Below are positions 1 through 64,000 of a DNA stretch of 64,000 bases, piece after piece. Source of the stretch: Bacteroidales bacterium. Its GTDB lineage: Bacteria; Bacteroidota; Bacteroidia; Bacteroidales; UBA932. The translations under genes were made by a program, and so were the position numbers. The stretch covers positions 1 through 64,000 of the forward strand of contig JAFSVL010000088.1 of NCBI GenBank assembly GCA_017445015.1, given 5' to 3'. The notes under the pieces are model-generated. The model ran no database searches and had not been told where the DNA came from. It saw only the letters and a list, made by a program, of their open reading frames with translations. Within the stretch, counting starts at the first letter, position 1. The number at the start of each line of letters is the position of its first letter.

Positions 1-408
1 ATGAAGGCCAAGGACACGGTTGCGCTGGCTGCAACCCGCGCCATCAAGGGTGAAATCCTTCTTTTCAAGACCTCCGAGGGAGGCAGCAAGGAGGTGACGG
101 ACGGGGACATCCTCAAGATGATCCAGAAGCTCATCAAGCAGCGCAAGGAATCAGCCGAGCAGTACACTGCAGCGGGCCGTCAGGAGCTCGCCGACAACGA
201 GCTGACAGAAGCTGCCGTGATGGAGAAGTACCTTCCCAAGCAGCTCTCCGCGGAGGAAGTGAAGGCCAAGGTCCGGGAAATCATCGCTCAGGTGGGCGCC
301 ACCTCCATCAAGGACATGGGCAAGGTGATGGGCGCTGCAAACAAGGCCCTTGCCGGGCAGTCGGATGGCCGGACCATCTCTGCGGCCGTCAAGGAGTTGC
401 TGTCGTAG
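1..408 (+). CDS. YqeY family (GatB/Yqey-domain) protein, 5' end cut by window edge
   Basis: The frame is open from base 1 and ends in TAG at 406-408, giving 135 residues. The sequence begins at the MKAKD motif which in YqeY proteins lies about 15 residues after the true start, so the real start is upstream of the window. Conserved family pieces visible are RAIKGEIL near the start, YLPKQLSAEE in the middle and the glycine-containing DMGKVMGAANKAL segment near the end. The domain is the tRNA-binding tail of GatB, but the function of free-standing YqeY is not settled. Its end overlaps by about 20 bases a decayed gene on the other strand. Confidence 0.9.
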   Translation: MKAKDTVALAATRAIKGEILLFKTSEGGSKEVTDGDILKMIQKLIKQRKESAEQYTAAGRQELADNELTEAAVMEKYLPKQLSAEEVKAKVREIIAQVGATSIKDMGKVMGAANKALAGQSDGRTISAAVKELLS

Positions 409-619
409 GGGAGTAGAGCCGCCCCTGGAAGGATTTCCGTCCATTGAGGCAGCCGATGAGCTCCCGCATGAGCCCGTCCTGCCGGAGAAGTCCCCAGGGT
501 GCATCCGTAAAGCGGGGAGGAACGCTGCTCACGATTCTTCCTATGGCGATATCCGGACGGAGCCGATCCAGGATGTCGGCAAGAAGAGCAATATAGTCTT
601 GAGGCCCGGGTCGGAGGAA
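389..619 (-). pseudogene. C-terminal remnant of a YhcC-like (TIGR01212) radical SAM protein
   Basis: On the minus strand a frame open from 619 to a TGA at 389-391 encodes about 76 residues, with the segments DYIALLADILDRLRPDIAI, GRIVSSVPPRF, APWGLLR and FQGRLYS. This pattern (a helix ending in RPDI, then R-V-S-x-x-P, then AP-WGL) resembles the last part of TIGR01212/YhcC radical SAM proteins. There is a stop immediately upstream in the same frame and no radical SAM CxxxCxxC region, so only the tail survives. The assignment is by memory of the family and is moderate; a short unrelated ORF remains possible. Confidence 0.45.
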
Positions 620-650
620 TTAGCCAAGATGTAGCCAATCTGGAAAAGCA

Positions 651-680
651 ATCGGCCCCTCACATGTGTGAGAGGCCGAT
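651..680 (-). terminator. Terminator hairpin of tRNA-Ala
   Basis: A 13-bp near-perfect inverted repeat (arms ATCGGCCCCTCAC and GTGAGAGGCCGAT, one position becoming a G-U pair in RNA) with a 4-nt loop lies 5 bases after the tRNA 3' end. On the minus strand it is followed by TTGCTTTT. Confidence 0.7.
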
Positions 681-685
681 TTAAG

Positions 686-758
686 TGGAGCATAGGAGAA
701 TCGAACTCCTGACCTTTTGAATGCCATTCAAACGCTCTACCAACTGAGCTAATACCCC
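686..758 (-). tRNA. tRNA-Ala (anticodon GGC)
   Basis: Minus-strand 73-nt cloverleaf: acceptor 5' GGGGTAT pairs with ATGCTCC and includes the G3-U70 pair that identifies alanine tRNAs. The D arm is GCTC/GAGC, the anticodon stem TTTGA/TCAAA encloses loop ATGGCAT with anticodon GGC, and the T arm AGGAG/CTCCT encloses TTCGATT. Discriminator base is A. CCA is not encoded. A -7 box lies 10 nt upstream and a hairpin terminator directly downstream, so it is a single-gene unit. Confidence 0.96.
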
Positions 759-768
759 ATCGGGACTG

Positions 769-800
769 CAAATGTAGAAATTTTTGCGTATATTCGCAAA
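769..800 (-). promoter_or_regulatory. Bacteroidota promoter for tRNA-Ala
   Basis: On the minus strand a -33 TTTG (797-800), a 20-nt spacer and a -7 TACATTTG (769-776) match the phylum consensus TTTG/TAnnTTTG. The tRNA 5' end follows 10 nt later. The -33 lies inside the tandem repeat TATTCGCAAA (791-800 and 801-810) that also sits upstream of the divergent GH31 gene. Confidence 0.75.
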
Positions 801-823
801 TATTCGCAAAAAATTTGAAAGAT

Positions 824-3523
824 ATGCAGGCAAAGGTACGTTCTAATCTGGTATTTTGGACACTGTTGATATTGACGGGATGGGCCGCGCAGGCGCGCCA
901 GGCTTATCATCCGGTTGCGGACGAGGGGGCTGTCGTCGTGTGCGGGAATGCCCGCTTTACGGTCTTGACCGACCGCCTGATCCGCATGGAATGGGCGCAG
1001 GACGGCCGCTTTGAGGACAGGGCGACGCTCGGCGTCGTCAACCGCCATCTGCCCGTTCCTGTCTTTACGCATGCACTGAAGGGCAAAAAATTCAGCCTTG
1101 ATACAGGAAAACTCAGCCTTAGTTATAAGGCCGGAGGAAAATTCGATGCAAAGAACCTCAGCGTACATTTCGTCATGCCCGGCGACAAGCCCGGAAAGAT
1201 GAGCGGGGAATGGCATCCGGGCAAGGAAGACAAGGGGAACCTGCTTGGAACGGCCCGGACGCTGGACGGCTGTGGCTCGAAGGAAGATCTCTTCAAGCGC
1301 GGAGAAATGGACAAGGGCGTCATTTCGCGCGACGGCTGGGCCCTTATCGACGAGAGCGGCCGTCATCTCCTTGTCCCGGACCATTCGGACTGGGACGAAT
1401 GGGTAGCGCCGCGCGGCGAAGGCGACCGTCAGGACCTCTATCTCTTTGCCTATGGGCACGATTATCTGCAGGCGATAGAAGATTTTACGAAAATCGCGGG
1501 AAAGGTGCCGATGCTCCCCAGATACGTCTTCGGTTTCTGGCAGTCCCGCTACTGGGCCTATTCGGATTATGAATTCCTGGACATGGCGCGCAAGTTGCGC
1601 CGTGAGGACATTCCTGCCGACGTGATGATTATCGATATGGACTGGCACGAGACCTGGGACATTTGGGACGGGAAATGGAACAAGGACGAATTCGGGCAGA
1701 TCGTCGGCTGGACGGGTTATACCTGGAACAAGCGTCTTTTCCCGGAGCCTGAAGCCTGTCTGGCCGACCTCCACGGCCTGGGGTTCAAAACGGCCCTGAA
1801 TCTGCATCCTGCCGGGGGAATCCACCCTTACGAGGCCCCCTATGACGCCTTTGTCGCCGACTATCTTTCCCGTACGAAGGATTATGACGGCCCCCAGGGT
1901 TATGTGTACGGCAAGGAGGGCTGGCTTTACGCCGGTACCGAAAAGCGGGTAGGCAGCAAGGAGGAAAAGGCGCCGGTCCCGTTCCGGATTTCACAGAAAG
2001 AATGGACGGAAGCCTACTTTAATTCGGTCCTTCACCCCCTTGAAAGGCAGGGTGTCGATTTCTGGTGGCTCGACTGGCAGCAGCACAAGACCAGCCGCTA
2101 CATGCCCGGTCTGAGCGTCACCTTCTGGCTCAACCATTGTTTCTGGCGCGATAAGGAGCGCCGGGGCGAAGACGCAGCCCGGCCGCTGATCTACCACCGC
2201 TGGGGCGGAATCGGCAGCCATCGCTATCAACTGGGTTTTTCCGGCGATGCGAAAATCCTCTGGAGCGCGCTCGAAATGACGCCCTGGTTCACCGCTACGG
2301 CATCGAATGTCTGTTACGGCTACTGGGGCCACGACCTCGGCGGACACATGCAGGACAAGGCGGACAAGCGCGGCCGGGATGCCGAACTCTTCCTGCGGTG
2401 GATGCAGTACGGCGTTTTCACGCCGATCTTCAAGGTACATTCCACCAAGAGCAGCGAAATCGAGCGGCGCATCTGGTATTATCCCGCCTATGCCGATTTC
2501 TTCAAGGCGGCCATCCGGCTCCGTTACGACCTTTCGCGCTACATCTACGACTGCAGCCGCGAATGCCACGACAGCGGACTTTCGATGGTGCGACCCCTGT
2601 ACTGGTACCATCCTGAAACGGACGCCGCCTATCAGTACGACCAGGAGCACTACTTCGGCGACAGGATCCTCGCGACCGTCCTCGCCCGTCCCGCCGACGC
2701 CGCCACCGGCCTCACGGAGCGTCCCGTATGGTTCCCGGAGGGCAGCGACTGGTACGATATGGCGACAGGGCAGGTCTATCGCGGCGGCAGCACGCTCCGT
2801 CTGCGCTATGCCCTCAGTGAAAATCCCTGGTTCGTGAAGGCGGGATCTGTCCTGCCGCTCGCGGCCGCGGATATCCGGAACCTGCAGGAGCCTTCCGATG
2901 TGCTGCGGCTGCTTGTCGTCCCCGGCGACGGCTTCAGCAGTTACACCGCCTATGAAGACGACGGCATATCCCAGGCATATGAACAGCAATTTGCCACGAC
3001 GAAAATCGACAAGTATTCCGATGCATCCTCCCTCACGATTGAAATCGGCGCAAGGCAGGGAAGTTATACGGGCATGAGCGGAAAGCGCCGCGTCAGTATC
3101 ATCGTCGAGGGCAGTTACGCCCCGCTTTCCGTCAGGGTGAACGGCAGCGAATGTCCCTGGCGCTATGACGGGTTGTCCCTGGCCGTCTGCATAGACCTGC
3201 CGGAAAGCGATGCCTCCGAACCGATGCGTATCGAATGCCGCTTCGATCCCCGGGAGGACCGCAGCCTCCTGCGCGCCAAGAAGGGACTCTTCGGCCGCCT
3301 CCGTGCCGTCACCGACGAAGTGAAGCTCCAGTGGCCCAATCCTGCGGTCGAATTCCTGGATATCGCCTCTGTCCCCAGCCGGCTGAGCGGCAACCCCCGC
3401 GCCGCGCAGGAAATGCTCAGGGCCATCGACATCAAGGCGATGGACGAAAGCTGGAAGCGGAATACGAAACTGCCGAAGGATTTTGTCAGCCGGATGCAGG
3501 CGCTTTCGCGCTTCGCGGACTAG
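824..3523 (+). CDS. Secreted glycoside hydrolase family 31 protein (alpha-glucosidase/alpha-xylosidase type)
   Basis: Encodes about 899 residues from ATG 824; a TTG at 815 in frame is a less likely start. The N-terminus (basic MQAKVRS, hydrophobic LVFWTLLILTGWAAQA) is a signal peptide. A GH31 N-terminal beta-sandwich is followed by the TIM barrel with VMIIDMDWHETWDIWD, the nucleophile motif GVDFWWLDWQ (Asp about 417) and the acid/base region FSGDAKILW (Asp about 475), then the C-terminal beta domains (DUF5110 type). GH31 enzymes release alpha-linked glucose or xylose from oligosaccharide ends; the exact substrate cannot be read. No SusC/SusD genes lie nearby, so it is not part of a visible polysaccharide locus. 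Its stop overlaps the convergent smpB stop by 4 nt. Confidence 0.93.
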   Translation: MQAKVRSNLVFWTLLILTGWAAQARQAYHPVADEGAVVVCGNARFTVLTDRLIRMEWAQDGRFEDRATLGVVNRHLPVPVFTHALKGKKFSLDTGKLSLSYKAGGKFDAKNLSVHFVMPGDKPGKMSGEWHPGKEDKGNLLGTARTLDGCGSKEDLFKRGEMDKGVISRDGWALIDESGRHLLVPDHSDWDEWVAPRGEGDRQDLYLFAYGHDYLQAIEDFTKIAGKVPMLPRYVFGFWQSRYWAYSDYEFLDMARKLRREDIPADVMIIDMDWHETWDIWDGKWNKDEFGQIVGWTGYTWNKRLFPEPEACLADLHGLGFKTALNLHPAGGIHPYEAPYDAFVADYLSRTKDYDGPQGYVYGKEGWLYAGTEKRVGSKEEKAPVPFRISQKEWTEAYFNSVLHPLERQGVDFWWLDWQQHKTSRYMPGLSVTFWLNHCFWRDKERRGEDAARPLIYHRWGGIGSHRYQLGFSGDAKILWSALEMTPWFTATASNVCYGYWGHDLGGHMQDKADKRGRDAELFLRWMQYGVFTPIFKVHSTKSSEIERRIWYYPAYADFFKAAIRLRYDLSRYIYDCSRECHDSGLSMVRPLYWYHPETDAAYQYDQEHYFGDRILATVLARPADAATGLTERPVWFPEGSDWYDMATGQVYRGGSTLRLRYALSENPWFVKAGSVLPLAAADIRNLQEPSDVLRLLVVPGDGFSSYTAYEDDGISQAYEQQFATTKIDKYSDASSLTIEIGARQGSYTGMSGKRRVSIIVEGSYAPLSVRVNGSECPWRYDGLSLAVCIDLPESDASEPMRIECRFDPREDRSLLRAKKGLFGRLRAVTDEVKLQWPNPAVEFLDIASVPSRLSGNPRAAQEMLRAIDIKAMDESWKRNTKLPKDFVSRMQALSRFAD

Positions 3524-3969
3524 CCGCGCTCCATTTCGCGCCGGATATCTTTTTCTTTGATGCTCTGGCGCTTGTCATACTCCTTTTTGCCCCTTGCCAG
3601 GGCGATGTGGAGTTTGGCGTAGCCGTTGTCGGCAATATAGGCGCGCACCGCGACAATCGCGAGTCCCTTGAGTTTCACCGCCTGTCCCAGATGCCGCAGT
3701 TCCCGCTTCGTCAGAAGCAGTTTGCGGTCGCGGGCGGGCTCGTGCTGTCCCCAGGAACCCCAGAAATAGGTGGCGATGTTCATGCCCTTGACATAGAGTT
3801 CTCCGTTCACGAAGTAGCAGAACGCATCCTGGAGCGAGGCTTTCCCCGCCCGCAGGGACTTGATTTCCGTCCCCACCAGCACAATGCCGGCATCGTACTG
3901 TTCGAGGAATTCGAAATCGTACGATGCCCGGCGGTTATTGATCTGTACTTTGCTCTTCGAACGGGGCAT
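3520..3969 (-). CDS. smpB: SsrA-binding protein SmpB
   Basis: 149 residues, normal length for SmpB, which binds tmRNA and delivers it to stalled ribosomes for trans-translation. Family motifs are clear: NNRRASYDFEFLEQYDAGIVL near the N-terminus, GTEIKSLRAGKASLQDAF, the LLLTKRELRHL helix, and a basic C-terminal tail (LARGKKEYDKRQSIKEKD) that enters the A-site. I place the start at ATG 3967-3969, not at an upstream in-frame codon (4128), because a -7 box TATCTTTG ends 8 nt before it and family proteins begin there. It is divergent from miaA across 41 nt. Confidence 0.97.
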   Translation of the reverse strand: MPRSKSKVQINNRRASYDFEFLEQYDAGIVLVGTEIKSLRAGKASLQDAFCYFVNGELYVKGMNIATYFWGSWGQHEPARDRKLLLTKRELRHLGQAVKLKGLAIVAVRAYIADNGYAKLHIALARGKKEYDKRQSIKEKDIRREMERG

Positions 3970-3977
3970 AACGGCGG

Positions 3978-3985
3978 CAAAGATA
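3978..3985 (-). promoter_or_regulatory. -7 box of smpB
   Basis: Minus-strand TATCTTTG, an exact TAnnTTTG, 8 nt from the smpB ATG. The transcript must have almost no leader. Confidence 0.65.
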
Positions 3986-3997
3986 CGGATTTTTTCG

Positions 3998-4005
3998 TAC
4001 TTTTG
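3998..4005 (+). promoter_or_regulatory. -7 box of miaA
   Basis: TACTTTTG, exact TAnnTTTG, 5 nt from the miaA ATG; back to back with the smpB box 12 nt away. The mRNA is predicted to be leaderless or nearly so. Confidence 0.65.
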
Positions 4006-4010
4006 CGGAA

Positions 4011-4811
4011 ATGGCAAAACCTGCACCCGCTCCCCTTCCCTGTCCGGAAACCGTCCGGCCCGCCGACATCGCCGACAGGCTCCGTCGCGGCGATACCGAC
4101 CTTGTCGTCGTACTCGGACCAACGGCATCGGGCAAGACGCGCTATGCGGTGCAGCTTGCCCGTTCTCTCGGACTTCCTGCGGAAATCATTTCCGCGGACA
4201 GCCGGCAGGTCTATCGCGGCATGGATATCGGAACGGGGAAAGACCTCGGCGAATACGGCGCCGTTCCCTTTCACCTGATCGATATCTGCGAAGCCGGGGA
4301 GCAGTACAACCTCTACCGCTACAAGCAGGATTTCAAGGCGGCATACGCCGATATCCGCGCACGTGGTGCCGTTCCCATCCTCTGCGGCGGAACTGGGCTC
4401 TATATCCACGCGGTGACTTCCGGCTACGATTTTTCAGAAGGGAAACCGCTCAGCGCTCCCTCTGCCGGAATGCGCCTGCCGGAAGAAGGGATGCCGCAAA
4501 AGCCTTATTTTATCGGAACGCTCGTATCCCGGGAAGAGCGGAACGCCCGCATCGACCGGCGCCTGGACGAACGCCTGCGCGAGGGTATGGTGGAGGAAGT
4601 GCGCGGTCTTCTGGAACGCGGCGTCCCCGCCGAAACGCTCCTGTCCTACGGCTTGGAATACAAGTTCGTGACGCTCTATCTGCGCGGGGAACTCAGTTAT
4701 GCAGAGATGCGGGACCGACTCGCCACCGCCATCCACCAGTTTGCCAAGCGCCAGATGACCTGGTTCCGGGGCATGGAACGCTCCGGGGTGCAGATTCACT
4801 GGACGGAGTAA
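4011..4811 (+). CDS. miaA: tRNA dimethylallyltransferase MiaA, compact form
   Basis: 266 residues, shorter than the usual 300. MiaA adds an isopentenyl group to A37 of tRNAs reading UNN codons. The P-loop GPTASGKT is at residues 36-43, followed by ISADSRQVYRGMDIGTGKD (the usual GTAKP is GTGKD here), PFHLIDI and LCGGTGLYI. The helical insert that normally follows the GGTGLY motif is largely missing: GYDF is followed after about 25 residues by the conserved C-terminal half (RIDRRLDERLREGMVEEV, LSYGLEYKF, FAKRQMTWFR). Bacteroidota often carry two MiaA paralogues, and this compact GTGKD form is likely one of them. Enzymatic competence is probable but the short insert is unusual. Confidence 0.88.
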   Translation: MAKPAPAPLPCPETVRPADIADRLRRGDTDLVVVLGPTASGKTRYAVQLARSLGLPAEIISADSRQVYRGMDIGTGKDLGEYGAVPFHLIDICEAGEQYNLYRYKQDFKAAYADIRARGAVPILCGGTGLYIHAVTSGYDFSEGKPLSAPSAGMRLPEEGMPQKPYFIGTLVSREERNARIDRRLDERLREGMVEEVRGLLERGVPAETLLSYGLEYKFVTLYLRGELSYAEMRDRLATAIHQFAKRQMTWFRGMERSGVQIHWTE

Positions 4812-4829
4812 TCCTCTCAGGACAGGTCC

Positions 4830-7280
4830 CTATTTCCTGCTGTATGTGCTTAGGGTCACCGTGGAGCCGCCGCTTAGGGAAGTTCCATAGTAGAAAAGCC
4901 CGTTGAAGAGGCTGGTCCCTCCCGAGTATGAGGTCGGACTCTTGACTACAGTCGGTTTTGATGCCGCCGAAAAATAGATCTTTGTATTGCCTCCTCCCTG
5001 TTGTCCAGGACCTGCCTTGGTGCTGGATGACGCAGGTGTCTTGAATGCATGTTTCGTGGACCCGATAGTCATCCCGTACCATGTATTCGAACTCATGGAT
5101 GAGGCATAATAGCAGGTTTGTGAAATAGATGCTCCTGATTCAAGGTCTCCTATGGTAATTATTGTCCCTCCCTGAATGAATAAATTGAAGCCGCCTTCAG
5201 TGTTTGCGTCCAGTGCCACTTCCGGGCTTCCGGCCGTGGTGGCTGCATAGACAAGGCCGCCTTTGATATAAAAATTTCCGTTGGCGTCTATGGCGTCGTT
5301 ATTCGAAGAATGGGCATAAACGTAACCATCATTGACGGTAAGGGTACTGGTACAGTTGATTGCATCGTCAGCAGATGATACGGCATAAACCTCGCCTCCG
5401 TTTATGGTGAGTGTCCCCTTGGCTTCAAGCGCCTCATCATTTGAACTGGAAATAGAAACACAACCGCCGCTCACCACGAGATTCCCATCAAAGGATGAAT
5501 AAGTATGCCCGTTCGAGTTTTTGTTGGCCCATCCGATTTTGATTCCTTTTGAGGACTTGTCAGCGGTGGTGTGATTAGCTCCCGTTACAGTAATTGCAAG
5601 CGTTCCTCCCGAAATAGTGCTGGTTTCCAGAGACTGCTGGTCGTCAGAACTTCCGACGCTTATTCCCTTGCCGCCCTTCCCGCTGTTGGTGATTGTAAGT
5701 GTTCCTCCGCTCATGTTAAACCCTTTGTCGGCCTTGATTCCGGCACTGCCTTTGTATTCTGCATCGTCGCTGTCATAGGCTGCGGAACCGCTTACATTCA
5801 AAGTGGTGATGCCGCCCGTAATAACGACCAGGGAATCAGAAGTCAACGCTTTCTTCATATTGGCACTGGTAGCAGCGGATATCGTACCATTTGAAACCAA
5901 AATATAGTCCTTGCCTCTTATGGCGTGGCCTGAAGATGAATTAACCGTAACCGTAGGGCTTGTCATGAACCGGACATAATCGTCGGAAGTGATGCCGGCC
6001 TTCCCGCTGGCTGTCACCGACAGAGAACCGCTGCCTGAGAAAATCAACTGGCCTTCCGAGAAGAATGCCGCCTTTTCATCTTCGTCGGACGGCGTATCTG
6101 TATAAGAACTGCCGTCCGCAAGCGTATTGGTCCCCTGAACGACGACAAACGTGCGTTTTTTGCTCTGGTTATTGATGGCTGCCCCATTCTGATTGGTCAG
6201 GGTCAGTCCGTTAAGGACAATCGCTTGTTTTTTTGAACTGTATAATTTGAAAAAGCCGTCGGAAGCATATCCGCTCAAATCATAAATGATGTTGTCACTG
6301 CCGTTGTAGGTAAGGGTGACATCGTTGCCGGACGTGTTGACGGTGAAGTCTGAATTCGTTCCGCTGACACTTGCTCCTGCGGTTGAGTAGACCACGTAAA
6401 CCCTGCGTTTGAAACTGGTGTTGGCAACATTGTCGTCGGACGAATCTGTGTCCCCGGTGTCAAGGACAAGGTCGCCTGAGGTCCAGTCCAAATCACTGGT
6501 TACGTCCCCCAGATTTACGCAGGAGCCTTTTGTAAGGCTGAGCGAATTTGAAGAAGATTTTGTGGCGGTCTGGCCGTTGCTGTCGGTAAAAGTCATCGTA
6601 ATACCCGCCGCATATGTGGTGGGGTCCGCTGCGGCATAGTATGTCCCGACAGGGAAAGTCCCTCCTCCGGACGGTGTTATCGTGATGGTGGTTTCTCCGT
6701 CTGCGGTACTCTCTATGGTCGTAGACGAGGCTTTCAGGACAAAATTGCCGGCGATGTATTCGGAATTATTACCGTTGATGGCGACTGAACTTATTCCGTC
6801 GTCGGAAATAGTGAATTTCAGCAATCCCGTGACCGCTCCGAAAGAAATTGAACTCCCGGAAAAGCGCGCCTTACATACAACTGCATTCTCGTCTATTGAC
6901 ATTCCGTCGGCAATCGTCTGTTCAGAGGGTATATTTACGGTTACCTTGGAGCCGTTGATACTTTTGGCCGCCCCATAGGGTGAAACCGCATAATAATAGT
7001 TGTTGATGGCACTGCCGAGATTTCCGGTAAATAAAGCGGTGGATCCGTCGCACTCGAGCATGGAAAACTCCTGGATACCATCTGAGTCATAAACGGCAAT
7101 TTCATCCTCTTGCGACCAGCATAACTGCAGCCCGTCCAGATATGTTCGGGAAATATCGTCCGTATAAGCCCGGAGGACAACGTTGCCGTGTTCCCCCATC
7201 GTTTGATCTGTGTCCGGTCCGATCTGCGCACATGCTGAAACGGCCAGTGCGGCAGAAAAGATATAAAACTTTTTTACCAT
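4830..7280 (-). CDS. Surface lipoprotein: fimbrillin-like N-terminus plus Cthe_2159-type beta-helix domain (paralogue B)
   Basis: 816 residues. A lipoprotein signal ends at the Cys of AVSACAQ (residue 17). Residues about 30-270 resemble a fimbrillin-like (Mfa-like) domain (RTYLDGLQLCWSQEDEIAVYD, later FPVGTYYAAADP). From about residue 290 the protein matches the Cthe_2159 carbohydrate-binding family (PF14262): KRRVYVVYSTAG, QAIVLNGLTLTNQNGAAINN, KKRTFVVVQGTN, AAFFSEGQLIFSGSGSL, followed by short Gly/Ser turns typical of a parallel beta-helix (GDD/SADDAINC, NNDAIDANGNFYIKGG, EVALDANTEGG). A Gly/Gln-rich linker (GPGQQGGGN) precedes the end. Last gene of the operon; its start overlaps the stop of the 45-codon ORF. 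Likely surface-exposed, polysaccharide-binding; partner unknown. Confidence 0.85.
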   Translation of the reverse strand: MVKKFYIFSAALAVSACAQIGPDTDQTMGEHGNVVLRAYTDDISRTYLDGLQLCWSQEDEIAVYDSDGIQEFSMLECDGSTALFTGNLGSAINNYYYAVSPYGAAKSINGSKVTVNIPSEQTIADGMSIDENAVVCKARFSGSSISFGAVTGLLKFTISDDGISSVAINGNNSEYIAGNFVLKASSTTIESTADGETTITITPSGGGTFPVGTYYAAADPTTYAAGITMTFTDSNGQTATKSSSNSLSLTKGSCVNLGDVTSDLDWTSGDLVLDTGDTDSSDDNVANTSFKRRVYVVYSTAGASVSGTNSDFTVNTSGNDVTLTYNGSDNIIYDLSGYASDGFFKLYSSKKQAIVLNGLTLTNQNGAAINNQSKKRTFVVVQGTNTLADGSSYTDTPSDEDEKAAFFSEGQLIFSGSGSLSVTASGKAGITSDDYVRFMTSPTVTVNSSSGHAIRGKDYILVSNGTISAATSANMKKALTSDSLVVITGGITTLNVSGSAAYDSDDAEYKGSAGIKADKGFNMSGGTLTITNSGKGGKGISVGSSDDQQSLETSTISGGTLAITVTGANHTTADKSSKGIKIGWANKNSNGHTYSSFDGNLVVSGGCVSISSSNDEALEAKGTLTINGGEVYAVSSADDAINCTSTLTVNDGYVYAHSSNNDAIDANGNFYIKGGLVYAATTAGSPEVALDANTEGGFNLFIQGGTIITIGDLESGASISQTCYYASSMSSNTWYGMTIGSTKHAFKTPASSSTKAGPGQQGGGNTKIYFSAASKPTVVKSPTSYSGGTSLFNGLFYYGTSLSGGSTVTLSTYSRK

Positions 7281-7411
7281 GTGTACTCTTCAGATTCAGT
7301 GAATTCGGGAAGCGAAGCGCCGGGACTTGAACAAAGACAAGTCAAGGCGGAATCTTCGTAGCTGTCAATCTCGCACTTCGGCGGGAGGTATATATCGTGT
7401 TTGTGTTGCAT
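7274..7411 (-). CDS. 45-residue peptide gene with YxxP and CSSPGASLP motif
   Basis: ATG at 7409-7411 overlaps the stop of the upstream DUF2490 gene as TAATG, and the TAA at 7274-7276 overlaps the next gene's start as ATGGTAA, so the frame exactly fills the gap between two real genes. The product has YLPP at residues 8-11, an LCSSPGASLPEF stretch at 26-37 and an acidic/aromatic tail ending in EEYTW. Short Bacteroidota proteins with an aromatic-x-x-P start and a Cys/Ser-Pro-Gly-x-S-L-P motif are common beside fimbrillin-like and other lipoprotein genes; I know no function for them. Both overlaps argue for translational coupling. Confidence 0.75.
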   Translation of the reverse strand: MQHKHDIYLPPKCEIDSYEDSALTCLCSSPGASLPEFTESEEYTW

Positions 7412-8214
7412 TAGAATGAAAACTCGTAAGAAATTCCGGCGGTGGTGTTCAGCGCCTGTCCGATGGTGAAGGATTTGAGCGTAGTGCCGGCCTTGTTGGT
7501 ATCGATGTTCTTGTCATAGCAGTAGTCCAGCATCAGGTAAAAATCCAGCGCGTTCTTCTTGTTGATTTTCCAGACCGCGCCCAGGGCGCCCCGGTAGCGG
7601 TTGAAATATGCGTTACTATAATTCAGGAAACGATAGCTCGTGTACTGATTTAGGCTGGTGTTCCAGACGGCTTCGAAATTTGCGCCGTTCATCAGCAGTC
7701 TGAGGTCGGCATAAGCATAGGGTTCAACTTTTTGAAATCCTTTATACGAGACTTTGAAGCGGGATTTCAGGTAAAGCGGGACCTTGGGCTCCTGGAAGGT
7801 GTTGGTGACGTCGCTCTGATAGGTGGCCTGGAAGCGTTCGCGCAACTGGAAAGACCAGTATCCTGCGCGCAGGGTTCCCGTAAGCCCCACGGTGGCGCGG
7901 TGGCGCGGGTACCAGGCGGCACTCGATGATTTCCACTGTTCTATAAAGGTGTAACTTACATTCGCCTTGAGGTACTTGTTGAACTTGTAGGAGAGGCCGA
8001 CTTCCGCGCTCAGGCGGCCGGGGGTGGTAAAATTGTCCCGGAAACGGGCTTCGAATCCGGCACTCAGATGCAGCCTTCTGACAAGTTTTTTGTCAATCCC
8101 GGCGGATATCCTGCCCCGGAAGTCGGTGGTAAGGTCTTCCATTGTCCCCTGAGCAACGGCAGGGAACGCCAGGATTGCGGCGCAGAGCAGCGATAGTATT
8201 TTTTTTATGCTCAT
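7411..8214 (-). CDS. DUF2490 family secreted beta-barrel-like protein
   Basis: 267 residues with a signal peptide (IKKILSLLCAAILAFPAVAQG). The rest alternates hydrophobic and polar residues with many aromatic strand ends (LSAGFEARFRDNF, YLKANVSYTFIEQW, WSFQLRERFQATYQ) and terminates in an aromatic residue (ISYEFSF), as outer-membrane beta-barrels do. This is the DUF2490 pattern, including the central Y-x-x-R-x-R-F region. Start overlaps the DUF4956 gene stop by 4 nt. In this operon it would be the only outer-membrane barrel, so it may anchor or export the neighbouring lipoproteins' cargo; that is inference. Confidence 0.8.
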   Translation of the reverse strand: MSIKKILSLLCAAILAFPAVAQGTMEDLTTDFRGRISAGIDKKLVRRLHLSAGFEARFRDNFTTPGRLSAEVGLSYKFNKYLKANVSYTFIEQWKSSSAAWYPRHRATVGLTGTLRAGYWSFQLRERFQATYQSDVTNTFQEPKVPLYLKSRFKVSYKGFQKVEPYAYADLRLLMNGANFEAVWNTSLNQYTSYRFLNYSNAYFNRYRGALGAVWKINKKNALDFYLMLDYCYDKNIDTNKAGTTLKSFTIGQALNTTAGISYEFSF

Positions 8215-8999
8215 CCTGCGAAGTCTTTGGCTTTGGTGAGTTGGTCTATGGAGACCTGCGTTCCCTTTTCGGGCGTGTAAATTACCTTGACGAAGGCGGA
8301 ATCCTTGAGGAAGTCAATATGGCCGATCTCGATGTCTTCCACGATGATTCCCGTCCGTTTTTGGAGGTCCTCGATCATCTCGCTCCGTTTTTCCGGAACG
8401 ATAAGGTCGATGCGGTCATAAAGGATGAGTTTTGTGGAGGTATGCCGTACGAACCGTCCGCTTTCCAATATCAAGATGAGCAGTACGACGAGGAAATTGG
8501 AAAGTGCCAGTATCCCGACATTGCCTGCTGACAGTTCATAATGCGGATTGTTGCCAACGGCATCCACGAGGTTGTACAGGGGGGCCAGTCCGTTCACGGC
8601 AGCGAGGGCGATGATGACGAACAGGTAGGTCATTTCCCTGATGGGAACCGTTTCCGTGCGGTAGCGTATTACTCCGAAGATGGCAAAAAGGCCGAGCGTC
8701 AGCCCCACTCCTACTTCGGCGTTGCCCATCATGAAGAGCAGCATCAGCATCGCCGTCGAGAATATCATGAAGGTGAAGAAATAATCGCGCCTGCGGCTCT
8801 TGGGATAATAGAAAAACCGCACGATAATCCAGCACACCAGAAGGTTGAGGCAGAAGCGGACCGCCAGTTCGATGAGGCTTTGCGATGTAGTCATCTGGCC
8901 GTCCAGGATAGTCTGTACGGGCAGAACGCTCTCATCTGCAATTTCATAGTCGCCCAGCTCCGACGCGGCCTGCTGGGCAAAAAGCAAGTTCTTAAGCAT
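8211..8999 (-). CDS. DUF4956 inner-membrane protein
   Basis: 262 residues. About four hydrophobic segments (around 45-65, 75-95, 97-115, 125-185) include the family's hallmark stretch GLTLGLFAIFGVIRYRTE followed by IPIREMTYLF-like sequence, then a soluble C-terminal domain (RTGIIVEDIEIGHIDFLKDSAFVKVIY). DUF4956 proteins are repeatedly found next to VTC-domain polyphosphate polymerase genes and here the two overlap by 8 nt in the order VTC, DUF4956. Function is unknown; a membrane partner or channel for the polymerase is a reasonable inference. No signal peptide: the first segment is preceded by a 40-residue cytoplasmic or periplasmic region. Confidence 0.9.
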   Translation of the reverse strand: MLKNLLFAQQAASELGDYEIADESVLPVQTILDGQMTTSQSLIELAVRFCLNLLVCWIIVRFFYYPKSRRRDYFFTFMIFSTAMLMLLFMMGNAEVGVGLTLGLFAIFGVIRYRTETVPIREMTYLFVIIALAAVNGLAPLYNLVDAVGNNPHYELSAGNVGILALSNFLVVLLILILESGRFVRHTSTKLILYDRIDLIVPEKRSEMIEDLQKRTGIIVEDIEIGHIDFLKDSAFVKVIYTPEKGTQVSIDQLTKAKDFAG

Positions 9000-9777
9000 A
9001 ACTGTATAATTTTTTCGATATTGTCTTTTCTATCAGCCTGATACGCATCTTAAAACGGTGGCTGCGCGCAAGCGGGTCCGTCATGGTCGTTCCTATGCAG
9101 TATTTGCTTACCCGTACCGGTTTTACCCGGTGCCTGAGCAGGATCTCTTTCATGGTGCTGGCTGCCCTGCCGTCCTGCTTGAGCTCGATAATGACGGCAT
9201 CGGCGAGTCCGGTCCTGTTTCCGTTGCGCAGGTTTACGAAATTCAACGCGGTATCTATCGTGAGCCTTTCCGTCCTGGAGGGATTGACCAGCGTGATTCG
9301 TCTGAATATTGTTTCTAACGTGGGGCTTATCTCGTCTGCCCGGAATGCCGATTTCTCCGCCAGATATCCGCAAGCTTCCGCGCTTGTGCTGAAATCACGG
9401 AACAGGTCCGCAGGGATTTCAATGCGTTTTTTCTTGGTGCGCCCCTTGTTGTTCTTGCGCTTGATTTCAAGGAAGGTAAGTCCTGAAGAAACATACTGCC
9501 TCGTGCGGACTTTCTGCCTTACGGTCTTCCCCCTCTGGTGGTCGGTGAACATTTTCAACTGCGGAGTGTCGTAATAGATGGAGTCGTAGGGTACGATCTT
9601 GAGGCCGTCGACGAAAGCGGCGCGGTAGCCCGCATCCGCAGCGTCCGAAAGTATCCCGGCGAGGGTATCTTCGTCGGTAAGATACTTGGAATCAATGCGG
9701 TTCATCAGTTTTATGGCGTCCATTTCCGCAAGGGTAATCGGCGCCAGGGCATCAAGCTTTTTCTCAAATTCAGGCAT
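8992..9777 (-). CDS. VTC-domain (polyphosphate polymerase type) protein
   Basis: 261 residues, a complete VTC catalytic tunnel domain without SPX or membrane parts. Signature elements: MNRIDSKYLT (tunnel lysine), YDSIYYDT, HQRGKTVRQKVRTRQY (basic strand binding phosphates), TFLEIKRKNNKGRTKKKR (EIK motif) and VIIELKQDG (C-terminal metal-binding Glu). In yeast Vtc4 this fold polymerises inorganic polyphosphate from ATP; bacterial stand-alone homologues are largely uncharacterised. All basic and acidic motif positions look intact, so it is probably active on nucleotides or polyphosphate. Overlaps both neighbours by 8 nt, so co-translated with DUF4956. Confidence 0.9.
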   Translation of the reverse strand: MPEFEKKLDALAPITLAEMDAIKLMNRIDSKYLTDEDTLAGILSDAADAGYRAAFVDGLKIVPYDSIYYDTPQLKMFTDHQRGKTVRQKVRTRQYVSSGLTFLEIKRKNNKGRTKKKRIEIPADLFRDFSTSAEACGYLAEKSAFRADEISPTLETIFRRITLVNPSRTERLTIDTALNFVNLRNGNRTGLADAVIIELKQDGRAASTMKEILLRHRVKPVRVSKYCIGTTMTDPLARSHRFKMRIRLIEKTISKKLYSYA

Positions 9778-10180
9778 CTCCCGCTATATATTCAAAATTC
9801 TTTATGGTGATAAGCCTTCCTTTGGCATCGTACGTGTATTGAACCTTCTTTTTTCCGTATTCATTGAATTCAAACTTCTTGAAATTCACAAGATGGTTTA
9901 AATTGTCATACAGGATTTCCCGGCTCACGCGGCCGTCAGGTCCATATTCGAAGCGCTTGCGCCATTTCTGTGCGTTTCCGCGGTATTCGATTTCCTCTAT
10001 TTTTTTCCCTGCCGAGTTATACGTGGTGACATGGTCCAGCACACGGGCTTTGGTGCGGGTGTCGGTATTCCACTCCTTGACGATGAGGTTGCGCTTGTCA
10101 AGGATTTTGCCTTCCTGGCTCTGTGCCGTGGCAAAAAGTGATGAAAGCAGCAGCGCTGCAATGATTCGGATGTGTTTCAT
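9770..10180 (-). CDS. Small secreted YD-repeat-like protein
   Basis: 136 residues with a signal peptide (IIAALLLSSLFATAQSQ). The mature part contains short strand repeats of the form Y-N-x-x-G-K-K-I-E-E-I-E-Y, Y-G-P-D-G-R-V-S-R-E-I-L-Y and Y-D-A-K-G-R-L, which resemble the YD/RHS-type hairpin repeats or MORN-like motifs found in many secreted Bacteroidota proteins. No catalytic motif seen. It lies 12 nt after the stop of the paralogue A lipoprotein and overlaps the VTC gene by 8 nt. Likely a periplasmic or surface accessory of the operon; function unknown. Confidence 0.75.
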   Translation of the reverse strand: MKHIRIIAALLLSSLFATAQSQEGKILDKRNLIVKEWNTDTRTKARVLDHVTTYNSAGKKIEEIEYRGNAQKWRKRFEYGPDGRVSREILYDNLNHLVNFKKFEFNEYGKKKVQYTYDAKGRLITIKNFEYIAGDA

Positions 10181-10192
10181 GGTCTGTGATTT

Positions 10193-12712
10193 CTAAAAGG
10201 GTCTGTGTCCGCCGCCTCCCGGATTGAATCCGCCTCCTCCGGCCGAATAGGAACTGAGTGTCAGGCTGCTTCCTCCGGACACCGTCCCGGGGGCGGTAAT
10301 CATGCCGCTGCAATAGGATGTGCCGCCGGTTACGCTGACGCCGCTCATCGCTTTTGAAAGCGAGGGCGCGGAAACCACGAGGCTGGAAGCTACGGTCTGC
10401 GGGGTCTTGAATATTACAATCGGAGTACTTCCGTTGTACAGCGCATAGGTTTTGTTGGCGCTCGAAGTGATGGAATAACAGTTTTGCGAAAGACTGGCAC
10501 CGTTTTCCAGCCCTCCGATGGCAATGACCGTCGCGCCGCTGTTGATGTACAGGCATTTGCCGCCCTCGGTATTGGCATCGAGCGCCACTTCGGGGTTCCC
10601 TTTCGTGGTAACGGCATAAACGACCCCTCCGTTCAGTTTCATGTCCCCGTTGGCGTCCAGGCAGTCGTTCTGGGAGGAATTGCCATAGACATATCCCCCT
10701 GAAATAACCATGTCCCCCTGGGAGTTGATGGCATCATCACCGGTAGAATAAGAATATACCTCGCCGCCGGTAATGGTGAGGGCGCCCTTGCATTCTATGC
10801 CTTCGCTCCTGCACTCGCTCACCGTAACGGAGCCGCCGGATATCTTCAGGTTGCCCGCCGCTGCCTTTACCGTATTGCCGCTTTTGACGACCCAGCCTAT
10901 TTTTATGCCCTTGCAGGAAACGCCGTTGGTCTCCGTCCCGCTTGTCTTTATATTGATCGTGCCCCCGCTGATATAGCTGTCGGGCAGGGTGTGTGTCTTG
11001 TCGCTGGAACTGTAATATGATCCGGCCCGGATTCCCTTGCCTCCCTTTCCTGTATTGGTTATCGAAAGGCTTCCGCCTGTCATTTCAAAGCAGTAGTCGG
11101 CCTTGACTCCGGCGGAGCCCTTGTATTCGGGCTCGTCTGCGTCACTGTCGTATGCCGTTCCTCCCGTGACGGTAATTACGGATGTCCCGCCGGTGATGCG
11201 GACCAGGCTGTCGGACACGAAGCCCTTCTTCATGTTCGCGGCGACGGAGGCCGTGATATTGCCGTTGTCTATCTGCAGATAGTCATTGCCTTTCAGGGCG
11301 TGTCCGGCCGTGGATTTTGCCGTGATGCTGACGGCAGGACTGGACATGAAGCGCAGATAGTCGTCGCTCTCGATTCCGGTCTTGCCGTTTACCGTGACGT
11401 TCAGGCTGCCGTTGCCGCTGAAGATTAACTGACCTTCGCTGAAGAAGCAGGCTTTCATCTGTTCCGACGCGTCGTAGGCGCTCTGGTCGGGATAATCGCC
11501 GGACGAGTTCACTTTGCAGTCTTCCAGATAGTTGCTGCCGTTGACTACGACGAATGTGCGCTTCTTGTTCTGGTTGTTGATGGCAGCGCCCCCGCCGTTG
11601 GTTATGTTTACTCCGTTGAGCACTATGGCCTGTTTGCGCGTCCCTTCAAGACGCAGGAATCCGTCGGTCGTGGTGCCGCTGAGACTGTAGATGACCTTGT
11701 CGGTGCCTGAGTTTACGATGGTCACGTCATTCCCGCTGACGGTAGCCACGATATCGGAGGTGGTGCCGCTTACCGTCGCGCTGCCGGACGTTGAAAACTC
11801 AACCAGCACCGTGCGGTCGAATTCCGTGTTGGACACGATGTCCTCATCGTCCCCGCTATCGTCACTGGAAATGATTCCGCCGCTGGTATCGCCGCTTGTT
11901 CCGCTCTGGCTTACCGTGAGTTTTGTGGAAAGATCTCCGGATGAAATGGTCCATACCGCGGTACGCGAGCTGCCATCATTGGCAAGTACGGTCAGGGTGA
12001 CCTCGTCGTCTTCGCCGCTGCCCTCAGTGCTGGAGAGCGTCACCCAGTCTTCGCCGCCGCTGCTCTCCGACGTGAGCTTTGCCTCCCAGGAATTGGCTGA
12101 AGTTATGGTGAGGCTGCCGCTGCCGCCCTCCGTACCGAAACTGAAGGAGGTCGCCGAAAGTTCCAGTTCGTCCTCTCCGTCATAGAAAGGGAGGGAGACG
12201 GAGTTCCCGCTCCCCAGCGTTATCGTTACACTCGAATTTTCTGTATCCATTGCGGTGAATACCGGAGTGGTTTCGCCCTCGGAGAAGGAGTAGAGTTCAT
12301 GCCATGCATCATTGTACCATGCAAACCACTTGTCGTCCTCCGCCTTGAATTTGAGGACGTCTTCATCCGAAAACATTGCGGAGATTTCGTTTCCGTCGAT
12401 GGTCCAGCACTTGCCGTTGAATCCCACGACAGGATTCGAGTAGTCGAAACTATATGAATTGCGGACCACTACCGCCGCAGATGCGCCGGATGTAAAGGTA
12501 ATTGTACCGTTTCCGTCGATGGAATAGATGCTCCCGCCGTTTTCGAATTCGTTGAGCACGGTCCGCAGTACGGAGATGTCGCCGTTGAAAACCGAGCAGC
12601 TGAACGTATCTCCCTCCGTGACTTCGTCAGATATTGTAATCTTTTCCGGAGTGCAGCAGGAAAAACAGGCCAGGCCTGCAATGATTGACAATGCTTTCCC
12701 TTTTAGTCTCAT
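10193..12712 (-). CDS. Surface lipoprotein: BACON plus Cthe_2159-type beta-helix domain (paralogue A), first gene of the operon
   Basis: 839 residues from ATG 12710-12712, chosen because a lipoprotein signal begins there (MRLKGKALSIIAGLACFSCC, lipid Cys near residue 19); an upstream in-frame ATG (12775) adds unlike-signal residues. Residues about 20-190 are an unrecognised domain containing WFAWYNDAWHELY. A BACON domain follows (LELSATSFSFGTEGGSG ... SANSWEAKL ... WVTLSSTEG ... SQSG), which often binds carbohydrate or mucin. From about 315 it is homologous to the B paralogue: EFDRTVLVEFSTSG, QAIVLNGVNITNGGGAAINN, KKRTFVVVNGSN, KACFFSEGQLIFSGNGSL, then beta-helix turns (TGDDAINSQGDM, SQNDCLDANGDMKLNGG, EVALDANTEGGKCLYI). 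It ends in a Gly/Pro-rich GGGGFNPGGGGHRPF tail. Confidence 0.87.
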   Translation of the reverse strand: MRLKGKALSIIAGLACFSCCTPEKITISDEVTEGDTFSCSVFNGDISVLRTVLNEFENGGSIYSIDGNGTITFTSGASAAVVVRNSYSFDYSNPVVGFNGKCWTIDGNEISAMFSDEDVLKFKAEDDKWFAWYNDAWHELYSFSEGETTPVFTAMDTENSSVTITLGSGNSVSLPFYDGEDELELSATSFSFGTEGGSGSLTITSANSWEAKLTSESSGGEDWVTLSSTEGSGEDDEVTLTVLANDGSSRTAVWTISSGDLSTKLTVSQSGTSGDTSGGIISSDDSGDDEDIVSNTEFDRTVLVEFSTSGSATVSGTTSDIVATVSGNDVTIVNSGTDKVIYSLSGTTTDGFLRLEGTRKQAIVLNGVNITNGGGAAINNQNKKRTFVVVNGSNYLEDCKVNSSGDYPDQSAYDASEQMKACFFSEGQLIFSGNGSLNVTVNGKTGIESDDYLRFMSSPAVSITAKSTAGHALKGNDYLQIDNGNITASVAANMKKGFVSDSLVRITGGTSVITVTGGTAYDSDADEPEYKGSAGVKADYCFEMTGGSLSITNTGKGGKGIRAGSYYSSSDKTHTLPDSYISGGTINIKTSGTETNGVSCKGIKIGWVVKSGNTVKAAAGNLKISGGSVTVSECRSEGIECKGALTITGGEVYSYSTGDDAINSQGDMVISGGYVYGNSSQNDCLDANGDMKLNGGVVYAVTTKGNPEVALDANTEGGKCLYINSGATVIAIGGLENGASLSQNCYSITSSANKTYALYNGSTPIVIFKTPQTVASSLVVSAPSLSKAMSGVSVTGGTSYCSGMITAPGTVSGGSSLTLSSYSAGGGGFNPGGGGHRPF

Positions 12713-12788
12713 ATCCTTGATTTTTAATTGATAACAACAATAGTAGCCCCGTTCCGCGAGGATGTTGGACATCACACCAAACGAACAA

Positions 12789-12820
12789 GAAACATAGGGT
12801 GAAGATAACCAATTATCAAA
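12789..12820 (-). promoter_or_regulatory. Promoter of the VTC/Cthe_2159 operon
   Basis: On the minus strand a -33 TTTG (12817-12820), a 20-nt spacer and -7 TATGTTTC (12789-12796, one mismatch to TAnnTTTG) precede the first gene by about 75 nt. It is the only such pair in the gap before the lipoprotein gene. Confidence 0.5.
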
Positions 12821-12846
12821 CCAAAACCGTGAGGGAGCGGCGGGTA

Positions 12847-12878
12847 TTCAGCGAACGCCGCCATTTCTTCAGCGAACG
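12847..12878. promoter_or_regulatory. Two direct repeats TTCAGCGAACG with 21-bp period upstream of the operon promoter
   Basis: Identical 11-mers at 12847-12857 and 12868-12878, i.e. two helical turns apart, lying about 65-95 bp upstream of the predicted start of the minus-strand operon. The spacing and place suit a dimeric activator such as a LytTR response regulator, whose sites are 9-bp direct repeats with the same period. Part of the same stretch can also fold (GGCGG with CCGCC), so a glnN 3' hairpin is the alternative. Confidence 0.4.
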
Positions 12879-12916
12879 GCGCGTCTTTGGATACGGGATG
12901 TGTGCAGATGCGAAGT

Positions 12917-15103
12917 CTAGTTGATGAACAGGATTTCGCGGTACTTGGGCAGCGGCCAGAGGTCGTTGTCGGTGATTTCCTCCAGGCGGTCGATGGACTT
13001 GCGGATGGCTGTCAGCGATTCCGCGATGTCGTGATACGAAAGGGCCCTTTCGTAATCATCCTCAATCTTATTGGCTTTCTTGCGGGCCTCCACCATGGCT
13101 TCCACCTTGACGGTAATATCGGAAACCAGCGTGGAAATCCTTTTGACAAGGCCGGTCTGCGTAGCGGAAAGGCTCTCCCAGTTTTCCGGGAAAGTATTCC
13201 GGAGCAGGTCGATGTTCTTCAGCAGCCGGGTCTGGTATTCCAGGGCGGCCGGGAGGATATGGTTGGTCGCCATCCTGCCCATGACCCGGGCCTCGATCTG
13301 TACCTTTTTGATATACGTTTCCCATCGGACCTCGTTGCGGGCTTCCAGCTCTTTCCGGCTGAAAACCCCGAGGCGGGTAAACATATCGGCGGCCTTTTGC
13401 TCCGTGAATGCCTTGAACATCCGGGGGACGTTGGTTTCCGTATCGAGCCCGCGGCGTCCGGCTTCCTTCCGCCAGGCTTCGGAATAGCCGTTCCCCTCAA
13501 AACAGACCACGTCGAGGATGGATGCGATGATGGGCTTCAGCGTATCCATAATGGCGATATTGCGCGCTTTGCCCGCTGCCATTTCCCGGTCCACCGCCGC
13601 CTTGAAGTCCAGCAGCTGGTCCGCCGTCGCCGCGCAGAGCGTAGTGAGCGCGCCAGCGCAGTTGGCGCTGGCGCCCACGGCGCGGAATTCGAAGCGGTTG
13701 CCGGTAAAGGCGAAGGGAGACGTACGGTTGCGGTCCGTATTGTCGATGAACAGTTCCGGGATTTCCACCAGACCGAGGGAATGCCCCTTCTTTCCGGCGA
13801 TGACGATCGGCGTATCGGAGGGCACGGTGAGCAGTTTGTGCAGCACGTCGGTCATGGTCTTGCCGAGGAACGCCGAGATGATGGCGGGCGGCGCTTCATT
13901 GGCCCCCAGCCGGTGGGCGTTGGTGGCGGAAGCGATGCTCGCCTTCAGTACGGAATTGTATTTCTGCACCGCGGCCAGGACGTTGACGAAGAAGGCGACG
14001 AAGCGCAGGTTGCTGTCGGGGTCTTTCCCCGGGGCCAGCAGCATCGTCCCAGTATCGGTTCCGATGGACCAGTTGTTGTGCTTGCCGCTTCCGTTGATGC
14101 TTTCAAAGGGCTTTTCGTGGAAGAGCACCACAAATCCGTGCTGGCGGGCGATGCTGTTCATCACGTTCATCATAATCTGGTTCTGGTCGTTGGCCAGGTT
14201 GGCCTCGCCGTAAATCGGCGCCAGTTCGAACTGGTTGGGCGCCACTTCGTTATGCCGGGTCTTGAGCGGGATGCCCAGTTTGTAGCCGGCGATCTCGATG
14301 TCGCGCATGAATGCGGCCACGCGGGAGGGAATCGCCCCGAAATAATGGTCGTCCAGCTGCTGGTTCTTCGAGGAGGCGTGTCCCATCAGCGTCCTGCCGG
14401 TGAGCATCAGGTCCTGCCGTGCGGCGTAGAGGTCCTCATCGACCAGGAAGTACTCCTGCTCCCAGCCCAGGTAGGAATAGACCCGCTTTACATTTTCGTC
14501 GAAGAGCCGGCAGAGCGGGACAGCCGCGTCGCTGAGCGCCTTGATAGCCTTCTTGAGCGGGGTTTTATAGTCGAGCGCCTCGCCGGTATAGGCGATGAAT
14601 ACCGTCGGGATGCACAGGGTGTCGTGCTGGATGAACACCGGGGAGGTAGGGTCCCAGGCCGTATAGCCGCGGGCTTCGAACGTGGCGCGGATGCCCCCGT
14701 TGGGGAACGAGGACGCGTCCGGCTCCTGCTGGACGAGGGAACGGCCGTCAAAACTCTCGATCATTCCGCCCTGTCCGTCGTATTCCATCAGGGAGTCGTG
14801 TTTTTCCGCCGTCCCTTCCGTCAGCGGCTGGAACCAGTGGGTGATATGGGTGACCCCGTGCTCCATCGCCCAGGTCTTCATGCCTTCGGCGACCTTGTCG
14901 GCCGTCGGACGGTCCAGCGGTGCTCCGTTGTCCACGCAATCGATGATTTTGCGGAAGGTTTCTGCGTCCAGATACCGGCGCATCTTGTCCCGGGTGAACA
15001 CCAGTTCCCCGAAGAAATCTGAAATCTTTCCGGAGGGCAGGTCCACCGGGACGGCCTTTTTCTTAAAGGCATCCTGGACAACGTCAAATCTCAACTTGCT
15101 CAT
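12917..15103 (-). CDS. glnN: Glutamine synthetase type III (GlnN)
   Basis: 728 residues, typical of the large class III enzymes that make glutamine from glutamate, ammonia and ATP in Bacteroidota and cyanobacteria. Recognisable pieces: GVTHITHWFQPLTEGTAEKHD, FDGRSLVQQEPDASSFPNGG, the AWDPTSPVFI strand, GWEQEYFLVD (metal Glu), HASSKNQQLDDHYFGAIP, RHNEVAPNQFELAPIYGEAN (metal and substrate), GSGKHNNWSIGTDTG and NRTSPFAFTGNRFEFRAVGAS. It is the last gene of a three-gene unit, 5 nt after pheS. Pairing of ammonia assimilation with pheS is not a functional pathway; shared promoter only. Confidence 0.97.
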   Translation of the reverse strand: MSKLRFDVVQDAFKKKAVPVDLPSGKISDFFGELVFTRDKMRRYLDAETFRKIIDCVDNGAPLDRPTADKVAEGMKTWAMEHGVTHITHWFQPLTEGTAEKHDSLMEYDGQGGMIESFDGRSLVQQEPDASSFPNGGIRATFEARGYTAWDPTSPVFIQHDTLCIPTVFIAYTGEALDYKTPLKKAIKALSDAAVPLCRLFDENVKRVYSYLGWEQEYFLVDEDLYAARQDLMLTGRTLMGHASSKNQQLDDHYFGAIPSRVAAFMRDIEIAGYKLGIPLKTRHNEVAPNQFELAPIYGEANLANDQNQIMMNVMNSIARQHGFVVLFHEKPFESINGSGKHNNWSIGTDTGTMLLAPGKDPDSNLRFVAFFVNVLAAVQKYNSVLKASIASATNAHRLGANEAPPAIISAFLGKTMTDVLHKLLTVPSDTPIVIAGKKGHSLGLVEIPELFIDNTDRNRTSPFAFTGNRFEFRAVGASANCAGALTTLCAATADQLLDFKAAVDREMAAGKARNIAIMDTLKPIIASILDVVCFEGNGYSEAWRKEAGRRGLDTETNVPRMFKAFTEQKAADMFTRLGVFSRKELEARNEVRWETYIKKVQIEARVMGRMATNHILPAALEYQTRLLKNIDLLRNTFPENWESLSATQTGLVKRISTLVSDITVKVEAMVEARKKANKIEDDYERALSYHDIAESLTAIRKSIDRLEEITDNDLWPLPKYREILFIN

Positions 15104-15108
15104 ATAAC

Positions 15109-16146
15109 TTAAACTTCCGGTGCGGAAGCGAACTCCGAAAGGAAACGCAGGTCATTCTCAAAATAATGGCGCAGGTCGTTCACCTGCCATTTCAGCATCG
15201 CGATACGCTCGATACCCATACCGAAGGCGAATCCGCTGTATTTTTTACTGTCGATTCCGCTGGCCTCCAGCACGTTGGGGTCCACCATGCCGCAGCCCAG
15301 GATTTCCAGCCAGCCCGTTCCCTTGCAGATGTTGCAACCCTTGCCGTGGCAGATGTTGCAGCTGACGTCCACTTCGGCGGACGGCTCGGTAAAGGGGAAA
15401 TAGGACGGCCGCATACGGATTTGCGTGTCAGGGCCGAACATTTCACGGGCGAAGAGCAGGATGGCCTGCTTGAGGTCTGCGAAGGTCACGCCTTCGTCGA
15501 TGTAGAGTCCCTCCACCTGATGGAAGATGCAATGGGCGCGTGCGCTGATGGCCTCGTTGCGGAACACGCGGCCGGGGCAGATGACGCGGATGGGGAGTTT
15601 CATCGTTTCCATCGCGCGCACTTGAACGCTGGACGTATGGGTGCGCAGCAACAGCGGATTGGGGTGTCCCGCCGATACGAAAAACGTATCCTGCATGTCG
15701 CGTGCCGGGTGGTTCGGCGGGAAGTTCAGCGCCTCGAACACGTGGTAATCGTCCTCCACCTCGGGCCCTTCGGCCACGTCGTAACCGAATTTGCGGAAGA
15801 TGGAAACGATTTCTTCGCGGACGATCGAGACCGGATGGCGCGAACCCAGGGGGAGCGGGTCTCCGGGCATCGTCAAGTCCAGCCCGGAAGTCCCTGCGCC
15901 GGGTGCGTCGGCCATCGTCTCCCTGAGCGCGGAAATTTTTTCCTGCGCCACCTGTTTGAGTTCATTGAGCGTACGGCCGAATTCGCGTTTCAGTTCGGGG
16001 GCGACGGTGCGGAACTCGTCGAAGAGTGCCGTAATCTCGCCTTTCTTTCCGAGGAAGCGCACGCGCGCCTCTTCCACTTCCTTTTCCGTCCTGCATTTCA
16101 GCGCGTCCAGTTCGGCACGCAGCCTTTCGATGTCCTGAATCTTCAT
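15109..16146 (-). CDS. pheS: Phenylalanine--tRNA ligase alpha subunit
   Basis: 345 residues from ATG 16144-16146. PheS with PheT charges tRNA-Phe; pheT is not in the window. An N-terminal coiled coil (about 1-85, e.g. LRAELDALKCRTEKEVEEARVR region) is followed by the class II catalytic core with motif 2 (VFRNEAISARAHCIFHQVEGL) and motif 3 (GFAFGMGIERIAML). The Cys-rich CNICHGKGCNICKGTGW insert near residue 270 is normal for this family in Bacteroidota. A longer in-frame upstream extension overlaps another gene and is rejected. It starts 2 nt after the upstream small secreted protein. Confidence 0.97.
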   Translation of the reverse strand: MKIQDIERLRAELDALKCRTEKEVEEARVRFLGKKGEITALFDEFRTVAPELKREFGRTLNELKQVAQEKISALRETMADAPGAGTSGLDLTMPGDPLPLGSRHPVSIVREEIVSIFRKFGYDVAEGPEVEDDYHVFEALNFPPNHPARDMQDTFFVSAGHPNPLLLRTHTSSVQVRAMETMKLPIRVICPGRVFRNEAISARAHCIFHQVEGLYIDEGVTFADLKQAILLFAREMFGPDTQIRMRPSYFPFTEPSAEVDVSCNICHGKGCNICKGTGWLEILGCGMVDPNVLEASGIDSKKYSGFAFGMGIERIAMLKWQVNDLRHYFENDLRFLSEFASAPEV

Positions 16147-16148
16147 AA

Positions 16149-16562
16149 CTACTGCTTCCTTTTCGCCGCCCGCTTGTCCCGTGCGGCCTTGTCCCGTTTG
16201 GCCCCGTTTTTCAGATATTTCTCCCACTGGCTGTCGTTGAGCACCTTTCGGAAAGCCGTGTACGTCGCTTCCATCCATTTGTCGCTTGCGACTTCCATGT
16301 AATCGGCGGAACTTACCCTGGCGGCCTGCAGCGCCATGATTTCGCTGCGCAGGGCTTCCATGTTGTGGGTGAGGATGGAATCCACATAGAACACCTGCCA
16401 GTCTTCCAGGTTCAGTTGTTCGGTATAGCGTTCCACCTGCGCTTCCAGCGCTTCGTAAAACTGTTTGTCCGCCTCTTCCCGGCTTTTGTCCTGCGCGTAA
16501 AGCGCGGAGCCGGGGAGCAGAAGCGACAGCAATGCGAAAAATATTGTAAATTTGCGGGTCAC
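16149..16562 (-). CDS. Small secreted helical protein of unknown function, GTG start
   Basis: 137 residues. The start is placed at GTG 16560-16562: a signal peptide follows immediately (TRKFTIFFALLSLLLPGSALYAQD) and an exact -7 box TATTTTTG ends 6 nt upstream. The mature region is helical and charged (EEADKQFYEALEAQVERYTEQL, WQVFYVDSILTHNMEALRSEI) and finishes with a strongly basic tail (KRDKAARDKRAAKRKQ). It resembles the many small periplasmic DUF-type proteins of Bacteroidota containing EDWQ/FYVDS motifs, but I do not recognise a named family. First gene of the unit with pheS and glnN. Confidence 0.75.
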   Translation of the reverse strand: MTRKFTIFFALLSLLLPGSALYAQDKSREEADKQFYEALEAQVERYTEQLNLEDWQVFYVDSILTHNMEALRSEIMALQAARVSSADYMEVASDKWMEATYTAFRKVLNDSQWEKYLKNGAKRDKAARDKRAAKRKQ

Positions 16563-16568
16563 AACTTG

Positions 16569-16576
16569 CAAAAATA
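16569..16576 (-). promoter_or_regulatory. -7 box of the small protein-pheS-glnN unit
   Basis: Minus-strand TATTTTTG, exact TAnnTTTG, 6 nt from a GTG start; supports that start and a leaderless message. Confidence 0.6.
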
Positions 16577-16607
16577 CGAAACTGTTTTGAAATATCGCCC
16601 CTTTAAG

Positions 16608-18305
16608 ATGAAAAAAGTCCCCATCGTTCTGCTGGCTTTCGCCCTTGTACTGCCGGCCGCTCTTCCTGCGGATGCCTGCACCAATATCATTGTCACCCCG
16701 GGTGCCAGCCTCGACGGCAGCGCCATGGTCTCCTACGCCGCCGATTCCCATTGGCTTTACGGGGAACTGTACAGTCATCCCGGAGGCCGCTGGAAAGCCG
16801 GCAGCACCGTCAACATTGTGGAGTGGGACACGCAGAAGCCGCTCGGAAGCATCGCGCAGGTGCCGCAGACCTGGCGCACCGTCGGCAATATGAATGAGAA
16901 GCAGTTGATTATCGCCGAGACTACCTGGGGCGGCCGTGAAGAACTGGTCTGCCCCGGCGGTATCATGGATTACGGATCGCTGATCTATATTACGCTGCAG
17001 CGCGCCTCCACCGCCCGCGAAGCCATCCGGACGATTGTGGCGCTGGCTACGGAATACGGCTACCCTTCCGAGGGGGAAACCTTTTCCATCGCCGACAAGA
17101 CCGAGGCCTGGATCATGGACCTTGCGGGCAAGGGACCGGATGAAAAAGGGCTGCTCTGGGTGGCGCGGCGCATTCCCGACGGTTATCTCTGCGCCCATGC
17201 CAACCAGGCGCGCATTACCCGTTTCCCCCTGGACAGCCCGGACTGCCTTTACGGCCCGGATGTGATAGAATTTGCCCGCCGGAAGGGATGGTATGAAGGT
17301 CCGGACGAGCTTTTCAGCTACCGCGATGCCTATAATCCCCTCGATTTCGGAGGCGCCCGCGGGTGCGAGGCCCGCGTCTGGAGTGCCTTCAACCGCCTTT
17401 GCGACGAGGTGTTTACCTACGAGGAAGGCGGCAAGTGCGTCAGCCGTCCCTCCTATGACTGGATAGACTATGCGATGGGCTATGACCTTTCAGGCGAGAT
17501 GCCCCTTTTCGTGCAGCCGCGGCGCAAACTCGGCGTAAAGGATATCGCCGATGCGATGCGCGACCATTATGAAGGCACGCCGATGGATATGACGCGCGAT
17601 ATCGGCGCGGGCGGCAATGCCTGCCCCTACCGCTGGCGGCCCATGCATTTCGAAGTGGACGGCAAGGTCTATGTCAATGAGCGGGCCATCGCGACGCAGC
17701 AGACGGGCTTCTGGTTCGTGGCGCAGTCGCGTCCCTCCCTGCCGGATGCGGTGGGCGCCCTGGTCTGGTTCGGCTGCGACGATGCCGCCACCTCCTATCT
17801 TACCCCCATTTACGTGGCGACGCAGCGCATCCCCCGGTGCCTGGCTCCCGGCAACGGCGACTTGCTGCATTACAGCCCGGAATCCCAGTTCTGGATGTGC
17901 AACCGCGTGGCCAACGCCTGCTACCGGATGTATGACCGCATGGCTCCGGTCGTACGTGCCGCGGCCGATGCCTACGAGAATGACATGATTGCGCGCGCCG
18001 TGCCGCAGCAGGACGCTCAGGCACTGGCGCTGATCAGCAAAGGCGGGACAAAGCGTGCCGTCAAGGCGTTGACCGCATTCAGCTGCGACCAGGCACAGGC
18101 CCAGTTCGGGCGCTGGAAGAGGCTCGAGGAACTGCTGTTGGTGAAATTCATCGACGGGAATATAAAGGCGCAGGATGCGGACGGCAATTTCCTGCATTCC
18201 AAGTACTCGGAAGGCATTCCCGACCAGCTGGAGTTCGGTGGCTACAACGAAGTATGGAAGCGCGCCGTCGCGGTCTTTGCCGGTCAGACGCTGGAGAGCA
18301 AATAG
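16608..18305 (+). CDS. Secreted C69-family dipeptidase
   Basis: 565 residues. A signal peptide (KKVPIVLLAFALVLPAALPADA) ends right before the N-terminal nucleophile Cys24 of CTNIIVTPGASLDGSAMVSY, the mark of this Ntn-hydrolase family. Other conserved pieces: YTGN/MNEKQLIIAETTWGGRE, PSEGETFSIADKTEAWIMDL, ARRIPDGYLCAHANQARI, and the C-terminal MWNRVANACYRMY-like helix. These enzymes cleave dipeptides with broad specificity in the periplasm or lysosome-like compartments. The start ATG 16608 gives the signal peptide; the longer open frame upstream is rejected. Divergent from the pheS unit. Confidence 0.95.
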   Translation: MKKVPIVLLAFALVLPAALPADACTNIIVTPGASLDGSAMVSYAADSHWLYGELYSHPGGRWKAGSTVNIVEWDTQKPLGSIAQVPQTWRTVGNMNEKQLIIAETTWGGREELVCPGGIMDYGSLIYITLQRASTAREAIRTIVALATEYGYPSEGETFSIADKTEAWIMDLAGKGPDEKGLLWVARRIPDGYLCAHANQARITRFPLDSPDCLYGPDVIEFARRKGWYEGPDELFSYRDAYNPLDFGGARGCEARVWSAFNRLCDEVFTYEEGGKCVSRPSYDWIDYAMGYDLSGEMPLFVQPRRKLGVKDIADAMRDHYEGTPMDMTRDIGAGGNACPYRWRPMHFEVDGKVYVNERAIATQQTGFWFVAQSRPSLPDAVGALVWFGCDDAATSYLTPIYVATQRIPRCLAPGNGDLLHYSPESQFWMCNRVANACYRMYDRMAPVVRAAADAYENDMIARAVPQQDAQALALISKGGTKRAVKALTAFSCDQAQAQFGRWKRLEELLLVKFIDGNIKAQDADGNFLHSKYSEGIPDQLEFGGYNEVWKRAVAVFAGQTLESK

Positions 18306-18315
18306 AAAAAAATTG

Positions 18316-18323
18316 TATATTTG
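18316..18323 (+). promoter_or_regulatory. -7 box of spt
   Basis: TATATTTG, exact TAnnTTTG, 29 nt before the spt ATG and just after the dipeptidase stop. Confidence 0.65.
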
Positions 18324-18352
18324 CAGGCTGTCGTCATAAATATACCATTTCG

Positions 18353-19546
18353 ATGAAAAAGAGCATACATGCTATCTGTGCGAACTTTACCGCCGCGCGG
18401 GAGCTCAAAGAAAATGGACTTTACACCTATTACCGGCCCATCGCTTCCGGACAGGATCCCGTGGTTACCATGGCGGACGGGCGCAAGGCCCTGATGTTCG
18501 GGTCCAATTCCTATCTCGGACTCTCCGACGACCCCCGCCTCAAGGAGGCGGCCATCGCCGCTATCCAGAAATACGGCACCAGTTGCTCCGGCTCGCGTTT
18601 CCTCAACGGAACGCTGGATATCCATGAAGAACTGGAGGCCAAGCTGGCGAAACTGGTCGGGAAAAAGAATGCCGTGACCTTCAGCACCGGTTTCCAGGTC
18701 AACCTGGGCGTCGTTTCTACATTGGGAGTACGCGACGGATTCATCTTCCTCGATTCGCTGGACCATGCCTGCATCATCGACGGGGCGCGCCTCTCCTTCA
18801 GCAAGGTGCTGAAATTCGCGCACAACGACATGGAAATGCTGGAAAACCGTCTGCGCCGGGTGCCCAGGAAAGTGCATAAACTCGTGGTCGTGGACGGCGT
18901 CTATTCCATGGAGGGGGACATTGCCCCGATGCCGGATCTGGTGCATCTCTGCGACAAGTACAACGCCACATTGATGGTGGACGACGCCCACGGACTCGGC
19001 GTCCTTGGGACACAGGGCCGCGGTACCGCCAACCACTTCGGCCTGACGGACCGGGTGGACCTCATCATGGGGACTTTCTCCAAGAGTTTCGGGTCGCTGG
19101 GCGGTTTTATCGCTTCGGACGGCGACATCGTCGATTACATCAAGAATACCGCCCGTTCCCTGATCTTCAGCGCCAGCATGCCTCCGGCCAATGTGGCGGC
19201 GGTGAGCAAGGCCATCGATATCATGCTTACCGAGCCGGAACGCCTGGAGAATCTCTGGAAGGTCACCCGCCATGCGCAGGATGCCTTCCGGGCGGCAGGC
19301 TTCGATATCGGGCGCACCCAGTCTCCGATCATCCCGCTCTTTGTCCGGGATACCGTCAAGGCGATGCAGATTGTGAACGAGGCGCTTGACGAGGGTATAT
19401 TCATCACCCCGGTCATCGCCCCTGCCGTTCCCGAAAACGACGTCCTCATCCGTTTCGCCCTGATGGCCACCCATACGGAAGACCAGGTGGATGAAGCCGT
19501 GGAGAAGCTGACCCGTATCTTCAAGACGCACGGCATTATCGCATAA
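18353..19546 (+). CDS. spt: Serine palmitoyltransferase
   Basis: 397 residues of the alpha-oxoamine synthase family. It condenses serine with a fatty acyl-CoA or acyl-ACP to 3-ketosphinganine, the first step of sphingolipid synthesis. Motifs match bacterial SPT rather than BioF or Kbl: YTYYRPI, MFGSNSYLGLSDDPRLKEAA, YGTSCSGSRFLNGTLDIHEELE, SLDHACIIDGARLS, VVDGVYSMEGDIAP, DDAHGLGVLG, and PLP lysine 244 in GTFSKSFGSLGG. The C-terminus carries SPIIPLFVRD and IRFALMATHT as in known Bacteroidota SPT. The following SDR gene is 3 nt away and probably reduces the product. Confidence 0.93.
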   Translation: MKKSIHAICANFTAARELKENGLYTYYRPIASGQDPVVTMADGRKALMFGSNSYLGLSDDPRLKEAAIAAIQKYGTSCSGSRFLNGTLDIHEELEAKLAKLVGKKNAVTFSTGFQVNLGVVSTLGVRDGFIFLDSLDHACIIDGARLSFSKVLKFAHNDMEMLENRLRRVPRKVHKLVVVDGVYSMEGDIAPMPDLVHLCDKYNATLMVDDAHGLGVLGTQGRGTANHFGLTDRVDLIMGTFSKSFGSLGGFIASDGDIVDYIKNTARSLIFSASMPPANVAAVSKAIDIMLTEPERLENLWKVTRHAQDAFRAAGFDIGRTQSPIIPLFVRDTVKAMQIVNEALDEGIFITPVIAPAVPENDVLIRFALMATHTEDQVDEAVEKLTRIFKTHGIIA

Positions 19547-19549
19547 GTC

Positions 19550-20344
19550 ATGGTCATTCTCATTACAGGTATCAGCTCCGGCTTCGGCAAGGCCATGGCG
19601 GAGCGGCTTGCCCGTGAAGGGCACAAGGTTTATGGAACCTATCGCAAGGTGCAGGAGCGCCTTCCCGGCGTGACCTATCTCCAGGCGGATGTCCGCAATG
19701 ACGAGGACGCCCGCGCCGCGGTACAGGCCGTGCTCGATGCGGAAGGCTGCATCGACGCCTTTATCAACAACGCCGGCATGGGCATCGGCGGTCCGCTGGA
19801 ATTCTGCAGCCTCGATGCGGCGCGGGAGCAGATGGATACGAACTGGATGGGGATGGTGCGCTTCCTGCATTATGTGGTTCCGGCGATGCGCAGGCAGGGC
19901 CATGGAAAAATCCTTTGCTTTTCCTCCATCGGCGGGCTGATGGGACTGCCTTTCCAGGGGCTTTACAGCGCCTCGAAATTTGCCATCGAAGGGTATTGCG
20001 AAGCGCTCCGCCTCGAGGTCCGGGGCTTCGGCATCGACGTAATCCTGATCGAGCCCGGCGACTTTGCCACTTCCTTTACCGCCAGCCGCCGCTCCGTTCC
20101 CGATGCGGAGGCCTTCGAGGTGTACCGCACTTACAGGGAGTCGCTTGCGAGTATTGAAAAAGATGAAACTACCGGGCTGAAACCCGGATTCCTGGCGGAA
20201 AAAATCGCAAAAATCCTCCGGAAGAAGCGTCCTGCCTATAACTATGTCATCTCCACCTTCGAGCAGCGGCTTTCCGTTACGCTGAAGAAACTGCTCCCTG
20301 CGCGCTGGTTTGCCGCGATTTTGTCCGCTTATTATAAATTGTAG
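19550..20344 (+). CDS. SDR-family oxidoreductase, probable 3-ketosphinganine reductase
   Basis: 264 residues of a classical short-chain dehydrogenase. It shows the NADP(H)-binding TGISSGFGKAMAE, the NNAGMG motif, catalytic Ser in ILCFSSIGG and Tyr/Lys in YSASKFAIEGYCEAL. The C-terminal region (PAYNYVISTFEQRLSVTLKKLLPARW) is hydrophobic and basic, suggesting membrane association. The family does many reductions; position 3 nt behind spt and within one operon makes reduction of 3-ketosphinganine to sphinganine the best guess, not proof. Confidence 0.85.
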   Translation: MVILITGISSGFGKAMAERLAREGHKVYGTYRKVQERLPGVTYLQADVRNDEDARAAVQAVLDAEGCIDAFINNAGMGIGGPLEFCSLDAAREQMDTNWMGMVRFLHYVVPAMRRQGHGKILCFSSIGGLMGLPFQGLYSASKFAIEGYCEALRLEVRGFGIDVILIEPGDFATSFTASRRSVPDAEAFEVYRTYRESLASIEKDETTGLKPGFLAEKIAKILRKKRPAYNYVISTFEQRLSVTLKKLLPARWFAAILSAYYKL

Positions 20345-22225
20345 ATGACGGCGTCGAAATTCAGGATTCAATATAATACGGAGTGGGGCGAGCGCCTGAT
20401 TCTTGCCACCCGTTTCAAAAAATTCCCGATGACGTGGAACGAGGGGAATGTGTGGACGGTATCGGTCCGCCCGAAAGATCTGCTGCAGGACGGCGGCGTG
20501 TACACCTATCTGGTGGAACGGGACGGGATCACCGTCCGCTGCGAATGGGACGACCACCGCTTCAAAGAAGCCTCCGGCAGGACGATTACCGATGCCTGGA
20601 TTGATGCCCCGGAAGGCAATCCCTTCAACCGCAGGCACTCGGCGGCCGTTTTTGACCGGCCGGGCTTTCGCGGGGCGGGTACGGTGATCCCGGTATTCTC
20701 CCTCCGTTCGGAAAACGACTTCGGCATCGGCGAGTTCCGCGACCTCAGGCCGCTGGTGGACTGGGCGGCATCGACGGGACAGACGGTCCTCCAACTGCTT
20801 CCCGTGAACGACACTACCCGCAGGGGCGGATGGGAGGACTCCTATCCGTACAGTCCGATATCTTCCTTTGCGCTGCATCCGCTTTACATCCATCTGCAGG
20901 ACCTCGGCATCCGGGAGACCGCCGCGTTCAAGCAGAAACAGGCGGAACTCAATGCGCTGCCCGAACTGGATTATCCCGCCGTATTCGCGGCGAAGACCGC
21001 CCTTTTGCACGGGGCCTGGCTGCGTCGCGGCCGGAAGGATATGGCCGGCGGGGCTTACCGGAAGTTCGCGGCGGACAATGCTTTCTGGCTGGACGAATAC
21101 GCAGATTTCTGTGCCCGGCGGGACGGCTGCGAGCCGGATTATTTCCGCTGGGTGCAGTATCATCTGGACAGGCAATTCTCGGAAGAAGTAGCCTACGCAC
21201 GTGCCAAAGGCGTGTTTTTTAAGGGCGATCTGCCCATAGGCGTAAGTGCGGACAGCGCCGACGCCTTCTTCCACCCCGCACTGTTCAACCTGGACAGCTG
21301 TGCCGGCGCCCCCCCGGATTTCTTTTCCGCCGACGGGCAGAACTGGGGCTTCCCCACCTATAATTGGGAGGAAATGGCGCGCGATGATTATGCCTGGTGG
21401 AAACGGCGCCTGCTGAAAATGGCCGAGTACTTCGACGCTTTCCGCATCGACCATATCCTGGGCTTTTTCCGCATCTGGGAAATCCCGAAGGCGGAGAGCA
21501 GCGGGAAGATGGGACATTTCAACCCCTCGCTGCCCTATTCGCGGGAAGAACTCAAGGCCCTGGACCTGGACGGTATCGACGGCCTGTTCCTTCCCGACCC
21601 GCGCCACCGGGGCGGCCGGGTCCCGCGCATATCGCCGCAGACGGAAGGCCTTTCCCCTATCCGGAAAAGCCGTTTCGACGCCCTGTACACGGATTTTTTC
21701 TACCATCGCCACGAGGCCTTCTGGAAGCGCAATGCCGAAAGGAAACTGCCGGAACTGCTGCGCGTGACGGGGATGCTCTCCTGCGGCGAAGACCTGGGCA
21801 TGATTCCCTCCTGCGTCCCCGAAGTCATGGGGAAGGAGCGTATCCTTTCCCTGGAAATGCCGATGATGGAAAAGGGCCGTCCCTGGCCGTACCTGAGCGT
21901 CTGCACCACCTCCAGCCACGATATGGATACCCTGCGGATGCAAAAAGACGGAGACCGCAGCCCCGGGGAATGCCGGCGGATCATCCGGGATGTGCTGGGC
22001 AGCTCCTCGATGCTCTCCATCCTGCCGCTGCAGGACTGGCTGTCGCTGGACGGCGTGCACCGGAGGCCCGATGAAAAAGCGGAGCGGATCAACCAACCGG
22101 CCGACCCGCACCACCATTGGCGCTACCGCCTGCATGTCAATGTGGAAGATCTGGCTTCCTGGACGGAACTTTCCACGGAGATATCCGCCTTGCTCAGGGA
22201 ATCCTGCCGCAAGGCGGGAGAATGA
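20345..22225 (+). CDS. malQ: 4-alpha-glucanotransferase with N-terminal starch-binding domain
   Basis: 626 residues, GH77. Residues about 5-110 form one CBM20-like module (IQYNTEWGERLILAT, MTWNEGNVWTVSVR, YTYLVERDG, WDDHRFKEA). The barrel begins at GAGTVIPVFSLRSENDFGIGE. Catalytic residues: nucleophile Asp369 in DAFRIDHILG, acid/base Glu482 in CGEDLGMIPS, stabilising Asp526 in SSHDMDTLR. It transfers maltodextrin segments during glycogen and starch turnover. Many Bacteroidota MalQ are near 890 residues with two CBM20 modules; this one is shorter. Directly abuts the SDR stop (TAG then ATG), so in the same transcript, though unrelated in pathway. Convergent with floA. Confidence 0.94.
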   Translation: MTASKFRIQYNTEWGERLILATRFKKFPMTWNEGNVWTVSVRPKDLLQDGGVYTYLVERDGITVRCEWDDHRFKEASGRTITDAWIDAPEGNPFNRRHSAAVFDRPGFRGAGTVIPVFSLRSENDFGIGEFRDLRPLVDWAASTGQTVLQLLPVNDTTRRGGWEDSYPYSPISSFALHPLYIHLQDLGIRETAAFKQKQAELNALPELDYPAVFAAKTALLHGAWLRRGRKDMAGGAYRKFAADNAFWLDEYADFCARRDGCEPDYFRWVQYHLDRQFSEEVAYARAKGVFFKGDLPIGVSADSADAFFHPALFNLDSCAGAPPDFFSADGQNWGFPTYNWEEMARDDYAWWKRRLLKMAEYFDAFRIDHILGFFRIWEIPKAESSGKMGHFNPSLPYSREELKALDLDGIDGLFLPDPRHRGGRVPRISPQTEGLSPIRKSRFDALYTDFFYHRHEAFWKRNAERKLPELLRVTGMLSCGEDLGMIPSCVPEVMGKERILSLEMPMMEKGRPWPYLSVCTTSSHDMDTLRMQKDGDRSPGECRRIIRDVLGSSSMLSILPLQDWLSLDGVHRRPDEKAERINQPADPHHHWRYRLHVNVEDLASWTELSTEISALLRESCRKAGE

Positions 22226-22226
22226 A

Positions 22227-23177
22227 TTACTGCTGCCGGGCGATGCCTTCGCGCATCTCCGTATCGGCCTGGATATTCTTCATCCGGTAATAATCCATGA
22301 TGCCCAGATTCCCGCTGCGGAAGGCTTCGGCCATCGCAAGGGGCACCTGCGCCTCCGCCTCGATGACCTTGGCACGGGCCTCCTGAGCGGCGGCCTTCTG
22401 TTCCTGTTCGAGCGCGACCGCCATCGCCCTGCGCTCTTCCGCGCGGGCCTGCGCAATGTTTTTGTCGGCTTCGGCCTGGTCCATCTGCAGCACGGCGCCG
22501 ATGTTCTTGCCTACGTCGATGTCGGCAATGTCGATGGACAGGATTTCAAAGGCCGTTCCCGCATCCAGACCCTTGTGCAGGACGAGTTTGGAAATGGAAT
22601 CGGGATTTTCGAGTACGGATTTGTGGCTTTCGGAAGAGCCGATGCTGCTGACGATGTCCTCGCCCACGCGGGCGAGTACGGTTTCCTCGCCGGCGCCGCC
22701 GACCAGTTGCTTGATGTTGGCGCGGACCGTTACGCGGGCCTTGGCGATAAGCTGTATCCCGTCCTTGGCCACTGCCGTGACGGGCGGAGTGTCGATGACT
22801 TTCGGATTGACGGACATCTGCACCGCGTCGAGCACGTCACGTCCGGCAAGGTCGATGGCCGCGGCCATCTTGAAGTCCAGGGGGATGTTCGCCTTGTTGG
22901 CGGAGATGAGCGCCATGACCACACGGGTCACGTTTCCCTTGGCCAGGTAGTGGGCTTCCAGTTCATTGGCCTTGAGGCTGAGCCCCGCCTTGGTGCCGGT
23001 AATCAGGGCGAACACGACCGTGCGGGGACTGACGCCCCTCCAGCGCATCAACACCAGGTGAATCAGGGATACATGCACCCCGGACAGGATGGCCTGGAAC
23101 CACAGGGCGACGGGAAAAAACCAAAGGACGATAATCAGCGCGATGACTACGATCGCGATCCAGAGAGCGAGTTCCAT
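22227..23177 (-). CDS. floA: Flotillin-like protein FloA
   Basis: 316 residues. One N-terminal membrane-inserted hydrophobic stretch ([29 protein letters not shown]) is followed by the SPFH-like domain ([29 protein letters not shown]-type strand [10 protein letters not shown]) and a long Ala/Glu-rich coiled coil ([20 protein letters not shown]). FloA scaffolds membrane microdomains. It is downstream of an NfeD gene with 3 nt between, the standard nfeD-floA pair in bacteria. Confidence 0.95.
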
Positions 23178-23180
23178 GAT

Positions 23181-23645
23181 CTATAGGGGTTTTACGATAA
23201 TCTTATTGCCTTCCGAACGCACGACGGTCACGGCCGTTCCGGGGTCCACCATGTCGTTCGTATCGGATTTGACCTCGAAGTCGCGGCCGTCGAAACGGGC
23301 CGTTCCCACCGGGGCGAGCCGGGTCAGGGTCACGCCCCGGGTCCCTGTTTCCGGGAGGGGGTCTTCCGCCAGTGCCGTCGCGCGGATTTCATCCCTGAGC
23401 GCAAAGCGCTTCCAGGTTTTGGCGCGCAGTACATAGATGACCAGCGCCAGGAGTGCCAGGCTTACGCAGGAGGTCACGACCACCCCGGTCAGGGTGCCGA
23501 AACGCGTGAAGGCGAAGTAGCAGGCGGCAACCAGGGCCGCAAGCCCCGCGAAGCCCGGGACACCGATACCGGGAACCAGCAGAAGTTCCACGAACAGCAG
23601 GAGGAATCCCGCCAAAACAAGAAGGCTGACGAGCAGTGTTGACAT
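23181..23645 (-). CDS. NfeD-family membrane protein
   Basis: 154 residues with three to four hydrophobic segments (LLVSLLVLAGFLLLFVELLL; GFAGLAALVAACYFAF; GVVVTSCVSLALLALVIYVL) and a C-terminal OB-fold (GTRGVTLTRLAPVGTARFDG, TAVTVVRSEGNKIIVKPL). The family motif VELLLVPGIGVPG is clear. It is the short form without the ClpP-type protease domain. Its partner floA follows directly. A -7 box lies 4 nt from the ATG. Confidence 0.93.
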   Translation of the reverse strand: MSTLLVSLLVLAGFLLLFVELLLVPGIGVPGFAGLAALVAACYFAFTRFGTLTGVVVTSCVSLALLALVIYVLRAKTWKRFALRDEIRATALAEDPLPETGTRGVTLTRLAPVGTARFDGRDFEVKSDTNDMVDPGTAVTVVRSEGNKIIVKPL

Positions 23646-23649
23646 ACTG

Positions 23650-23657
23650 CAAATATA
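23650..23657 (-). promoter_or_regulatory. -7 box of nfeD-floA
   Basis: Minus-strand TATATTTG, exact TAnnTTTG, 4 nt from the ATG of the NfeD gene. Confidence 0.65.
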
Positions 23658-23772
23658 AAGAAAATTGCGCCCGTAGAAAAAGATTTTTTATATCCGCCAA
23701 AATTTTCTAACTTCGCGGGCTAATTGCTTACGTATTTGTCCGAACAACAAGAACTAAAAACGAATAAAAATC

Positions 23773-26739
23773 ATGCAAAGTAAAGGTGCTATCCGGCTTG
23801 TGGCGATTCTGCTTGCCCTGGCGTGTATCTGGCAGCTCTCCTTCACGGCCGTGTCCAACATGCAGGCGAAGAAGGCTGCGCAGCACGCGGAGGCCATCGC
23901 CGCCGCAGTGCAGGAGGAGGCCGCTTTCCAGGCGGTCGCGGAAGAGGACCGGGCCTACTGGCTCGATTCCCTCAAAAAGGTTGAAAACCGCCGCTACATC
24001 GACTCCATTTCCTCGGAGAAAGTGTATTTCGGTTACACGTACAAGGATGTCCAGGCCAAGGAAATCAACCTCGGCCTCGACCTCAAGGGCGGGATGAATG
24101 TCATGTTGCAGGTACAGCTCGAAGACCTCGTGAAGGCCCTCGCCAGCAATGCCTCCGACCCCGAATTTGTCACGGCCCTCGCGCAGGCGAAGGAGCGCAG
24201 CGTAAACTCGCAGTCCGACCTGATCACCCTCTTCGCGGAGGAATACAGCAAGGTCAGCGGCGGCAAGCGCCTCGCCCAGGTCTTCGGTACCTACGAGATG
24301 CGCGACAAAATCAAACCCGAATCTACCGACGACGAGGTCCTTTCCGTCGTGAAGGCGGAGGCGGAGAGCGCCATTTCCAACTCCTTCAACGTGTTGCGGA
24401 ACCGTATCGACCGTTTCGGCGTAACCCAGCCTTCCATCCAGAAACTCGGCAATACCGGCCGCATCCTTGTGGAACTCCCTGGAGTCAAGGAGCCTGAACG
24501 CGTCCGCAAACTGCTCCAGGGCACCGCGTCCCTGGAATTCTGGACCACCTTCACCAGCACGGAAATCTCCCAGTACCTGAGCGAGGCGAACAGCCTGATC
24601 GCCCAGATGCAGCATGAAGATGCCGCCGAGGATGAGGAACTCTCTGAAGAAGAACTTGCCCGCAGGGCGAATCCCCTTTTCTCCGTCCTGCAGCCCGCCA
24701 ACCCCGGCCAGAGCGCCTGCATCGGTTATGCCGCCGCGGTGGATACCGCACAGGTAGACCGTTATCTCGCCATGCCGCAGGTCGCGGACCTCTTCCCGGC
24801 CGAGTTCAGGCCGATGTGGTCCGTAAAACCGGCGTCTTATCTGGGCAGCGACAATATCTTTGAACTCGTCGCCATCAAGGCCGCGACCCGCGACGGAAAA
24901 GCACCGCTCGACGGCAGTGCGGTCGTGGACGCCCGCGTTTCGTATCCCCAGCAGCGGGGTACCGGCAACCCTACGGTTTCCATGTCGATGAACGCGGAGG
25001 GCGCCAACACCTGGGCCCGCCTTACCAAGGAGAACATCGGCAGGCAGATTGCCATCGTGCTTGACGGTACCGTGTATTCCTATCCGGTCGTGAACAGCGA
25101 GATTTCCGGCGGAAACTCCGAAATCTCCGGGAATTTCGACGTGGAGGAAGCCACGGACCTTGTGAACGTGCTCAAGTCAGGTAAACTCCCCGCTCCCGCC
25201 ACCATCGTGCAGGAACAGGTAGTCGGACCTTCCCTCGGTGCCGAGTCCATCCGCGCCGGTCTGATTTCCTTCATCATCGCCTTCATCCTCGTGCTCCTCT
25301 ACATGATCCTGTTCTATCAGGGAGCCGGCCTGGTGGCGGATATCGCCCTGCTGACCAACGTGCTGCTGCTCTTCGGTACCCTCGCGTCCTTCGGAGCGGT
25401 GCTGACCCTGCCCGGTATCGCCGGTCTGGTGCTGACGATGGGTATGGCCGTGGATGCCAACGTGATTATCTATGAACGTGTCAAGGAGGAACTGGCCGCA
25501 GGCAAGGGCCTGGGCAAGGCCATTGCGGACGGTTATTCCAACGCCTACTCCGCCATCATCGACGGACAGGTGACGACGCTCCTCACCGGCTTCGTGCTCT
25601 TCCTCTTCGGTTCCGGCCCGGTCAAGGGTTTTGCCACGACCCTGATCATCGGTATCGTGACTTCCGTCATTACCTCCATCTTCATCACCCGGCTTATCTT
25701 TGATGACCGTCTCAGGAAGGGCAGGAACATCACCTTCCAGAACAGCCTGACGAAGAACTTCCTCAAGAATACACACATCGATTTCGTAAAGGGACGCAGG
25801 ATTTCATATATCGTCTCCGGTGCGCTGATCCTCATCTCGCTGGTGTCCATCTTTACCAAGGGCTTTACCTATGGTGTCGATTTCACCGGCGGCCGCACCT
25901 ATGTGGTACGTTTTGACCAGAGCGTGACCGCCGAGCAGGTCCGCTCCGCGACCCTCGCCGTCTTCGACAAAGCGGACGAAAACGCTTCCGTCGAGGTCAA
26001 GCAGTTCGGTGGCGATTCCCAGATGAAGATTACGACTTCCTATAAATACAAGGATGAATCCTCCAGTGTCGATACGGAAATCGAGGGCATGCTCTATGAG
26101 GCCCTGAAGGGCTTCTTCAACACGGAACCCAGCCTTTCCGAATTCACTTCCACCCTGGACAACCCCAACGGTATCATTTCTTCCGACAAGGTGGGCGCAT
26201 CCATCGCAAGCGACATCCGTCGCAATGCCGTCATCGCCGTACTGATCGCCCTGCTGGTGATTTTCGCCTACATCGCCTTCCGTTTCAAAGGCTGGACCTG
26301 GGGTCTGGGCGGTGTGGTCTCCCTGGCGCATACCGCGATTATCGTCATCGGATTCTTCTCCCTGTTCTCGGGTATCCTTCCGTTCAACCTTGACGTGGAC
26401 CAGACCTTCATCGCGGCTATCCTGACGATTATCGGATATGCCATCAATGATAACGTGGTTATCTTCGACCGTATCCGTGAATTCAGCGGCCTGCATCCCA
26501 ATGCCGATTTCAAGGATACCGTCAACGGTGCTTTGAACGCCACGCTCACCCGTACGGTGAACACTTCGGTTTCCACCCTCGTGACGATGCTCGCCATCGC
26601 CATCTGGGGCGGCGAGAGCATCCGCGGTCTTGCCGTCGCACTCATCATTGGTATCTGCATCGGAACCTACGCTTCCATCATGATCGGTACCCCTGTGATG
26701 TTCGATGCCACCCGCAAAGCGGCTGCGAAGAAGAAATAA
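23773..26739 (+). CDS. secDF: Protein translocase SecDF fusion
   Basis: 988 residues, the fused SecD-SecF form common in Bacteroidota. It uses the proton gradient to pull secreted proteins through SecYEG. SecD half: TM1 in residues 4-28, INLGLDLKGGMNVMLQV, the P1 domain (EAESAISNSFNVLRNRIDRFGVTQPSI), P-head TKENIGRQIAIVLDGTVYSYP, then five TM helices (LISFIIAFILVLLYMILFY; MGMAVDANVIIYERVKEE). SecF half starts near residue 665 (RRISYIVSGALILISLVSIF), with VDFTGGRTYVVRF and NDNVVIFDRIRE. Upstream is a weak -7-like TAACTTCG (23708-23715). A terminator follows the stop. Confidence 0.96.
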   Translation: MQSKGAIRLVAILLALACIWQLSFTAVSNMQAKKAAQHAEAIAAAVQEEAAFQAVAEEDRAYWLDSLKKVENRRYIDSISSEKVYFGYTYKDVQAKEINLGLDLKGGMNVMLQVQLEDLVKALASNASDPEFVTALAQAKERSVNSQSDLITLFAEEYSKVSGGKRLAQVFGTYEMRDKIKPESTDDEVLSVVKAEAESAISNSFNVLRNRIDRFGVTQPSIQKLGNTGRILVELPGVKEPERVRKLLQGTASLEFWTTFTSTEISQYLSEANSLIAQMQHEDAAEDEELSEEELARRANPLFSVLQPANPGQSACIGYAAAVDTAQVDRYLAMPQVADLFPAEFRPMWSVKPASYLGSDNIFELVAIKAATRDGKAPLDGSAVVDARVSYPQQRGTGNPTVSMSMNAEGANTWARLTKENIGRQIAIVLDGTVYSYPVVNSEISGGNSEISGNFDVEEATDLVNVLKSGKLPAPATIVQEQVVGPSLGAESIRAGLISFIIAFILVLLYMILFYQGAGLVADIALLTNVLLLFGTLASFGAVLTLPGIAGLVLTMGMAVDANVIIYERVKEELAAGKGLGKAIADGYSNAYSAIIDGQVTTLLTGFVLFLFGSGPVKGFATTLIIGIVTSVITSIFITRLIFDDRLRKGRNITFQNSLTKNFLKNTHIDFVKGRRISYIVSGALILISLVSIFTKGFTYGVDFTGGRTYVVRFDQSVTAEQVRSATLAVFDKADENASVEVKQFGGDSQMKITTSYKYKDESSSVDTEIEGMLYEALKGFFNTEPSLSEFTSTLDNPNGIISSDKVGASIASDIRRNAVIAVLIALLVIFAYIAFRFKGWTWGLGGVVSLAHTAIIVIGFFSLFSGILPFNLDVDQTFIAAILTIIGYAINDNVVIFDRIREFSGLHPNADFKDTVNGALNATLTRTVNTSVSTLVTMLAIAIWGGESIRGLAVALIIGICIGTYASIMIGTPVMFDATRKAAAKKK

Positions 26740-26758
26740 AAAAGTTTTCAATAATCAG

Positions 26759-26788
26759 CGCCCGGCCCCAAAAAGGTCGGGCGTTTTT
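26759..26788 (+). terminator. Intrinsic terminator after secDF
   Basis: Stem CGCCCGGCC / GGTCGGGCG (9 bp with one G-U pair), 7-nt A-rich loop, then TTTTT. It ends 2 nt before the dnaE -7 box. Confidence 0.85.
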
Positions 26789-26790
26789 GT

Positions 26791-26798
26791 TATCTTTG
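26791..26798 (+). promoter_or_regulatory. -7 box of dnaE
   Basis: TATCTTTG, exact TAnnTTTG, 4 nt before the dnaE ATG and immediately behind the secDF terminator T-run. Confidence 0.65.
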
Positions 26799-26802
26799 CA
26801 TT

Positions 26803-29800
26803 ATGGCACAGTTCGTACATCTCCACGTTCATACACAGTATTCCATCCTGGACGGTTTTTCTTCCATCAAGAAACTTTTTGACCGGGTGGAAGAACTTGG
26901 AATGAATGCCGTGGCCATCACCGACCACGGGAACATGTACGGCGTCAAGGAGTTCTTCAACTGTGCAAAAAAGCATCCGGGCGTCAAGCCCATCCTGGGC
27001 TGCGAGGTCTATGTCACGCAGCACTACGACCATCATCTCAAGGACAGCGACCACCGCAAATACTATCACCTGATCCTGCTTGCAAAGAACGCGGCCGGTT
27101 ACCGGAACCTGATGAAACTCGTTTCCGCGGGACACACCGAGGGCTTCTACTACAAGCCCCGTGTCTCCCACGAACTGGTGGAAAAGTACAGCGAGGGACT
27201 CATCTGCTGTTCCGCCTGCCTCGCGGGGGAAATCCCCAAGGCCATCATGGCGGATGACCTGGACGCCGCCCGCAAGGCCATCGAATGGCACAAACGTGTG
27301 TTTGGGGACGATTACTATCTGGAGGTGCAGCTGCACAGGACGGAAGTCCCCGGAGCCACGGAAGGCATGTGGGAAGTCTATCATCAGCAGTGCAAGGTCA
27401 ATGAGGCGATCTTTTCCCTTGCGGCTCAAACCGGCACCAAGGTCATTGCCTCCAATGACGCGCACTTCATCCGCAAGGAGGACGGCCCGGCGCACGACCG
27501 GCTTATCTGTATCTCCACCAACGCCTATATTGACGATCCGGACCGCCTGCGCTATACCCAGCAGGAATATATCAAGAGTCCGGAGGAGATGGCCGCCCTC
27601 TTCCCGGACCACCCGGAGGTGCTTGCCAATACCCTGGAAATCGCCGATAAGATCGAGAGTTTTTCCATCGACCGCGGCAATGTCCTCCCGAAATTCAACA
27701 TCGACCCCCAGTTCCTGGGCGAAATCGACGCCCACCTGGAGAAATACCGCGAAATCATCGACGAAGGACGCTGTGACAAAGACGGAAATCCGCGCGGAGA
27801 GGCGTTCTGCACGTCGGTTGCCTACCTTTGCCACCTGACCTATCTGGGCGCCCGCGAGCGCTATGGCGAAACCCTCAGCGACGAACAGCGGGAACGCATC
27901 GATTTCGAACTCAAGACCATCTGCCGCATGGGCTTCCCGGACTATTTTCTCATCGTCCAGGACTATATCGCCGCATCGCGTGCCGCAGGCTCGATGGTAG
28001 GCCCCGGACGCGGTTCCGCCGCCGGTTCCGTCGTTGCGTACTGCCTGAAAATCACCAACCTCGACCCGATCAAATACAATCTGCTGTTCGAGCGTTTCCT
28101 CAATCCGGACCGCATCAACATGCCCGATATCGACGTGGATTTCGAGAGCCTGCCGGTGGCGCACGAATACGTGGAACGGACCTACGGGACGGACCATGTC
28201 TCCCGGGTGATTACCTTCGGTACGATGGCGGCAAAAAGTGCCATCAAGGATGTCGCCCGCATCAGTCACGTCAGCATAGATGAATCGAACCGTCTGTCCA
28301 AGATGGTTCCGGACCGTCTGGCGGACAAAGAAGGGAAAGACGTAAAAATCACCCTCGACAACTGTTATAAATACGTCCCGGCCTTCAAGAACGAACTGGA
28401 GAACGGTCCGCAGGTCAACCGGGAGGTGCTGGAATATGCCCGTCAGCTCGAAGGCAGCATCCGTCAGGTGGGCATGCACGCCTGCGCCACCATCATCGGC
28501 CCGGGCAACCTCACGGACTACATTCCCATCTGCCTTTCCAAGGACAAGGATACCGGGGAGGAGGTCTGGACTTCACAGTACGACGGTCACTATATCGAGG
28601 AAGCGGGCATGCTCAAAATGGACTTTCTCGGGCTCAACACCCTGTCCATCATTCACGCCTGCCTGAACTACATCAAGGAACTGCACGGTACGGACATCGA
28701 CATCGAAGCCATTCCCATTGACGACAAGGAAACCTATGAAGTCTATGGCCGGGGCGATACCGTTTGCCTCTTCCAGTTTGAATCCGACGGTATGCGCTCG
28801 TGGCTGCAGCGCCTCCATCCTGAGCGTTTCGAGGACCTGATCGCTATGAATGCGCTGTACAGGCCGGGGCCGATGGACTATATTCCGGATTTTGTCGCAC
28901 GCAAGCAGGGACAGCAGAAAATTGAGTACGACCTTCCGGGCATGGAGGATATCCTGAGCGAGACGTATGGCATTACCGTCTATCAGGAGCAGGTGATGCT
29001 CCTGTCCCGGAAACTTGCGGATTTCACCAGGGGCGAGGCGGATACGCTCCGCAAGGCGATGGGGAAAAAGCAACTGGATACGCTGGAGAAACTGAAGGGA
29101 AAGTTCATGGAGGGTGGAAAGAAGAACGGCCATCCCGCCGAAATCCTCGAAAAAATCTGGGAGGACTGGCGGAAATTCGCCCAGTATGCTTTCAATAAAT
29201 CCCATGCCACCTGTTATGCCTGGGTCAGTTACCAGACCGGATGGCTGAAATGCCATTATCCTGCGGAATTCTTCGCCGCCAACCTCAGTTGTGCGGGCAA
29301 TATTGAGGATATCAAGAAAATTATCGGCAATGCCAAAGCACACGGTATCAAGGTCCTGAGCCCGGATGTCAATGAATCTGCCCAGCACTTTGCCCCGGTC
29401 GGTGCGCGGAAAGGCCGCGCCGAGAAGGTCCGCTTCGGACTGGGCGGCATCAAGGGCTTCGGCCAGAATATCGTCGAGCAGATTATCCGTGAACGCAAGG
29501 AAAACGGTGCGTTCAGGGACCTGTACGACTTTTGTGAGCGGCTCTCGGCTTCCCTCGGCCGCAAATCGCTCGAAGCGCTGGTCTATTCCGGAGCGCTGGA
29601 TTCCTTCGGCTACAGCCGCGGACGCTACTTTACTCCGGGCAGGAGCGGGGAACTTTTCATCGACGAACTCTCCCGCTACATTGAACGCTACCGCAATGAC
29701 AATCTGGACTCGTCGGCGTCCCTCTTCGGCGAAATCGAGGAACTCAAGCCGGTGCGTCCGGAAGTCCCCGAACTGATCGGTGAAGAAAATTCCCTCCAGT

Positions 29801-30477
29801 TCCTGCAGCAGGAAAAAGAATATGTGGGCATGTACCTTTCCACGCATCCGCTGGATGCCCACTCCTTTGAAATCCGGCACTTTACCAATATCGGGCTGAA
29901 AGATATGGAGGAGGCCATTGCCCGCTGCGAAGAGGAGAAGGCGCCGCGAAAGGTGCGGGTGGCCGGCATTATCACCGATGTCAAGATGATCACCTCCCGC
30001 AACGGCAAGCAGGGCTGCGCCGTTACGCTGGAGGATTACTCCGGCGTCTATGAACTGGCTTTGTGGGACAAGGATTTCGCTGCCTATGTTCCCCTTCTCA
30101 AGCAGCATGCGCAGGTTTTTATCAGTGGGGAAATCAAGGCCAGGAACAGTTTCCGCAAAGACGACGGCACCCCGCCCAAATACGGCTTCCGTATCGGGGA
30201 AGTCCAACTGCTGGGAGACGTCGCCTCCAAATTCCTGGCCGGCCTGCAGTTGACGGTGGATACCTCGCAGCTGGACCCCGCTTTCCGTAAAACCCTCACC
30301 GGGATCCTCAAGCGCTACAAGGGCAAGACGCCCCTCTTCCTGATGCTCTGCGACAAAGGCAGGAAGTACAAGATTCCTTTCATCGCCAAGAAATTTTCCT
30401 GCAACGTAAGCGAAGAAGCCCTGGGAGAACTGGAAGCGGCCGGCATCCCGGCCGAAGTGCTGACTAAGGCGTTGTAA
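26803..30477 (+). CDS. dnaE: DNA polymerase III subunit alpha
   Basis: 1224 residues, the replicative polymerase subunit. PHP domain at the N-terminus (FVHLHVHTQYSILDG, NAVAITDHGNMYGVKEF). The polymerase core has GPGRGSAAGSVVAYCL, the acidic catalytic motif PDIDVDF at residues 441-447, HACATIIG, MNALYRPGPMDYIPDF and GITVYQEQVMLL. Helix-hairpin-helix and OB regions follow (FGLGGIKGFGQNIVEQII; VRVAGIITDVKMITSRNGK). All PHP histidines and aspartates near the start look kept. Its stop overlaps the convergent ThiL-like gene by 14 nt. Confidence 0.97.
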   Translation: MAQFVHLHVHTQYSILDGFSSIKKLFDRVEELGMNAVAITDHGNMYGVKEFFNCAKKHPGVKPILGCEVYVTQHYDHHLKDSDHRKYYHLILLAKNAAGYRNLMKLVSAGHTEGFYYKPRVSHELVEKYSEGLICCSACLAGEIPKAIMADDLDAARKAIEWHKRVFGDDYYLEVQLHRTEVPGATEGMWEVYHQQCKVNEAIFSLAAQTGTKVIASNDAHFIRKEDGPAHDRLICISTNAYIDDPDRLRYTQQEYIKSPEEMAALFPDHPEVLANTLEIADKIESFSIDRGNVLPKFNIDPQFLGEIDAHLEKYREIIDEGRCDKDGNPRGEAFCTSVAYLCHLTYLGARERYGETLSDEQRERIDFELKTICRMGFPDYFLIVQDYIAASRAAGSMVGPGRGSAAGSVVAYCLKITNLDPIKYNLLFERFLNPDRINMPDIDVDFESLPVAHEYVERTYGTDHVSRVITFGTMAAKSAIKDVARISHVSIDESNRLSKMVPDRLADKEGKDVKITLDNCYKYVPAFKNELENGPQVNREVLEYARQLEGSIRQVGMHACATIIGPGNLTDYIPICLSKDKDTGEEVWTSQYDGHYIEEAGMLKMDFLGLNTLSIIHACLNYIKELHGTDIDIEAIPIDDKETYEVYGRGDTVCLFQFESDGMRSWLQRLHPERFEDLIAMNALYRPGPMDYIPDFVARKQGQQKIEYDLPGMEDILSETYGITVYQEQVMLLSRKLADFTRGEADTLRKAMGKKQLDTLEKLKGKFMEGGKKNGHPAEILEKIWEDWRKFAQYAFNKSHATCYAWVSYQTGWLKCHYPAEFFAANLSCAGNIEDIKKIIGNAKAHGIKVLSPDVNESAQHFAPVGARKGRAEKVRFGLGGIKGFGQNIVEQIIRERKENGAFRDLYDFCERLSASLGRKSLEALVYSGALDSFGYSRGRYFTPGRSGELFIDELSRYIERYRNDNLDSSASLFGEIEELKPVRPEVPELIGEENSLQFLQQEKEYVGMYLSTHPLDAHSFEIRHFTNIGLKDMEEAIARCEEEKAPRKVRVAGIITDVKMITSRNGKQGCAVTLEDYSGVYELALWDKDFAAYVPLLKQHAQVFISGEIKARNSFRKDDGTPPKYGFRIGEVQLLGDVASKFLAGLQLTVDTSQLDPAFRKTLTGILKRYKGKTPLFLMLCDKGRKYKIPFIAKKFSCNVSEEALGELEAAGIPAEVLTKAL

Positions 30478-31462
30478 CGGGAAGTTCCGCGCCTGTCGGC
30501 TCAACCAGGACACAACCGGCTTCCGGTAGTGCCAGATGGCCGATAATATCGAAAGTCTGGAAATCCCTGCGGAACTTTTCGAGTTTCAGGATGGGCACCG
30601 TAAACAGCAGGCGGAAGTCCTCTCCCCCGTTCATGGCCGCACTGACCGGATCGAAATCCAGGCTTTTTCCCAGTTCGAAGGAGCCGCCCTCGAAGGGAAT
30701 CTTGTCCGCATAGACCTTTACCCCGAGTCCGGTGCCTGCAGCAAGGTCCTGCATGGCCGCGGCAAGCCCTTTGTCCACCAGACAGCCCGCGGAAGGATAA
30801 ATGTCCGACGACGCGAGCAGCGCAGGCAGTTCGCCCTGCAGTTCCGGTTTCAGGTAGGCGCCGACCAGCATCTTATAGCGCTCCATCTCCTCGCTCCCCT
30901 GCGTGGATCCCGCCTCGAAGCGCATTTTCTCGCGCTCCAGTACCTGCAGGCCCAGGTAGGCGGCGCCCAGGCTGCCGCTCACGCACAGCAGGTCCTTGCT
31001 TTGGGGTTTCGGGCGGCGGGAAGCATCGAGCGCCGGCAGCGTTCCGGTCGCGGCGGCCGCGATAAGGAAGCCGTTGCGCGAAGGCTGCAATTTCAAATCG
31101 AGCCCTTCATAGTGGTATTGGTGCGCCGCACTGACGACGCCGCTCCAGAATTCCTGTATCTGCGGGAAATCCAGTTTGGCGGAAATCCCGAGACTGACAC
31201 TCAAGGTCCGCGGCCTTGCAAGCTGCGCATAGAGCGCCCCCGTCACCGCGACGACGGTCTTGAAGCCGAGGTGTTTGAGCGGGAAATAGACCAGGTCGAA
31301 ATCAATGCCTTCGCTCAGCAGCCGGGAGGCGCCCACAATCTGGTCCCGGCCGGCTGCGGCAAAGACCTGCGCATCGCTGCCCCGTTTATAGCCCGACCCC
31401 TCATAAAGCAGGTTCAGGGCCTCTTCCCGGCCGATCCGGGCGAATGTCTTTTCCTCCATCAA
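30464..31462 (-). CDS. ThiL-like (AIR-synthase-related) protein, probably catalytically inactive
   Basis: 332 residues aligning end to end with thiamine-monophosphate kinase: FDLVYFPLKHLGFKTVV, LSVSLGISAKLDF, LLCVSGSLGAAYLGLQVLEREK, MNGGEDFRLLFTVP. The residues that bind Mg-ATP in ThiL are changed: GDDAAV is GSDAQV, the T-T-D before the E-G-V-H-F motif is A-S-R, the GGDTT motif is replaced by a segment reading EGLDLKLQPSRNG, and DISDGL is LVDKGL. So the fold is kept but the kinase site is not. It starts with a 4-nt overlap on the glyS stop (31459-31462). Role unknown; no thi genes nearby. Confidence 0.75.
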   Translation of the reverse strand: MMEEKTFARIGREEALNLLYEGSGYKRGSDAQVFAAAGRDQIVGASRLLSEGIDFDLVYFPLKHLGFKTVVAVTGALYAQLARPRTLSVSLGISAKLDFPQIQEFWSGVVSAAHQYHYEGLDLKLQPSRNGFLIAAAATGTLPALDASRRPKPQSKDLLCVSGSLGAAYLGLQVLEREKMRFEAGSTQGSEEMERYKMLVGAYLKPELQGELPALLASSDIYPSAGCLVDKGLAAAMQDLAAGTGLGVKVYADKIPFEGGSFELGKSLDFDPVSAAMNGGEDFRLLFTVPILKLEKFRRDFQTFDIIGHLALPEAGCVLVEPTGAELPVTTP

Positions 31463-32997
31463 AGATTCCGGAGGAGATTGTTCATATTTACCTTCGCGTC
31501 GATCATTGCCTTGAGATTATCGACGCTGACGCGCTCCTGGGCCATCGTATCGCGGTCGCGGACGGTCACGCAGCGGTCTTCGAGCGACTGATGGTCGACG
31601 GTGATGCAGAACGGGGTTCCGATGGCATCCTGCCTGCGGTAGCGCTTGCCGATGGAATCCTTTTCCTCGTACTGGCAGTTCATGTCGAACTTCAGCAGGT
31701 ACATCACTTCGCGGGCGAACTCGGGAAGTCCGTCCTTTTTGACGAGCGGAAGCACTGCGGCCTTGACCGGGGCGAGCGGGGCGGGAATGGAAAGCACGGT
31801 CCTTGTTTCCCCGTTTTCCAGCTGCTCCTCCTTGTAGGAATGGCTCAGCACCGCAAGCACCATGCGGTCCACGCCGATACTCGTTTCCACGACATAAGGC
31901 GTGTAGGCGCGGTTTTCTTCGGGATCGAAGTATTCGATTTTCTTGCCGCTGAACTTCTGGTGGTTGCCCAGGTCGAAGTCCGTACGGCTGTGGATGCCCT
32001 CCAGTTCCTTGAAGCCGAAGGGGAAGTTGAATTCGATGTCGGTGGCGGCATTGGCGTAGTGGGCCAGTTTCTCGTGGTCGTGGAAACGGTAGTTCTCCGC
32101 GCCCATGCCCATGTTTACATGCCACTTCATGCGGTTTTCCTTCCAGCGGGCGAACCAGTCGAGTTCAGTGCCGGGCTTGATGAAGAACTGCATCTCCATC
32201 TGCTCGAATTCCCGCATGCGGAAGATGAACTGACGCGCCACAATCTCGTTGCGGAACGCCTTGCCGATCTGGGCGATGCCGAAGGGGATCTTCATCCTGC
32301 CGGTCTTCTGTACGTTCAGGTAGTTGACGAAGATGCCCTGGGCCGTTTCCGGACGCAGATAAATGGTATTCGCGCCCTCTGCGGTGCTGCCCATCGAAGT
32401 GCTGAACATCAGGTTGAACTGACGGACGTCCGTCCAGTTGCAGGTGCCGCTGATGGGGCAGACGATGCCGCAGTCGATGATAATCTGCCGGTATTCGGCA
32501 AAGTCATTCGCCTTCTCCGCCTTGACGTAACGGTCGTGCACCTCGTTCCACTTGGCCTGCTCGCGCAGCACATTGGGGTTCGTCGCGCGGAACTGCGACT
32601 CGTCAAAGGATTCGCCGAACTTCCTGCGGCCCTTTTCCACCTCCTTGCCTATCTTTTCCTCGATCTTGCCGAGGTAGTCTTCAATGAGGACGTCGGCGCG
32701 GTAGCGCTTTTTGGAGTCCTTGTTGTCGATGAGCGGGTCGTTGAACGCGCCCACATGTCCCGATGCCTCCCAGATACGGGGGTGCATGAAGATGCAGGAA
32801 TCGATGCCCACGATATTCTCGTGCAGGCGGGTCATCGCGTTCCACCAATACTGCTTGATATTGTTCTTGAGTTCCGACCCCATCTGGCCATAGTCATAGA
32901 CCGCGGCCAGGCCGTCATATATCTCACTCGAAGGGAAAATAAAACCGTACTCCTTGCAATGCGCAACCAGTACCTTGAAAAGTTCATCCTGTGTCAT
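31459..32997 (-). CDS. glyS: Glycine--tRNA ligase (single-chain class II type)
   Basis: 512 residues from ATG 32995-32997. The alternative upstream start (33030) is rejected because a -7 box lies between it and the chosen codon. The protein is the homodimeric glycyl-tRNA synthetase: FIFPSSEIYDGLAAVYDYGQMGSELKNNIKQYWW, GTCNWTDVRQFNLMF, RPETAQGIFVNYLN, motif 2 GIAQIGKAFRNEIVARQFIFRMREFEQMEMQFF, and motif 3 ETSIGVDRMVLAVL. A C-terminal anticodon-binding domain follows (PLAPVKAAVLPLVKKDGL). The ThiL-like gene overlaps its stop by 4 nt, so the two are co-transcribed. Confidence 0.96.
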   Translation of the reverse strand: MTQDELFKVLVAHCKEYGFIFPSSEIYDGLAAVYDYGQMGSELKNNIKQYWWNAMTRLHENIVGIDSCIFMHPRIWEASGHVGAFNDPLIDNKDSKKRYRADVLIEDYLGKIEEKIGKEVEKGRRKFGESFDESQFRATNPNVLREQAKWNEVHDRYVKAEKANDFAEYRQIIIDCGIVCPISGTCNWTDVRQFNLMFSTSMGSTAEGANTIYLRPETAQGIFVNYLNVQKTGRMKIPFGIAQIGKAFRNEIVARQFIFRMREFEQMEMQFFIKPGTELDWFARWKENRMKWHVNMGMGAENYRFHDHEKLAHYANAATDIEFNFPFGFKELEGIHSRTDFDLGNHQKFSGKKIEYFDPEENRAYTPYVVETSIGVDRMVLAVLSHSYKEEQLENGETRTVLSIPAPLAPVKAAVLPLVKKDGLPEFAREVMYLLKFDMNCQYEEKDSIGKRYRRQDAIGTPFCITVDHQSLEDRCVTVRDRDTMAQERVSVDNLKAMIDAKVNMNNLLRNL

Positions 32998-33003
32998 AGC
33001 CCG

Positions 33004-33011
33004 CAAATTTA
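33004..33011 (-). promoter_or_regulatory. -7 box of glyS
   Basis: Minus-strand TAAATTTG, exact TAnnTTTG, 6 nt from the chosen glyS ATG. Confidence 0.6.
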
Positions 33012-33047
33012 GCAAATTTTTCTTATTCAACGTGTTAAAAAAAACGC

Positions 33048-33055
33048 TAATTTTG
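33048..33055 (+). promoter_or_regulatory. -7 box of ybeY
   Basis: TAATTTTG, exact TAnnTTTG, 8 nt before the ybeY ATG; divergent from the glyS box 36 nt away. Confidence 0.6.
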
Positions 33056-33063
33056 CAGCGTCT

Positions 33064-33486
33064 ATGATTCGTTACTATACGCAGGATACGCCGTTTCGTT
33101 TTAAGCGTAAACGACTTACTTCCAACTGGTTAAAAGCGGTATCCGGGGAGGCCGGCAAGCGCCTCGGCGATATCGGGATCATCTTCTGTTCCGATGCTTG
33201 CCTGCTCGGCATCAACCGCCGGTATCTCGGGCACGACTACTATACGGACATCATTACCTTCGATTATTGCGAGGGCGATGTCCTCAGCGGCGATCTGTTC
33301 ATCAGCGTCGATACCGTCCGCGACAACGCGGCCTTTTACGGCGCTCCGTTCGAAGAAGAACTCAGCCGCGTCATCGTGCACGGCCTGCTGCATCTCATCG
33401 GTTACGACGACCACAGCGATTCCGACACGGCCGCCATGCGCGCCGCCGAAGACCGCGCCCTCGCGCTCTTGGAATCGCTACGCTGA
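33064..33486 (+). CDS. ybeY: Endoribonuclease YbeY
   Basis: 140 residues, normal length. YbeY is a zinc RNase in 16S rRNA maturation and ribosome quality control. Seen: ITFDY after TDI (YYTDIITFDYCEGDVLSGDLFIS) and the metal motif HGLLHLIGYDDH, where the third ligand sits one residue later than in the canonical H-x3-H-x5-H because of an extra Asp. Bacteroidota YbeY often vary at this third position. The gene is monocistronic; a palindromic element follows. Confidence 0.93.
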   Translation: MIRYYTQDTPFRFKRKRLTSNWLKAVSGEAGKRLGDIGIIFCSDACLLGINRRYLGHDYYTDIITFDYCEGDVLSGDLFISVDTVRDNAAFYGAPFEEELSRVIVHGLLHLIGYDDHSDSDTAAMRAAEDRALALLESLR

Positions 33487-33527
33487 ACCTGTCCCCTCAC
33501 GTTACGGGTAGTGATATTAAGAGACAA

Positions 33528-33661
33528 TGAAAAAATTACCTGCAGCACTTTTCCTGACGTCGCCCTGCGGGCGACCCCTCCCAAAACAAGTTCTGGGCCC
33601 CTCCCTCTCATAGCCACCGAGGGTGGCACAGGCGATAAAAGTGCCGCAGGTAATTTTTTCA
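33528..33661. repeat. Palindromic intergenic element 1 (134 bp)
   Basis: Outer arms 33528-33543 and 33646-33661 are perfect 16-bp complements, then one mismatch, then 8 more pairs (33545-33552 with 33637-33644). Inside are two small hairpins: GTCGCC/GGCGAC (33559-33575) and GCCACC/GGTGGC (33613-33627). The core GGGCCCCTCCC (33595-33605) and AGCCAC..GGGTGGC are shared with element 3. No ORF. It fills the gap between ybeY and higB. Confidence 0.8.
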
Positions 33662-33674
33662 AATACTAAATTTA

Positions 33675-33699
33675 GCCGTTGAATAAAATTTTCAACGGC
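33675..33699. repeat. 9-bp hairpin upstream of higBA
   Basis: GCCGTTGAA and TTCAACGGC with a 7-nt A/T loop. It lies 12 nt upstream of the first of two -7 boxes. Could be a terminator for upstream transcription or an operator. Confidence 0.45.
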
Positions 33700-33710
33700 A
33701 CGTTGTCGCC

Positions 33711-33777
33711 TATATTTGTCGCCGAAAATAGCCAAAAAGTTGTATGGTATTGAAACATTTTTTATTTTTGTCGCCGA
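33711..33777 (+). promoter_or_regulatory. Tandem -7 boxes of higBA with repeated TCGCCGAA
   Basis: TATATTTG at 33711-33718 and TATTTTTG at 33763-33770 are each followed at once by TCGCCGAA, 52 bp apart. The second box is 7 nt from the toxin ATG. The repeated downstream octamer is a candidate operator for self-repression by the antitoxin. Confidence 0.5.
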
Positions 33778-34125
33778 ATGAGGAAGATTCTCACGTACGG
33801 AGGTTACTTTGAGGAATTCCTCGGAACCTTACGGGCAGATATTGTCAGAAAGATTGACTATGGCCTTGTGCTGTTGAAATCACATGAAAGATTGCCGACA
33901 AAATTTGTCAAGTATATTGAGGATGGTCTTTTCGAATTACGAATAGAATGGGAAGGTGATATTTACCGGGTATTTTTCATTTTTGACAACGGCAATATAG
34001 TTGTTCTTTTCAATGGCTTCCAAAAGAAGTCTCAAAAGACACCCAGAAAGGAAATTGAGAAGGCAAAACGAATAATGGCAGAGTATTATGAGACGCAAAA
34101 GCGATCGAACAACAAGGGATTATGA
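33778..34125 (+). CDS. HigB/RelE-type toxin (Gp49-like)
   Basis: 115 residues of the phage-derived Gp49-like/HigB family, ribosome-dependent mRNA interferases. Characteristic pieces: DYGLVLLKSHERLPTKFVKYIEDGLFELRIEW, YRVFFIFDNGNIVVLFNGFQKKSQKTP, and a C-terminal EIEKAKRIMAEYY helix. The Arg and Lys of the YRVFF and FQKKSQKTP motifs are the usual active residues. It is followed by an overlapping HTH antitoxin gene (38 nt). Codon use and base composition are more AT-rich than the neighbours, as expected of a transferred module. Confidence 0.92.
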   Translation: MRKILTYGGYFEEFLGTLRADIVRKIDYGLVLLKSHERLPTKFVKYIEDGLFELRIEWEGDIYRVFFIFDNGNIVVLFNGFQKKSQKTPRKEIEKAKRIMAEYYETQKRSNNKGL

Positions 34126-34405
34126 TGTAACTTTGGATGCAAAGTATGGTGCACCCGGGACGGCCGAAAGAGAGAAGTTCGAGGCGGAAGCGGAGGCTTT
34201 TTATTCCGGGCGACTGCTACGTGATGTCCGCAAAGAAGCAGGAATGACGCAATCACAGGTTGCAGAAAAGATAGGTGCAAATAAAAGTTATATCTCCCGA
34301 ATCGAGAACGGGCAGATTATACCGACCGCGTCCTCGTTTTTCCGCATCGTGGCTGCCATGGGCATGCAGGTACAGATTACAAAAGAGGTCTCCCCGTGGA
34401 TGTAA
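34088..34405 (+). CDS. HigA-type antitoxin with XRE helix-turn-helix
   Basis: 105 residues. The C-terminal half is an XRE HTH domain: LLRDVRKEAGMTQSQVAEKIGANKSYISRIENGQIIPTASSFFRIVAAMGMQVQI. The N-terminal part is a free linker that normally contacts the toxin. Start ATG 34088 lies 38 nt inside the toxin gene, giving the toxin-first order of HigBA systems. It likely represses its own promoter by binding the repeated TCGCCGAA sites upstream of the toxin. Confidence 0.92.
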   Translation: MRRKSDRTTRDYDVTLDAKYGAPGTAEREKFEAEAEAFYSGRLLRDVRKEAGMTQSQVAEKIGANKSYISRIENGQIIPTASSFFRIVAAMGMQVQITKEVSPWM

Positions 34406-34427
34406 CCGCGCTCTCGCCATTTTTTGA

Positions 34428-34435
34428 TATCTTTG
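34428..34435 (+). promoter_or_regulatory. -7 box of mnmG
   Basis: TATCTTTG, exact TAnnTTTG, 21 nt before the GTG chosen for mnmG; it rules out the TTG start at 34424. Confidence 0.6.
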
Positions 34436-34456
34436 CACGATATTTCAAGCGGAGCG

Positions 34457-36319
34457 GTGGAAAGGCAGTATGATATCATCGTCATCGGCGGCGGACACGC
34501 GGGCTGCGAAGCGGCCTGCGCCGCTGCCGCCCTGGGCTCCTCCGTCCTGCTTGTTTCGATGGATCTGCGGGGGTTTGCGCGCATGTCGTGCAACCCCGCG
34601 GTCGGCGGTATCGCCAAAGGCCAGATTGTCCGGGAAATCGATGCGCTCGGAGGCTGGAGCGGCATCATTACCGACCGTTCAACGCTGCAGTTCCGCATGC
34701 TCAACCGTTCCAAGGGACCGGCGATGTGGAGCCCCCGTGCCCAGTGCGACAAGCAGGCGTTCTCGGCAAACTGGAGGCAAGTGCTTGAAAATCAGTCAAA
34801 TCTGAATCTATATGCCGATACGGTGACGGAATTGGTCTTCGAAGGACGCCGCGTCTGCGGTATCCGTACGCTCACGGGCGCCGTCTTCCGCGCAAAAGCC
34901 GTCATCCTGACGACGGGAACCTTCCTGGGCGGAAAACTCTTCATCGGGCGCAACAGTTTTGAGGGCGGCCGCATCGGAGAGCCCGCATCCCACGGAATTA
35001 CGGAGCAACTGGCGGCGATGGGGGTACGCCAGGCAAGGATGAAGACCGGGACGCCTCCCCGCATCGACATCCATTCCGTAGATACGGCTGCGCTTACCGT
35101 GCAGGAGGGGGATGCCGATCCGCGGAAATTCTCCTTTGGAGACGAACTTTCGGCCATCCAGCGCAGCGGCACCCAGATGCACTGCTATATCCTCCATACC
35201 AATCCGGCCGTCCATGACGCGCTCCGCAGGGGTTTTGATGATTCTCCGCTCTTTACCGGCATGATCCGCGGGATCGGGCCGCGCTACTGCCCGAGCATCG
35301 AGGATAAATTGCGCGTATTCCCCGACAATGACGCCCATCAGCTTTTTCTGGAACCCCAGGGCGCAGCCACCAGCGAATACTACCTTCAGGGCTTTTCCTC
35401 CTCGCTTCCCCTGGACGTGCAGCTGGACGCACTGCATAGGATCAAGGGACTGGAAAACGTCCGCATCTTCAAGCCCGCCTATGCGGTCGAATACGATTAT
35501 TTCGATCCTCTGCAGTTGGATGCCTCCCTGCGGCTGCGTGATCTGGAAGGACTTTTTCTGGCCGGACAGGTCAACGGGACCACGGGTTACGAGGAGGCGG
35601 CCGCACAGGGGATCATGGCAGGCATCAACGCCCATCTGGCACTGAAGGATAAGGAACCGTTTGTCCTGAAACGCAGCGACGCCTATATCGGGGTCTTGAT
35701 CGACGACCTGATGACCAAAGGGGTGGATGAGCCGTACCGGATGTTCACCTCGCGTGCCGAATACCGTATCCTCCTGCGGCAGGACAACGCCGACCGGCGT
35801 CTGACGGGCCTTTCCCACGCCCTCGGCCTGGCTTCAGAAGACCGGTATGCGGCCATGCAGCGCAAGTATGAGGAAGCGGACGCGCTGGAAAGCTGGTGCG
35901 GAGCCACCAACCTGACGGCAGCGGAGGCGAACCCCTATCTCCAAAGCAGGGGTTCCGCCCCTATAGGGGATTCGCGCAGGATCGCCGACCTGGCGACGCG
36001 ACCCGAGGTGAGTCTTGGGGATTTGCTCCGGATTGTTCCACGTGGAACACCGGAAAGCCCGGAGGTCGTCGAGTCCGTGGAAATCAACCTCAAATACCGC
36101 GGCTACATCGACCGGGAAATCCAGTTGGCGCAGAAAGTATCCCGCCTCGAAGACCTGCGGATTCCGGAAGGATTCGATTTCGACGGCGTGAGCGGACTGA
36201 CCATCGAATGCCGCCAGAAACTCAAACGCTACCGCCCCCGTACCCTGGCGCAGGCCTCCCGGATTTCCGGCGTTTCCCCTGCGGATATCGCCGTCCTCCT
36301 GGTCCGCTTCGGCCGATAA
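34457..36319 (+). CDS. mnmG: tRNA 5-carboxymethylaminomethyluridine-34 synthesis protein MnmG
   Basis: 620 residues from GTG 34457, giving the usual N-terminus MERQYDIIVIGGGHAGCEAA right before the FAD motif. MnmG with MnmE modifies U34 of tRNAs. Motifs: MSCNPAVGGIAKGQIVREID, RMLNRSKGPAMWSPRAQCD, TTGTFLGGKLFIG, RMKTGTPPRID, LAGQVNGTTGYEEAAAQG and FTSRAEYRILLRQDNADRRLT. The conserved Cys of SCNP is present. The C-terminal helical MnmE-binding domain is complete (INLKYRGYIDREIQ, YRPRTLAQASRISGVSPADIAVLL). Confidence 0.95.
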   Translation: MERQYDIIVIGGGHAGCEAACAAAALGSSVLLVSMDLRGFARMSCNPAVGGIAKGQIVREIDALGGWSGIITDRSTLQFRMLNRSKGPAMWSPRAQCDKQAFSANWRQVLENQSNLNLYADTVTELVFEGRRVCGIRTLTGAVFRAKAVILTTGTFLGGKLFIGRNSFEGGRIGEPASHGITEQLAAMGVRQARMKTGTPPRIDIHSVDTAALTVQEGDADPRKFSFGDELSAIQRSGTQMHCYILHTNPAVHDALRRGFDDSPLFTGMIRGIGPRYCPSIEDKLRVFPDNDAHQLFLEPQGAATSEYYLQGFSSSLPLDVQLDALHRIKGLENVRIFKPAYAVEYDYFDPLQLDASLRLRDLEGLFLAGQVNGTTGYEEAAAQGIMAGINAHLALKDKEPFVLKRSDAYIGVLIDDLMTKGVDEPYRMFTSRAEYRILLRQDNADRRLTGLSHALGLASEDRYAAMQRKYEEADALESWCGATNLTAAEANPYLQSRGSAPIGDSRRIADLATRPEVSLGDLLRIVPRGTPESPEVVESVEINLKYRGYIDREIQLAQKVSRLEDLRIPEGFDFDGVSGLTIECRQKLKRYRPRTLAQASRISGVSPADIAVLLVRFGR

Positions 36320-36344
36320 ATGTTCCACGTGGAACAATCCAGAG

Positions 36345-36944
36345 TTACAGCATCTGCAGGGCGGCCTTGATGATTTCCTCCACGGAAGCCGTGGGGTTCT
36401 TCTTCAAGATAGCCTGTACGGCTTTGGATACCGCCTGTTTGGGGAATCCGAGCAACTGGAGTGCTGTGCCCGCCTCGTCCGCGGCCTGGTTCCGGTCCGT
36501 TCCTGCGAACAGGGCCGGTGTCCCGGTCTCTCCGTCGCCCCGTACGATTTTGTCCTTGAGTTCCAATACCAGCCGCTGTGCCCCTTTCAGCCCGATTCCC
36601 TTCACGCTCTTGATTCTTGCAACATCCTCAGAAAGAATGGCTTCGCGTAATTCTTCAGCACTCAGGGAGGAGAGCAGCATCCGCGCCGTGGAAGCCCCCA
36701 TTCCGGATACGCCGGTAATCATGCGGAACAGGTCCCTTTCCTCCTTCCCGGCAAATCCGTAATAGACGGCCGTCCCCTCGCGGGGGTTTACCTGCTGTTG
36801 TACGTAAATCGTCGCTTCCGGCTTGTTTTCCAGTTGCGAGTAGGTACGCAGCGATATTTCCATTCCATAACCGATCCCGTTGTTGTCTATGACGACCCGG
36901 GTCGGGGTCAATTCGGCAATTCTGCCCGAGACATAATCGTACAT
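36345..36944 (-). CDS. ruvA: Holliday junction DNA helicase subunit RuvA
   Basis: 199 residues. RuvA tetramers bind Holliday junctions and load RuvB. The OB domain starts with MYDYVSGRIAELTPTRVVIDNNGIGY, followed by YGFAGKEERDLFRMITGVSGMG and SVKGIGLKGAQRLVLELKDK, the two helix-hairpin-helix motifs, then a C-terminal RuvB-binding three-helix domain (ADEAGTALQLLGFPKQAVSKAVQAI). Convergent with mnmG, divergent from sufS. A -7 box lies 4 nt from the ATG. Confidence 0.97.
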   Translation of the reverse strand: MYDYVSGRIAELTPTRVVIDNNGIGYGMEISLRTYSQLENKPEATIYVQQQVNPREGTAVYYGFAGKEERDLFRMITGVSGMGASTARMLLSSLSAEELREAILSEDVARIKSVKGIGLKGAQRLVLELKDKIVRGDGETGTPALFAGTDRNQAADEAGTALQLLGFPKQAVSKAVQAILKKNPTASVEEIIKAALQML

Positions 36945-36948
36945 GCCG

Positions 36949-36956
36949 CAAATGTA
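36949..36956 (-). promoter_or_regulatory. -7 box of ruvA
   Basis: Minus-strand TACATTTG, exact TAnnTTTG, 4 nt from the ruvA ATG. Confidence 0.6.
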
Positions 36957-36968
36957 TGTAAAATTTGT

Positions 36969-36976
36969 TAATTTTG
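36969..36976 (+). promoter_or_regulatory. -7 box of the sufS-sufE-sufT-folK unit
   Basis: TAATTTTG, exact TAnnTTTG, 18 nt before the sufS ATG and back to back with the ruvA box. Confidence 0.6.
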
Positions 36977-36994
36977 CAGGATTATACAGTTAAG

Positions 36995-38221
36995 ATGAGT
37001 ACCGTTTCCGACATCCGTGCGCAATTCCCGCAACTCTCCGAGAAAGTTTACGGGAAGCCGCTGGTCTATCTGGACAATGCCGCCACCTCCCTGCGCCCGC
37101 AGTCCGTCGTCCGCCTTTGGGAGGATCTGTCGCTGAGGCACAATGCCAACGTGTTCCGTGCCGTACACAAGTTCTCTTCTGAAGCCACCCGGTTTTACGA
37201 GGATGCGCGCAGGGCGGTGGCCGCCCATATCGGCGCGGCGTCCCAGCGGGAGATTGTCTTCACCTCCGGCGATACGGCGTCGCTGAATCTCGTCGCCCGC
37301 TGTTTCGGCGCGGCTTTCGTCGGTCCGGGGGATGAAATTCTCGTCGCGCAGAGCGAACATCACTCGAATCTGGTTCCCTGGCAGATGCTTTGCCGGGAAA
37401 AGGGCGCCCATCTGAAGTGCCTTCCCGTGGATGAAAAAGGACGGCTGTGTGTGGAAATGCTGCCGCAGATGCTTTCCCCCCGCACGAAACTGCTCTGCGT
37501 CGCGGATATCTCGAATGTGCTGGGACTGCGCAATCCGGTCGCCGAAATCGTGCGCATTGCCCACGAAAAGGGCTGTCCGGTGCTCCTTGACGGGGCTCAG
37601 GGCATCGTGCATGAAAAAGTCGATGTACAGGCGCTGGACTGCGATTTTTATACCTTTTCCGGACATAAGGTGTATGCCTCGCCCGGGACGGGCGTGCTGT
37701 ATGGCAAGCGCAAGTGGCTGGAGGCGATGCCGCCGCTGATGGGGGGCGGGGAGATGATTGAAAATGTGGCTTGGGAAAGCAGCACCTATGCGGCTCCGCC
37801 CCATAAATTCGAAGCGGGAACTCCGAATATTTCCGGTGTGCCTACGCTGGTTCCCGCGCTAGAGATGGCCCGTACGCTGAACTCCGGGGAAATCGCCGCA
37901 CAGGCGGGCGCCGTGAGGGATTTCGTCCTGGACGCGCTGCTTGCCTTTCCGGGGCTGCGTCTTTTCGGACTCCCGGAGCGGAAGTCGGACAAAGTGCCGA
38001 TTTTTTCCTTTACCGTCGAGGGGGTGCATCACGAAGACCTGGCGCTGCTGCTGGATAAAATGGGGATTGCCGTGCGTTCCGGGCAGATGTGCGCGGAGCC
38101 GCTGATGACGCGCTTCGGCGTGACCGGCATGCTGCGCGCTTCGTTTGCGCCGTACAATACGATGGCGGAGGCGGAATATTTTGTTACCTCGCTTAAAAAG
38201 GCGATCGATATGCTAAAGTGA
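36995..38221 (+). CDS. sufS: SufS-type cysteine desulfurase
   Basis: 408 residues from ATG 36995 (an upstream in-frame codon lies before the -7 box and is rejected). It removes sulfur from cysteine for Fe-S cluster assembly. Seen: GKPLVYLDNAATSLRPQSV, HKFSSEATRFYEDARRAVAAH, SEHHSNLVPWQ, VLLDGAQGIVHEKVDVQ, PLP Lys225 in FSGHKVYASPG and active Cys366 in RSGQMCAEPLM with the SufS-type extended beta region. The usual TEGT after the first strand is SGDT. SufE, its sulfur acceptor, is the next gene after a palindromic element. Confidence 0.94.
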   Translation: MSTVSDIRAQFPQLSEKVYGKPLVYLDNAATSLRPQSVVRLWEDLSLRHNANVFRAVHKFSSEATRFYEDARRAVAAHIGAASQREIVFTSGDTASLNLVARCFGAAFVGPGDEILVAQSEHHSNLVPWQMLCREKGAHLKCLPVDEKGRLCVEMLPQMLSPRTKLLCVADISNVLGLRNPVAEIVRIAHEKGCPVLLDGAQGIVHEKVDVQALDCDFYTFSGHKVYASPGTGVLYGKRKWLEAMPPLMGGGEMIENVAWESSTYAAPPHKFEAGTPNISGVPTLVPALEMARTLNSGEIAAQAGAVRDFVLDALLAFPGLRLFGLPERKSDKVPIFSFTVEGVHHEDLALLLDKMGIAVRSGQMCAEPLMTRFGVTGMLRASFAPYNTMAEAEYFVTSLKKAIDMLK

Positions 38222-38334
38222 TTTTCGGTGCGCTGTTTCCGAGGGGTGCCCTCTGCTCCCTGTCGCTTGCGCGACCCTGTCCGGGTAAATGGTCGCAGAA
38301 GGCATCCCTCTACAACTGAACGGCGCACCGAAAA
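38222..38334. repeat. Palindromic intergenic element 2 (113 bp)
   Basis: Arms TTTTCGGTGCGC (38222-38233) and its complement 38323-38334 (12 bp); inner arms 38241-38250 with 38301-38310 (10 bp, one G-U) and TCTGC/GCAGA (38252-38256 with 38295-38299). A central hairpin GTCGC-TTGC-GCGAC (38262-38275) matches that of element 1. It starts at the base after the sufS stop and ends 15 nt before the sufE ATG. Confidence 0.8.
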
Positions 38335-38349
38335 CCGAACAGACACATT

Positions 38350-38760
38350 ATGAGTTTACAAGAAGCAAAACAGGCCGTCATCGACGATTTTTCACTCTAT
38401 GATGAGTGGCTGGACAAATATGAGTATCTGATTGAACTGGGAAGGGGACTGGAACCCTTCGACGAATCGCACAAGACGGAGGACCGCCTGATCAAGGGAT
38501 GCCAGTCGCGTGTCTGGCTGGACTGGCGGCTCGAGGACGGAAAACTCTGGTTCACGGCGGATAGCGACGCAATCATTACCAAGGGCATCATTTCGCTGCT
38601 GATCAGCGTGTATTCCGGCCGTACGCCCGCGGAAATCGCCGGGGACGACTTCGCTTTTGTGGGCGAAATCGGCCTGCAGGAAAATCTGTCGCCGACGAGG
38701 GTGGGCGGGCTGCGCTCAATGATGGATACGATTCGTAAAATTGCAAAACAAAATGCCTGA
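38350..38760 (+). CDS. sufE: Sulfur acceptor protein SufE
   Basis: 136 residues. SufE takes the persulfide from SufS. Family features: DDFSLYDEWLDKYEYLIELG, HKTEDRLIKGCQSRVWL with the active Cys of the loop, and the C-terminal SLLISVYSGRTPAEIA and LSPTRVGGLRSMMDTIRKIA helices. Directly linked to sufS and overlapping sufT by 8 nt, forming a small Suf set; the sufBCD scaffold genes are not in the window. Confidence 0.96.
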   Translation: MSLQEAKQAVIDDFSLYDEWLDKYEYLIELGRGLEPFDESHKTEDRLIKGCQSRVWLDWRLEDGKLWFTADSDAIITKGIISLLISVYSGRTPAEIAGDDFAFVGEIGLQENLSPTRVGGLRSMMDTIRKIAKQNA

Positions 38761-39130
38761 TAAAGAAGTACTTACACCGGATGATGTGAAAGAGCTCGCC
38801 CCGCTGTACGAGGCGGTGGTGATTGCGTTGAAGCAGGTCTATGACCCGGAAATTCCGGTGAACATCTATGACCTGGGGCTGATTTATGAACTGCATATCA
38901 GCAAGTCCCGTGAGGTGTATGTGAAGATGACTTTCACCGCGCCCACCTGTCCGATGGCGGAGGAGGTGCTTGCGGAGGTAAAGCATACGGTGGAAATGAC
39001 GCCCGGCGTGAACGCCTGTCACGTGGAACTGACCTTTGAACCGCCCTGGGACCAGAGCCTGCTTTCCGATGAGGCCCGTATCGCCCTGGGCTTCGATCCT
39101 GACCTTGACGGTGATGAAAGCGGTCTCTGA
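38753..39130 (+). CDS. SufT/MIP18-family Fe-S assembly protein
   Basis: 125 residues from ATG 38753, which overlaps the sufE stop. It is a DUF59 protein of the SufT/PaaD/MIP18 type with EAVVIALKQVYDPEIPVNIYDLGLIYEL, the HISKSREVYVKMTFTAPTCPMAEE segment with the conserved Cys, and the VELTFEPPWDQSLLSDEARIALGF end. Such proteins help mature Fe-S clusters. The suf neighbourhood supports this. folK overlaps its end by 17 nt. Confidence 0.92.
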   Translation: MPDKEVLTPDDVKELAPLYEAVVIALKQVYDPEIPVNIYDLGLIYELHISKSREVYVKMTFTAPTCPMAEEVLAEVKHTVEMTPGVNACHVELTFEPPWDQSLLSDEARIALGFDPDLDGDESGL

Positions 39131-39554
39131 CCTCCCGACGGCGACCCTGCTGCTCGGGAGCAATCTCGGTGACCGGGCCGGAGCGCTCGCGCAAGCGCAG
39201 CGACGGCTCGACGCCCTGCTGGGAGAACGTGCGGTGGCATGCTCGCAGACCCTCGAAACCCAGGCTGTCGGATTCGACGGACCGCCTTTCCTGAACTGCA
39301 TTTTGCGGTATCGCTGCGCGCTCGGCGCCTACCAGCTGCTCGATGCCTGCAAGGGCATCGAAAGGGCGATGGGACGGACGGACCGGCCGCAATATGCCGC
39401 GGACGGCAGCCGGATCTACCATAACCGCATCATCGATATCGACATCCTCTTCCTCGGTGACCTGGAAATCCATTCGGACAGGCTGATACTGCCGCATCCC
39501 CAGGTCAGCTCCCGGCCCTTTGTGGGACAGCTTCTAAGCAGTCTTTCAGAATGA
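39114..39554 (+). CDS. folK: HPPK, folate biosynthesis pyrophosphokinase
   Basis: 146 residues from ATG 39114, chosen because MKAVSDLPTATLLLGSNLGDR starts the domain; the longer frame overlaps sufT deeply. FolK transfers pyrophosphate to 6-hydroxymethyl-dihydropterin. Motifs LLLGSNLGDR, YQLLDACKGIERAMGR, and HNRIIDIDILFLGDL with the two catalytic Asp, then LILPHPQVSSRPFVGQLL, are complete. It is the last gene of the suf transcript. Confidence 0.95.
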   Translation: MKAVSDLPTATLLLGSNLGDRAGALAQAQRRLDALLGERAVACSQTLETQAVGFDGPPFLNCILRYRCALGAYQLLDACKGIERAMGRTDRPQYAADGSRIYHNRIIDIDILFLGDLEIHSDRLILPHPQVSSRPFVGQLLSSLSE

Positions 39555-39572
39555 AAATTGAAAAATATTTCG

Positions 39573-39580
39573 TAAATTTG
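39573..39580 (+). promoter_or_regulatory. Orphan -7 box
   Basis: TAAATTTG just before the AAA-ATPase relic; it would have driven that lost gene. Confidence 0.4.
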
Positions 39581-39581
39581 G

Positions 39582-39689
39582 GAGGGCTGCGTCTATGTGG
39601 ACAAGACTGATTTAATCTTCGATATCGCCTGGAGAACTGGAGACTGGGGTAGGTATGTAGCCACTGCTACACTCCTTCATCATATCTAA
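39582..39689 (+). pseudogene. N-terminal relic of a PF09820-type AAA ATPase (YVDKT motif)
   Basis: A 35-codon open stretch reads EGCVYVDKTDLIFDIA and then drifts to a TAA at 39687-39689. The x-x-x-Y-V-D-K-T-D-L-I motif is the early signature of AAA-ATPase-like/PD-(D/E)XK proteins common in Bacteroidales. There is no start codon, the frame is stopped directly upstream, and no P-loop follows. It sits beside an AT-rich ATPase gene on the other strand, in a gap where genes have come and gone. Confidence 0.5.
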
Positions 39690-39726
39690 AAAATAATTCC
39701 ATCAAATCTATAGTTCATACTTGTGA

Positions 39727-41094
39727 TTACTTCAACCCGGATAAATCCGGCTTCAGAATCATTGATTCATCAATACGTCCTTCTTGTTTCAGGAACATAA
39801 CCATATAGATAGGGATATTCAGTATGTTTCCATCACGGGACAAGTTGTCATTACACAGGACAACACCCTTTTTTGTGTTGTATTGCTCGTTCCCTAATAC
39901 GTTTGTGAGGGCCGCATGCAGTTGATAATCCTTGCCGGATTTCACTTCAACAGGGAGCACAATCCCATCTCGCGTTTCAAGAAGGAAATCAAGTTCACCT
40001 TGTTTTTTGCTGTTAAAGTAATACAATGATGAATAACCATGCGACAGCAGTTCCTGAGCCACCACATTTTCGTAGATGGAACCATAGTTTATGTTCACTT
40101 CCCCGCTGAGTATCTTCAACTGGATTCCTTTTGCCAACTGTGTGACCAGCAATCCCACGTCATTTTGGAAAAGTTTAAACAGGTTTCTCTGTTTGCTGAG
40201 CAACAGCGGGACCTTCGGCTCTTCGACATTGAATACCGGAATAGCTACTCCTGCGTTTTTCAGCCACAGGAAACTGTTTTCATATCTCGCATACTTTGCG
40301 TTCTCATTCAGCTTCTTGAGAATAAACCGCTTGTTCTTTGCATTCAGTTCTGAAGGAATCAGGTCGAAGATTTCATTCAGATATAGTTTTTGGTCCGGAT
40401 CATACTGAGCAATATCCCGTTTGTATAATCTCAGTATAGCTTCATGCTCGGATGAAACCTTCTGTATGTCATTTGTTTGAACGTATTTATCGACTGCAGC
40501 AGGCATCCCCCCTACAACCAGGTATATCTGGAAAAGCCGCATCATCTGATCATGTACGAAAGAATCCACCGGCTTTTCTTCCTCATAACAAGTTCTCAGG
40601 TGTTCCAGAACAGAGGGGGCCACGCCAACGGTGTTCGCAAATTCTTCAAAATCCAGGGGGAAAACGTCAATGATATCCATAAATCCAACCGGAAACGAGC
40701 GGACGATATCCTTCAATTCAACGCCAAGCAGGGAACCCGTCAAGCCATAAGTATAGCGCCCGTCCTCCACCAGGAATTTTATCATTGTCACGCATTCCGG
40801 GCATTTCTGAACTTCATCAAGCAAAATGAATGTTTTGCCCGGCACCAATTTGGTTCTCGTAAAGGAAGACAGGCGCAGCATAATATCGTCCACTCCTGCG
40901 GCATTGTTAAAAATTGACCTTGCGGCCTCATTTTTAACAAAGTTTATCTCAACATAATTCTGAAAATGGCTCTCAGCATATCTTCTGAAAGCGACCGTTT
41001 TCCCAACCTGACGTGCACCATCCAACATCAGCGCCATATTATGATGGTTTTCGTAAAAGTCGCTAATTATGAGATCCAACTTTCGGTTTATCAT
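39727..41094 (-). CDS. DUF4143 ATPase (AAA_14 plus PD-(D/E)XK-like C-terminus)
   Basis: 455 residues from ATG 41092-41094, with a good ribosome site GGAAGAG upstream; the longer frame to 41193 is rejected. N-terminal AAA ATPase: P-loop LDGARQVGKT, Walker B FILLDEVQKCP, sensor TGSLLGVELKD. C-terminal DUF4143: GSIYENVVAQELLSHGYSSLYYF, QGELDFLLET, VLPVEVKSGKD, i.e. an E-x-D-x-x-x...E-V-K pattern of the restriction-endonuclease fold. Function of this widespread family is unknown. The gene is visibly more AT-rich than its neighbours, suggesting recent transfer. The upstream gap holds the palindrome ATGGAAAATTTCCAT (41157-41171). Confidence 0.88.
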   Translation of the reverse strand: MINRKLDLIISDFYENHHNMALMLDGARQVGKTVAFRRYAESHFQNYVEINFVKNEAARSIFNNAAGVDDIMLRLSSFTRTKLVPGKTFILLDEVQKCPECVTMIKFLVEDGRYTYGLTGSLLGVELKDIVRSFPVGFMDIIDVFPLDFEEFANTVGVAPSVLEHLRTCYEEEKPVDSFVHDQMMRLFQIYLVVGGMPAAVDKYVQTNDIQKVSSEHEAILRLYKRDIAQYDPDQKLYLNEIFDLIPSELNAKNKRFILKKLNENAKYARYENSFLWLKNAGVAIPVFNVEEPKVPLLLSKQRNLFKLFQNDVGLLVTQLAKGIQLKILSGEVNINYGSIYENVVAQELLSHGYSSLYYFNSKKQGELDFLLETRDGIVLPVEVKSGKDYQLHAALTNVLGNEQYNTKKGVVLCNDNLSRDGNILNIPIYMVMFLKQEGRIDESMILKPDLSGLK

Positions 41095-41156
41095 AATACT
41101 CTTCCTTTTTTTCTTTGCAATAATAAGAATAATTTCCACTTTTTCCGACTGTTTTG

Positions 41157-41171
41157 ATGGAAAATTTCCAT
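41157..41171. repeat. Palindrome upstream of the DUF4143 ATPase
   Basis: ATGGAAAATTTCCAT, 7-bp arms. It is in the otherwise empty 214-bp gap between the ATPase and tonB, where only the tonB promoter is also recognised. Possible operator. Confidence 0.4.
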
Positions 41172-41268
41172 TTTTTCTCAGCACCGTGTACACTTACCTA
41201 TGCCGAATATTATTTCCAATTCAAAACAGCTTTTAAAATAAAAATTGGATTATTCGATTAATTATTGC

Positions 41269-41276
41269 TATCTTTG
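41269..41276 (+). promoter_or_regulatory. -7 box of tonB
   Basis: TATCTTTG, exact TAnnTTTG, with a TTG 21 nt upstream (41245-41247) as a -33; 32 nt before the ATG. Confidence 0.6.
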
Positions 41277-41308
41277 GGGATGAATGTCGCAAAAACAGTT
41301 CAAAGGAT

Positions 41309-41998
41309 ATGGAAATAAAGAAGTCGGATAAAGCAAGTCTTGAGAATAAGAGACTTCTTTTCGTGGAAATCGGATTCGTGGTCGCTCTGGCCGTCGTGCT
41401 GTTCGCTTTCGAGTGGAGCAGCAAGGAAAAGTCGGCTGCCGTACTCGATGCCGGTAACCAGGAAATCATCGAGGAGGAAATCATCCCCATCACCCAGGAA
41501 ACTCCTCCGCCCCCTCCCGAGCAGATCAAGATTCCCGTACTCTCGGACAATATCGACATCATCGATGACGATATCAAGGTCGATGACAACATCATCAATC
41601 TGGAAGATGCTTCTGACCTGGGAGTAGAGATTCAGGATTACAAGGAGGAAGTGGTCGAGGAAGTGGTCGAGGAAGAGGCGATTCCCTTCCAGCTGGTGGA
41701 AGAGAAGCCGACCTTCCAGGGCGGCGATGCCAACGCCTTCTCCGCCTGGGTGGCGCAGCATATCAATTATCCTGAGACGGCCAAGGAAAACAACGTCCAG
41801 GGACGTGTGATGCTGCAGTTTACAGTGGAAAAGGATGGCAGCGTGACCGGTGTGAAGGTGGTCCGCGGCGTCGATCCCGAACTGGACAGGGAAGCGGTGC
41901 GCGTCGTGAAGAGTTCCCCGAAGTGGAAGCCTGGACGGCAGCGTGACCGCGCCGTGAAGGTGACTTATACCTTCCCCGTTTATTTCCAGCTTCGTTAA
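41309..41998 (+). CDS. tonB: Energy transducer TonB
   Basis: 229 residues. One N-terminal TM segment (LLFVEIGFVVALAVVLFAFEW), a periplasmic linker with a short proline run TPPPPPEQIKIP and an acidic repeat region (EEVVEEVVEEEA), then the TonB C-terminal domain (YPETAKENNVQGRVMLQFTVEKDGSVTGVKVVRG, SPKWKPGRQRDRAVKVTYTFPVYF). It couples the inner-membrane ExbBD motor to outer-membrane receptors; exbBD are not nearby. Followed by an intrinsic terminator. Confidence 0.95.
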   Translation: MEIKKSDKASLENKRLLFVEIGFVVALAVVLFAFEWSSKEKSAAVLDAGNQEIIEEEIIPITQETPPPPPEQIKIPVLSDNIDIIDDDIKVDDNIINLEDASDLGVEIQDYKEEVVEEVVEEEAIPFQLVEEKPTFQGGDANAFSAWVAQHINYPETAKENNVQGRVMLQFTVEKDGSVTGVKVVRGVDPELDREAVRVVKSSPKWKPGRQRDRAVKVTYTFPVYFQLR

Positions 41999-42020
41999 AA
42001 CTTAATTGTATTTTTGTTGG

Positions 42021-42047
42021 AAGGCTGCCGGATGGCGGCCTTTCTTT
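42021..42047 (+). terminator. Intrinsic terminator after tonB
   Basis: Stem AAGGCTGCC / GGCGGCCTT (9 bp, one G-U) with loop GGAT, followed by TCTTTG. Confidence 0.75.
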
Positions 42048-42068
42048 GATAATTGAACGATAATGTGG

Positions 42069-42192
42069 GAGAAAGTTTTATCTGTCTAAAAACTACGGAC
42101 CTCCGGTCCTGTCTCTCCCACGCCTACGGCGCGGGCCCCTCCCGTTCACGAGCCACGGGCGGCTACGGTTTTTAGACAGGCAAAACTTTCTC
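42069..42192. repeat. Palindromic intergenic element 3 (124 bp)
   Basis: Arms GAGAAAGTTTT (42069-42079) with 42182-42192 (11 bp), a 2x2 interior loop, then CTGTCTAAAAAC (42082-42093) with 42168-42179 (12 bp). Inner hairpin GGACC-TCC-GGTCC (42097-42109). Core GGGCCCCTCCC (42133-42143) and AGCCACGGGCGGC (42151-42163) match element 1. It ends 16 nt before the hflX ATG. Confidence 0.8.
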
Positions 42193-42208
42193 AAATCAAT
42201 AATAACGT

Positions 42209-43387
42209 ATGTACGATACCAACAAGGCTGTCTTTGTAGGCATCATCCGTCCGGATGACGATGAACGGAAGGTGATGGAGTACCTGGACGAACTGGCGTT
42301 CCTGGCGGACACCGCCGGGGCCGTGGGCGACCGGAAATTCGTCCAGCGGGTGGACCGGCCGGACAAGGCGACGTATATCCGCAGCGGAAAGTTGCAGGAG
42401 ATTGCCGCCTACTGCGAGGAGAACTGCATCGAGTATGTGATTTTCGACGATGAACTGACGGGGATGCAGCAGCGCAATATCGAGAAAATCATCAAGACCT
42501 CTTCCGTCATCGACCGCACCAGCCTGATCCTGGAGATTTTTTCCCAGCGCGCGAAGACCTCCTATGCGAAGATGCAGGTGGAACTGGCACACTATAATTA
42601 TATATTGCCCCGTCTGGCCGGGATGTGGACCCATCTGGAGCGGCAGCGTGGCGGTATGGGTACGCGCGGAGGGATGGGTGAGACCCAGATAGAAATCGAC
42701 CGCCGTATCGTCCGGGAGAAAATCGCGAAACTCAAGGAACAACTGAAAAAGGTGGACAGACAGATGGCGACGCAGCGCGGCAACCGCGGGCAGCTGGTCC
42801 GCCTGTCGCTCGTCGGGTATACCAATGTCGGCAAAAGCACGCTGATGAACCTGCTTTCCAAATCGGATGTCTTTGCGGAAAACAAGTTGTTTGCGACCCT
42901 GGATACGACCGTGCGAAAGGTCGTCATCGAAAACTGTCCCTTCCTGCTGAGCGATACGGTCGGCTTTATCCGCAAACTGCCCACACAACTCATCGAGGCG
43001 TTCAAAAGTACGCTGGACGAGGTGCGCGAGGCGGATGTGCTGGTGCATGTAGTGGATATATCGGCCCCGGATTTCGAGGAGCAGATGGCGGTCGTGAACA
43101 AGACCCTGGAGGACATCGGCGCTTCCGGAAAGCCGGTCTATATCGTCTTTAACAAGACCGACCTCTTTACCTGCGAGGAATACGATCCCTTCTCCATCCT
43201 GCCGCCGGACAAAAACAATACGACGCTTCCGGAACTCAAGCAGCGGTGGATTGAGGAGAAGAAAGCGCCCTGTATCTTTATTTCAGCAAAAAAGAAGGAG
43301 GGCCTGCCGAAACTGCGCGAGGACATCTACAAGATGGTCGCCGAGATTCACGCGGGCAGATACCCGTTCAATAATTTTCTCTGGTAA
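42209..43387 (+). CDS. hflX: GTPase HflX
   Basis: 392 residues. HflX splits stalled ribosomes under stress. The N-terminal domain includes DELAFLADTAGAVGDRKFVQRVDRPDKATYIRSGKL and DELTGMQQRNIEKI; a glycine-rich loop GGMGTRGGMGETQIEIDRR precedes the coiled linker. GTPase motifs: G1 GYTNVGKSTLMN, G3 DTVGFIRKLP, G4 NKTD. Located just behind palindromic element 3. Its stop overlaps convergent dapA by 20 nt. Confidence 0.96.
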   Translation: MYDTNKAVFVGIIRPDDDERKVMEYLDELAFLADTAGAVGDRKFVQRVDRPDKATYIRSGKLQEIAAYCEENCIEYVIFDDELTGMQQRNIEKIIKTSSVIDRTSLILEIFSQRAKTSYAKMQVELAHYNYILPRLAGMWTHLERQRGGMGTRGGMGETQIEIDRRIVREKIAKLKEQLKKVDRQMATQRGNRGQLVRLSLVGYTNVGKSTLMNLLSKSDVFAENKLFATLDTTVRKVVIENCPFLLSDTVGFIRKLPTQLIEAFKSTLDEVREADVLVHVVDISAPDFEEQMAVVNKTLEDIGASGKPVYIVFNKTDLFTCEEYDPFSILPPDKNNTTLPELKQRWIEEKKAPCIFISAKKKEGLPKLREDIYKMVAEIHAGRYPFNNFLW

Positions 43388-44258
43388 CGTTCTCCAGGGC
43401 GGCTTTCATCGTTTCAACGGTGGCTTGGGTGGCAGGGCTCAGGGGGAGGCGCACTTCGCGGGAGCAGAGTCCCAGACATTCCATCGCCGCCTTGACGGGG
43501 ATGGGATTGCTTTCGACGAAGCAGGCCTTGAAAAGCGGGGAAAGCCTGTGGTGCCACTCTCTGGCTTTCAGGAAATCCCCTTCCAGCAAGGCGCCGGTCA
43601 TCTGCGTCACCTCGGCGGGCGCGGCATTGGATGCGACGCTGATAACGCCCTGTCCGCCTGCTGCCATGATCGGGAAGGTAAGGTCGTCGTCGCCACTGAG
43701 CACCGAAAAAGTTTCCGGAGCGCAGCGGATGATCTCGCTGGCCTGCGAAAAGCGGCCGGAGGCTTCCTTGATGCCGATGATCTGCGGGCAGTCGTCGGCC
43801 AGACGCAGTACCGTTGACGCTTCCATATTTACTCCGGTACGGCCGGGGACATTGTAAATCACGATGGGTTTGTCCGTTTCGTCTGCAATGGCCCTGAAGT
43901 AGTCGTATTGGCCCTGCTGGGTGGGTTTGTTGTAAAACGGCACGACGACAAGCCAGGCATCGGCGCCTTCGCCTTCCAGCGCCCGGATGTTGGCGACCGT
44001 GCCGGAGACGGAATTGCTCCCGCAGCCGCAGAGCAGGGGAAGTCCGGCCGCCTGTTCCCTCGCAAGACGCAGCAGCCGCAGTTTCTCCCCGGCATCCAGC
44101 GCCGGGGTTTCACCGGTCGTGGCCAGCGGAACCAGGAAATCCACACCGCTTTCCACCTGTCTGAGGACGAGGCGTATGTATGCTTCCTCGTCTATCTTTC
44201 CACCGCGGAACGGAGTAACCAGCGCAGTACCGCAGCCCTTCAGCAGTAATTTTCTCAT
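43368..44258 (-). CDS. dapA: 4-hydroxy-tetrahydrodipicolinate synthase
   Basis: 296 residues, the first enzyme of the lysine/diaminopimelate branch. TIM-barrel motifs: GTALVTPF, TTGETPAL, VVPFYNKPTQQGQYDYFRAIAD, Tyr of VIYNVPGRTGVN, Schiff-base Lys of IGIKEASG and VLSGDDDLTFPIMAAGGQGVISVASNAAP. It starts with a 4-nt overlap on the dapB stop, so dapB-dapA are co-translated. Confidence 0.96.
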   Translation of the reverse strand: MRKLLLKGCGTALVTPFRGGKIDEEAYIRLVLRQVESGVDFLVPLATTGETPALDAGEKLRLLRLAREQAAGLPLLCGCGSNSVSGTVANIRALEGEGADAWLVVVPFYNKPTQQGQYDYFRAIADETDKPIVIYNVPGRTGVNMEASTVLRLADDCPQIIGIKEASGRFSQASEIIRCAPETFSVLSGDDDLTFPIMAAGGQGVISVASNAAPAEVTQMTGALLEGDFLKAREWHHRLSPLFKACFVESNPIPVKAAMECLGLCSREVRLPLSPATQATVETMKAALENVTRENY

Positions 44259-44917
44259 AAAATCAGGTCTTTAAATTCGTGTACGCCGCGCAGCCCTTCG
44301 GTGCGCAGCGCGGCCTGGACGGCACCTTCGGCAAGCCCTTTGCGCGAAAATGCTTCATGACAGACAGTGATTTTGTCGCAGGCCCCCTCGAAAGTGAGTT
44401 CGTGGATGCCCGGGACTTCACCGATGCGGCGGCTTTCAATCGCAACGCTCCCGCCGAGTTTTTCTTCGACGATTTTTCCCATCGTGACGGCCGTACCCGA
44501 CGGTGCGTCCAATTTGTGGATGTGGTGCGTTTCGACGATCGAAGCCTTGTAACCCAGCCCCCGGAGCTTCTCCGCGGCCAGCGCAGCCAGCGCGAAGCTG
44601 ACATTTACCCCGATGCTGAAGTTTGAGGCGTAAATCATCGGCGTGCCGTGTTTTTCAAAACAGGCGATCACCTCCGGCGCGATATCGTGCCAGCCTGTGG
44701 TTCCGACGACCACCGCCTTGAAACGCTGGGCCAGCAGGGGGTAGTTCTGCCGGAACGAACTGGGAAAAGTGAAGTCGATACAGACGCTCTTCGCGGCAAC
44801 CGCCGGGTCGAAGGATGCGATATCTTCGGAAATCCCGGCGCAGGGAATTCCCTTTTCCCTGAGGACTTCTTCTACCATGTGGCCCATCCGGCCGTATCCG
44901 CTGATGACTGCTTGCAT
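44255..44917 (-). CDS. dapB: 4-hydroxy-tetrahydrodipicolinate reductase, short form
   Basis: 220 residues from ATG 44915-44917. DapB reduces the DapA product with NAD(P)H. Nucleotide motif GYGRMG near the start; catalytic region ETHHIHKLDAPSGTA with His and Lys present; GIHELTFEG near the end. It is shorter than E. coli DapB (about 270), as in most Bacteroidota. A -7 box lies 21 nt upstream of the start. Confidence 0.95.
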   Translation of the reverse strand: MQAVISGYGRMGHMVEEVLREKGIPCAGISEDIASFDPAVAAKSVCIDFTFPSSFRQNYPLLAQRFKAVVVGTTGWHDIAPEVIACFEKHGTPMIYASNFSIGVNVSFALAALAAEKLRGLGYKASIVETHHIHKLDAPSGTAVTMGKIVEEKLGGSVAIESRRIGEVPGIHELTFEGACDKITVCHEAFSRKGLAEGAVQAALRTEGLRGVHEFKDLIL

Positions 44918-44938
44918 AGTCGTTGGTCGTTTATCTCG

Positions 44939-44946
44939 CAAATATA
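44939..44946 (-). promoter_or_regulatory. -7 box of dapB-dapA
   Basis: Minus-strand TATATTTG, exact TAnnTTTG, 21 nt from the dapB ATG. Confidence 0.65.
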
Positions 44947-44957
44947 CTAAAAATCAC

Positions 44958-46151
44958 CTATAAACTATACCCCAGACACCATTCCTGACAATAGGAACGG
45001 TCAAAGTTGTGGACGCGCAGGCTCAGCCCGGCAAAAAGCCCTTTCGGCTTGCGGAAATGGTAGCGGATGCCGATACGCTGATAGTCCAGTCCCATGTTTT
45101 CCGTATATCCGGTCTTTTTGAAGACGTGCAGGCCGACGTTGAGGTGTACGGATACCCTTCTGTACCAGAACTCCTGAATCAGGTAAATCCCGCAATGGAG
45201 GGGAGAGTAGCCGGCGGGGTCTTCTTTGCCCAGCAGCAGGAGATCCGTTTCCCGGTAGCGGTTCTCGGCATAGTTGATGTCGATGCCGATACCAGTGGCG
45301 AAAACCGGAGAGTAGCGCCATACGCCTTCCGCTCCGGCGATGATCCGGGCGCGCGGAGGAATGGGAAACCACCGCTCCGGAGGAAGGTCGGCCGCAAGGG
45401 CGGCGTCCAGTTCGACGGAACTCGCGTGGGCGCCCCCCGATGCATAGAAGTTCCAGTGCAGGCCCTTCTCGTAGTCCGGCAGTTCCGACTTCGGCCCGCG
45501 GCGGGTCTCCCATCCGGCAGGCGCCATGCGGTAGCGTACCCCGGCACTGAAGGAAAGTTCGTTGAATCCGTAGTTCGGCACGCTCAGCATCCCGTTGGAG
45601 TGATGGGTCAGAAAGGCGCCCGCCACCAGGCTCCACTGCGGTGCGAACAGCCATTCGGCGTTGAGTCCGCCGCCTACGAGCGCAAAGACCGGAGAGGAGA
45701 GGTACAGGTTGTCCGGGCTGGAGACGGGATGGTAAACCTTCGGGCAGACGGCAAGGCCCAGTTCCAGTACGGGGCCGATGCGGAAATGTTTCGTGCGGAC
45801 GAAATCGAATTCGGCCCAGCCGTAAAGGTTCACGATGTCCCCGAGATGGGTGTCGCCTTTAAAACGCAGGCTTCCCATGCGCTGCCAGGAGAGTCCGAGG
45901 CCGTATCCGGGATAGTTGAAGGCCCGTTCAAACCAGCCCCCGTCTTCCCGGCGCGTGGATACGCCGGCCTTGAAGTCGTACATGTCGTAATTCGTGGAGC
46001 CGATGACATTTTTGTAGATATCCCAGCCGTCCAGGACGTGTACAAAGCGCCCGGAAGCGCTGAAGTTCAAATGACGCTTGTCAATGGTCTGGCTTCGGGC
46101 GGAGAGCGCCAGGAGTATCAGGACAAAAAGTGCCGCGGCGCGTTTCTTCAT
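44958..46151 (-). CDS. Acyloxyacyl hydrolase / lipid A deacylase (PagL-like) outer-membrane protein
   Basis: 397 residues with a signal peptide (AAALFVLILLALSARSQ). The barrel carries the PagL catalytic signature FLTHHSNGMLSVPNYGFN (His and Ser of H-x-S-N) near residue 190, and many aromatic strand ends (SFSAGVRYRMAP, GIRYHFRKP, EWCLGYSL). Enzymes of this family remove ester-linked acyl chains from lipid A. The length exceeds PagL (about 170); the extra C-terminal half looks like more barrel and is typical of the Bacteroidota branch. Last gene of the cdaA operon; its start overlaps the manC stop by 4 nt. Confidence 0.8.
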   Translation of the reverse strand: MKKRAAALFVLILLALSARSQTIDKRHLNFSASGRFVHVLDGWDIYKNVIGSTNYDMYDFKAGVSTRREDGGWFERAFNYPGYGLGLSWQRMGSLRFKGDTHLGDIVNLYGWAEFDFVRTKHFRIGPVLELGLAVCPKVYHPVSSPDNLYLSSPVFALVGGGLNAEWLFAPQWSLVAGAFLTHHSNGMLSVPNYGFNELSFSAGVRYRMAPAGWETRRGPKSELPDYEKGLHWNFYASGGAHASSVELDAALAADLPPERWFPIPPRARIIAGAEGVWRYSPVFATGIGIDINYAENRYRETDLLLLGKEDPAGYSPLHCGIYLIQEFWYRRVSVHLNVGLHVFKKTGYTENMGLDYQRIGIRYHFRKPKGLFAGLSLRVHNFDRSYCQEWCLGYSL

Positions 46152-47227
46152 CGGTATTTCTCAAATTCAGGGAGTCCCAGACGGGCGATGAAGTCGCTCA
46201 GTTCCGCCTCCTTGCGCGGGCAGATCATCAGGACGTCCGGGGAATCGATGATGACAAAATCGTCCAGGCCGTGCACGGCGATGAGTTTGTCCCGTCCGGA
46301 ACCGCGCACGATGTTCCGGCGGCTGCCTTCGATGAGCACCTTTCCGCGCGAGTAAACGGCGTTTTCCCTCCGGTCACGGGAGGGCAGGAAACGGTAGAGC
46401 GTTTCCCAGTCGCCCACATCGGTCCAGCCGAAGGATGCGGGGAGCACCCAGGTATTGTTGCTGCGTTCGAGCAGGGCCTCCCCGATGGAAATCCGGGTGC
46501 AGCCGGCGTAGGCTCCGGCCAGGAAGGCGGCCTGGTCCGCGCTTCCCAGCGCCGCCTCCCATCCTTTCCAGAGGTCGGTCACTTCTGCGGTATGTTTTTG
46601 CAGTTCCGAAAGCAAGACGGAAGCTTTCCAGCTGTGGATGCCCGTGTTGAGGAGGAATTCTCCGCTTTCGACGAAGCGCCGCGCAAGCGCCGGCGCCGGC
46701 TCCTGGGTGAAGGTTTTGACCTTGACGGGCTTTCCCCGTGCAGGAGACGCCATCTGGATGTATCCGCAGGTCGTTACCGGCTGCCCGGGAAGGGCTCCGA
46801 TGCTGATCAGCGCGTTGCCGGTGGCGGCAAAGCCGAGGGCCAGCCGGCAGGTTTCTCGGAAGGCCGTCTCGTCGGTCAGGGTCAGGTCTGCGGGAACGCT
46901 GATGAAGACCGCCTCCGGGTCGCGGGAGAGCAGGGTGCAGGCGGCAAAGAGCGTGGCCGGTGCCGTATCCCGGCTGTAGGGTTCGGAGAGCAGGTTTTCC
47001 GCTTTAAGTTCAGGGAGTTGCTGCGCGACAATGTCGGCGTAGCCGTGATGCGTGACGACCAGGATGTTCTTTACGGGGAAGAGTGCCTTCATCCGGTCAA
47101 ACGTGATGCGCAGGAACGATTTTCCCTTCGTCGTCAGGTCCAGGAACTGCTTGGGCATGTTCGCACGGCTGACGGGCCAGAATTTCGCGCCGGTTCCCCC
47201 GGCCATGATTACGCAATATTCAGACAT
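46148..47227 (-). CDS. manC: Mannose-1-phosphate guanylyltransferase
   Basis: 359 residues of the GDP-mannose pyrophosphorylase family, making GDP-mannose for glycans. Motifs: VIMAGGTGAKFWPVSRANMPKQFL (Arg of the usual G-x-G-x-R-x-W-P is Lys here), LLSEPYSRDTAPATLFAA, VFISVPADLTLTDETAF, YIQM, VKTFTQEPAPALARRFVESGEFLLNTGIHSWK and SFGWTDVGDWETLYRF. The later half (about 110 residues) is the left-handed beta-helix-like end without the isomerase domain found in bifunctional ManC. Overlaps yraN and the deacylase gene. Confidence 0.93.
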   Translation of the reverse strand: MSEYCVIMAGGTGAKFWPVSRANMPKQFLDLTTKGKSFLRITFDRMKALFPVKNILVVTHHGYADIVAQQLPELKAENLLSEPYSRDTAPATLFAACTLLSRDPEAVFISVPADLTLTDETAFRETCRLALGFAATGNALISIGALPGQPVTTCGYIQMASPARGKPVKVKTFTQEPAPALARRFVESGEFLLNTGIHSWKASVLLSELQKHTAEVTDLWKGWEAALGSADQAAFLAGAYAGCTRISIGEALLERSNNTWVLPASFGWTDVGDWETLYRFLPSRDRRENAVYSRGKVLIEGSRRNIVRGSGRDKLIAVHGLDDFVIIDSPDVLMICPRKEAELSDFIARLGLPEFEKYR

Positions 47228-47597
47228 AAATGGGAAGAAAGGCTTGGGGAAAGTATTCTATCCGGGTATGGCCGGCATCGAAGATGACACTGATTACATC
47301 GAAAAAGATTTCCGCGTCACCGCCGTGGAGGGTCTTCGCATCGTTGAGGTAGGCCCTGGCCGCCCGTACCAGCCGCTGCATTTTGTCGTGACGGACATTT
47401 TCTTCGGGGGCTGCCTGGAGCGGGGCGATGCGCGTCTTTACTTCCACGAAGTGGAGGCCGGCCCCGTCGTAACTGATAATGTCCACTTCCAGGTGTCCGG
47501 AGCGCCAGTTGCGCTCGAGGATCCGGTGGTCCCGGGATTCCAGGTAACGGCAGGCGGCCTCCTCTCCCTGCTTTCCGACGGTTTTCCTGTCCATCAT
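47220..47597 (-). CDS. YraN / UPF0102 endonuclease-like protein
   Basis: 125 residues. GKQGEEAACRYLESRDHRILERNWR at the N-terminus and EVDIISYDGAGLHFVEVKTR, the PD-(D/E)XK-type D...E-V-K core, define UPF0102. Function is unresolved; a role in DNA or replication-related processing is suspected for relatives. Start overlaps mutS2 stop by 4 nt. Confidence 0.92.
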   Translation of the reverse strand: MMDRKTVGKQGEEAACRYLESRDHRILERNWRSGHLEVDIISYDGAGLHFVEVKTRIAPLQAAPEENVRHDKMQRLVRAARAYLNDAKTLHGGDAEIFFDVISVIFDAGHTRIEYFPQAFLPIYV

Positions 47598-50056
47598 TCG
47601 AAGCTGATTACGGTTACGCCGCTGCCCCCGCGGCGGATGTCTTCATCGGATACGGTGGCGATGCCCCGCACGGTCCGGAGGTATTTCTGCAGTTCATCCC
47701 GGAGTACGCCGGTTCCTTTTCCGTGTATGATGCGCACGCTGCCCATGCCGAGCATGATGGCATCGTCGATGAAATGGACGGTCATGTCCAGCGCCTGCTG
47801 CAGCCGCTCTCCGCGGACATCGAGTTCCGGTTTGAAGTTCAGCCGCCGCTCGGCGATGGAGGCGTCCTCCCGCTGATAGGCGGGAGTAAAGGTTTTGCGC
47901 GCGACTTCCCGGAATTCCGAAGCGGAAATGCGCTCCAGTCTCTCCGGGCTGAGGGTGCTGCTGATGTTCCCGATGATGAGGGTGACGGACTTGGCGGACA
48001 CGCGGGAAACTTCGCCCACCATCCCGCTGTCCTTGATACGGGCTTTTTCCCCCACCTTGAGCGCTTCCTGCCGGGGCTCTTCTTCCTTGGCCCCGCCCTT
48101 CCCGTGTTTCCCCAGGAGCTCCATTTTCCTTTCCAGGTAGGCTTCCCTTTTGAGCGTCTGCTTTTCCTTCTTTTCCCGCAGGGTCCCCAGAAAACCCTGG
48201 AGTTCTGCACGGGCCTCTTTCGTCTTTTCTTTTTCCGCCCCCGCCTCCTTGATGTCCCGGATGGTCTTTTCCACCTGTTTTCCGGCCCCTTTCACGATGT
48301 TTTCCGCTTCCCCCATCGCCTCTTCGATGATGGACTTGCGCTGCCTGCGGATTTCTTCGAGTTCATTCTGGTAGCGGCCGGCCAGTTCTTCCAGTTCTTT
48401 GTCGGTATGCTTGATCTTCTGCAGTTTTTCGTCGAGCATCCGGCGGTTCCGCGCAATTTTCCTCAGGTTCCGTTCCATGCCGACGAAGCCTTCGCCGGCG
48501 CGCTGCTCGGCATCCTTGACGATGACCTCCGGGAGTTGCATCTTGCGTGCAAGTTCGAAGGCGAAGGAATTGCCCGGAAGTCCGGTTTCGAGTTGGAACA
48601 GCGGTTCGATGCGCGCGGTATCGAAGCGCATCGCGCCGTTGACGACCGCATTGTCCGGTGCCGATGCGAAGAGTTTGAGGTTTGTGTAGTGCGTAGTAAT
48701 CACTCCGTACACGCCGCGCCGGTCCAGTTCCGCGAGGATGGCTTCGGCGATCGCTCCGCCGGCGGCGGGTTCCGTTCCGGCGCCGAATTCATCGATAAGG
48801 ACCAGCGTTCCGGGGCCCGCATCGCGCAGCATATCGCGCATGTCGGCGAGGAAGGAACTGTAGGTGCTGAGGTCGTTTTCAAGCGACTGGTCGTCTCCGA
48901 TACTGACTGCAATCTGTTGAAATACAGGTAATTCAGAACTTTCAGAGGTAGGGATGAGCATTCCCCATTGGAACATGTACTGCAACAGTCCGACGGTCTT
49001 GAGGCAGACGGATTTTCCTCCGGCATTGGGACCGGAGATGAGCAGGATGCGTCCTTTCGCATTCAGATGGACGCTGATGGGAACGATATTGCGCTGTTCA
49101 CGCGAGAGTGCCTTTTCAAGCAGCGGGTGGCGGGCCTTGCGCAATTCCAGCCGCCCGTCTTCGGAGAGGACCGGGAGTCCGGCGACGAAATCGAGGGCCG
49201 TCTGCGCCTTGGCCATCAGGAAATCGGTCTCTCCCACATAGACGGCGCTTTTTTGCAGATCCGCCGCATAGGGGCGAACAAAATCGCTGAAGGCGCGCAG
49301 GATGGCGGAGATTTCACGGTCTTCGTCATAATGCAGTTCCCGGATTTCGTTTTCGAGTTCCATCACGGAGGCGGGCTGGATAAAACTCGTCTTTCCGGAG
49401 GCGGATTCCCCGAAGACAAAGCCGGGTATTTTGCGTTTCAGGGCGGAGTTGACCGGAATGAGGAGGCGGCCGTCGCGCAGGGTTACGCCGCTGTCGGGTT
49501 CGCAGAGCCCTTCCGCCTGCGCCCGCCGCAACACCGCCTCGGCGCGTCTCGTAAGGCCCTGTTCCTTTTCTCTTAATCGCGCGCGTATCTGCGCGAGCGC
49601 GGGAGAAGCGGAATCTTTGATGTCCCCGTGGCGGTCCAGGATGGTCTCGATGCGCCGCAGCACTTCCGGGAAATACGGAACTTTCCCCGTCTTCCGCTTG
49701 AGCAGGGGATAGACCCCGTCTCCGGCGCTTCCGAAAAACACGCGCAGGCGCCGTACCGTATCCAGCAGGGTGGCCAGTTTTCCCAGCGACAGCGCGTCCA
49801 GGCTCACCGAAGGATTTTCCAGGGCCGTCAGGAAAGGCAGCGCGTCGATGTACCCGCCGGAGGGAAAACTGTCCTCAAACAGCAGGATCAGCCGCATCTC
49901 TTCCGTCAGGGCCAGCCGGTTCCGGATTTCCCGGGGATTGGTGCAGAAGTCCTCTTCGGCTACCCTTTGCGCCGCATAATCGGTCGCGCAGCGGGTGGAG
50001 ATGCATTCGCGGATCTTGTCGAACCCCAGTTTGCTTTCAATCCTTTCGAAGTTCAT
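47594..50056 (-). CDS. mutS2: Endonuclease MutS2
   Basis: 820 residues. MutS-like core with helical lever, Walker A ISGPNAGGKSVCLKTVG, Walker B LVLIDEFGAGTEPAAGGAIAEA, GVYGVITTHYTNLK, then a long coiled coil (about 520-640), a KOW-like region and a C-terminal Smr nuclease domain (LDVRGERLQQALDMTVHFID, VRIIHGKGTGVLRDELQKYL). MutS2 suppresses recombination and rescues collided ribosomes. It overlaps the stop of cdaA by 4 nt and the start of yraN by 4 nt. Confidence 0.96.
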   Translation of the reverse strand: MNFERIESKLGFDKIRECISTRCATDYAAQRVAEEDFCTNPREIRNRLALTEEMRLILLFEDSFPSGGYIDALPFLTALENPSVSLDALSLGKLATLLDTVRRLRVFFGSAGDGVYPLLKRKTGKVPYFPEVLRRIETILDRHGDIKDSASPALAQIRARLREKEQGLTRRAEAVLRRAQAEGLCEPDSGVTLRDGRLLIPVNSALKRKIPGFVFGESASGKTSFIQPASVMELENEIRELHYDEDREISAILRAFSDFVRPYAADLQKSAVYVGETDFLMAKAQTALDFVAGLPVLSEDGRLELRKARHPLLEKALSREQRNIVPISVHLNAKGRILLISGPNAGGKSVCLKTVGLLQYMFQWGMLIPTSESSELPVFQQIAVSIGDDQSLENDLSTYSSFLADMRDMLRDAGPGTLVLIDEFGAGTEPAAGGAIAEAILAELDRRGVYGVITTHYTNLKLFASAPDNAVVNGAMRFDTARIEPLFQLETGLPGNSFAFELARKMQLPEVIVKDAEQRAGEGFVGMERNLRKIARNRRMLDEKLQKIKHTDKELEELAGRYQNELEEIRRQRKSIIEEAMGEAENIVKGAGKQVEKTIRDIKEAGAEKEKTKEARAELQGFLGTLREKKEKQTLKREAYLERKMELLGKHGKGGAKEEEPRQEALKVGEKARIKDSGMVGEVSRVSAKSVTLIIGNISSTLSPERLERISASEFREVARKTFTPAYQREDASIAERRLNFKPELDVRGERLQQALDMTVHFIDDAIMLGMGSVRIIHGKGTGVLRDELQKYLRTVRGIATVSDEDIRRGGSGVTVISFE

Positions 50057-50844
50057 TTCCCTGACAGCAGCAGTTTCAACTGATTGATACCGGAGACTGG
50101 AATGGCCTTTCCCTTCCGGAAGAGGCTGATATGGCCGGTTTCTTCCGAGACGACCAGGATGTCGGCATCCGACTGTTCGGAAAGCCCCAGAGCGGCCTTG
50201 TGCCGCATCCCGTAACTGGCGGGAATATCCAGGCGGGTGGAGATGGGCAGGGTGCAGCGGGCGGCCATGATGCGGTTCCCGCTGATGATCATCGCCCCGT
50301 CATGCATGGGGGAGTTTTTGAAAAAGAGACTGAGAATCAGACGTTTGCTGATGGAGGCATCCACAACGTCTCCGGTGGCGAGGATGTCTTCGAGCCGGTC
50401 GGACTGGCGCAGTACGATGAGCGCCCCGGTCTTTGCCGCCCCCATTTCCATGCAGGCTTCGGCCAGTTGGGCGATGCTTGTCTCATGCAGGTCCTCATCC
50501 GCCTTGAAGCCGAGGATGCGGGAGAGCAGATTGCGTTTTTCCAGCGAATTCCCCGCGGTGCGGCCGATATTTCCCAGGAAACGCCGGATTTCCGGCTGGA
50601 AAAGCACGATCAGCGCAATCACGCCCACATCGAGCACCGTCCCGAGCAGCGAGGACACGAGCCGCATGCCCAGTACGTCGGCGGCGATGCGGGCAATCAG
50701 CAGCAAAAGGATGGAGATGAAGATATTCATCGCCGAAGATCCGCGGATCTGCCTGAAAACCAAATAGATAATCAGGGCAACGAGAACTATGTCGAGGATG
50801 TCTGCGGGCGAAATGTGCAGGAATCCCGGTAAAATCGAAATCAT
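50053..50844 (-). CDS. cdaA: Diadenylate cyclase CdaA
   Basis: 263 residues from ATG 50842-50844; a -7 box lies between this codon and the further upstream start at 50871. CdaA makes c-di-AMP from two ATP. Three N-terminal TM helices (DILDIVLVALIIYLVF, MNIFISILLLLIARIAADVL, LGTVLDVGVIALIVLFQ) are followed by the DAC domain: TGALIVLRQSDRLEDI, SLFFKNSPMHDGAMIISGNRI (DGA motif) and YGMRHKAALGLSEQSDADILVVSEETG. The usual RHR triad is RHK. First gene of an operon with mutS2, yraN, manC and the deacylase gene. Confidence 0.94.
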   Translation of the reverse strand: MISILPGFLHISPADILDIVLVALIIYLVFRQIRGSSAMNIFISILLLLIARIAADVLGMRLVSSLLGTVLDVGVIALIVLFQPEIRRFLGNIGRTAGNSLEKRNLLSRILGFKADEDLHETSIAQLAEACMEMGAAKTGALIVLRQSDRLEDILATGDVVDASISKRLILSLFFKNSPMHDGAMIISGNRIMAARCTLPISTRLDIPASYGMRHKAALGLSEQSDADILVVSEETGHISLFRKGKAIPVSGINQLKLLLSGK

Positions 50845-50848
50845 CGTA

Positions 50849-50856
50849 CAAATATA
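50849..50856 (-). promoter_or_regulatory. -7 box of the cdaA operon
   Basis: Minus-strand TATATTTG, exact TAnnTTTG, 4 nt from the chosen cdaA ATG. Confidence 0.65.
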
Positions 50857-50906
50857 AGAATAAATTTTCATGCGTCCTTTTGAAGCAGGTTATTATCAAT
50901 CAAATG

Positions 50907-50937
50907 TTTGTAATTTGAAAATTAATTCGTATTTTTG
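50907..50937 (+). promoter_or_regulatory. Promoter of the rplC-rpsC operon
   Basis: -33 TTTG (50907-50910), 19-nt spacer, -7 TATTTTTG (50930-50937); the best full match to the phylum consensus in this window. Confidence 0.85.
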
Positions 50938-50940
50938 CAG

Positions 50941-50979
50941 CCCGCAAAATTGCGGGAATATACTTAAAGTATTTATACT
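50941..50979 (+). promoter_or_regulatory. Structured leader of the ribosomal protein operon
   Basis: Two short hairpins in the 61-nt leader: CCCGCAA-AA-TTGCGGG (50941-50956) and AGTAT-TT-ATACT (50968-50979). A candidate site for autogenous control by an encoded ribosomal protein (L4 would be the classical one); this is inference from position only. Confidence 0.4.
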
Positions 50980-50998
50980 CAATTAATTAATTAAACCA

Positions 50999-51625
50999 AT
51001 GCCTGGATTAATTGGAAAGAAAATCGGAATGACTTCCGTTTTCAGTGCCGAGGGCAAGAACATGCCATGCACTGTTATCGAGGCTGGTCCGTGCGTTGTT
51101 ACGCAAATCCGTACAGTAGAAAAAGATGGTTATGCCGCTGTACAGCTTGCCTATGACGAAACGACTGAAAAGCACGCCAGCGCGCCTCTGATGGGGCATT
51201 TCAAAAAGGCAGGAACCACGCCCAAGCGTAAGCTCGTCGAATTTCCGGCGGATTTCGCGAGGGAGCTGAATCTCGGCGATGTCCTCACCGTCAGCGATGT
51301 TTTCGCTGAGGACGGTGCGTTCGTGGACGTTGTCGGTACTTCCAAAGGTAGGGGTTTCCAGGGTGTCGTGCATCGCTGGGGTTTCGCCGGTGTCGGCGGA
51401 CAGACCCACGGCCAGCACAACCGTCTGCGCCACCCCGGTTCCATGGGTGCATCTTCCTGGCCGTCCCGCGTACTTCCCGGTATGCGTATGGCCGGCCATA
51501 TGGGAAATGAGCGCGTGAAGGTGTTCAACCTTCAGGTGATCAAGGTCATCCCTGAGAACAATCTCATCGTTGTCAAGGGTTCCGTTCCGGGAGCCAAGGG
51601 TTCTTATGTAATTTTGGAGGCTTAA
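50999..51625 (+). CDS. rplC: 50S ribosomal protein L3
   Basis: 208 residues. [19 protein letters not shown] at the start and the conserved [34 protein letters not shown] loop that reaches into the peptidyl transferase region, then [19 protein letters not shown]. It is the first gene here; rpsJ, which normally precedes it, is absent and a separate promoter lies directly upstream. Confidence 0.98.
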
Positions 51626-51629
51626 GACT

Positions 51630-52259
51630 ATGAAACTCGACGTTTTGAAAATTGACGGAACTCCCTCCGGAAAGCAGGTCGAACTGGCGGACAGCGTATT
51701 TGCCGTCACCCCCAATGACCATGCCATCTACCTTGACGTAGTGCAGTATCTCGCCAACCAGCGTCATGGCAATGCCAAGACCAAGGACCGCAGCGAGATT
51801 GCCCACAGCACGAAGAAACTCGGACGCCAGAAGGGCGGCGGCGGAGCACGCCACGGCTCTCTCAAGTCGAACATCTTCGTCGGCGGCGGACGCGTATTCG
51901 GCCCCGTGCCCCGCTTCTACCACCACAAGCTGAACAAGAAAGTCAAGAAACTCGCCCGTGTCTCCGCGCTCAGCTACAAGGCTCAGGAGAATGCGATATT
52001 CATGCTTGAGCCCTTTACCATGGAGGCGCCCAAGACCAAGGAATTCCTGCAGATCGTTTCCGCCATCAAGGCCGGCGACCGCAAGGTGCTGTTCGTGCTC
52101 CCGCAGAATTCCGACAATATTTTCCTTTCATCCCGTAACCTTCCCCAGGTGAATGTCATCACCGTGGACGAGATCAACACCTACGCCATCATGAACGCCA
52201 ATTCTCTGGTGCTCATCGACGGTGTCCAGGATATTCTTGCCCAGAGGAACGAACGTTAA
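51630..52259 (+). CDS. rplD: 50S ribosomal protein L4
   Basis: 209 residues, 4 nt after rplC. HSTKKLGRQKGGGGARHGSLKSNIFVGGGRVFGPVPR contains the extended loop lining the exit tunnel, and LDVVQYLANQRHGNAKTKDRSE is the family N-terminal helix. In many bacteria L4 also regulates its own operon. Confidence 0.98.
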   Translation: MKLDVLKIDGTPSGKQVELADSVFAVTPNDHAIYLDVVQYLANQRHGNAKTKDRSEIAHSTKKLGRQKGGGGARHGSLKSNIFVGGGRVFGPVPRFYHHKLNKKVKKLARVSALSYKAQENAIFMLEPFTMEAPKTKEFLQIVSAIKAGDRKVLFVLPQNSDNIFLSSRNLPQVNVITVDEINTYAIMNANSLVLIDGVQDILAQRNER

Positions 52260-52271
52260 AAGATTACTCAG

Positions 52272-52562
52272 ATGGGAATTATCATTAAGCCAATCGTAAC
52301 AGAGAAGCTGACGGCTCAGGGCGAAAAGTTGAACCGTTACGGCTTTATCGTCGACCGGAAAGCCAACAAGCTTCAGATCAAAGAGGCGGTGGAAAAGATG
52401 TACGGAGTTTCCGTGGAAGCCGTCAATACTGTCAATTATCACGGTAAACGCAAGTCCCGCTTTACCAAGAGCGGACTCCTGCGGGGCCGTATGAATCACT
52501 TCAAGAAGGCGTATGTCTCCCTTGCCGGTGATGACAAGATTGATTTTTACAGCAACATTTAA
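52272..52562 (+). CDS. rplW: 50S ribosomal protein L23
   Basis: 96 residues. IIIKPIVTEKLTAQ at the start, YGFIVDRKANKLQIKEAVEKMYGVSVEAVNTVNYHGK in the centre. L23 forms the docking site at the tunnel exit for trigger factor and SRP. 12 nt after rplD. Confidence 0.97.
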   Translation: MGIIIKPIVTEKLTAQGEKLNRYGFIVDRKANKLQIKEAVEKMYGVSVEAVNTVNYHGKRKSRFTKSGLLRGRMNHFKKAYVSLAGDDKIDFYSNI

Positions 52563-52577
52563 GGGGAGGACACGAAA

Positions 52578-53402
52578 ATGGCAGTAAGAAAATTCAAGCC
52601 GGTAACTCCCGGCCAGCGGAACAAGGTCATCAGCACCTTTGAGGAAATCACCGCGAAGAAGCCCCAGAAGTCATTGCTCGAGCCTCTCAAGAGCACCGGC
52701 GGCCGCAACAACACCGGCCAGATGACCGTGCGTTATCTGGGCGGCGGCCACAAGCGGATGTACCGTATCATCGACTTCCGTCGTAACAAGGACAACTGCA
52801 CCGCTACCGTGCTTACCATCGAGTACGATCCCAACCGCAGCGCACGTATCGCCCTCGTACAGTATGAGGATGGTGAGAAGCGCTATATCATTGCTCCTGA
52901 CGGACTGAAGCCCGGCCAGGTCATCGCCTCCGGCAGCGGTGTCGCTCCCGAAGTGGGCAATGCCCTTCCCCTGAGCGAGATCCCCGTCGGTACGCTCGTT
53001 CACAACATCGAACTCCGTCCCGGACAGGGTGCCGCCATGGCCCGCAGCGCCGGTGCGTCGGCCCAGCTCGCCGCCCGTGAAGGAAACCATGCCGTCCTGC
53101 GCCTGCCTTCGGGTGAGACCCGCATGGTGCTCGTTTCCTGCCGCGCCACGGTAGGTACGGTCTCCAATCCGGACCACAACCTGGAGTCCCACGGAAAGGC
53201 CGGCCGCCGTCGCCATCTCGGCAAGCGTCCGCACAACCGTGGTGTCGTGATGAACCCTGTCGATCACCCGATGGGTGGTGGTGAAGGCCGCGCTTCCGGC
53301 GGACATCCGCGTTCGCGCAAGGGTCTGCCCGCGAAGGGTTACAAGACCCGCAATCCGAAGGCGGCGTCCAACAAGTTCATCATTGAGAGGAGAAAGAAGT
53401 AA
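52578..53402 (+). CDS. rplB: 50S ribosomal protein L2
   Basis: 274 residues. [64 protein letters not shown] and the C-terminal [24 protein letters not shown] loop with the conserved His near the peptidyl transferase centre. 15 nt after rplW. Confidence 0.98.
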
Positions 53403-53425
53403 TCCGGAATAAAACGAAATAGATT

Positions 53426-53698
53426 ATGAGTCGTTCATTAAGAAAAGGTCCGTATATCCAGGAAGCCCTGGAGAAGAAGGTTCTTGCTATGAATGAAGGT
53501 AGCAAGGCCAAGGAGGTGGTCAAGACCTGGTCCCGTGCCAGCATGATCTCTCCTGACTTCATCGGCCACACCATTGCCGTCCATAACGGAAACAAGTTTA
53601 TTCCGGTGTATGTAACGGAGCAGATGGTCGGCCACAAACTCGGCGAATTCGCCCCGACCCGTACCTTCAGGGGCCATGCAGGTAACAATAAGAAGTAA
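53426..53698 (+). CDS. rpsS: 30S ribosomal protein S19
   Basis: 90 residues. [68 protein letters not shown] is the S19 core in the 30S head. 23 nt after rplB. Confidence 0.98.
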
Positions 53699-53703
53699 AG
53701 ACT

Positions 53704-54120
53704 ATGGGAAAGCGTAAAAGAGAAATGGCCGAGCGCCTCAAGGAGGCGAAGAAGGTTACGTCGGTTGCCAAGTTGAATGATGTCCCTACCTCTCCCCGCA
53801 AGATGCGTCTTGTCGCGGATACCGTCAGGGGTGTCGAGGTGAACCGTGCACTCGACCTGCTCCGGTTCTCGAAGCGGGAGGCTTCCATCCGTCTGGAGAA
53901 GCTGCTTCGCAGCGCCATCGCGAACTGGGAGGCCAAGAACCCCGACAGTTCCAAGGAACTGGAGAACGGGAATGTCTATGTCAAGACCATCATGGTCGGT
54001 GAAGGACGTACGCTGAAGCGTATCCGTCCCTGCCCTCAGGGCCGGGCCGGCCGCATCCGCAAGCGTTCCAACCATGTGACCGTTATCCTTGATGTTAAAC
54101 AACCGGTAGAGAACAAGTAA
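53704..54120 (+). CDS. rplV: 50S ribosomal protein L22
   Basis: 138 residues. The family core is [47 protein letters not shown], with [29 protein letters not shown] for the tunnel hairpin (macrolide region). The N-terminus has an extra basic helix ([16 protein letters not shown]) of about 20 residues. 5 nt after rpsS. Confidence 0.97.
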
Positions 54121-54121
54121 T

Positions 54122-54877
54122 ATGGGACAGAAAACTAATCCTATCAGCAACAGAATCGGCATTACCCGTGGTTGGGACTCTAACTGGTGTGGAGGAAACT
54201 ACGCGGAGAAAATCGCGGAGGACTACGAAATCCGTAAATATCTGGGTGCCCGTCTTGCCAAGGCCAGCCTGAGCAAGATCATCATCGAGCGGACCCTCAA
54301 ACTTGTTACCGTCACCATCTACGCGGCCCGTCCGGGCTTCGTGATCGGAAAGGGCGGCCAGGAGGTGGAGAACCTCAAGAACGAGCTGAAGAAGGTCACC
54401 GGGAAGGATATCCAGATCAATATCTACGAAGTGAAGCGCCCCGAAGTGGACGCCCACATCGTCGCGGACAGCATCGCCCGTCAGATCGAGGGCCGTGTCT
54501 CCTACCGTCGTTCCATCAAGATGGCTGTCGCCAATACCATGCGTATGGGCGCCGAGGGCATCAAGATTCAGATCAGCGGCCGCGTCGGCGGTGCCGAAAT
54601 GGCCCGTTCCGAGATGTTCAAGGAAGGACGTACCCCGCTCCATACTTTCCGTGCCGACATCGACTACGCCCTGGCCGTTGCCAAGACGAAGGTCGGTGCC
54701 CTGGGCATCAAGGTGTGGATCTGCAACGGCGAGCGTTATGGCCGTCAGGACCTGACCCCCGCCGCCATCGCCGCCGCAAATGCGCAGGCTTCCGGCCAGC
54801 CCCGTACGGGCGGTCGTGACGGCCGTGGCCGCCGTGGGGACCGTCGCGGTTCCCGCAGGGATGGCGATCAGAAGTAG
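54122..54877 (+). CDS. rpsC: 30S ribosomal protein S3
   Basis: 251 residues. [24 protein letters not shown] domain motif [22 protein letters not shown], and [37 protein letters not shown]. The C-terminal tail is Gly/Arg-rich ([21 protein letters not shown]). Last gene of the operon: rplP, rpmC and rpsQ, which usually follow, are missing and a terminator comes right after. Confidence 0.98.
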
Positions 54878-54901
54878 TTTGCAAAAAATTACTATCTTTA
54901 T

Positions 54902-54935
54902 AGCCGGTTCCGGATATTCCGAGACCGGCTTTTTT
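54902..54935 (+). terminator. Intrinsic terminator of the ribosomal operon
   Basis: Stem AGCCGGT / ACCGGCT with an inner stem (TCCGGA-TAT-TCCGAG), then TTTTTT which runs into the ATG of the next gene at 54936. Confidence 0.8.
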
Positions 54936-55430
54936 ATGTTTCGACGTATCCTTTATATCCTGTTGCTGCTCCTGCTCCCCGCTGCGGCCTGCCATTCTGC
55001 AGGAACACCCCGGAAAGGTTTGCAGGAGGGGGATATGTTCGTGGATTTCCCACTTGCCGGAGGGAAGCGCTTTTCCGATTATGTCGGCCGGGGCACCTAT
55101 GTCCTGGTATATGGCTGGGCCTCGTGGTCCGCACCTTCCGTAGCCCGGCTTTCCCGGCTGGAAAGCGTGGCGGCCGGCCTTCCTTCCGGAAGGGTGACGG
55201 CCCTGTCGCTGTCCTTGTGCGACAATCCTGCCGATGCGGCGGCTGGGGCGGCGCTGTATGCCCCTTCCATTCCGCTGGCCGTAAGCGAGGAGTCCGCTCC
55301 CGCGGGCATGCTGGGGATCACAACGCTGCCTGCCCTGATGCTGTTCGGCCCCGACGGAACCTTGCTCAAACGGAATCTGCGCTGGCGCGACCTGCCTAAA
55401 ATCCTTCGTTATACCGGTGGAGACGCTTAA
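54936..55430 (+). CDS. Thioredoxin-fold lipoprotein or secreted protein without active-site cysteines
   Basis: 164 residues. N-terminal export signal (RRILYILLLLLLPAAACHSAG), possibly a lipoprotein, though the lipobox (A-A-A-C) is weak. Then a TlpA/AhpC-like fold: LQEGDMFVDFPLAGGKRFSDYVGRG, VLVYGWASWSAPSVARLSRLE, ITTLPALMLFGPDGTLLKRNLRW. The position of the usual WCxPC is W-S-A-P-S, so both redox cysteines are Ser and it cannot act as a disulfide reductase. The cis-Pro (TTLPA) is kept. Start directly follows the T-run of the rpl terminator; its stop overlaps uvrC by 14 nt. Confidence 0.82.
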   Translation: MFRRILYILLLLLLPAAACHSAGTPRKGLQEGDMFVDFPLAGGKRFSDYVGRGTYVLVYGWASWSAPSVARLSRLESVAAGLPSGRVTALSLSLCDNPADAAAGAALYAPSIPLAVSEESAPAGMLGITTLPALMLFGPDGTLLKRNLRWRDLPKILRYTGGDA

Positions 55431-57207
55431 AGACAAAATCGCCCTTCTCCCGCACGCCCCCGGGGTTTACCGTTATTATGATGCGGCGGGGACGGTCATC
55501 TATGTAGGGAAGGCGAAGGACCTTTTCAAACGGGTATCGCAGTATTTTGTCGATCCGGCCCGGCTGACGCTCAAGACGCGGCACCTGGTTGCAAAAATCG
55601 CCGATATCCAGTATGCGGTCGTGGACAGTGAGGCGGATGCCCTTCTGCTGGAAAACAACCTCATCAAACAGTACAAACCGCGTTACAATATCCTGCTCAA
55701 GGACTCAAAGACCTACCCCTGGATTTGTGTTACGGCGGAGCCCTTTCCCCGGGTTTTCCTGACGCGCCGTGTCGTGAAGGACGGTTCCCGCTACTTCGGG
55801 CCCTACAGTTCCGTCATGCACGCGAGGGTGCTGATGGACTTCTTCCGGACGAACTATCCGCTGCGCAGCTGCAAGCATAAGATTGATGCTGAAGACGTTC
55901 TGCGCCGGCGTATCCGTCCCTGCCTGGATATTCAGATCGGGCGCTGCAGGGGATGCTGCAACGGCGGCATTTCCACATCGGAATACGGGGCGATGGTAGA
56001 GGAAATCGTACATCTGCTTTCCGGCGGGGTCAACGATATTGTCCGGGGCTACAGGACGGCGATGAAAGAGGCGGCGGACCAGCTGGATTTTGAACGGGCC
56101 CAGGCTCTCAAGGACCGTATGGACGCGCTGCAGCGCCATTATGCCAAATCCGTCATCACGACTTCCGGGGATACGGAAGCGGATGTCTTCTCTCTGGTTT
56201 TTGACGGTTCCGACGCCTTTGGGAACTTCCTGCGCGTGCGTGGCGGGGCCATCATCCAGTCCCTCAACCTGGGCTTCAAACTGAATATCGAAGAGGAACG
56301 GGAGGCGGTGCTGAGCGAATTCATCGCCGAGATCCGCGCAAAATTCGGCGCGCTCTCCAGGGAACTGATCGTGCCCTTTCTGCCGGATGTGGCCTTCGAC
56401 GGGCTTCGGGTGCCGCTGCGCGGGGATAAACTCGCGCTGCTGGAACTCAGTACAAAGAATGCGAAGGAATTCCGCTTTAATGCGCTGAAATCCAAAGAGC
56501 GCACCAATCCCCAGGAATATCGCGAAGGGGTGCTGGAGGAATTGCGTGTGGCGCTGGGCATGAGGGAACTGCCCCGGCACATGGAGTGCTTTGACAATTC
56601 CAATATCCTCGGAACGAATCCCGTGGCGGCCTGCGTGGTTTTCCGCGATGCGGAGCCCTCCAAGCGCGATTACCGGAAATTCAAGATCAAGACTGTGGTG
56701 GGGGCGAACGACTATGCCTCGATGAAGGAAATCGTGAACCGGCGCTATGCGAGGATGTTGCAGGAGGCGCCGGAGGACCTTCCGCAACTGGTGGTCATCG
56801 ACGGAGGAAAGGGACAGTTGAATTTTGCCTGGCAGGCGCTCTGCGAACTGGGCATCCAGGACCGCCTGACCGTAGTGGGGCTGGCAGAACGGATGGAAGA
56901 GATTATCCGTGTGGGTGATCCGTATCCACTGTTCCTGGACCGCAATTCCCGCGCTTTCAAGGTGATTACGCATATTCGTGACGAAGCGCACCGCTTCGGT
57001 ATTACCTTCCACCGTTCATTGCGGAGCAAGTCTGCGTTGCAGGGGGCGTTGGATACCATCAAAGGTGTCGGGCCGAAGACTGCGGAAAGCCTGCTGATGC
57101 ACTTTGGCAGCGTGGCACGCATCGCGGCTGCGCCCGTGGATGAAATCGCCGCCCTGACGGGACCGGTGCTCGCCGTCCGTATCCATGAAGCATTAAACCA
57201 TGACTGA
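55417..57207 (+). CDS. uvrC: Excinuclease ABC subunit C
   Basis: 596 residues from GTG 55417, with METLKDKIALLPHAPGVYRYYD preceding the GIY-YIG nuclease (VIYVGKAKDLFKRVSQYF). A UvrBC coiled-coil domain (DQLDFERAQALKDRMDAL) and the RNase H-like second nuclease (MECFDNSNILGTNPVAACVVF, LVVIDGGKGQLNFAW) are complete, and the C-terminal HhH (IKGVGPKTAESLLMHFGSVARIAAA) binds DNA. A Cys cluster at about residue 170 (CLDIQIGRCRGCCNG) is the normal UvrC Fe-S or metal loop. Confidence 0.97.
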   Translation: METLKDKIALLPHAPGVYRYYDAAGTVIYVGKAKDLFKRVSQYFVDPARLTLKTRHLVAKIADIQYAVVDSEADALLLENNLIKQYKPRYNILLKDSKTYPWICVTAEPFPRVFLTRRVVKDGSRYFGPYSSVMHARVLMDFFRTNYPLRSCKHKIDAEDVLRRRIRPCLDIQIGRCRGCCNGGISTSEYGAMVEEIVHLLSGGVNDIVRGYRTAMKEAADQLDFERAQALKDRMDALQRHYAKSVITTSGDTEADVFSLVFDGSDAFGNFLRVRGGAIIQSLNLGFKLNIEEEREAVLSEFIAEIRAKFGALSRELIVPFLPDVAFDGLRVPLRGDKLALLELSTKNAKEFRFNALKSKERTNPQEYREGVLEELRVALGMRELPRHMECFDNSNILGTNPVAACVVFRDAEPSKRDYRKFKIKTVVGANDYASMKEIVNRRYARMLQEAPEDLPQLVVIDGGKGQLNFAWQALCELGIQDRLTVVGLAERMEEIIRVGDPYPLFLDRNSRAFKVITHIRDEAHRFGITFHRSLRSKSALQGALDTIKGVGPKTAESLLMHFGSVARIAAAPVDEIAALTGPVLAVRIHEALNHD

Positions 57208-57955
57208 AAAGAACTTTAACAAGGCTCTCAGCGTTTTCCTGCTGGCAGGTATGGCCTGCGCGGTCCTGTTCACTACCATTGCCCGTTTCCCTTCCGCCCA
57301 GGACGGAAAGGTGTTGCTGCTGGTTTCCGCCTTCAGTTCCCTGATGGGCATCCTCAGCGCCGTTTGTTCGGCCAACGGCCTCATCATTACCTTTTTGTTC
57401 GGGTTGCTGGATGTTTCGCTTTACGGCCTTATCTGCCTGCTGAACTGGAGGAGCGGGGGCGCAGGACTGGGGAACGCCCTGCTGCATTTCGTGTATTTTG
57501 TACCGATGCAGTTCGTCGGCTTTTTCCAGTGGCGGAGGCGCGGACGGTCGGAGCAGGGCGCGGTCCGTGCGCGCAGGCTTACGGCGCGGAGCCGTCTGCT
57601 GGCCGGCGTGGTGTTTCTTGCGGCGGGAACCGTGGCCTACCTGGTATTGCTGCATTTTGACCGGTCCGGCGTACAGGGCTTCTGGCGCTGGACGGTCCTG
57701 CTCGACGTGCTGCCGCTGGTGTGCAATATCATCGGGCAGGTCCTGATGTCCACGGCTTATATGGAACAGTGGATTTTCTGGATAGGCGTCAATATCTTTT
57801 CCATTGCGATGTGGGGGGGGACACTGAAGGACTCCCCGGATTCTTCCTATGCGCTCATCTACCTGATCAAGTATGCCTTCTATCTGCTCAACTCACTGAA
57901 CGGCCTGAGGATATGGCTGTCGTTGAGCGCTTCCGACCGGGGTTTGGATAAGTAA
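57200..57955 (+). CDS. PnuC-family nicotinamide nucleoside transporter
   Basis: 251 residues with about seven TM helices. PnuC motifs: VSAFSSLMGILSAVCSANGLIITFLFGLLDVSLYGLIC (N-terminal), NALLHFVYFVPMQFVGFFQWRR, and LMSTAYMEQWIFWIGVNIFSIAMW with the conserved W and N. It imports nicotinamide riboside or a related vitamin by facilitated diffusion followed by kinase trapping; substrate is inferred. A ribosylnicotinamide kinase is not seen nearby. 8-nt overlap with uvrC. Confidence 0.9.
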   Translation: MTEKNFNKALSVFLLAGMACAVLFTTIARFPSAQDGKVLLLVSAFSSLMGILSAVCSANGLIITFLFGLLDVSLYGLICLLNWRSGGAGLGNALLHFVYFVPMQFVGFFQWRRRGRSEQGAVRARRLTARSRLLAGVVFLAAGTVAYLVLLHFDRSGVQGFWRWTVLLDVLPLVCNIIGQVLMSTAYMEQWIFWIGVNIFSIAMWGGTLKDSPDSSYALIYLIKYAFYLLNSLNGLRIWLSLSASDRGLDK

Positions 57956-57966
57956 ATTTATTTCAT

Positions 57967-57974
57967 TACCTTTG
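57967..57974 (+). promoter_or_regulatory. -7 box of acpP
   Basis: TACCTTTG, exact TAnnTTTG, 52 nt before the acpP ATG. Confidence 0.6.
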
Positions 57975-58026
57975 CAGGCCAATTTGGAGTGAAATAGTTA
58001 AAAAACCTTAAAATAATCAACCAATT

Positions 58027-58269
58027 ATGGATTACGCAGAAATCAAAAAGAAAGTGACCGACATCATCGTGGACAGGCTCGGTGCAGAACCCTCCGAGGT
58101 GACCGAAGAGGCCAACTTTACCAATGACCTGGGCGCTGATTCCCTTGATACCGTCGAACTGCTCATGGAGTTCGAAAAGGTATTCGGCATCCAGATTCCC
58201 GATGAGGAAGCCAGCACTATCGCTACCGTCAAGGACGCTATCGAGAAAGTGGCTGAGAAGATCGCTTAA
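58027..58269 (+). CDS. acpP: Acyl carrier protein
   Basis: 80 residues. The phosphopantetheine serine is in the [19 protein letters not shown] motif; the surrounding acidic helices ([13 protein letters not shown]) are classical. ACP carries fatty acyl groups for fatty-acid, and probably lipid A and sphingolipid, synthesis. fabF, which often follows acpP, is not here; an intrinsic terminator separates it from the next, convergent gene. Confidence 0.98.
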
Positions 58270-58288
58270 AAGTCATATATTGACGAAT

Positions 58289-58320
58289 AAAAAAGCCGCC
58301 CGTCCGGGGTGGCTTTTTTT
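58289..58320. terminator. Bidirectional terminator between acpP and the DUF4270 gene
   Basis: AAAAAAGCCGCCC / GGGTGGCTTTTTTT hairpin with G-U pairs; T-runs on both strands. Confidence 0.8.
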
Positions 58321-59903
58321 TATTCTATCGGCAGGGAGTAGGTCAGTTCCAGCATGGGGCGCCGTTCCCGCCGGGTACCGTTGAGCACGGTACGGTAGTA
58401 GCGGTCCTGGTCCAGCAGCAACTGCGTGCTGGTGGAACTGGTGGAGGCGCTGCTGTTCATGGACGACCAGTAGTAATAATTGGAATAGTAGTCGTTGTAC
58501 CCGTACCCTCCGTATCCGCCGTATCCGCCATAGCCGTACATCTGGTTATAATAGTTCTGGTAGGCGAGCTGCTGGTAGTAATCGTTGATGCTCTGGGTGG
58601 AGGCGTTGGTCGTCAGCGTCTCATATTTCTTGATCAGCAGCCAGATATCGTAGTTCCCGTTATCGAGTTTCTCCTCCTTCTGGTCCAGGATGGCCTGGAG
58701 GTGGTAGGTGATGTCCGGACGATAGCTTTTCGTCCCCAGGTCGATATCCCCCTGGTTCTCCTCGCTCGAAGCGGCGTCGGTGATATTCATGAATACCGCG
58801 GATTCCTCCGTGGAGAAACGCACGGTAGGGGAGAGGACCTCCGCAAAGTGCCCGAAATCGTCAGGGACTTCATAGGGCAGTATCAGCGTCGCCTTGTTGA
58901 CGACGGCATTGTCGGGATTGCCTCCCTTTTCGATGATGATGTCCCGGACCTTACTGCGCAGGTATGCGGCGCTGATGACCGGTTTGGGAGCGCAGCCCCC
59001 CTCGACCAGGATATCCCCTTCCACCAGGGCGGATTCCTGTGAACTGCATGTCTGGATGTTCAGCGCATATTCGGGGAACACCCCGGTGGCGCTGTTCCTG
59101 AGCAGGGAGTCGGCGTCATAGAAACCGTCGGCACCGAGGAAAAAGCTGAAGAGCGTGTCCCTCACCACGCCGTTGTAGCGTCCGCGGGTCTGAAGCAGCG
59201 CATAGTTGCCGAGGTAATAGCCGTTCGTGCTGTCGTAGTTGAACTGGAGTTTGAAGATATTGATCCGGCCGCCGTTCCCTGCAGGCGGGTCCACCGTGAT
59301 GTAGATGCCGGGGAAGCGCCGGGTGTACTCCGTGTAGTCTTTCCTTTCCGCATCGGTCAGGGTGAGGAAGCGTTTCCCGAACTCCTCCGTGAAATCGAAG
59401 GAGAGAGAGTCGCTGCCGTTGATGACAGGCGTTCCCCTGACGATGGATGCATTTCCGTGGGGAATGTCCTCGAGTCCGCCGTGGTCGGCACCGATGCGGA
59501 TCGGGCGGGACAGTTCATAGACCCGCACGTTCTGCAGGATGCATTCCTGGGAAGGGTCTGCGTAGGAAAGGGTGTCCAGTTCCGCGGAAAAATGGAAACT
59601 GACGAATTGAGGATCTTCGCCGAAGTCCATTTTCGGGTCCATCGGGACGAGGGTGAGCGCACAGGAACGGGTGCTGAGGGCGAAGGTCTCGTCACGGACG
59701 GCCCCGATCGTGATGCGGCGTGAGGAATAGCCGTTCAGGCTGTCCGGCAGTTGCAGGGAAAACTCATCCAGGGGGATGTCCGCGGTATGGACCGTAAACA
59801 TCTGATTCCCGGGCACCAGGTTCTCCCCGAGCCGGTAGTCGATATCTACGCAGGAAATGCAGAGCGTGGCGAGCAGTGCGACTTTCGTCAGACGGAATTT
59901 CAT
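58320..59903 (-). CDS. DUF4270 family lipoprotein
   Basis: 527 residues from ATG 59901-59903, which gives a lipoprotein signal (FRLTKVALLATLCISC, Cys near 17) and is preferred to the upstream codon at 59927. DUF4270 motifs include DIDYRLGENLVPGNQMF, PLDEFSLQLPDSLNGYSSRRITIGAV and FVSFHFSAELDT. A tail region from about residue 440 is very Tyr/Gly-rich: QNYYNQMYGYGGYGGYGGYG followed by NDYYSNYYYW. The tail may form low-complexity surface contacts. Function unknown. The GT5 synthase gene (59905-60723) overlaps only by the gap of 1 nt before this start. Confidence 0.85.
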   Translation of the reverse strand: MKFRLTKVALLATLCISCVDIDYRLGENLVPGNQMFTVHTADIPLDEFSLQLPDSLNGYSSRRITIGAVRDETFALSTRSCALTLVPMDPKMDFGEDPQFVSFHFSAELDTLSYADPSQECILQNVRVYELSRPIRIGADHGGLEDIPHGNASIVRGTPVINGSDSLSFDFTEEFGKRFLTLTDAERKDYTEYTRRFPGIYITVDPPAGNGGRINIFKLQFNYDSTNGYYLGNYALLQTRGRYNGVVRDTLFSFFLGADGFYDADSLLRNSATGVFPEYALNIQTCSSQESALVEGDILVEGGCAPKPVISAAYLRSKVRDIIIEKGGNPDNAVVNKATLILPYEVPDDFGHFAEVLSPTVRFSTEESAVFMNITDAASSEENQGDIDLGTKSYRPDITYHLQAILDQKEEKLDNGNYDIWLLIKKYETLTTNASTQSINDYYQQLAYQNYYNQMYGYGGYGGYGGYGYNDYYSNYYYWSSMNSSASTSSTSTQLLLDQDRYYRTVLNGTRRERRPMLELTYSLPIE

Positions 59904-59904
59904 G

Positions 59905-60723
59905 CTATAGACTGTCGTAAAAAGCATTGTACCTGTCTATGTATTCGCCGTTCTCCATCGCCCTGGCGTCAAATTCCATGACGGGGATCTGTGCGGCGCG
60001 GCACATCCGCACCAGGGATTCATCGATGCCGCCGCTTCCCAGGATGACGCCGTCGGCATACTGGATGGCGGTTTTCGCCAGGCCGGTCATGTCCGCCTTT
60101 TCCAGGAAGGGAAGGTCGGTATCCTTCAGGGCGCCGAGCGATACCTTGGAGCGGAAATCGGGATGGAAAACCATGTCCTGCCCGTCGTTATAGAGGGAAA
60201 GCACCACTTTGCAGGAAGAGAAGATGGGGTCGTCCTTGTAGGCCCGTTTCAAGAAGACGGGGACAAGGTGGGAAATCCAGCCGTTGCAGTGGATGATATC
60301 CGGAGCCCAGCGCAGTTTCTTCACCGTCTCCAATACGCCGCGGGCATAGAAAATGGCCCGCTCGTCGTTGTCTTCAAAAAATTTTCCGTCGGCGTCGCTG
60401 TAAATCTGCTTGCGCTTGAAATAGTCTTCGTTGTCGATAAAATACACCTGCATCCGCGCACTGGGAATCGACGCCACCTTGATGATGAGGGGACGGTCCA
60501 CGTCGCTGATGATGATGTTCATTCCGGAGAGGCGGATGACCTCATGCAGCTGGTTCTTGCGCTCGTTGATGCAGCCGAAACGGGGCATGAAGGAGCGCGT
60601 TTCCTTGTGTCTCTCCTGGATGCCCTGCGGCAATTGCCTGCCAATGAGCGACATCGGACTTTCCGGAAGATAAGGGAAAATTTCCGAATTGACGAAGAGA
60701 ATTCTATGTTTGATTTCACCCAT
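59905..60723 (-). CDS. Stand-alone glycogen/starch synthase N-terminal (GT5-like) protein
   Basis: 272 residues, about half the length of a glycogen synthase. It contains only the N-terminal Rossmann domain: ILFVNSEIFPYLPESPMSLIGRQLPQGI, MPRFGCINERKNQLHEV, DIIHCNGWISHLVPVFLKRAY (the HxHG-like region reads HCNGW), VVLSLYNDGQDM. The C-terminal GT-B domain with the E-x7-E nucleotide motif is absent. In Bacteroidota such a short protein is a recurring, uncharacterised family next to DUF4270. A -7 box lies 7 nt upstream. Confidence 0.8.
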   Translation of the reverse strand: MGEIKHRILFVNSEIFPYLPESPMSLIGRQLPQGIQERHKETRSFMPRFGCINERKNQLHEVIRLSGMNIIISDVDRPLIIKVASIPSARMQVYFIDNEDYFKRKQIYSDADGKFFEDNDERAIFYARGVLETVKKLRWAPDIIHCNGWISHLVPVFLKRAYKDDPIFSSCKVVLSLYNDGQDMVFHPDFRSKVSLGALKDTDLPFLEKADMTGLAKTAIQYADGVILGSGGIDESLVRMCRAAQIPVMEFDARAMENGEYIDRYNAFYDSL

Positions 60724-60730
60724 ATTCGCA

Positions 60731-60738
60731 CAAAGGTA
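60731..60738 (-). promoter_or_regulatory. -7 box of the GT5-DUF4270 unit
   Basis: Minus-strand TACCTTTG, exact TAnnTTTG, 7 nt from the ATG. Confidence 0.6.
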
Positions 60739-60768
60739 AGAATTTTTTTTGAATTCTCCTTAAATGAT

Positions 60769-60776
60769 TATCTTTG
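60769..60776 (+). promoter_or_regulatory. -7 box of the ftsX unit
   Basis: TATCTTTG, exact TAnnTTTG, 19 nt before the ftsX ATG; back to back with the GT5 box. Confidence 0.6.
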
Positions 60777-60795
60777 ACCGCTGAAACGAAAGCGG

Positions 60796-61674
60796 ATGGA
60801 CAGGAAGGAAAGGAAAATGATGCGCCGGAGGCTCTTTAATGCCTATGCCTCCAGTATTGTCAGCATCAGTCTCGTGCTGATGCTGGTGGGGCTGTCCTCG
60901 CTGTTTGTCGTCAATGCGCGCCGGATGGCGGATTACTTCAAGGAAAATCTCCAGGTGATGGTGCTGATGCGTGAGGGAGTCTCCAATGCGCAGGCGGCCG
61001 GGTTTTGCGACGAGGTTTCCGCGCGGCCCTTTGTCCGCAGCGCCCGTGTCGTCTCCCGCGCTGAAGGCGAGGAGGAGCTCCGGAACATGCTTGGCGAGGA
61101 TTTCCTGGACGTATTTTCCTCTTCCCCCGTACCGGTGTCGCTGGATGTGAACCTTTGGGCGGAATATGTGAATCCCGACAGCCTGGAAGTCGTCCGGGCG
61201 TCGCTTGCGGCGTCGCCGCTGGTGGAGGATGTGGAATGCCGGCAGTCGCTGGTGGAGACGCTGAACCGCGGTCTGGGCAAGTTGTCGCTGCTGCTGGCCG
61301 TGCTGGTGGCATTGCTGCTGTTCATTTCCTATGTACTGATCGGCAATACCGTGCGGCTGAATGTGTTCGCGCGCCGCTTTACCGTACATGCGATGAAACT
61401 GGTCGGGGCGACCCGCGCCTTTATCCGCCGTCCGTTCATCGGTGCCGGGGTGCTTCAGGGACTGATAGCCGGCGTAATCGCCTTTGGGGGTATCCTGCTG
61501 GCCGTCACACTGCTCCGGCGTTCCTTCCCCGATCTGGTGGATGTCGTCGTGGGAGATTCCCTGCCCGTCGTCGCCGCGATCGTGGTGGCCGGGGGGATCT
61601 TTATCTGTGTCACAAGCACCTGGTTTGTGGTCAACCGTTTGATAGCTCTGCATAAAGACGATTTATACTATTGA
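60796..61674 (+). CDS. ftsX: Cell-division ABC permease FtsX
   Basis: 292 residues. TM1 SSIVSISLVLMLVGLSSLFVV, a periplasmic ECD (residues about 45-165), then three TM segments (LLLAVLVALLLFISYVL; AGVLQGLIAGVIAFGGILLAV; VVAAIVVAGGIFICVTSTWFVV). Motifs RLFNAYASSIVS and HAMKLVGATRAFIRRPF are typical. FtsX with FtsE activates cell-wall hydrolases at division. ftsE is not adjacent here. Confidence 0.95.
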   Translation: MDRKERKMMRRRLFNAYASSIVSISLVLMLVGLSSLFVVNARRMADYFKENLQVMVLMREGVSNAQAAGFCDEVSARPFVRSARVVSRAEGEEELRNMLGEDFLDVFSSSPVPVSLDVNLWAEYVNPDSLEVVRASLAASPLVEDVECRQSLVETLNRGLGKLSLLLAVLVALLLFISYVLIGNTVRLNVFARRFTVHAMKLVGATRAFIRRPFIGAGVLQGLIAGVIAFGGILLAVTLLRRSFPDLVDVVVGDSLPVVAAIVVAGGIFICVTSTWFVVNRLIALHKDDLYY

Positions 61675-61675
61675 T

Positions 61676-61897
61676 ATGGAGAACGAGAAGATGGCGATGG
61701 GGCCCAAAGGCTTGCGCCTCCTCCTGGCGGGTCTGCTGGTGATGGTGGCGGGTTTCGTCCTGATGACCGGCGGAGGCAGCAAGGACCCGCAGGTGTTCAA
61801 TACTGCGATGTTTGATTTCCGGCGACTCGTCGCTGCGCCCGTAGTGATCCTGGCGGGCATCGTGACAGAGGTGGTCGCCATTATGAAAAAAGGCTAG
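61676..61897 (+). CDS. DUF3098 small membrane protein
   Basis: 73 residues with two TM helices (LRLLLAGLLVMVAGFVLM; AAPVVILAGIVTEVVAIM). Conserved GGGSKDPQVFNTAMFDFRRLVAAP matches DUF3098, which lies between ftsX and uppP in many Bacteroidota. Only 1 nt after ftsX and 3 nt before uppP. Confidence 0.92.
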   Translation: MENEKMAMGPKGLRLLLAGLLVMVAGFVLMTGGGSKDPQVFNTAMFDFRRLVAAPVVILAGIVTEVVAIMKKG

Positions 61898-61900
61898 ACG

Positions 61901-62710
61901 ATGGATTGGTGGCAGGCATTGCTGCTCGGGATCGTACAGGGATTGACCGAATTCCTCCCGGTGAGCAGCAGCGGGCATCTGATGATTGCGCGTGAACTTT
62001 TCGGCGTGGAGGCGGAAGGATTCCTGGATTTTACGGTCATGGTGCATTTCGCGACGGTGCTCAGTACCATCGTCGTGTTCCGGAAGCCCATCCTGGCCTT
62101 GTTGAAGGACCTTTTCCGCTTTAAGCTGAACGACGGGACCGACTATATCTTCAAACTCTGCCTGTCGATGATTCCCGTTGCGGTGGTGGGCTTTTTCTTC
62201 AAGGACGAGGTGGAGGCCCTTTTTGGCGAAGGTCTTAGGACCGTTGCCGTGTGTCTGCTGGTAACGGCGGTCCTGCTGGCCTTTTCGGATTTTTTCGGCG
62301 GGAAACTCCCGGTGCGAGGGAATTACCGCAACGGTATTTCCTGGTGGCAGGCCCTGCTGGTGGGCGTCGGACAGGCCTGTGCCGTGGCGCCCGGACTCTC
62401 GCGTTCCGGAACCACCATCGCGACCGGCCTGCTGAGCGGCGTAAAGCGTGAGGGCATGGCACAGTTCTCTTTCCTGATGGTGCTGGTTCCCATTATCGGC
62501 GAGCAGATGCTGGACTTGCTGAAAGGCTTTTCCGCCGGTGCACCCGCAGGCGGCGTGGGGGCGGCGGCCCTGATCTGCGGTTTTGTCGCCGCTTTCCTCT
62601 CCGGTCTTTTTGCCTGTTCCGCCATGGTGGCGCTGGTGAAGCGTTCCAGATTGTGGTGGTTCTCCCTCTACTGCACGATTGTGGCCGTCCTGATCTTTGC
62701 ACTTGCCTGA
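61901..62710 (+). CDS. uppP: Undecaprenyl-diphosphatase
   Basis: 269 residues with eight TM helices. Motifs GIVQGLTEFLPVSSSGHLMIAR (BacA signature), VMVHFATVLSTIVVF, and PGLSRSGTTIATGLLSGVKRE in the catalytic loop. It recycles the lipid carrier for peptidoglycan and O-antigen. In the usual cluster truB follows, but here an LpxH-like gene does. Confidence 0.97.
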   Translation: MDWWQALLLGIVQGLTEFLPVSSSGHLMIARELFGVEAEGFLDFTVMVHFATVLSTIVVFRKPILALLKDLFRFKLNDGTDYIFKLCLSMIPVAVVGFFFKDEVEALFGEGLRTVAVCLLVTAVLLAFSDFFGGKLPVRGNYRNGISWWQALLVGVGQACAVAPGLSRSGTTIATGLLSGVKREGMAQFSFLMVLVPIIGEQMLDLLKGFSAGAPAGGVGAAALICGFVAAFLSGLFACSAMVALVKRSRLWWFSLYCTIVAVLIFALA

Positions 62711-62711
62711 G

Positions 62712-63458
62712 ATGGACGGGGCGCGCACGCTTAATTATTTTGTCGCCGATGTGCATCTGGGCCTGCGGAATGCAGACCGGGAGGGCCGCGAGCGTCGTTT
62801 CCTGGATTTTCTCGCTGCAATTCCCGCGGAGCGGACGGAAGGTCTCTACCTGCTCGGCGATATCTGGGATTTCTGGTACGAGTACCATGACGTGGTTCCC
62901 CGCGAGGCGGCCCGGGTCGTCTGTGCGCTGGTACGGCTGATGGATGCGGGCGTCAAGGTGGTTTTCGTCCCAGGGAATCATGATGTCTGGACCTATTCCT
63001 TCTTCGAATCGCTCGGGATGCGGCGTCTGGAGCAGCCGGCGCTGGTGGAAATCGGCGGGAAACGCTTTTGCCTCGGTCACGGCGACGGTTTGGGCGACGT
63101 GCCTTTCGGCGACCGGTTCATCGGCTGGATTTTTCACAACAAGGTGCTTCAGGCCCTGTTCAGCACCCTTCATCCCTGGCTGGCATACCGCCTCGGCATC
63201 GCCTGGTCCTCGCGCAACCGCCAGACGCACGGGAACTATGTCTTTGACCCGCAGAAAATCCCGCTCCGTGGTTTTGCTGAGGCCTATGCGAAGGAACATC
63301 CCGTCGATGCGTTGATTTTCGGGCATTATCACCACCGGCTCGATACGCGGCTCTCCGGCGGAGAACGGCTGTTGATCGTAGGGGACTGGATCGGCGGAGG
63401 TTCCCCTTACGCGCTTTTCGACGGCGAAACGCTCAGCCTTTCTTCTTCAGCGGTCTGA
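62712..63458 (+). CDS. LpxH-like metallophosphoesterase (UDP-2,3-diacylglucosamine hydrolase type)
   Basis: 248 residues from ATG 62712, directly after uppP. Calcineurin-like motifs: FVADVHLG, LLGDIWDFWYEYH, VPGNHDVW, CLGHGDGLGDVP, FGHYHHRLD. This is the LpxH-like branch found in Bacteroidota, likely removing UMP from UDP-diacylglucosamine in lipid A synthesis. The start is directly behind the uppP stop (1 nt), so it is in the same transcript. It ends overlapping the convergent DUF4294 gene by 26 nt. Confidence 0.9.
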   Translation: MDGARTLNYFVADVHLGLRNADREGRERRFLDFLAAIPAERTEGLYLLGDIWDFWYEYHDVVPREAARVVCALVRLMDAGVKVVFVPGNHDVWTYSFFESLGMRRLEQPALVEIGGKRFCLGHGDGLGDVPFGDRFIGWIFHNKVLQALFSTLHPWLAYRLGIAWSSRNRQTHGNYVFDPQKIPLRGFAEAYAKEHPVDALIFGHYHHRLDTRLSGGERLLIVGDWIGGGSPYALFDGETLSLSSSAV

Positions 63459-64000
63459 CCTCGCTCTCAAGGCGGTCCCTTTCAAGGGTATAGCGGGTGG
63501 GCTTCTCCATGAAGATGGAGTAATAAAAGGCATCCCAGTGCCCTGCCTCCCATATTTGGACCAGTTGCTCGATGTTCGCGTCCCGGCCATTGGGGTCGTA
63601 GCGCGCTTTGAGGTCCTGTGAGAAGAGCTTGGCGACGAGTTGCCAGAATGAGGCTACGAAGCCGCTTTCGTAGGTCTTGATCAGGTCATACGGGCTTTTC
63701 CCGCACTCCCGGTCGATAAGGCGCATCAGCAGGGCGCCCTGGCTGATGGTCATTGAGCGGATATCCTTCTCAAAGAGGCGGAAAAGTTCTTTTTCCACAT
63801 CGTCGATGTAGCGGCTGCGCTGGGCACGCTTGCTGACATCCGCGGCGATGGTGCTGTCCACCTGCCGGGTCATCTTCCGTCCCGCGAGCGCATAGGGATA
63901 GACGCGGTTGAAATTATAGACGAGCCGGTATTCCTTGCGCCAGTCTTTTCCCTTGTTGCGCCGGCGGCGGTTTTTGGGGAAGACCCAGACCGGGTCGATG
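63433..64000 (-). CDS. DUF4294 family protein, 5' end beyond the window
   Basis: At least 189 codons; the frame continues open past the window's right end. The readable part shows VWVFPKNRRRRN, WRKEYRLVYNFNRVYPYALAGRKM, FRLFEKDIRSMTISQGALLMRLIDRECGKSPYDLIKTY and FVASFWQLVAKLFSQDLKARYDP, which match DUF4294. The family is conserved in Bacteroidota, often near cell-envelope or division genes. The RxRY/VYNFNRVYPYA segment is its strongest signature. Start is not visible; the ATG at 63873 is internal. Confidence 0.88.
   Translation of the reverse strand, partial: IDPVWVFPKNRRRRNKGKDWRKEYRLVYNFNRVYPYALAGRKMTRQVDSTIAADVSKRAQRSRYIDDVEKELFRLFEKDIRSMTISQGALLMRLIDRECGKSPYDLIKTYESGFVASFWQLVAKLFSQDLKARYDPNGRDANIEQLVQIWEAGHWDAFYYSIFMEKPTRYTLERDRLESEVRPLKKKG

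Follow-up and report, generated by a model that had tools for sequence, protein, structure and literature searches.

Palindromic repeats with a covarying core and private but self-matching arms in a Bacteroidales genus: candidate mobile elements possibly recognized by their fold

Results

The window, i.e., the whole stretch of DNA that we analyzed, comprises 64,000 nucleotides from a Bacteroidales bacterium (contig JAFSVL010000088.1 of assembly GCA_017445015.1, positions 1 to 64,000), whose genome (G000) is 2.30 Mb and 80% complete. It contains three strongly folding elements, 1, 2, and 3, all of which are intergenic; as a first, sequence-only reading had pointed out, elements 2 and 3 stop 15 and 16 nt, respectively, upstream of the next ATG. 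The same reading had proposed long palindromes at 33528-33661 and 42069-42192 with a conserved sequence common to the two. Indeed, both have 25-nt arms (96% and 92% complementary), and exact GGGCCCCTCCC is found in the window as two copies only, namely in elements 1 and 3. The features of these two elements are as follows:

33528..33661, + strand: element 1, complete palindromic element of subfamily A (fold, inverted-repeat listing, core model)
33528..33552, + strand: 5' arm of element 1, pairing with 33637-33661 (96% complementary)
33637..33661, + strand: 3' arm of element 1 (inverted-repeat listing)
33553..33636, + strand: core of element 1 (covariance model, 55.5 bits; this copy is within the training set)
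33603..33627, + strand: proposed pseudoknot of element 1, CCCTC (33603-33607) with GAGGG (33619-33623) in the loop of GCCA/TGGC (read from the sequence, with the family-wide covariation as background; the element 1 copy is among the 20 not parsed)
42069..42192, + strand: element 3, complete palindromic element (fold, inverted-repeat listing, core model)
42069..42093, + strand: 5' arm of element 3, pairing with 42168-42192 (92% complementary)
42168..42192, + strand: 3' arm of element 3 (inverted-repeat listing)
42088..42173, + strand: core of element 3 (covariance model, 67.9 bits, E 1.3e-16; outside the training set)
42141..42164, + strand: proposed pseudoknot of element 3, CCCGT (42141-42145) with ACGGG (42155-42159) in the loop of AGCC/GGCT (read from the sequence and based also on covariation across the family)

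The computed RNA folds have energies of -62.8 kcal/mol (z -7.2) for element 1 and -58.7 kcal/mol (z -5.6) for element 3, and 0 of 200 shuffles were equally good in either case. When Rfam was searched, tRNA was the sole match of the window at the gathering score, and five element loci searched at E up to 5 gave just two unrelated matches below that score. On the minus strand of the core, furthermore, G-runs (GGGAGGGG ... GGGAGGG) are present at window positions 33576-33605, and in element 3 only near 42133-42143; these runs could confer a predicted capacity for G-quadruplex formation on the strand opposite the core.

Element 2 has a strong fold (-63.1 kcal/mol, z -6.6) and is described by the following two features:

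38222..38334, + strand: element 2, a distinct repeat built along similar lines (strong fold, no core-model match, relative in locus L012)
38261..38322, + strand: inner part of element 2 common to L012 (63 nt, 79% identity)

Its outer stem in that fold is composed of about 17-19 pairs instead of the 22 counted earlier, and the 12 inverted repeats of at least 18 nt listed for the window do not include element 2. Nor did the idea of one core common to all three elements survive for element 2, to which the core model gave no match up to E = 5 (elements 1 and 3 having scored 55.5 and 67.9 bits, respectively). A relative of its inner part was found in the same genome (63 nt at 79%, E 1.5e-7; L012, 831-892). 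Given this relative and the lack of a core match, we consider element 2 to be another, rarer repeat of similar design. The GGGTAAATGGTCG motif is shared by element 2 and L012, as is a hairpin, which is GTCGC/GCGAC in one and GTTGC/GCAAC in the other; a viral scan for the element 2 motif gave zero matches.

Elements 1 and 3 are members of a large family. The covariance model of the core (R1; 82 positions) was built from 35 copies including element 1 and excluding element 3, and genomes were scanned with it at E 0.001, with up to 75 candidates scored per genome and strict filters, so that all copy counts per genome are lower bounds. This genome-wide search, which the sequence-only reading had suggested, placed the core at many other loci: at least 26 matches were found in G000, together with 23 exact copies of GGGCCCCTCCC, mostly within such palindromes. 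Of 37 genomes of the same genus, 33 have core-model matches (the highest number being at least 49, in G027), with the best matches in G013 and G031 being weak, whereas no match was obtained for G002, G010, G018, and G025; copy numbers are high in G011, G023, G016, and G004 as well as in G027. The same scan of 24 genomes representing other families within the order gave no match. The core element is present also in a named relative, 'Candidatus Cryptobacteroides caccocaballi' (L113), and the genus of the window is presumably Cryptobacteroides, too. An exact-pattern scan of named genomes gave at least 120 loci, among which 52 of those listed were sorted by title to Bacteroidales/Bacteroidia; 52 of the other 68 listed loci were assigned to an alphaproteobacterial type. 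No paper on this palindrome family was found with a few search terms among open-licence papers, which is weak evidence of absence. As a side observation, two core copies lie 116 nt apart at the end of contig C39 of G000 (L002/L003) and a similar copy lies at the start of C46 (L008), perhaps because the assembly was interrupted by an array of repeats.

Within the core, 103 different inner sequences were counted for the hairpin that separates the two conserved blocks. Of 160 elements tried, 20 were not parsed; in 137 of the other 140, the dinucleotide following the second CCCTCCC is complementary to the two loop bases that precede GGG in the subsequent hairpin, versus a mean of 39 and a maximum of 54 in shuffles. 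These counts are not independent events because the copies are related. This pairing involves seven dinucleotide combinations and 32 different hairpin stems. Since the loop pairing and the hairpin stem cross each other, a pseudoknot would result if both stems form.

We then compared the sites of the elements with those of relatives, as had also been proposed. All 15 relatives that could be compared have an unfilled junction at the site of element 2, between genes that we take to be sufS and sufE. Among 27 relatives, the gap of element 3 is about 4-20 nt long without the element in 19, filled in two (G023 and G071), and not comparable in six. Being missing from most comparable relatives, elements 2 and 3 look like insertions. 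The copies in G023 and G071 (L204 and L223) have similar arm ends and are probably orthologous, with the core of one inverted relative to the other, as might be expected from recombination between the arms.

While all three window copies are intergenic, 42 of 162 Bacteroidales-type elements lie within open frames with at least 60 codons on each side, a mechanical count in which some frames look spurious. All eight proteins that were chosen because they looked recognizable have Pfam matches, namely to Radical_SAM_N (YgiQ-like), FAD_syn/Flavokinase (RibF-like), UPF0004 plus Radical_SAM (MtaB-like), MurB_C, shikimate kinase, TruB, M20 peptidase, and aminotransferase. In at least four of these eight (L036, L071, L230, and L239), a domain runs across the element or domains lie on either side of it. 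In the genes that we presume to encode YgiQ, RibF, MtaB, and AroK (the names of these and the other element-bearing proteins being our assignment), the same loops are occupied in several species, with differing arms and in both orientations. The core is absent from 4 of 13 loops in YgiQ, 27 of 41 in RibF, 7 of 19 in MtaB, and 12 of 21 in AroK. RibF of G003 was rejected as an empty site, being better explained by a later deletion between AGGGT repeats, and AroK of G153 was set aside as possibly a deletion of the same sort. Other repeats, likewise in frame, occur in these loops (L289-L428), such as one that codes for CHSERSEES and a tandem one of VHQNPENTGSC in G171 (L377).

In terms of arms, most copies are private. 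Arms are shared by 0 of 78 copy pairs in G007, 0 of 91 in G019, 3 of 45 in G034, and 2 of 120 in G004; in G000, they are shared by 22 of 210, and the 12 printed pairs all represent the element 1 subfamily (A). Indeed, seven further loci of G000 (L001, L013, L016, L020-L022, and L028) carry the arms of element 1, so that the earlier description of arms as completely different does not hold without exception. In the core, a 31-nt block is identical in 7 of 13 copies in G007, and the hairpin is variable in G019, where at most 3 of 14 copies form an identical group. In a test excluding the sequence that adjoins the core, the pairing score of an element's own arms had a median of 34 versus 12 for 800 cross pairs and exceeded the 99th percentile of the cross pairs in 131 of 154 elements. 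In a mixed non-Bacteroidales set, arms beyond the core paired better than chance at 1 of 73 places; once the adjoining sequence was taken into account, a score of 28 or more was reached at no fewer than 12 of 82 non-Bacteroidales places, two of which are L035 and L094 of Microbacterium. Matching arms were found also at Caloramator L047 (score 25) and, by eye, at L122. The left arms of unrelated loci show a weak in-register consensus, whose level was reached by 0 (G007), 3 (G019), 4 (G004), and 43 (G034) of 2000 random shifts. Donor copies of arms elsewhere in the G007 genome (61% complete) were looked for with two of 12 arms, and neither had a second occurrence.

Compensatory changes in orthologous arms are genuine but uneven between loci. 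With arm limits chosen by the analyst, 6 of 8 differing pairs are compensated between G023 and G071, 1 of 3 between G173 and G088 in RibF, and 0 of 3 between L072 and L073. Three comparisons in MtaB gave 2/6, 3/5, and 3/8 (8/19 together), and ten comparisons of five species in YgiQ gave 10 of 52 altogether, ranging from 2/2 (G089/G104) down to 0/7 (G089/G143), with 0/3 for G089/G082. The sequence-only reading had offered two accounts of the palindromes, and the first, namely structure kept by covariation, is thus supported in the core and partly in the arms; likewise, the compensation for which it had proposed a test is seen at some loci such as G023/G071 and not at others such as L072/L073 and G089/G143. 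Beside the YgiQ element, pairing extends into host codons, and one position, picked after inspection, is paired in 4 of 4 orthologues read (out of five, all but G143) as G-C, A-T, A-T, and C-G.

A search for target-site duplications around 132 elements gave one exact 4-mer, one 5-mer, and no 6-mer, all within the shuffles; 3-mers (8 versus a shuffle mean of 2.4 and maximum of 6) and shared 5-mers within 12 nt (14 versus a mean of 7.8 and maximum of 14) were somewhat high.

As candidate movers, two kinds of genes were considered. DUF559 had no match in G000 (80% complete) and matches in 5 of 61 genus genomes, and those five loci are without the core, one having a lone motif. Y1_Tnp was also not found in G000 at E 0.001 in the same 80% of the genome; Y1 transposase-like frames are present in 45 of 61 genus genomes, and none of 12 such loci that we examined has a full core, while four of them contain an isolated CCCTCCC or the complementary sequence. 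Neither gene being adjacent at the examined loci, both were rejected as a local mover. In alphaproteobacteria, on the other hand, a DUF559 gene is flanked by inverted CCCTCACCCTCCC-hairpin-GGGCCCCTCCC palindromes, like a small mobile unit:

L063 (1456-1869), L098, L102 (2914-3405), and L116, and less clearly L089: DUF559 between inverted core copies (two Pfam-confirmed)

The one exact-pattern viral match was of the alphaproteobacterial type by the analyst's reading, and phage carriage was set aside.

Discussion

We favor, with a probability of roughly 0.55, the reading that elements 1 and 3 are non-autonomous mobile palindromes that are recognized by their fold and whose arms would be built or rebuilt on site through fold-back copying. 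The elements measure roughly 100-150 nt, and the fold to be recognized would consist of the conserved CCCT and CCCCT pieces, the CCCA-hairpin-TGGG stem, and the third hairpin with its loop pairing upstream (the putative pseudoknot), closed by the long outer arms. An enzyme acting in trans may insert the folded strand, either RNA or single-stranded DNA, between genes or, where the frame and the protein loop permit, within genes. Because the arms would need only to be able to pair, their sequence would be free. At the new site, the strand would fold at the core, and one arm would be templated by the other, the template being element DNA at some loci and possibly extending into host DNA at others; after insertion, both arms would tend to change in concert. 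This reading is favored by the number of copies and their spread across the genus, the gaps unfilled in most comparable relatives, the in-frame copies, the self-matching arms with their compensatory changes, the core covariation, the pairing that reaches into host codons beside the YgiQ element, and the two G007 arms without a second occurrence. Since the comparison included one genome per species and hence no before-and-after pair, movement at the present day is what we infer from these patterns.

The lengths of inserts bear on where the arms come from. At 33 filled sites in four genes, the insert length was taken from the filled site versus shorter unfilled loops. At 17 of 33 sites (AroK 8/8, YgiQ 4/7, RibF 3/8, and MtaB 2/10), the insert equals or exceeds the palindrome in length; eight of these carry little weight, being longer by more than about 20 nt and containing other sequence. 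At the other 16, 11 range from the core plus half an arm up to the full palindrome, and five fall below. The class of an insert depends on how far the arm pairing is traced, and orthologous YgiQ elements fall into different classes because pairing enters the host codons in some. The arrival of both arms with the element was rejected as a rule, in that 5 of 7 selected loci fit and the whole set of 33 is mixed. The sites are thus split 17 versus 16 between arms that may be brought by the element and arms that may be copied from host DNA. The same split applies to the second account in the sequence-only reading, i.e., the flank copied as an inverted repeat, for which 16 inserts are short enough and 17 are not.

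In its strict form, that account would have the core alone as the mobile part, one arm being flanking host DNA and the other an inverted copy made upon insertion. We regard this as rather unlikely, if well worth keeping in mind. The short inserts speak for it, e.g., in RibF, 102-108 nt for a palindrome of 126 in G173 and 108-114 for 132 in G215. Furthermore, the left arm of RibF in G173 encodes PLGQGE, which resembles PLGAGE of the unfilled G190, the left arm in MtaB encodes IVP, to be compared with IVP in G034 (with another element) and LVP in the unfilled G106, and host codons covary beside the YgiQ element. Against it speaks AroK, where all eight inserts reach the palindrome length and that of G007 is 111-126 nt for a palindrome of 116 nt with arms perfect over 30 nt, and so do element 2 (an insert of about 132 nt for 113 nt) and the element 3 gap in G023 (about 128-144 nt by hand count for 124 nt). 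The weak in-register consensus of left arms across unrelated loci also argues against it, although a target preference could explain this as well. Fold-back copying of whatever adjoins the core, as in our favored reading, would cover both the long-insert and the short-insert loci.

Several observations nonetheless count against the fold-back reading: arm compensation is uneven; insert lengths disagree between genes (AroK 8/8 versus MtaB 2/10); subfamily A arms are kept at eight loci, as ordinary copying would give; exact target-site duplications of at least 4 nt stay within the shuffles; and the above searches revealed no mover. We would advance only tentatively, as possible and not probable, the bolder idea of a new mobile class that depends on nothing but its fold to move and provides itself with fresh matching inverted repeats at each site via fold-back copying. 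If this is true, ends would differ at almost every insertion, those in basic-enzyme genes included.

A family of miniature inverted-repeat transposable elements (MITEs) mobilized by an ordinary transposase, with terminal repeats that drifted apart, would be of fitting size and would account for the same arms at the eight loci of subfamily A; it appears improbable, given that no copy pair in G007 (0/78) shares arms despite the 31-nt core block identical in 7 of 13 copies and that duplications of 4 nt or more stay within the shuffles. A selected, non-mobile RNA or mRNA-level signal such as an attenuator or a stabilizer, with which the core covariation and the positions of elements 2 and 3 just upstream of start codons would agree, is very improbable, because most comparable relatives have the same gaps without the element, copies lie within unrelated enzyme genes in both orientations, and no Rfam family is matched.

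Private yet matching arms would make the origin and upkeep of a palindrome directly testable; such arms are hard to reconcile with ordinary transposition. In-gene insertions comparable to those of Rickettsia palindromic elements (RPEs) are common in a Bacteroidales genus, the same enzyme loops being occupied across many species. Also, the closely similar alphaproteobacterial core beside DUF559 nuclease genes, together with the matching-arm copies in Microbacterium and Caloramator, would suggest a candidate partner enzyme.

Among known systems, MITEs are similarly short, non-coding, and present in many copies, but ends here are mostly unshared (the exception being G000 with subfamily A), and target-site duplications of 4 nt or more do not rise above shuffles. 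REP/RAYT systems have palindromic repeats as well; REPs are given as 20-40 bp in one report (PMC3733652), whereas the family here is roughly 100-150 nt and its core is missing from the 12 Y1-transposase loci. Mitochondrial repetitive hairpins are also mobile-looking: in PMC2800124, flanking duplications are described as absent for the hairpin elements of Allomyces, and those of sponges have conserved stems and variable loops, while stems are variable here and the loop and single-stranded parts are conserved. The alphaproteobacterial palindromes flanking DUF559 have CCCTCCC-hairpin-GGGCCCCTCCC in common with our family, but there the gene lies between inverted copies, and none of the five DUF559 loci of the genus has the core.

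In our analysis, the nearest known kind is the RPE. No Rickettsia title appears among the matches listed in the exact-pattern scan (at least 120 loci). The title of a 2002 paper reportedly calls protein-coding palindromes a unique but recurrent feature of Rickettsia. According to PMC10969869, RPEs are palindromes of about 150 bp, some of them in frame in conserved protein genes, and RPE families are said to encode a conserved peptide. The present family is set apart from RPEs, by description only, through its private self-matching arms, covarying core, and Bacteroidales host, and it resembles them in having copies in frame within conserved protein genes.
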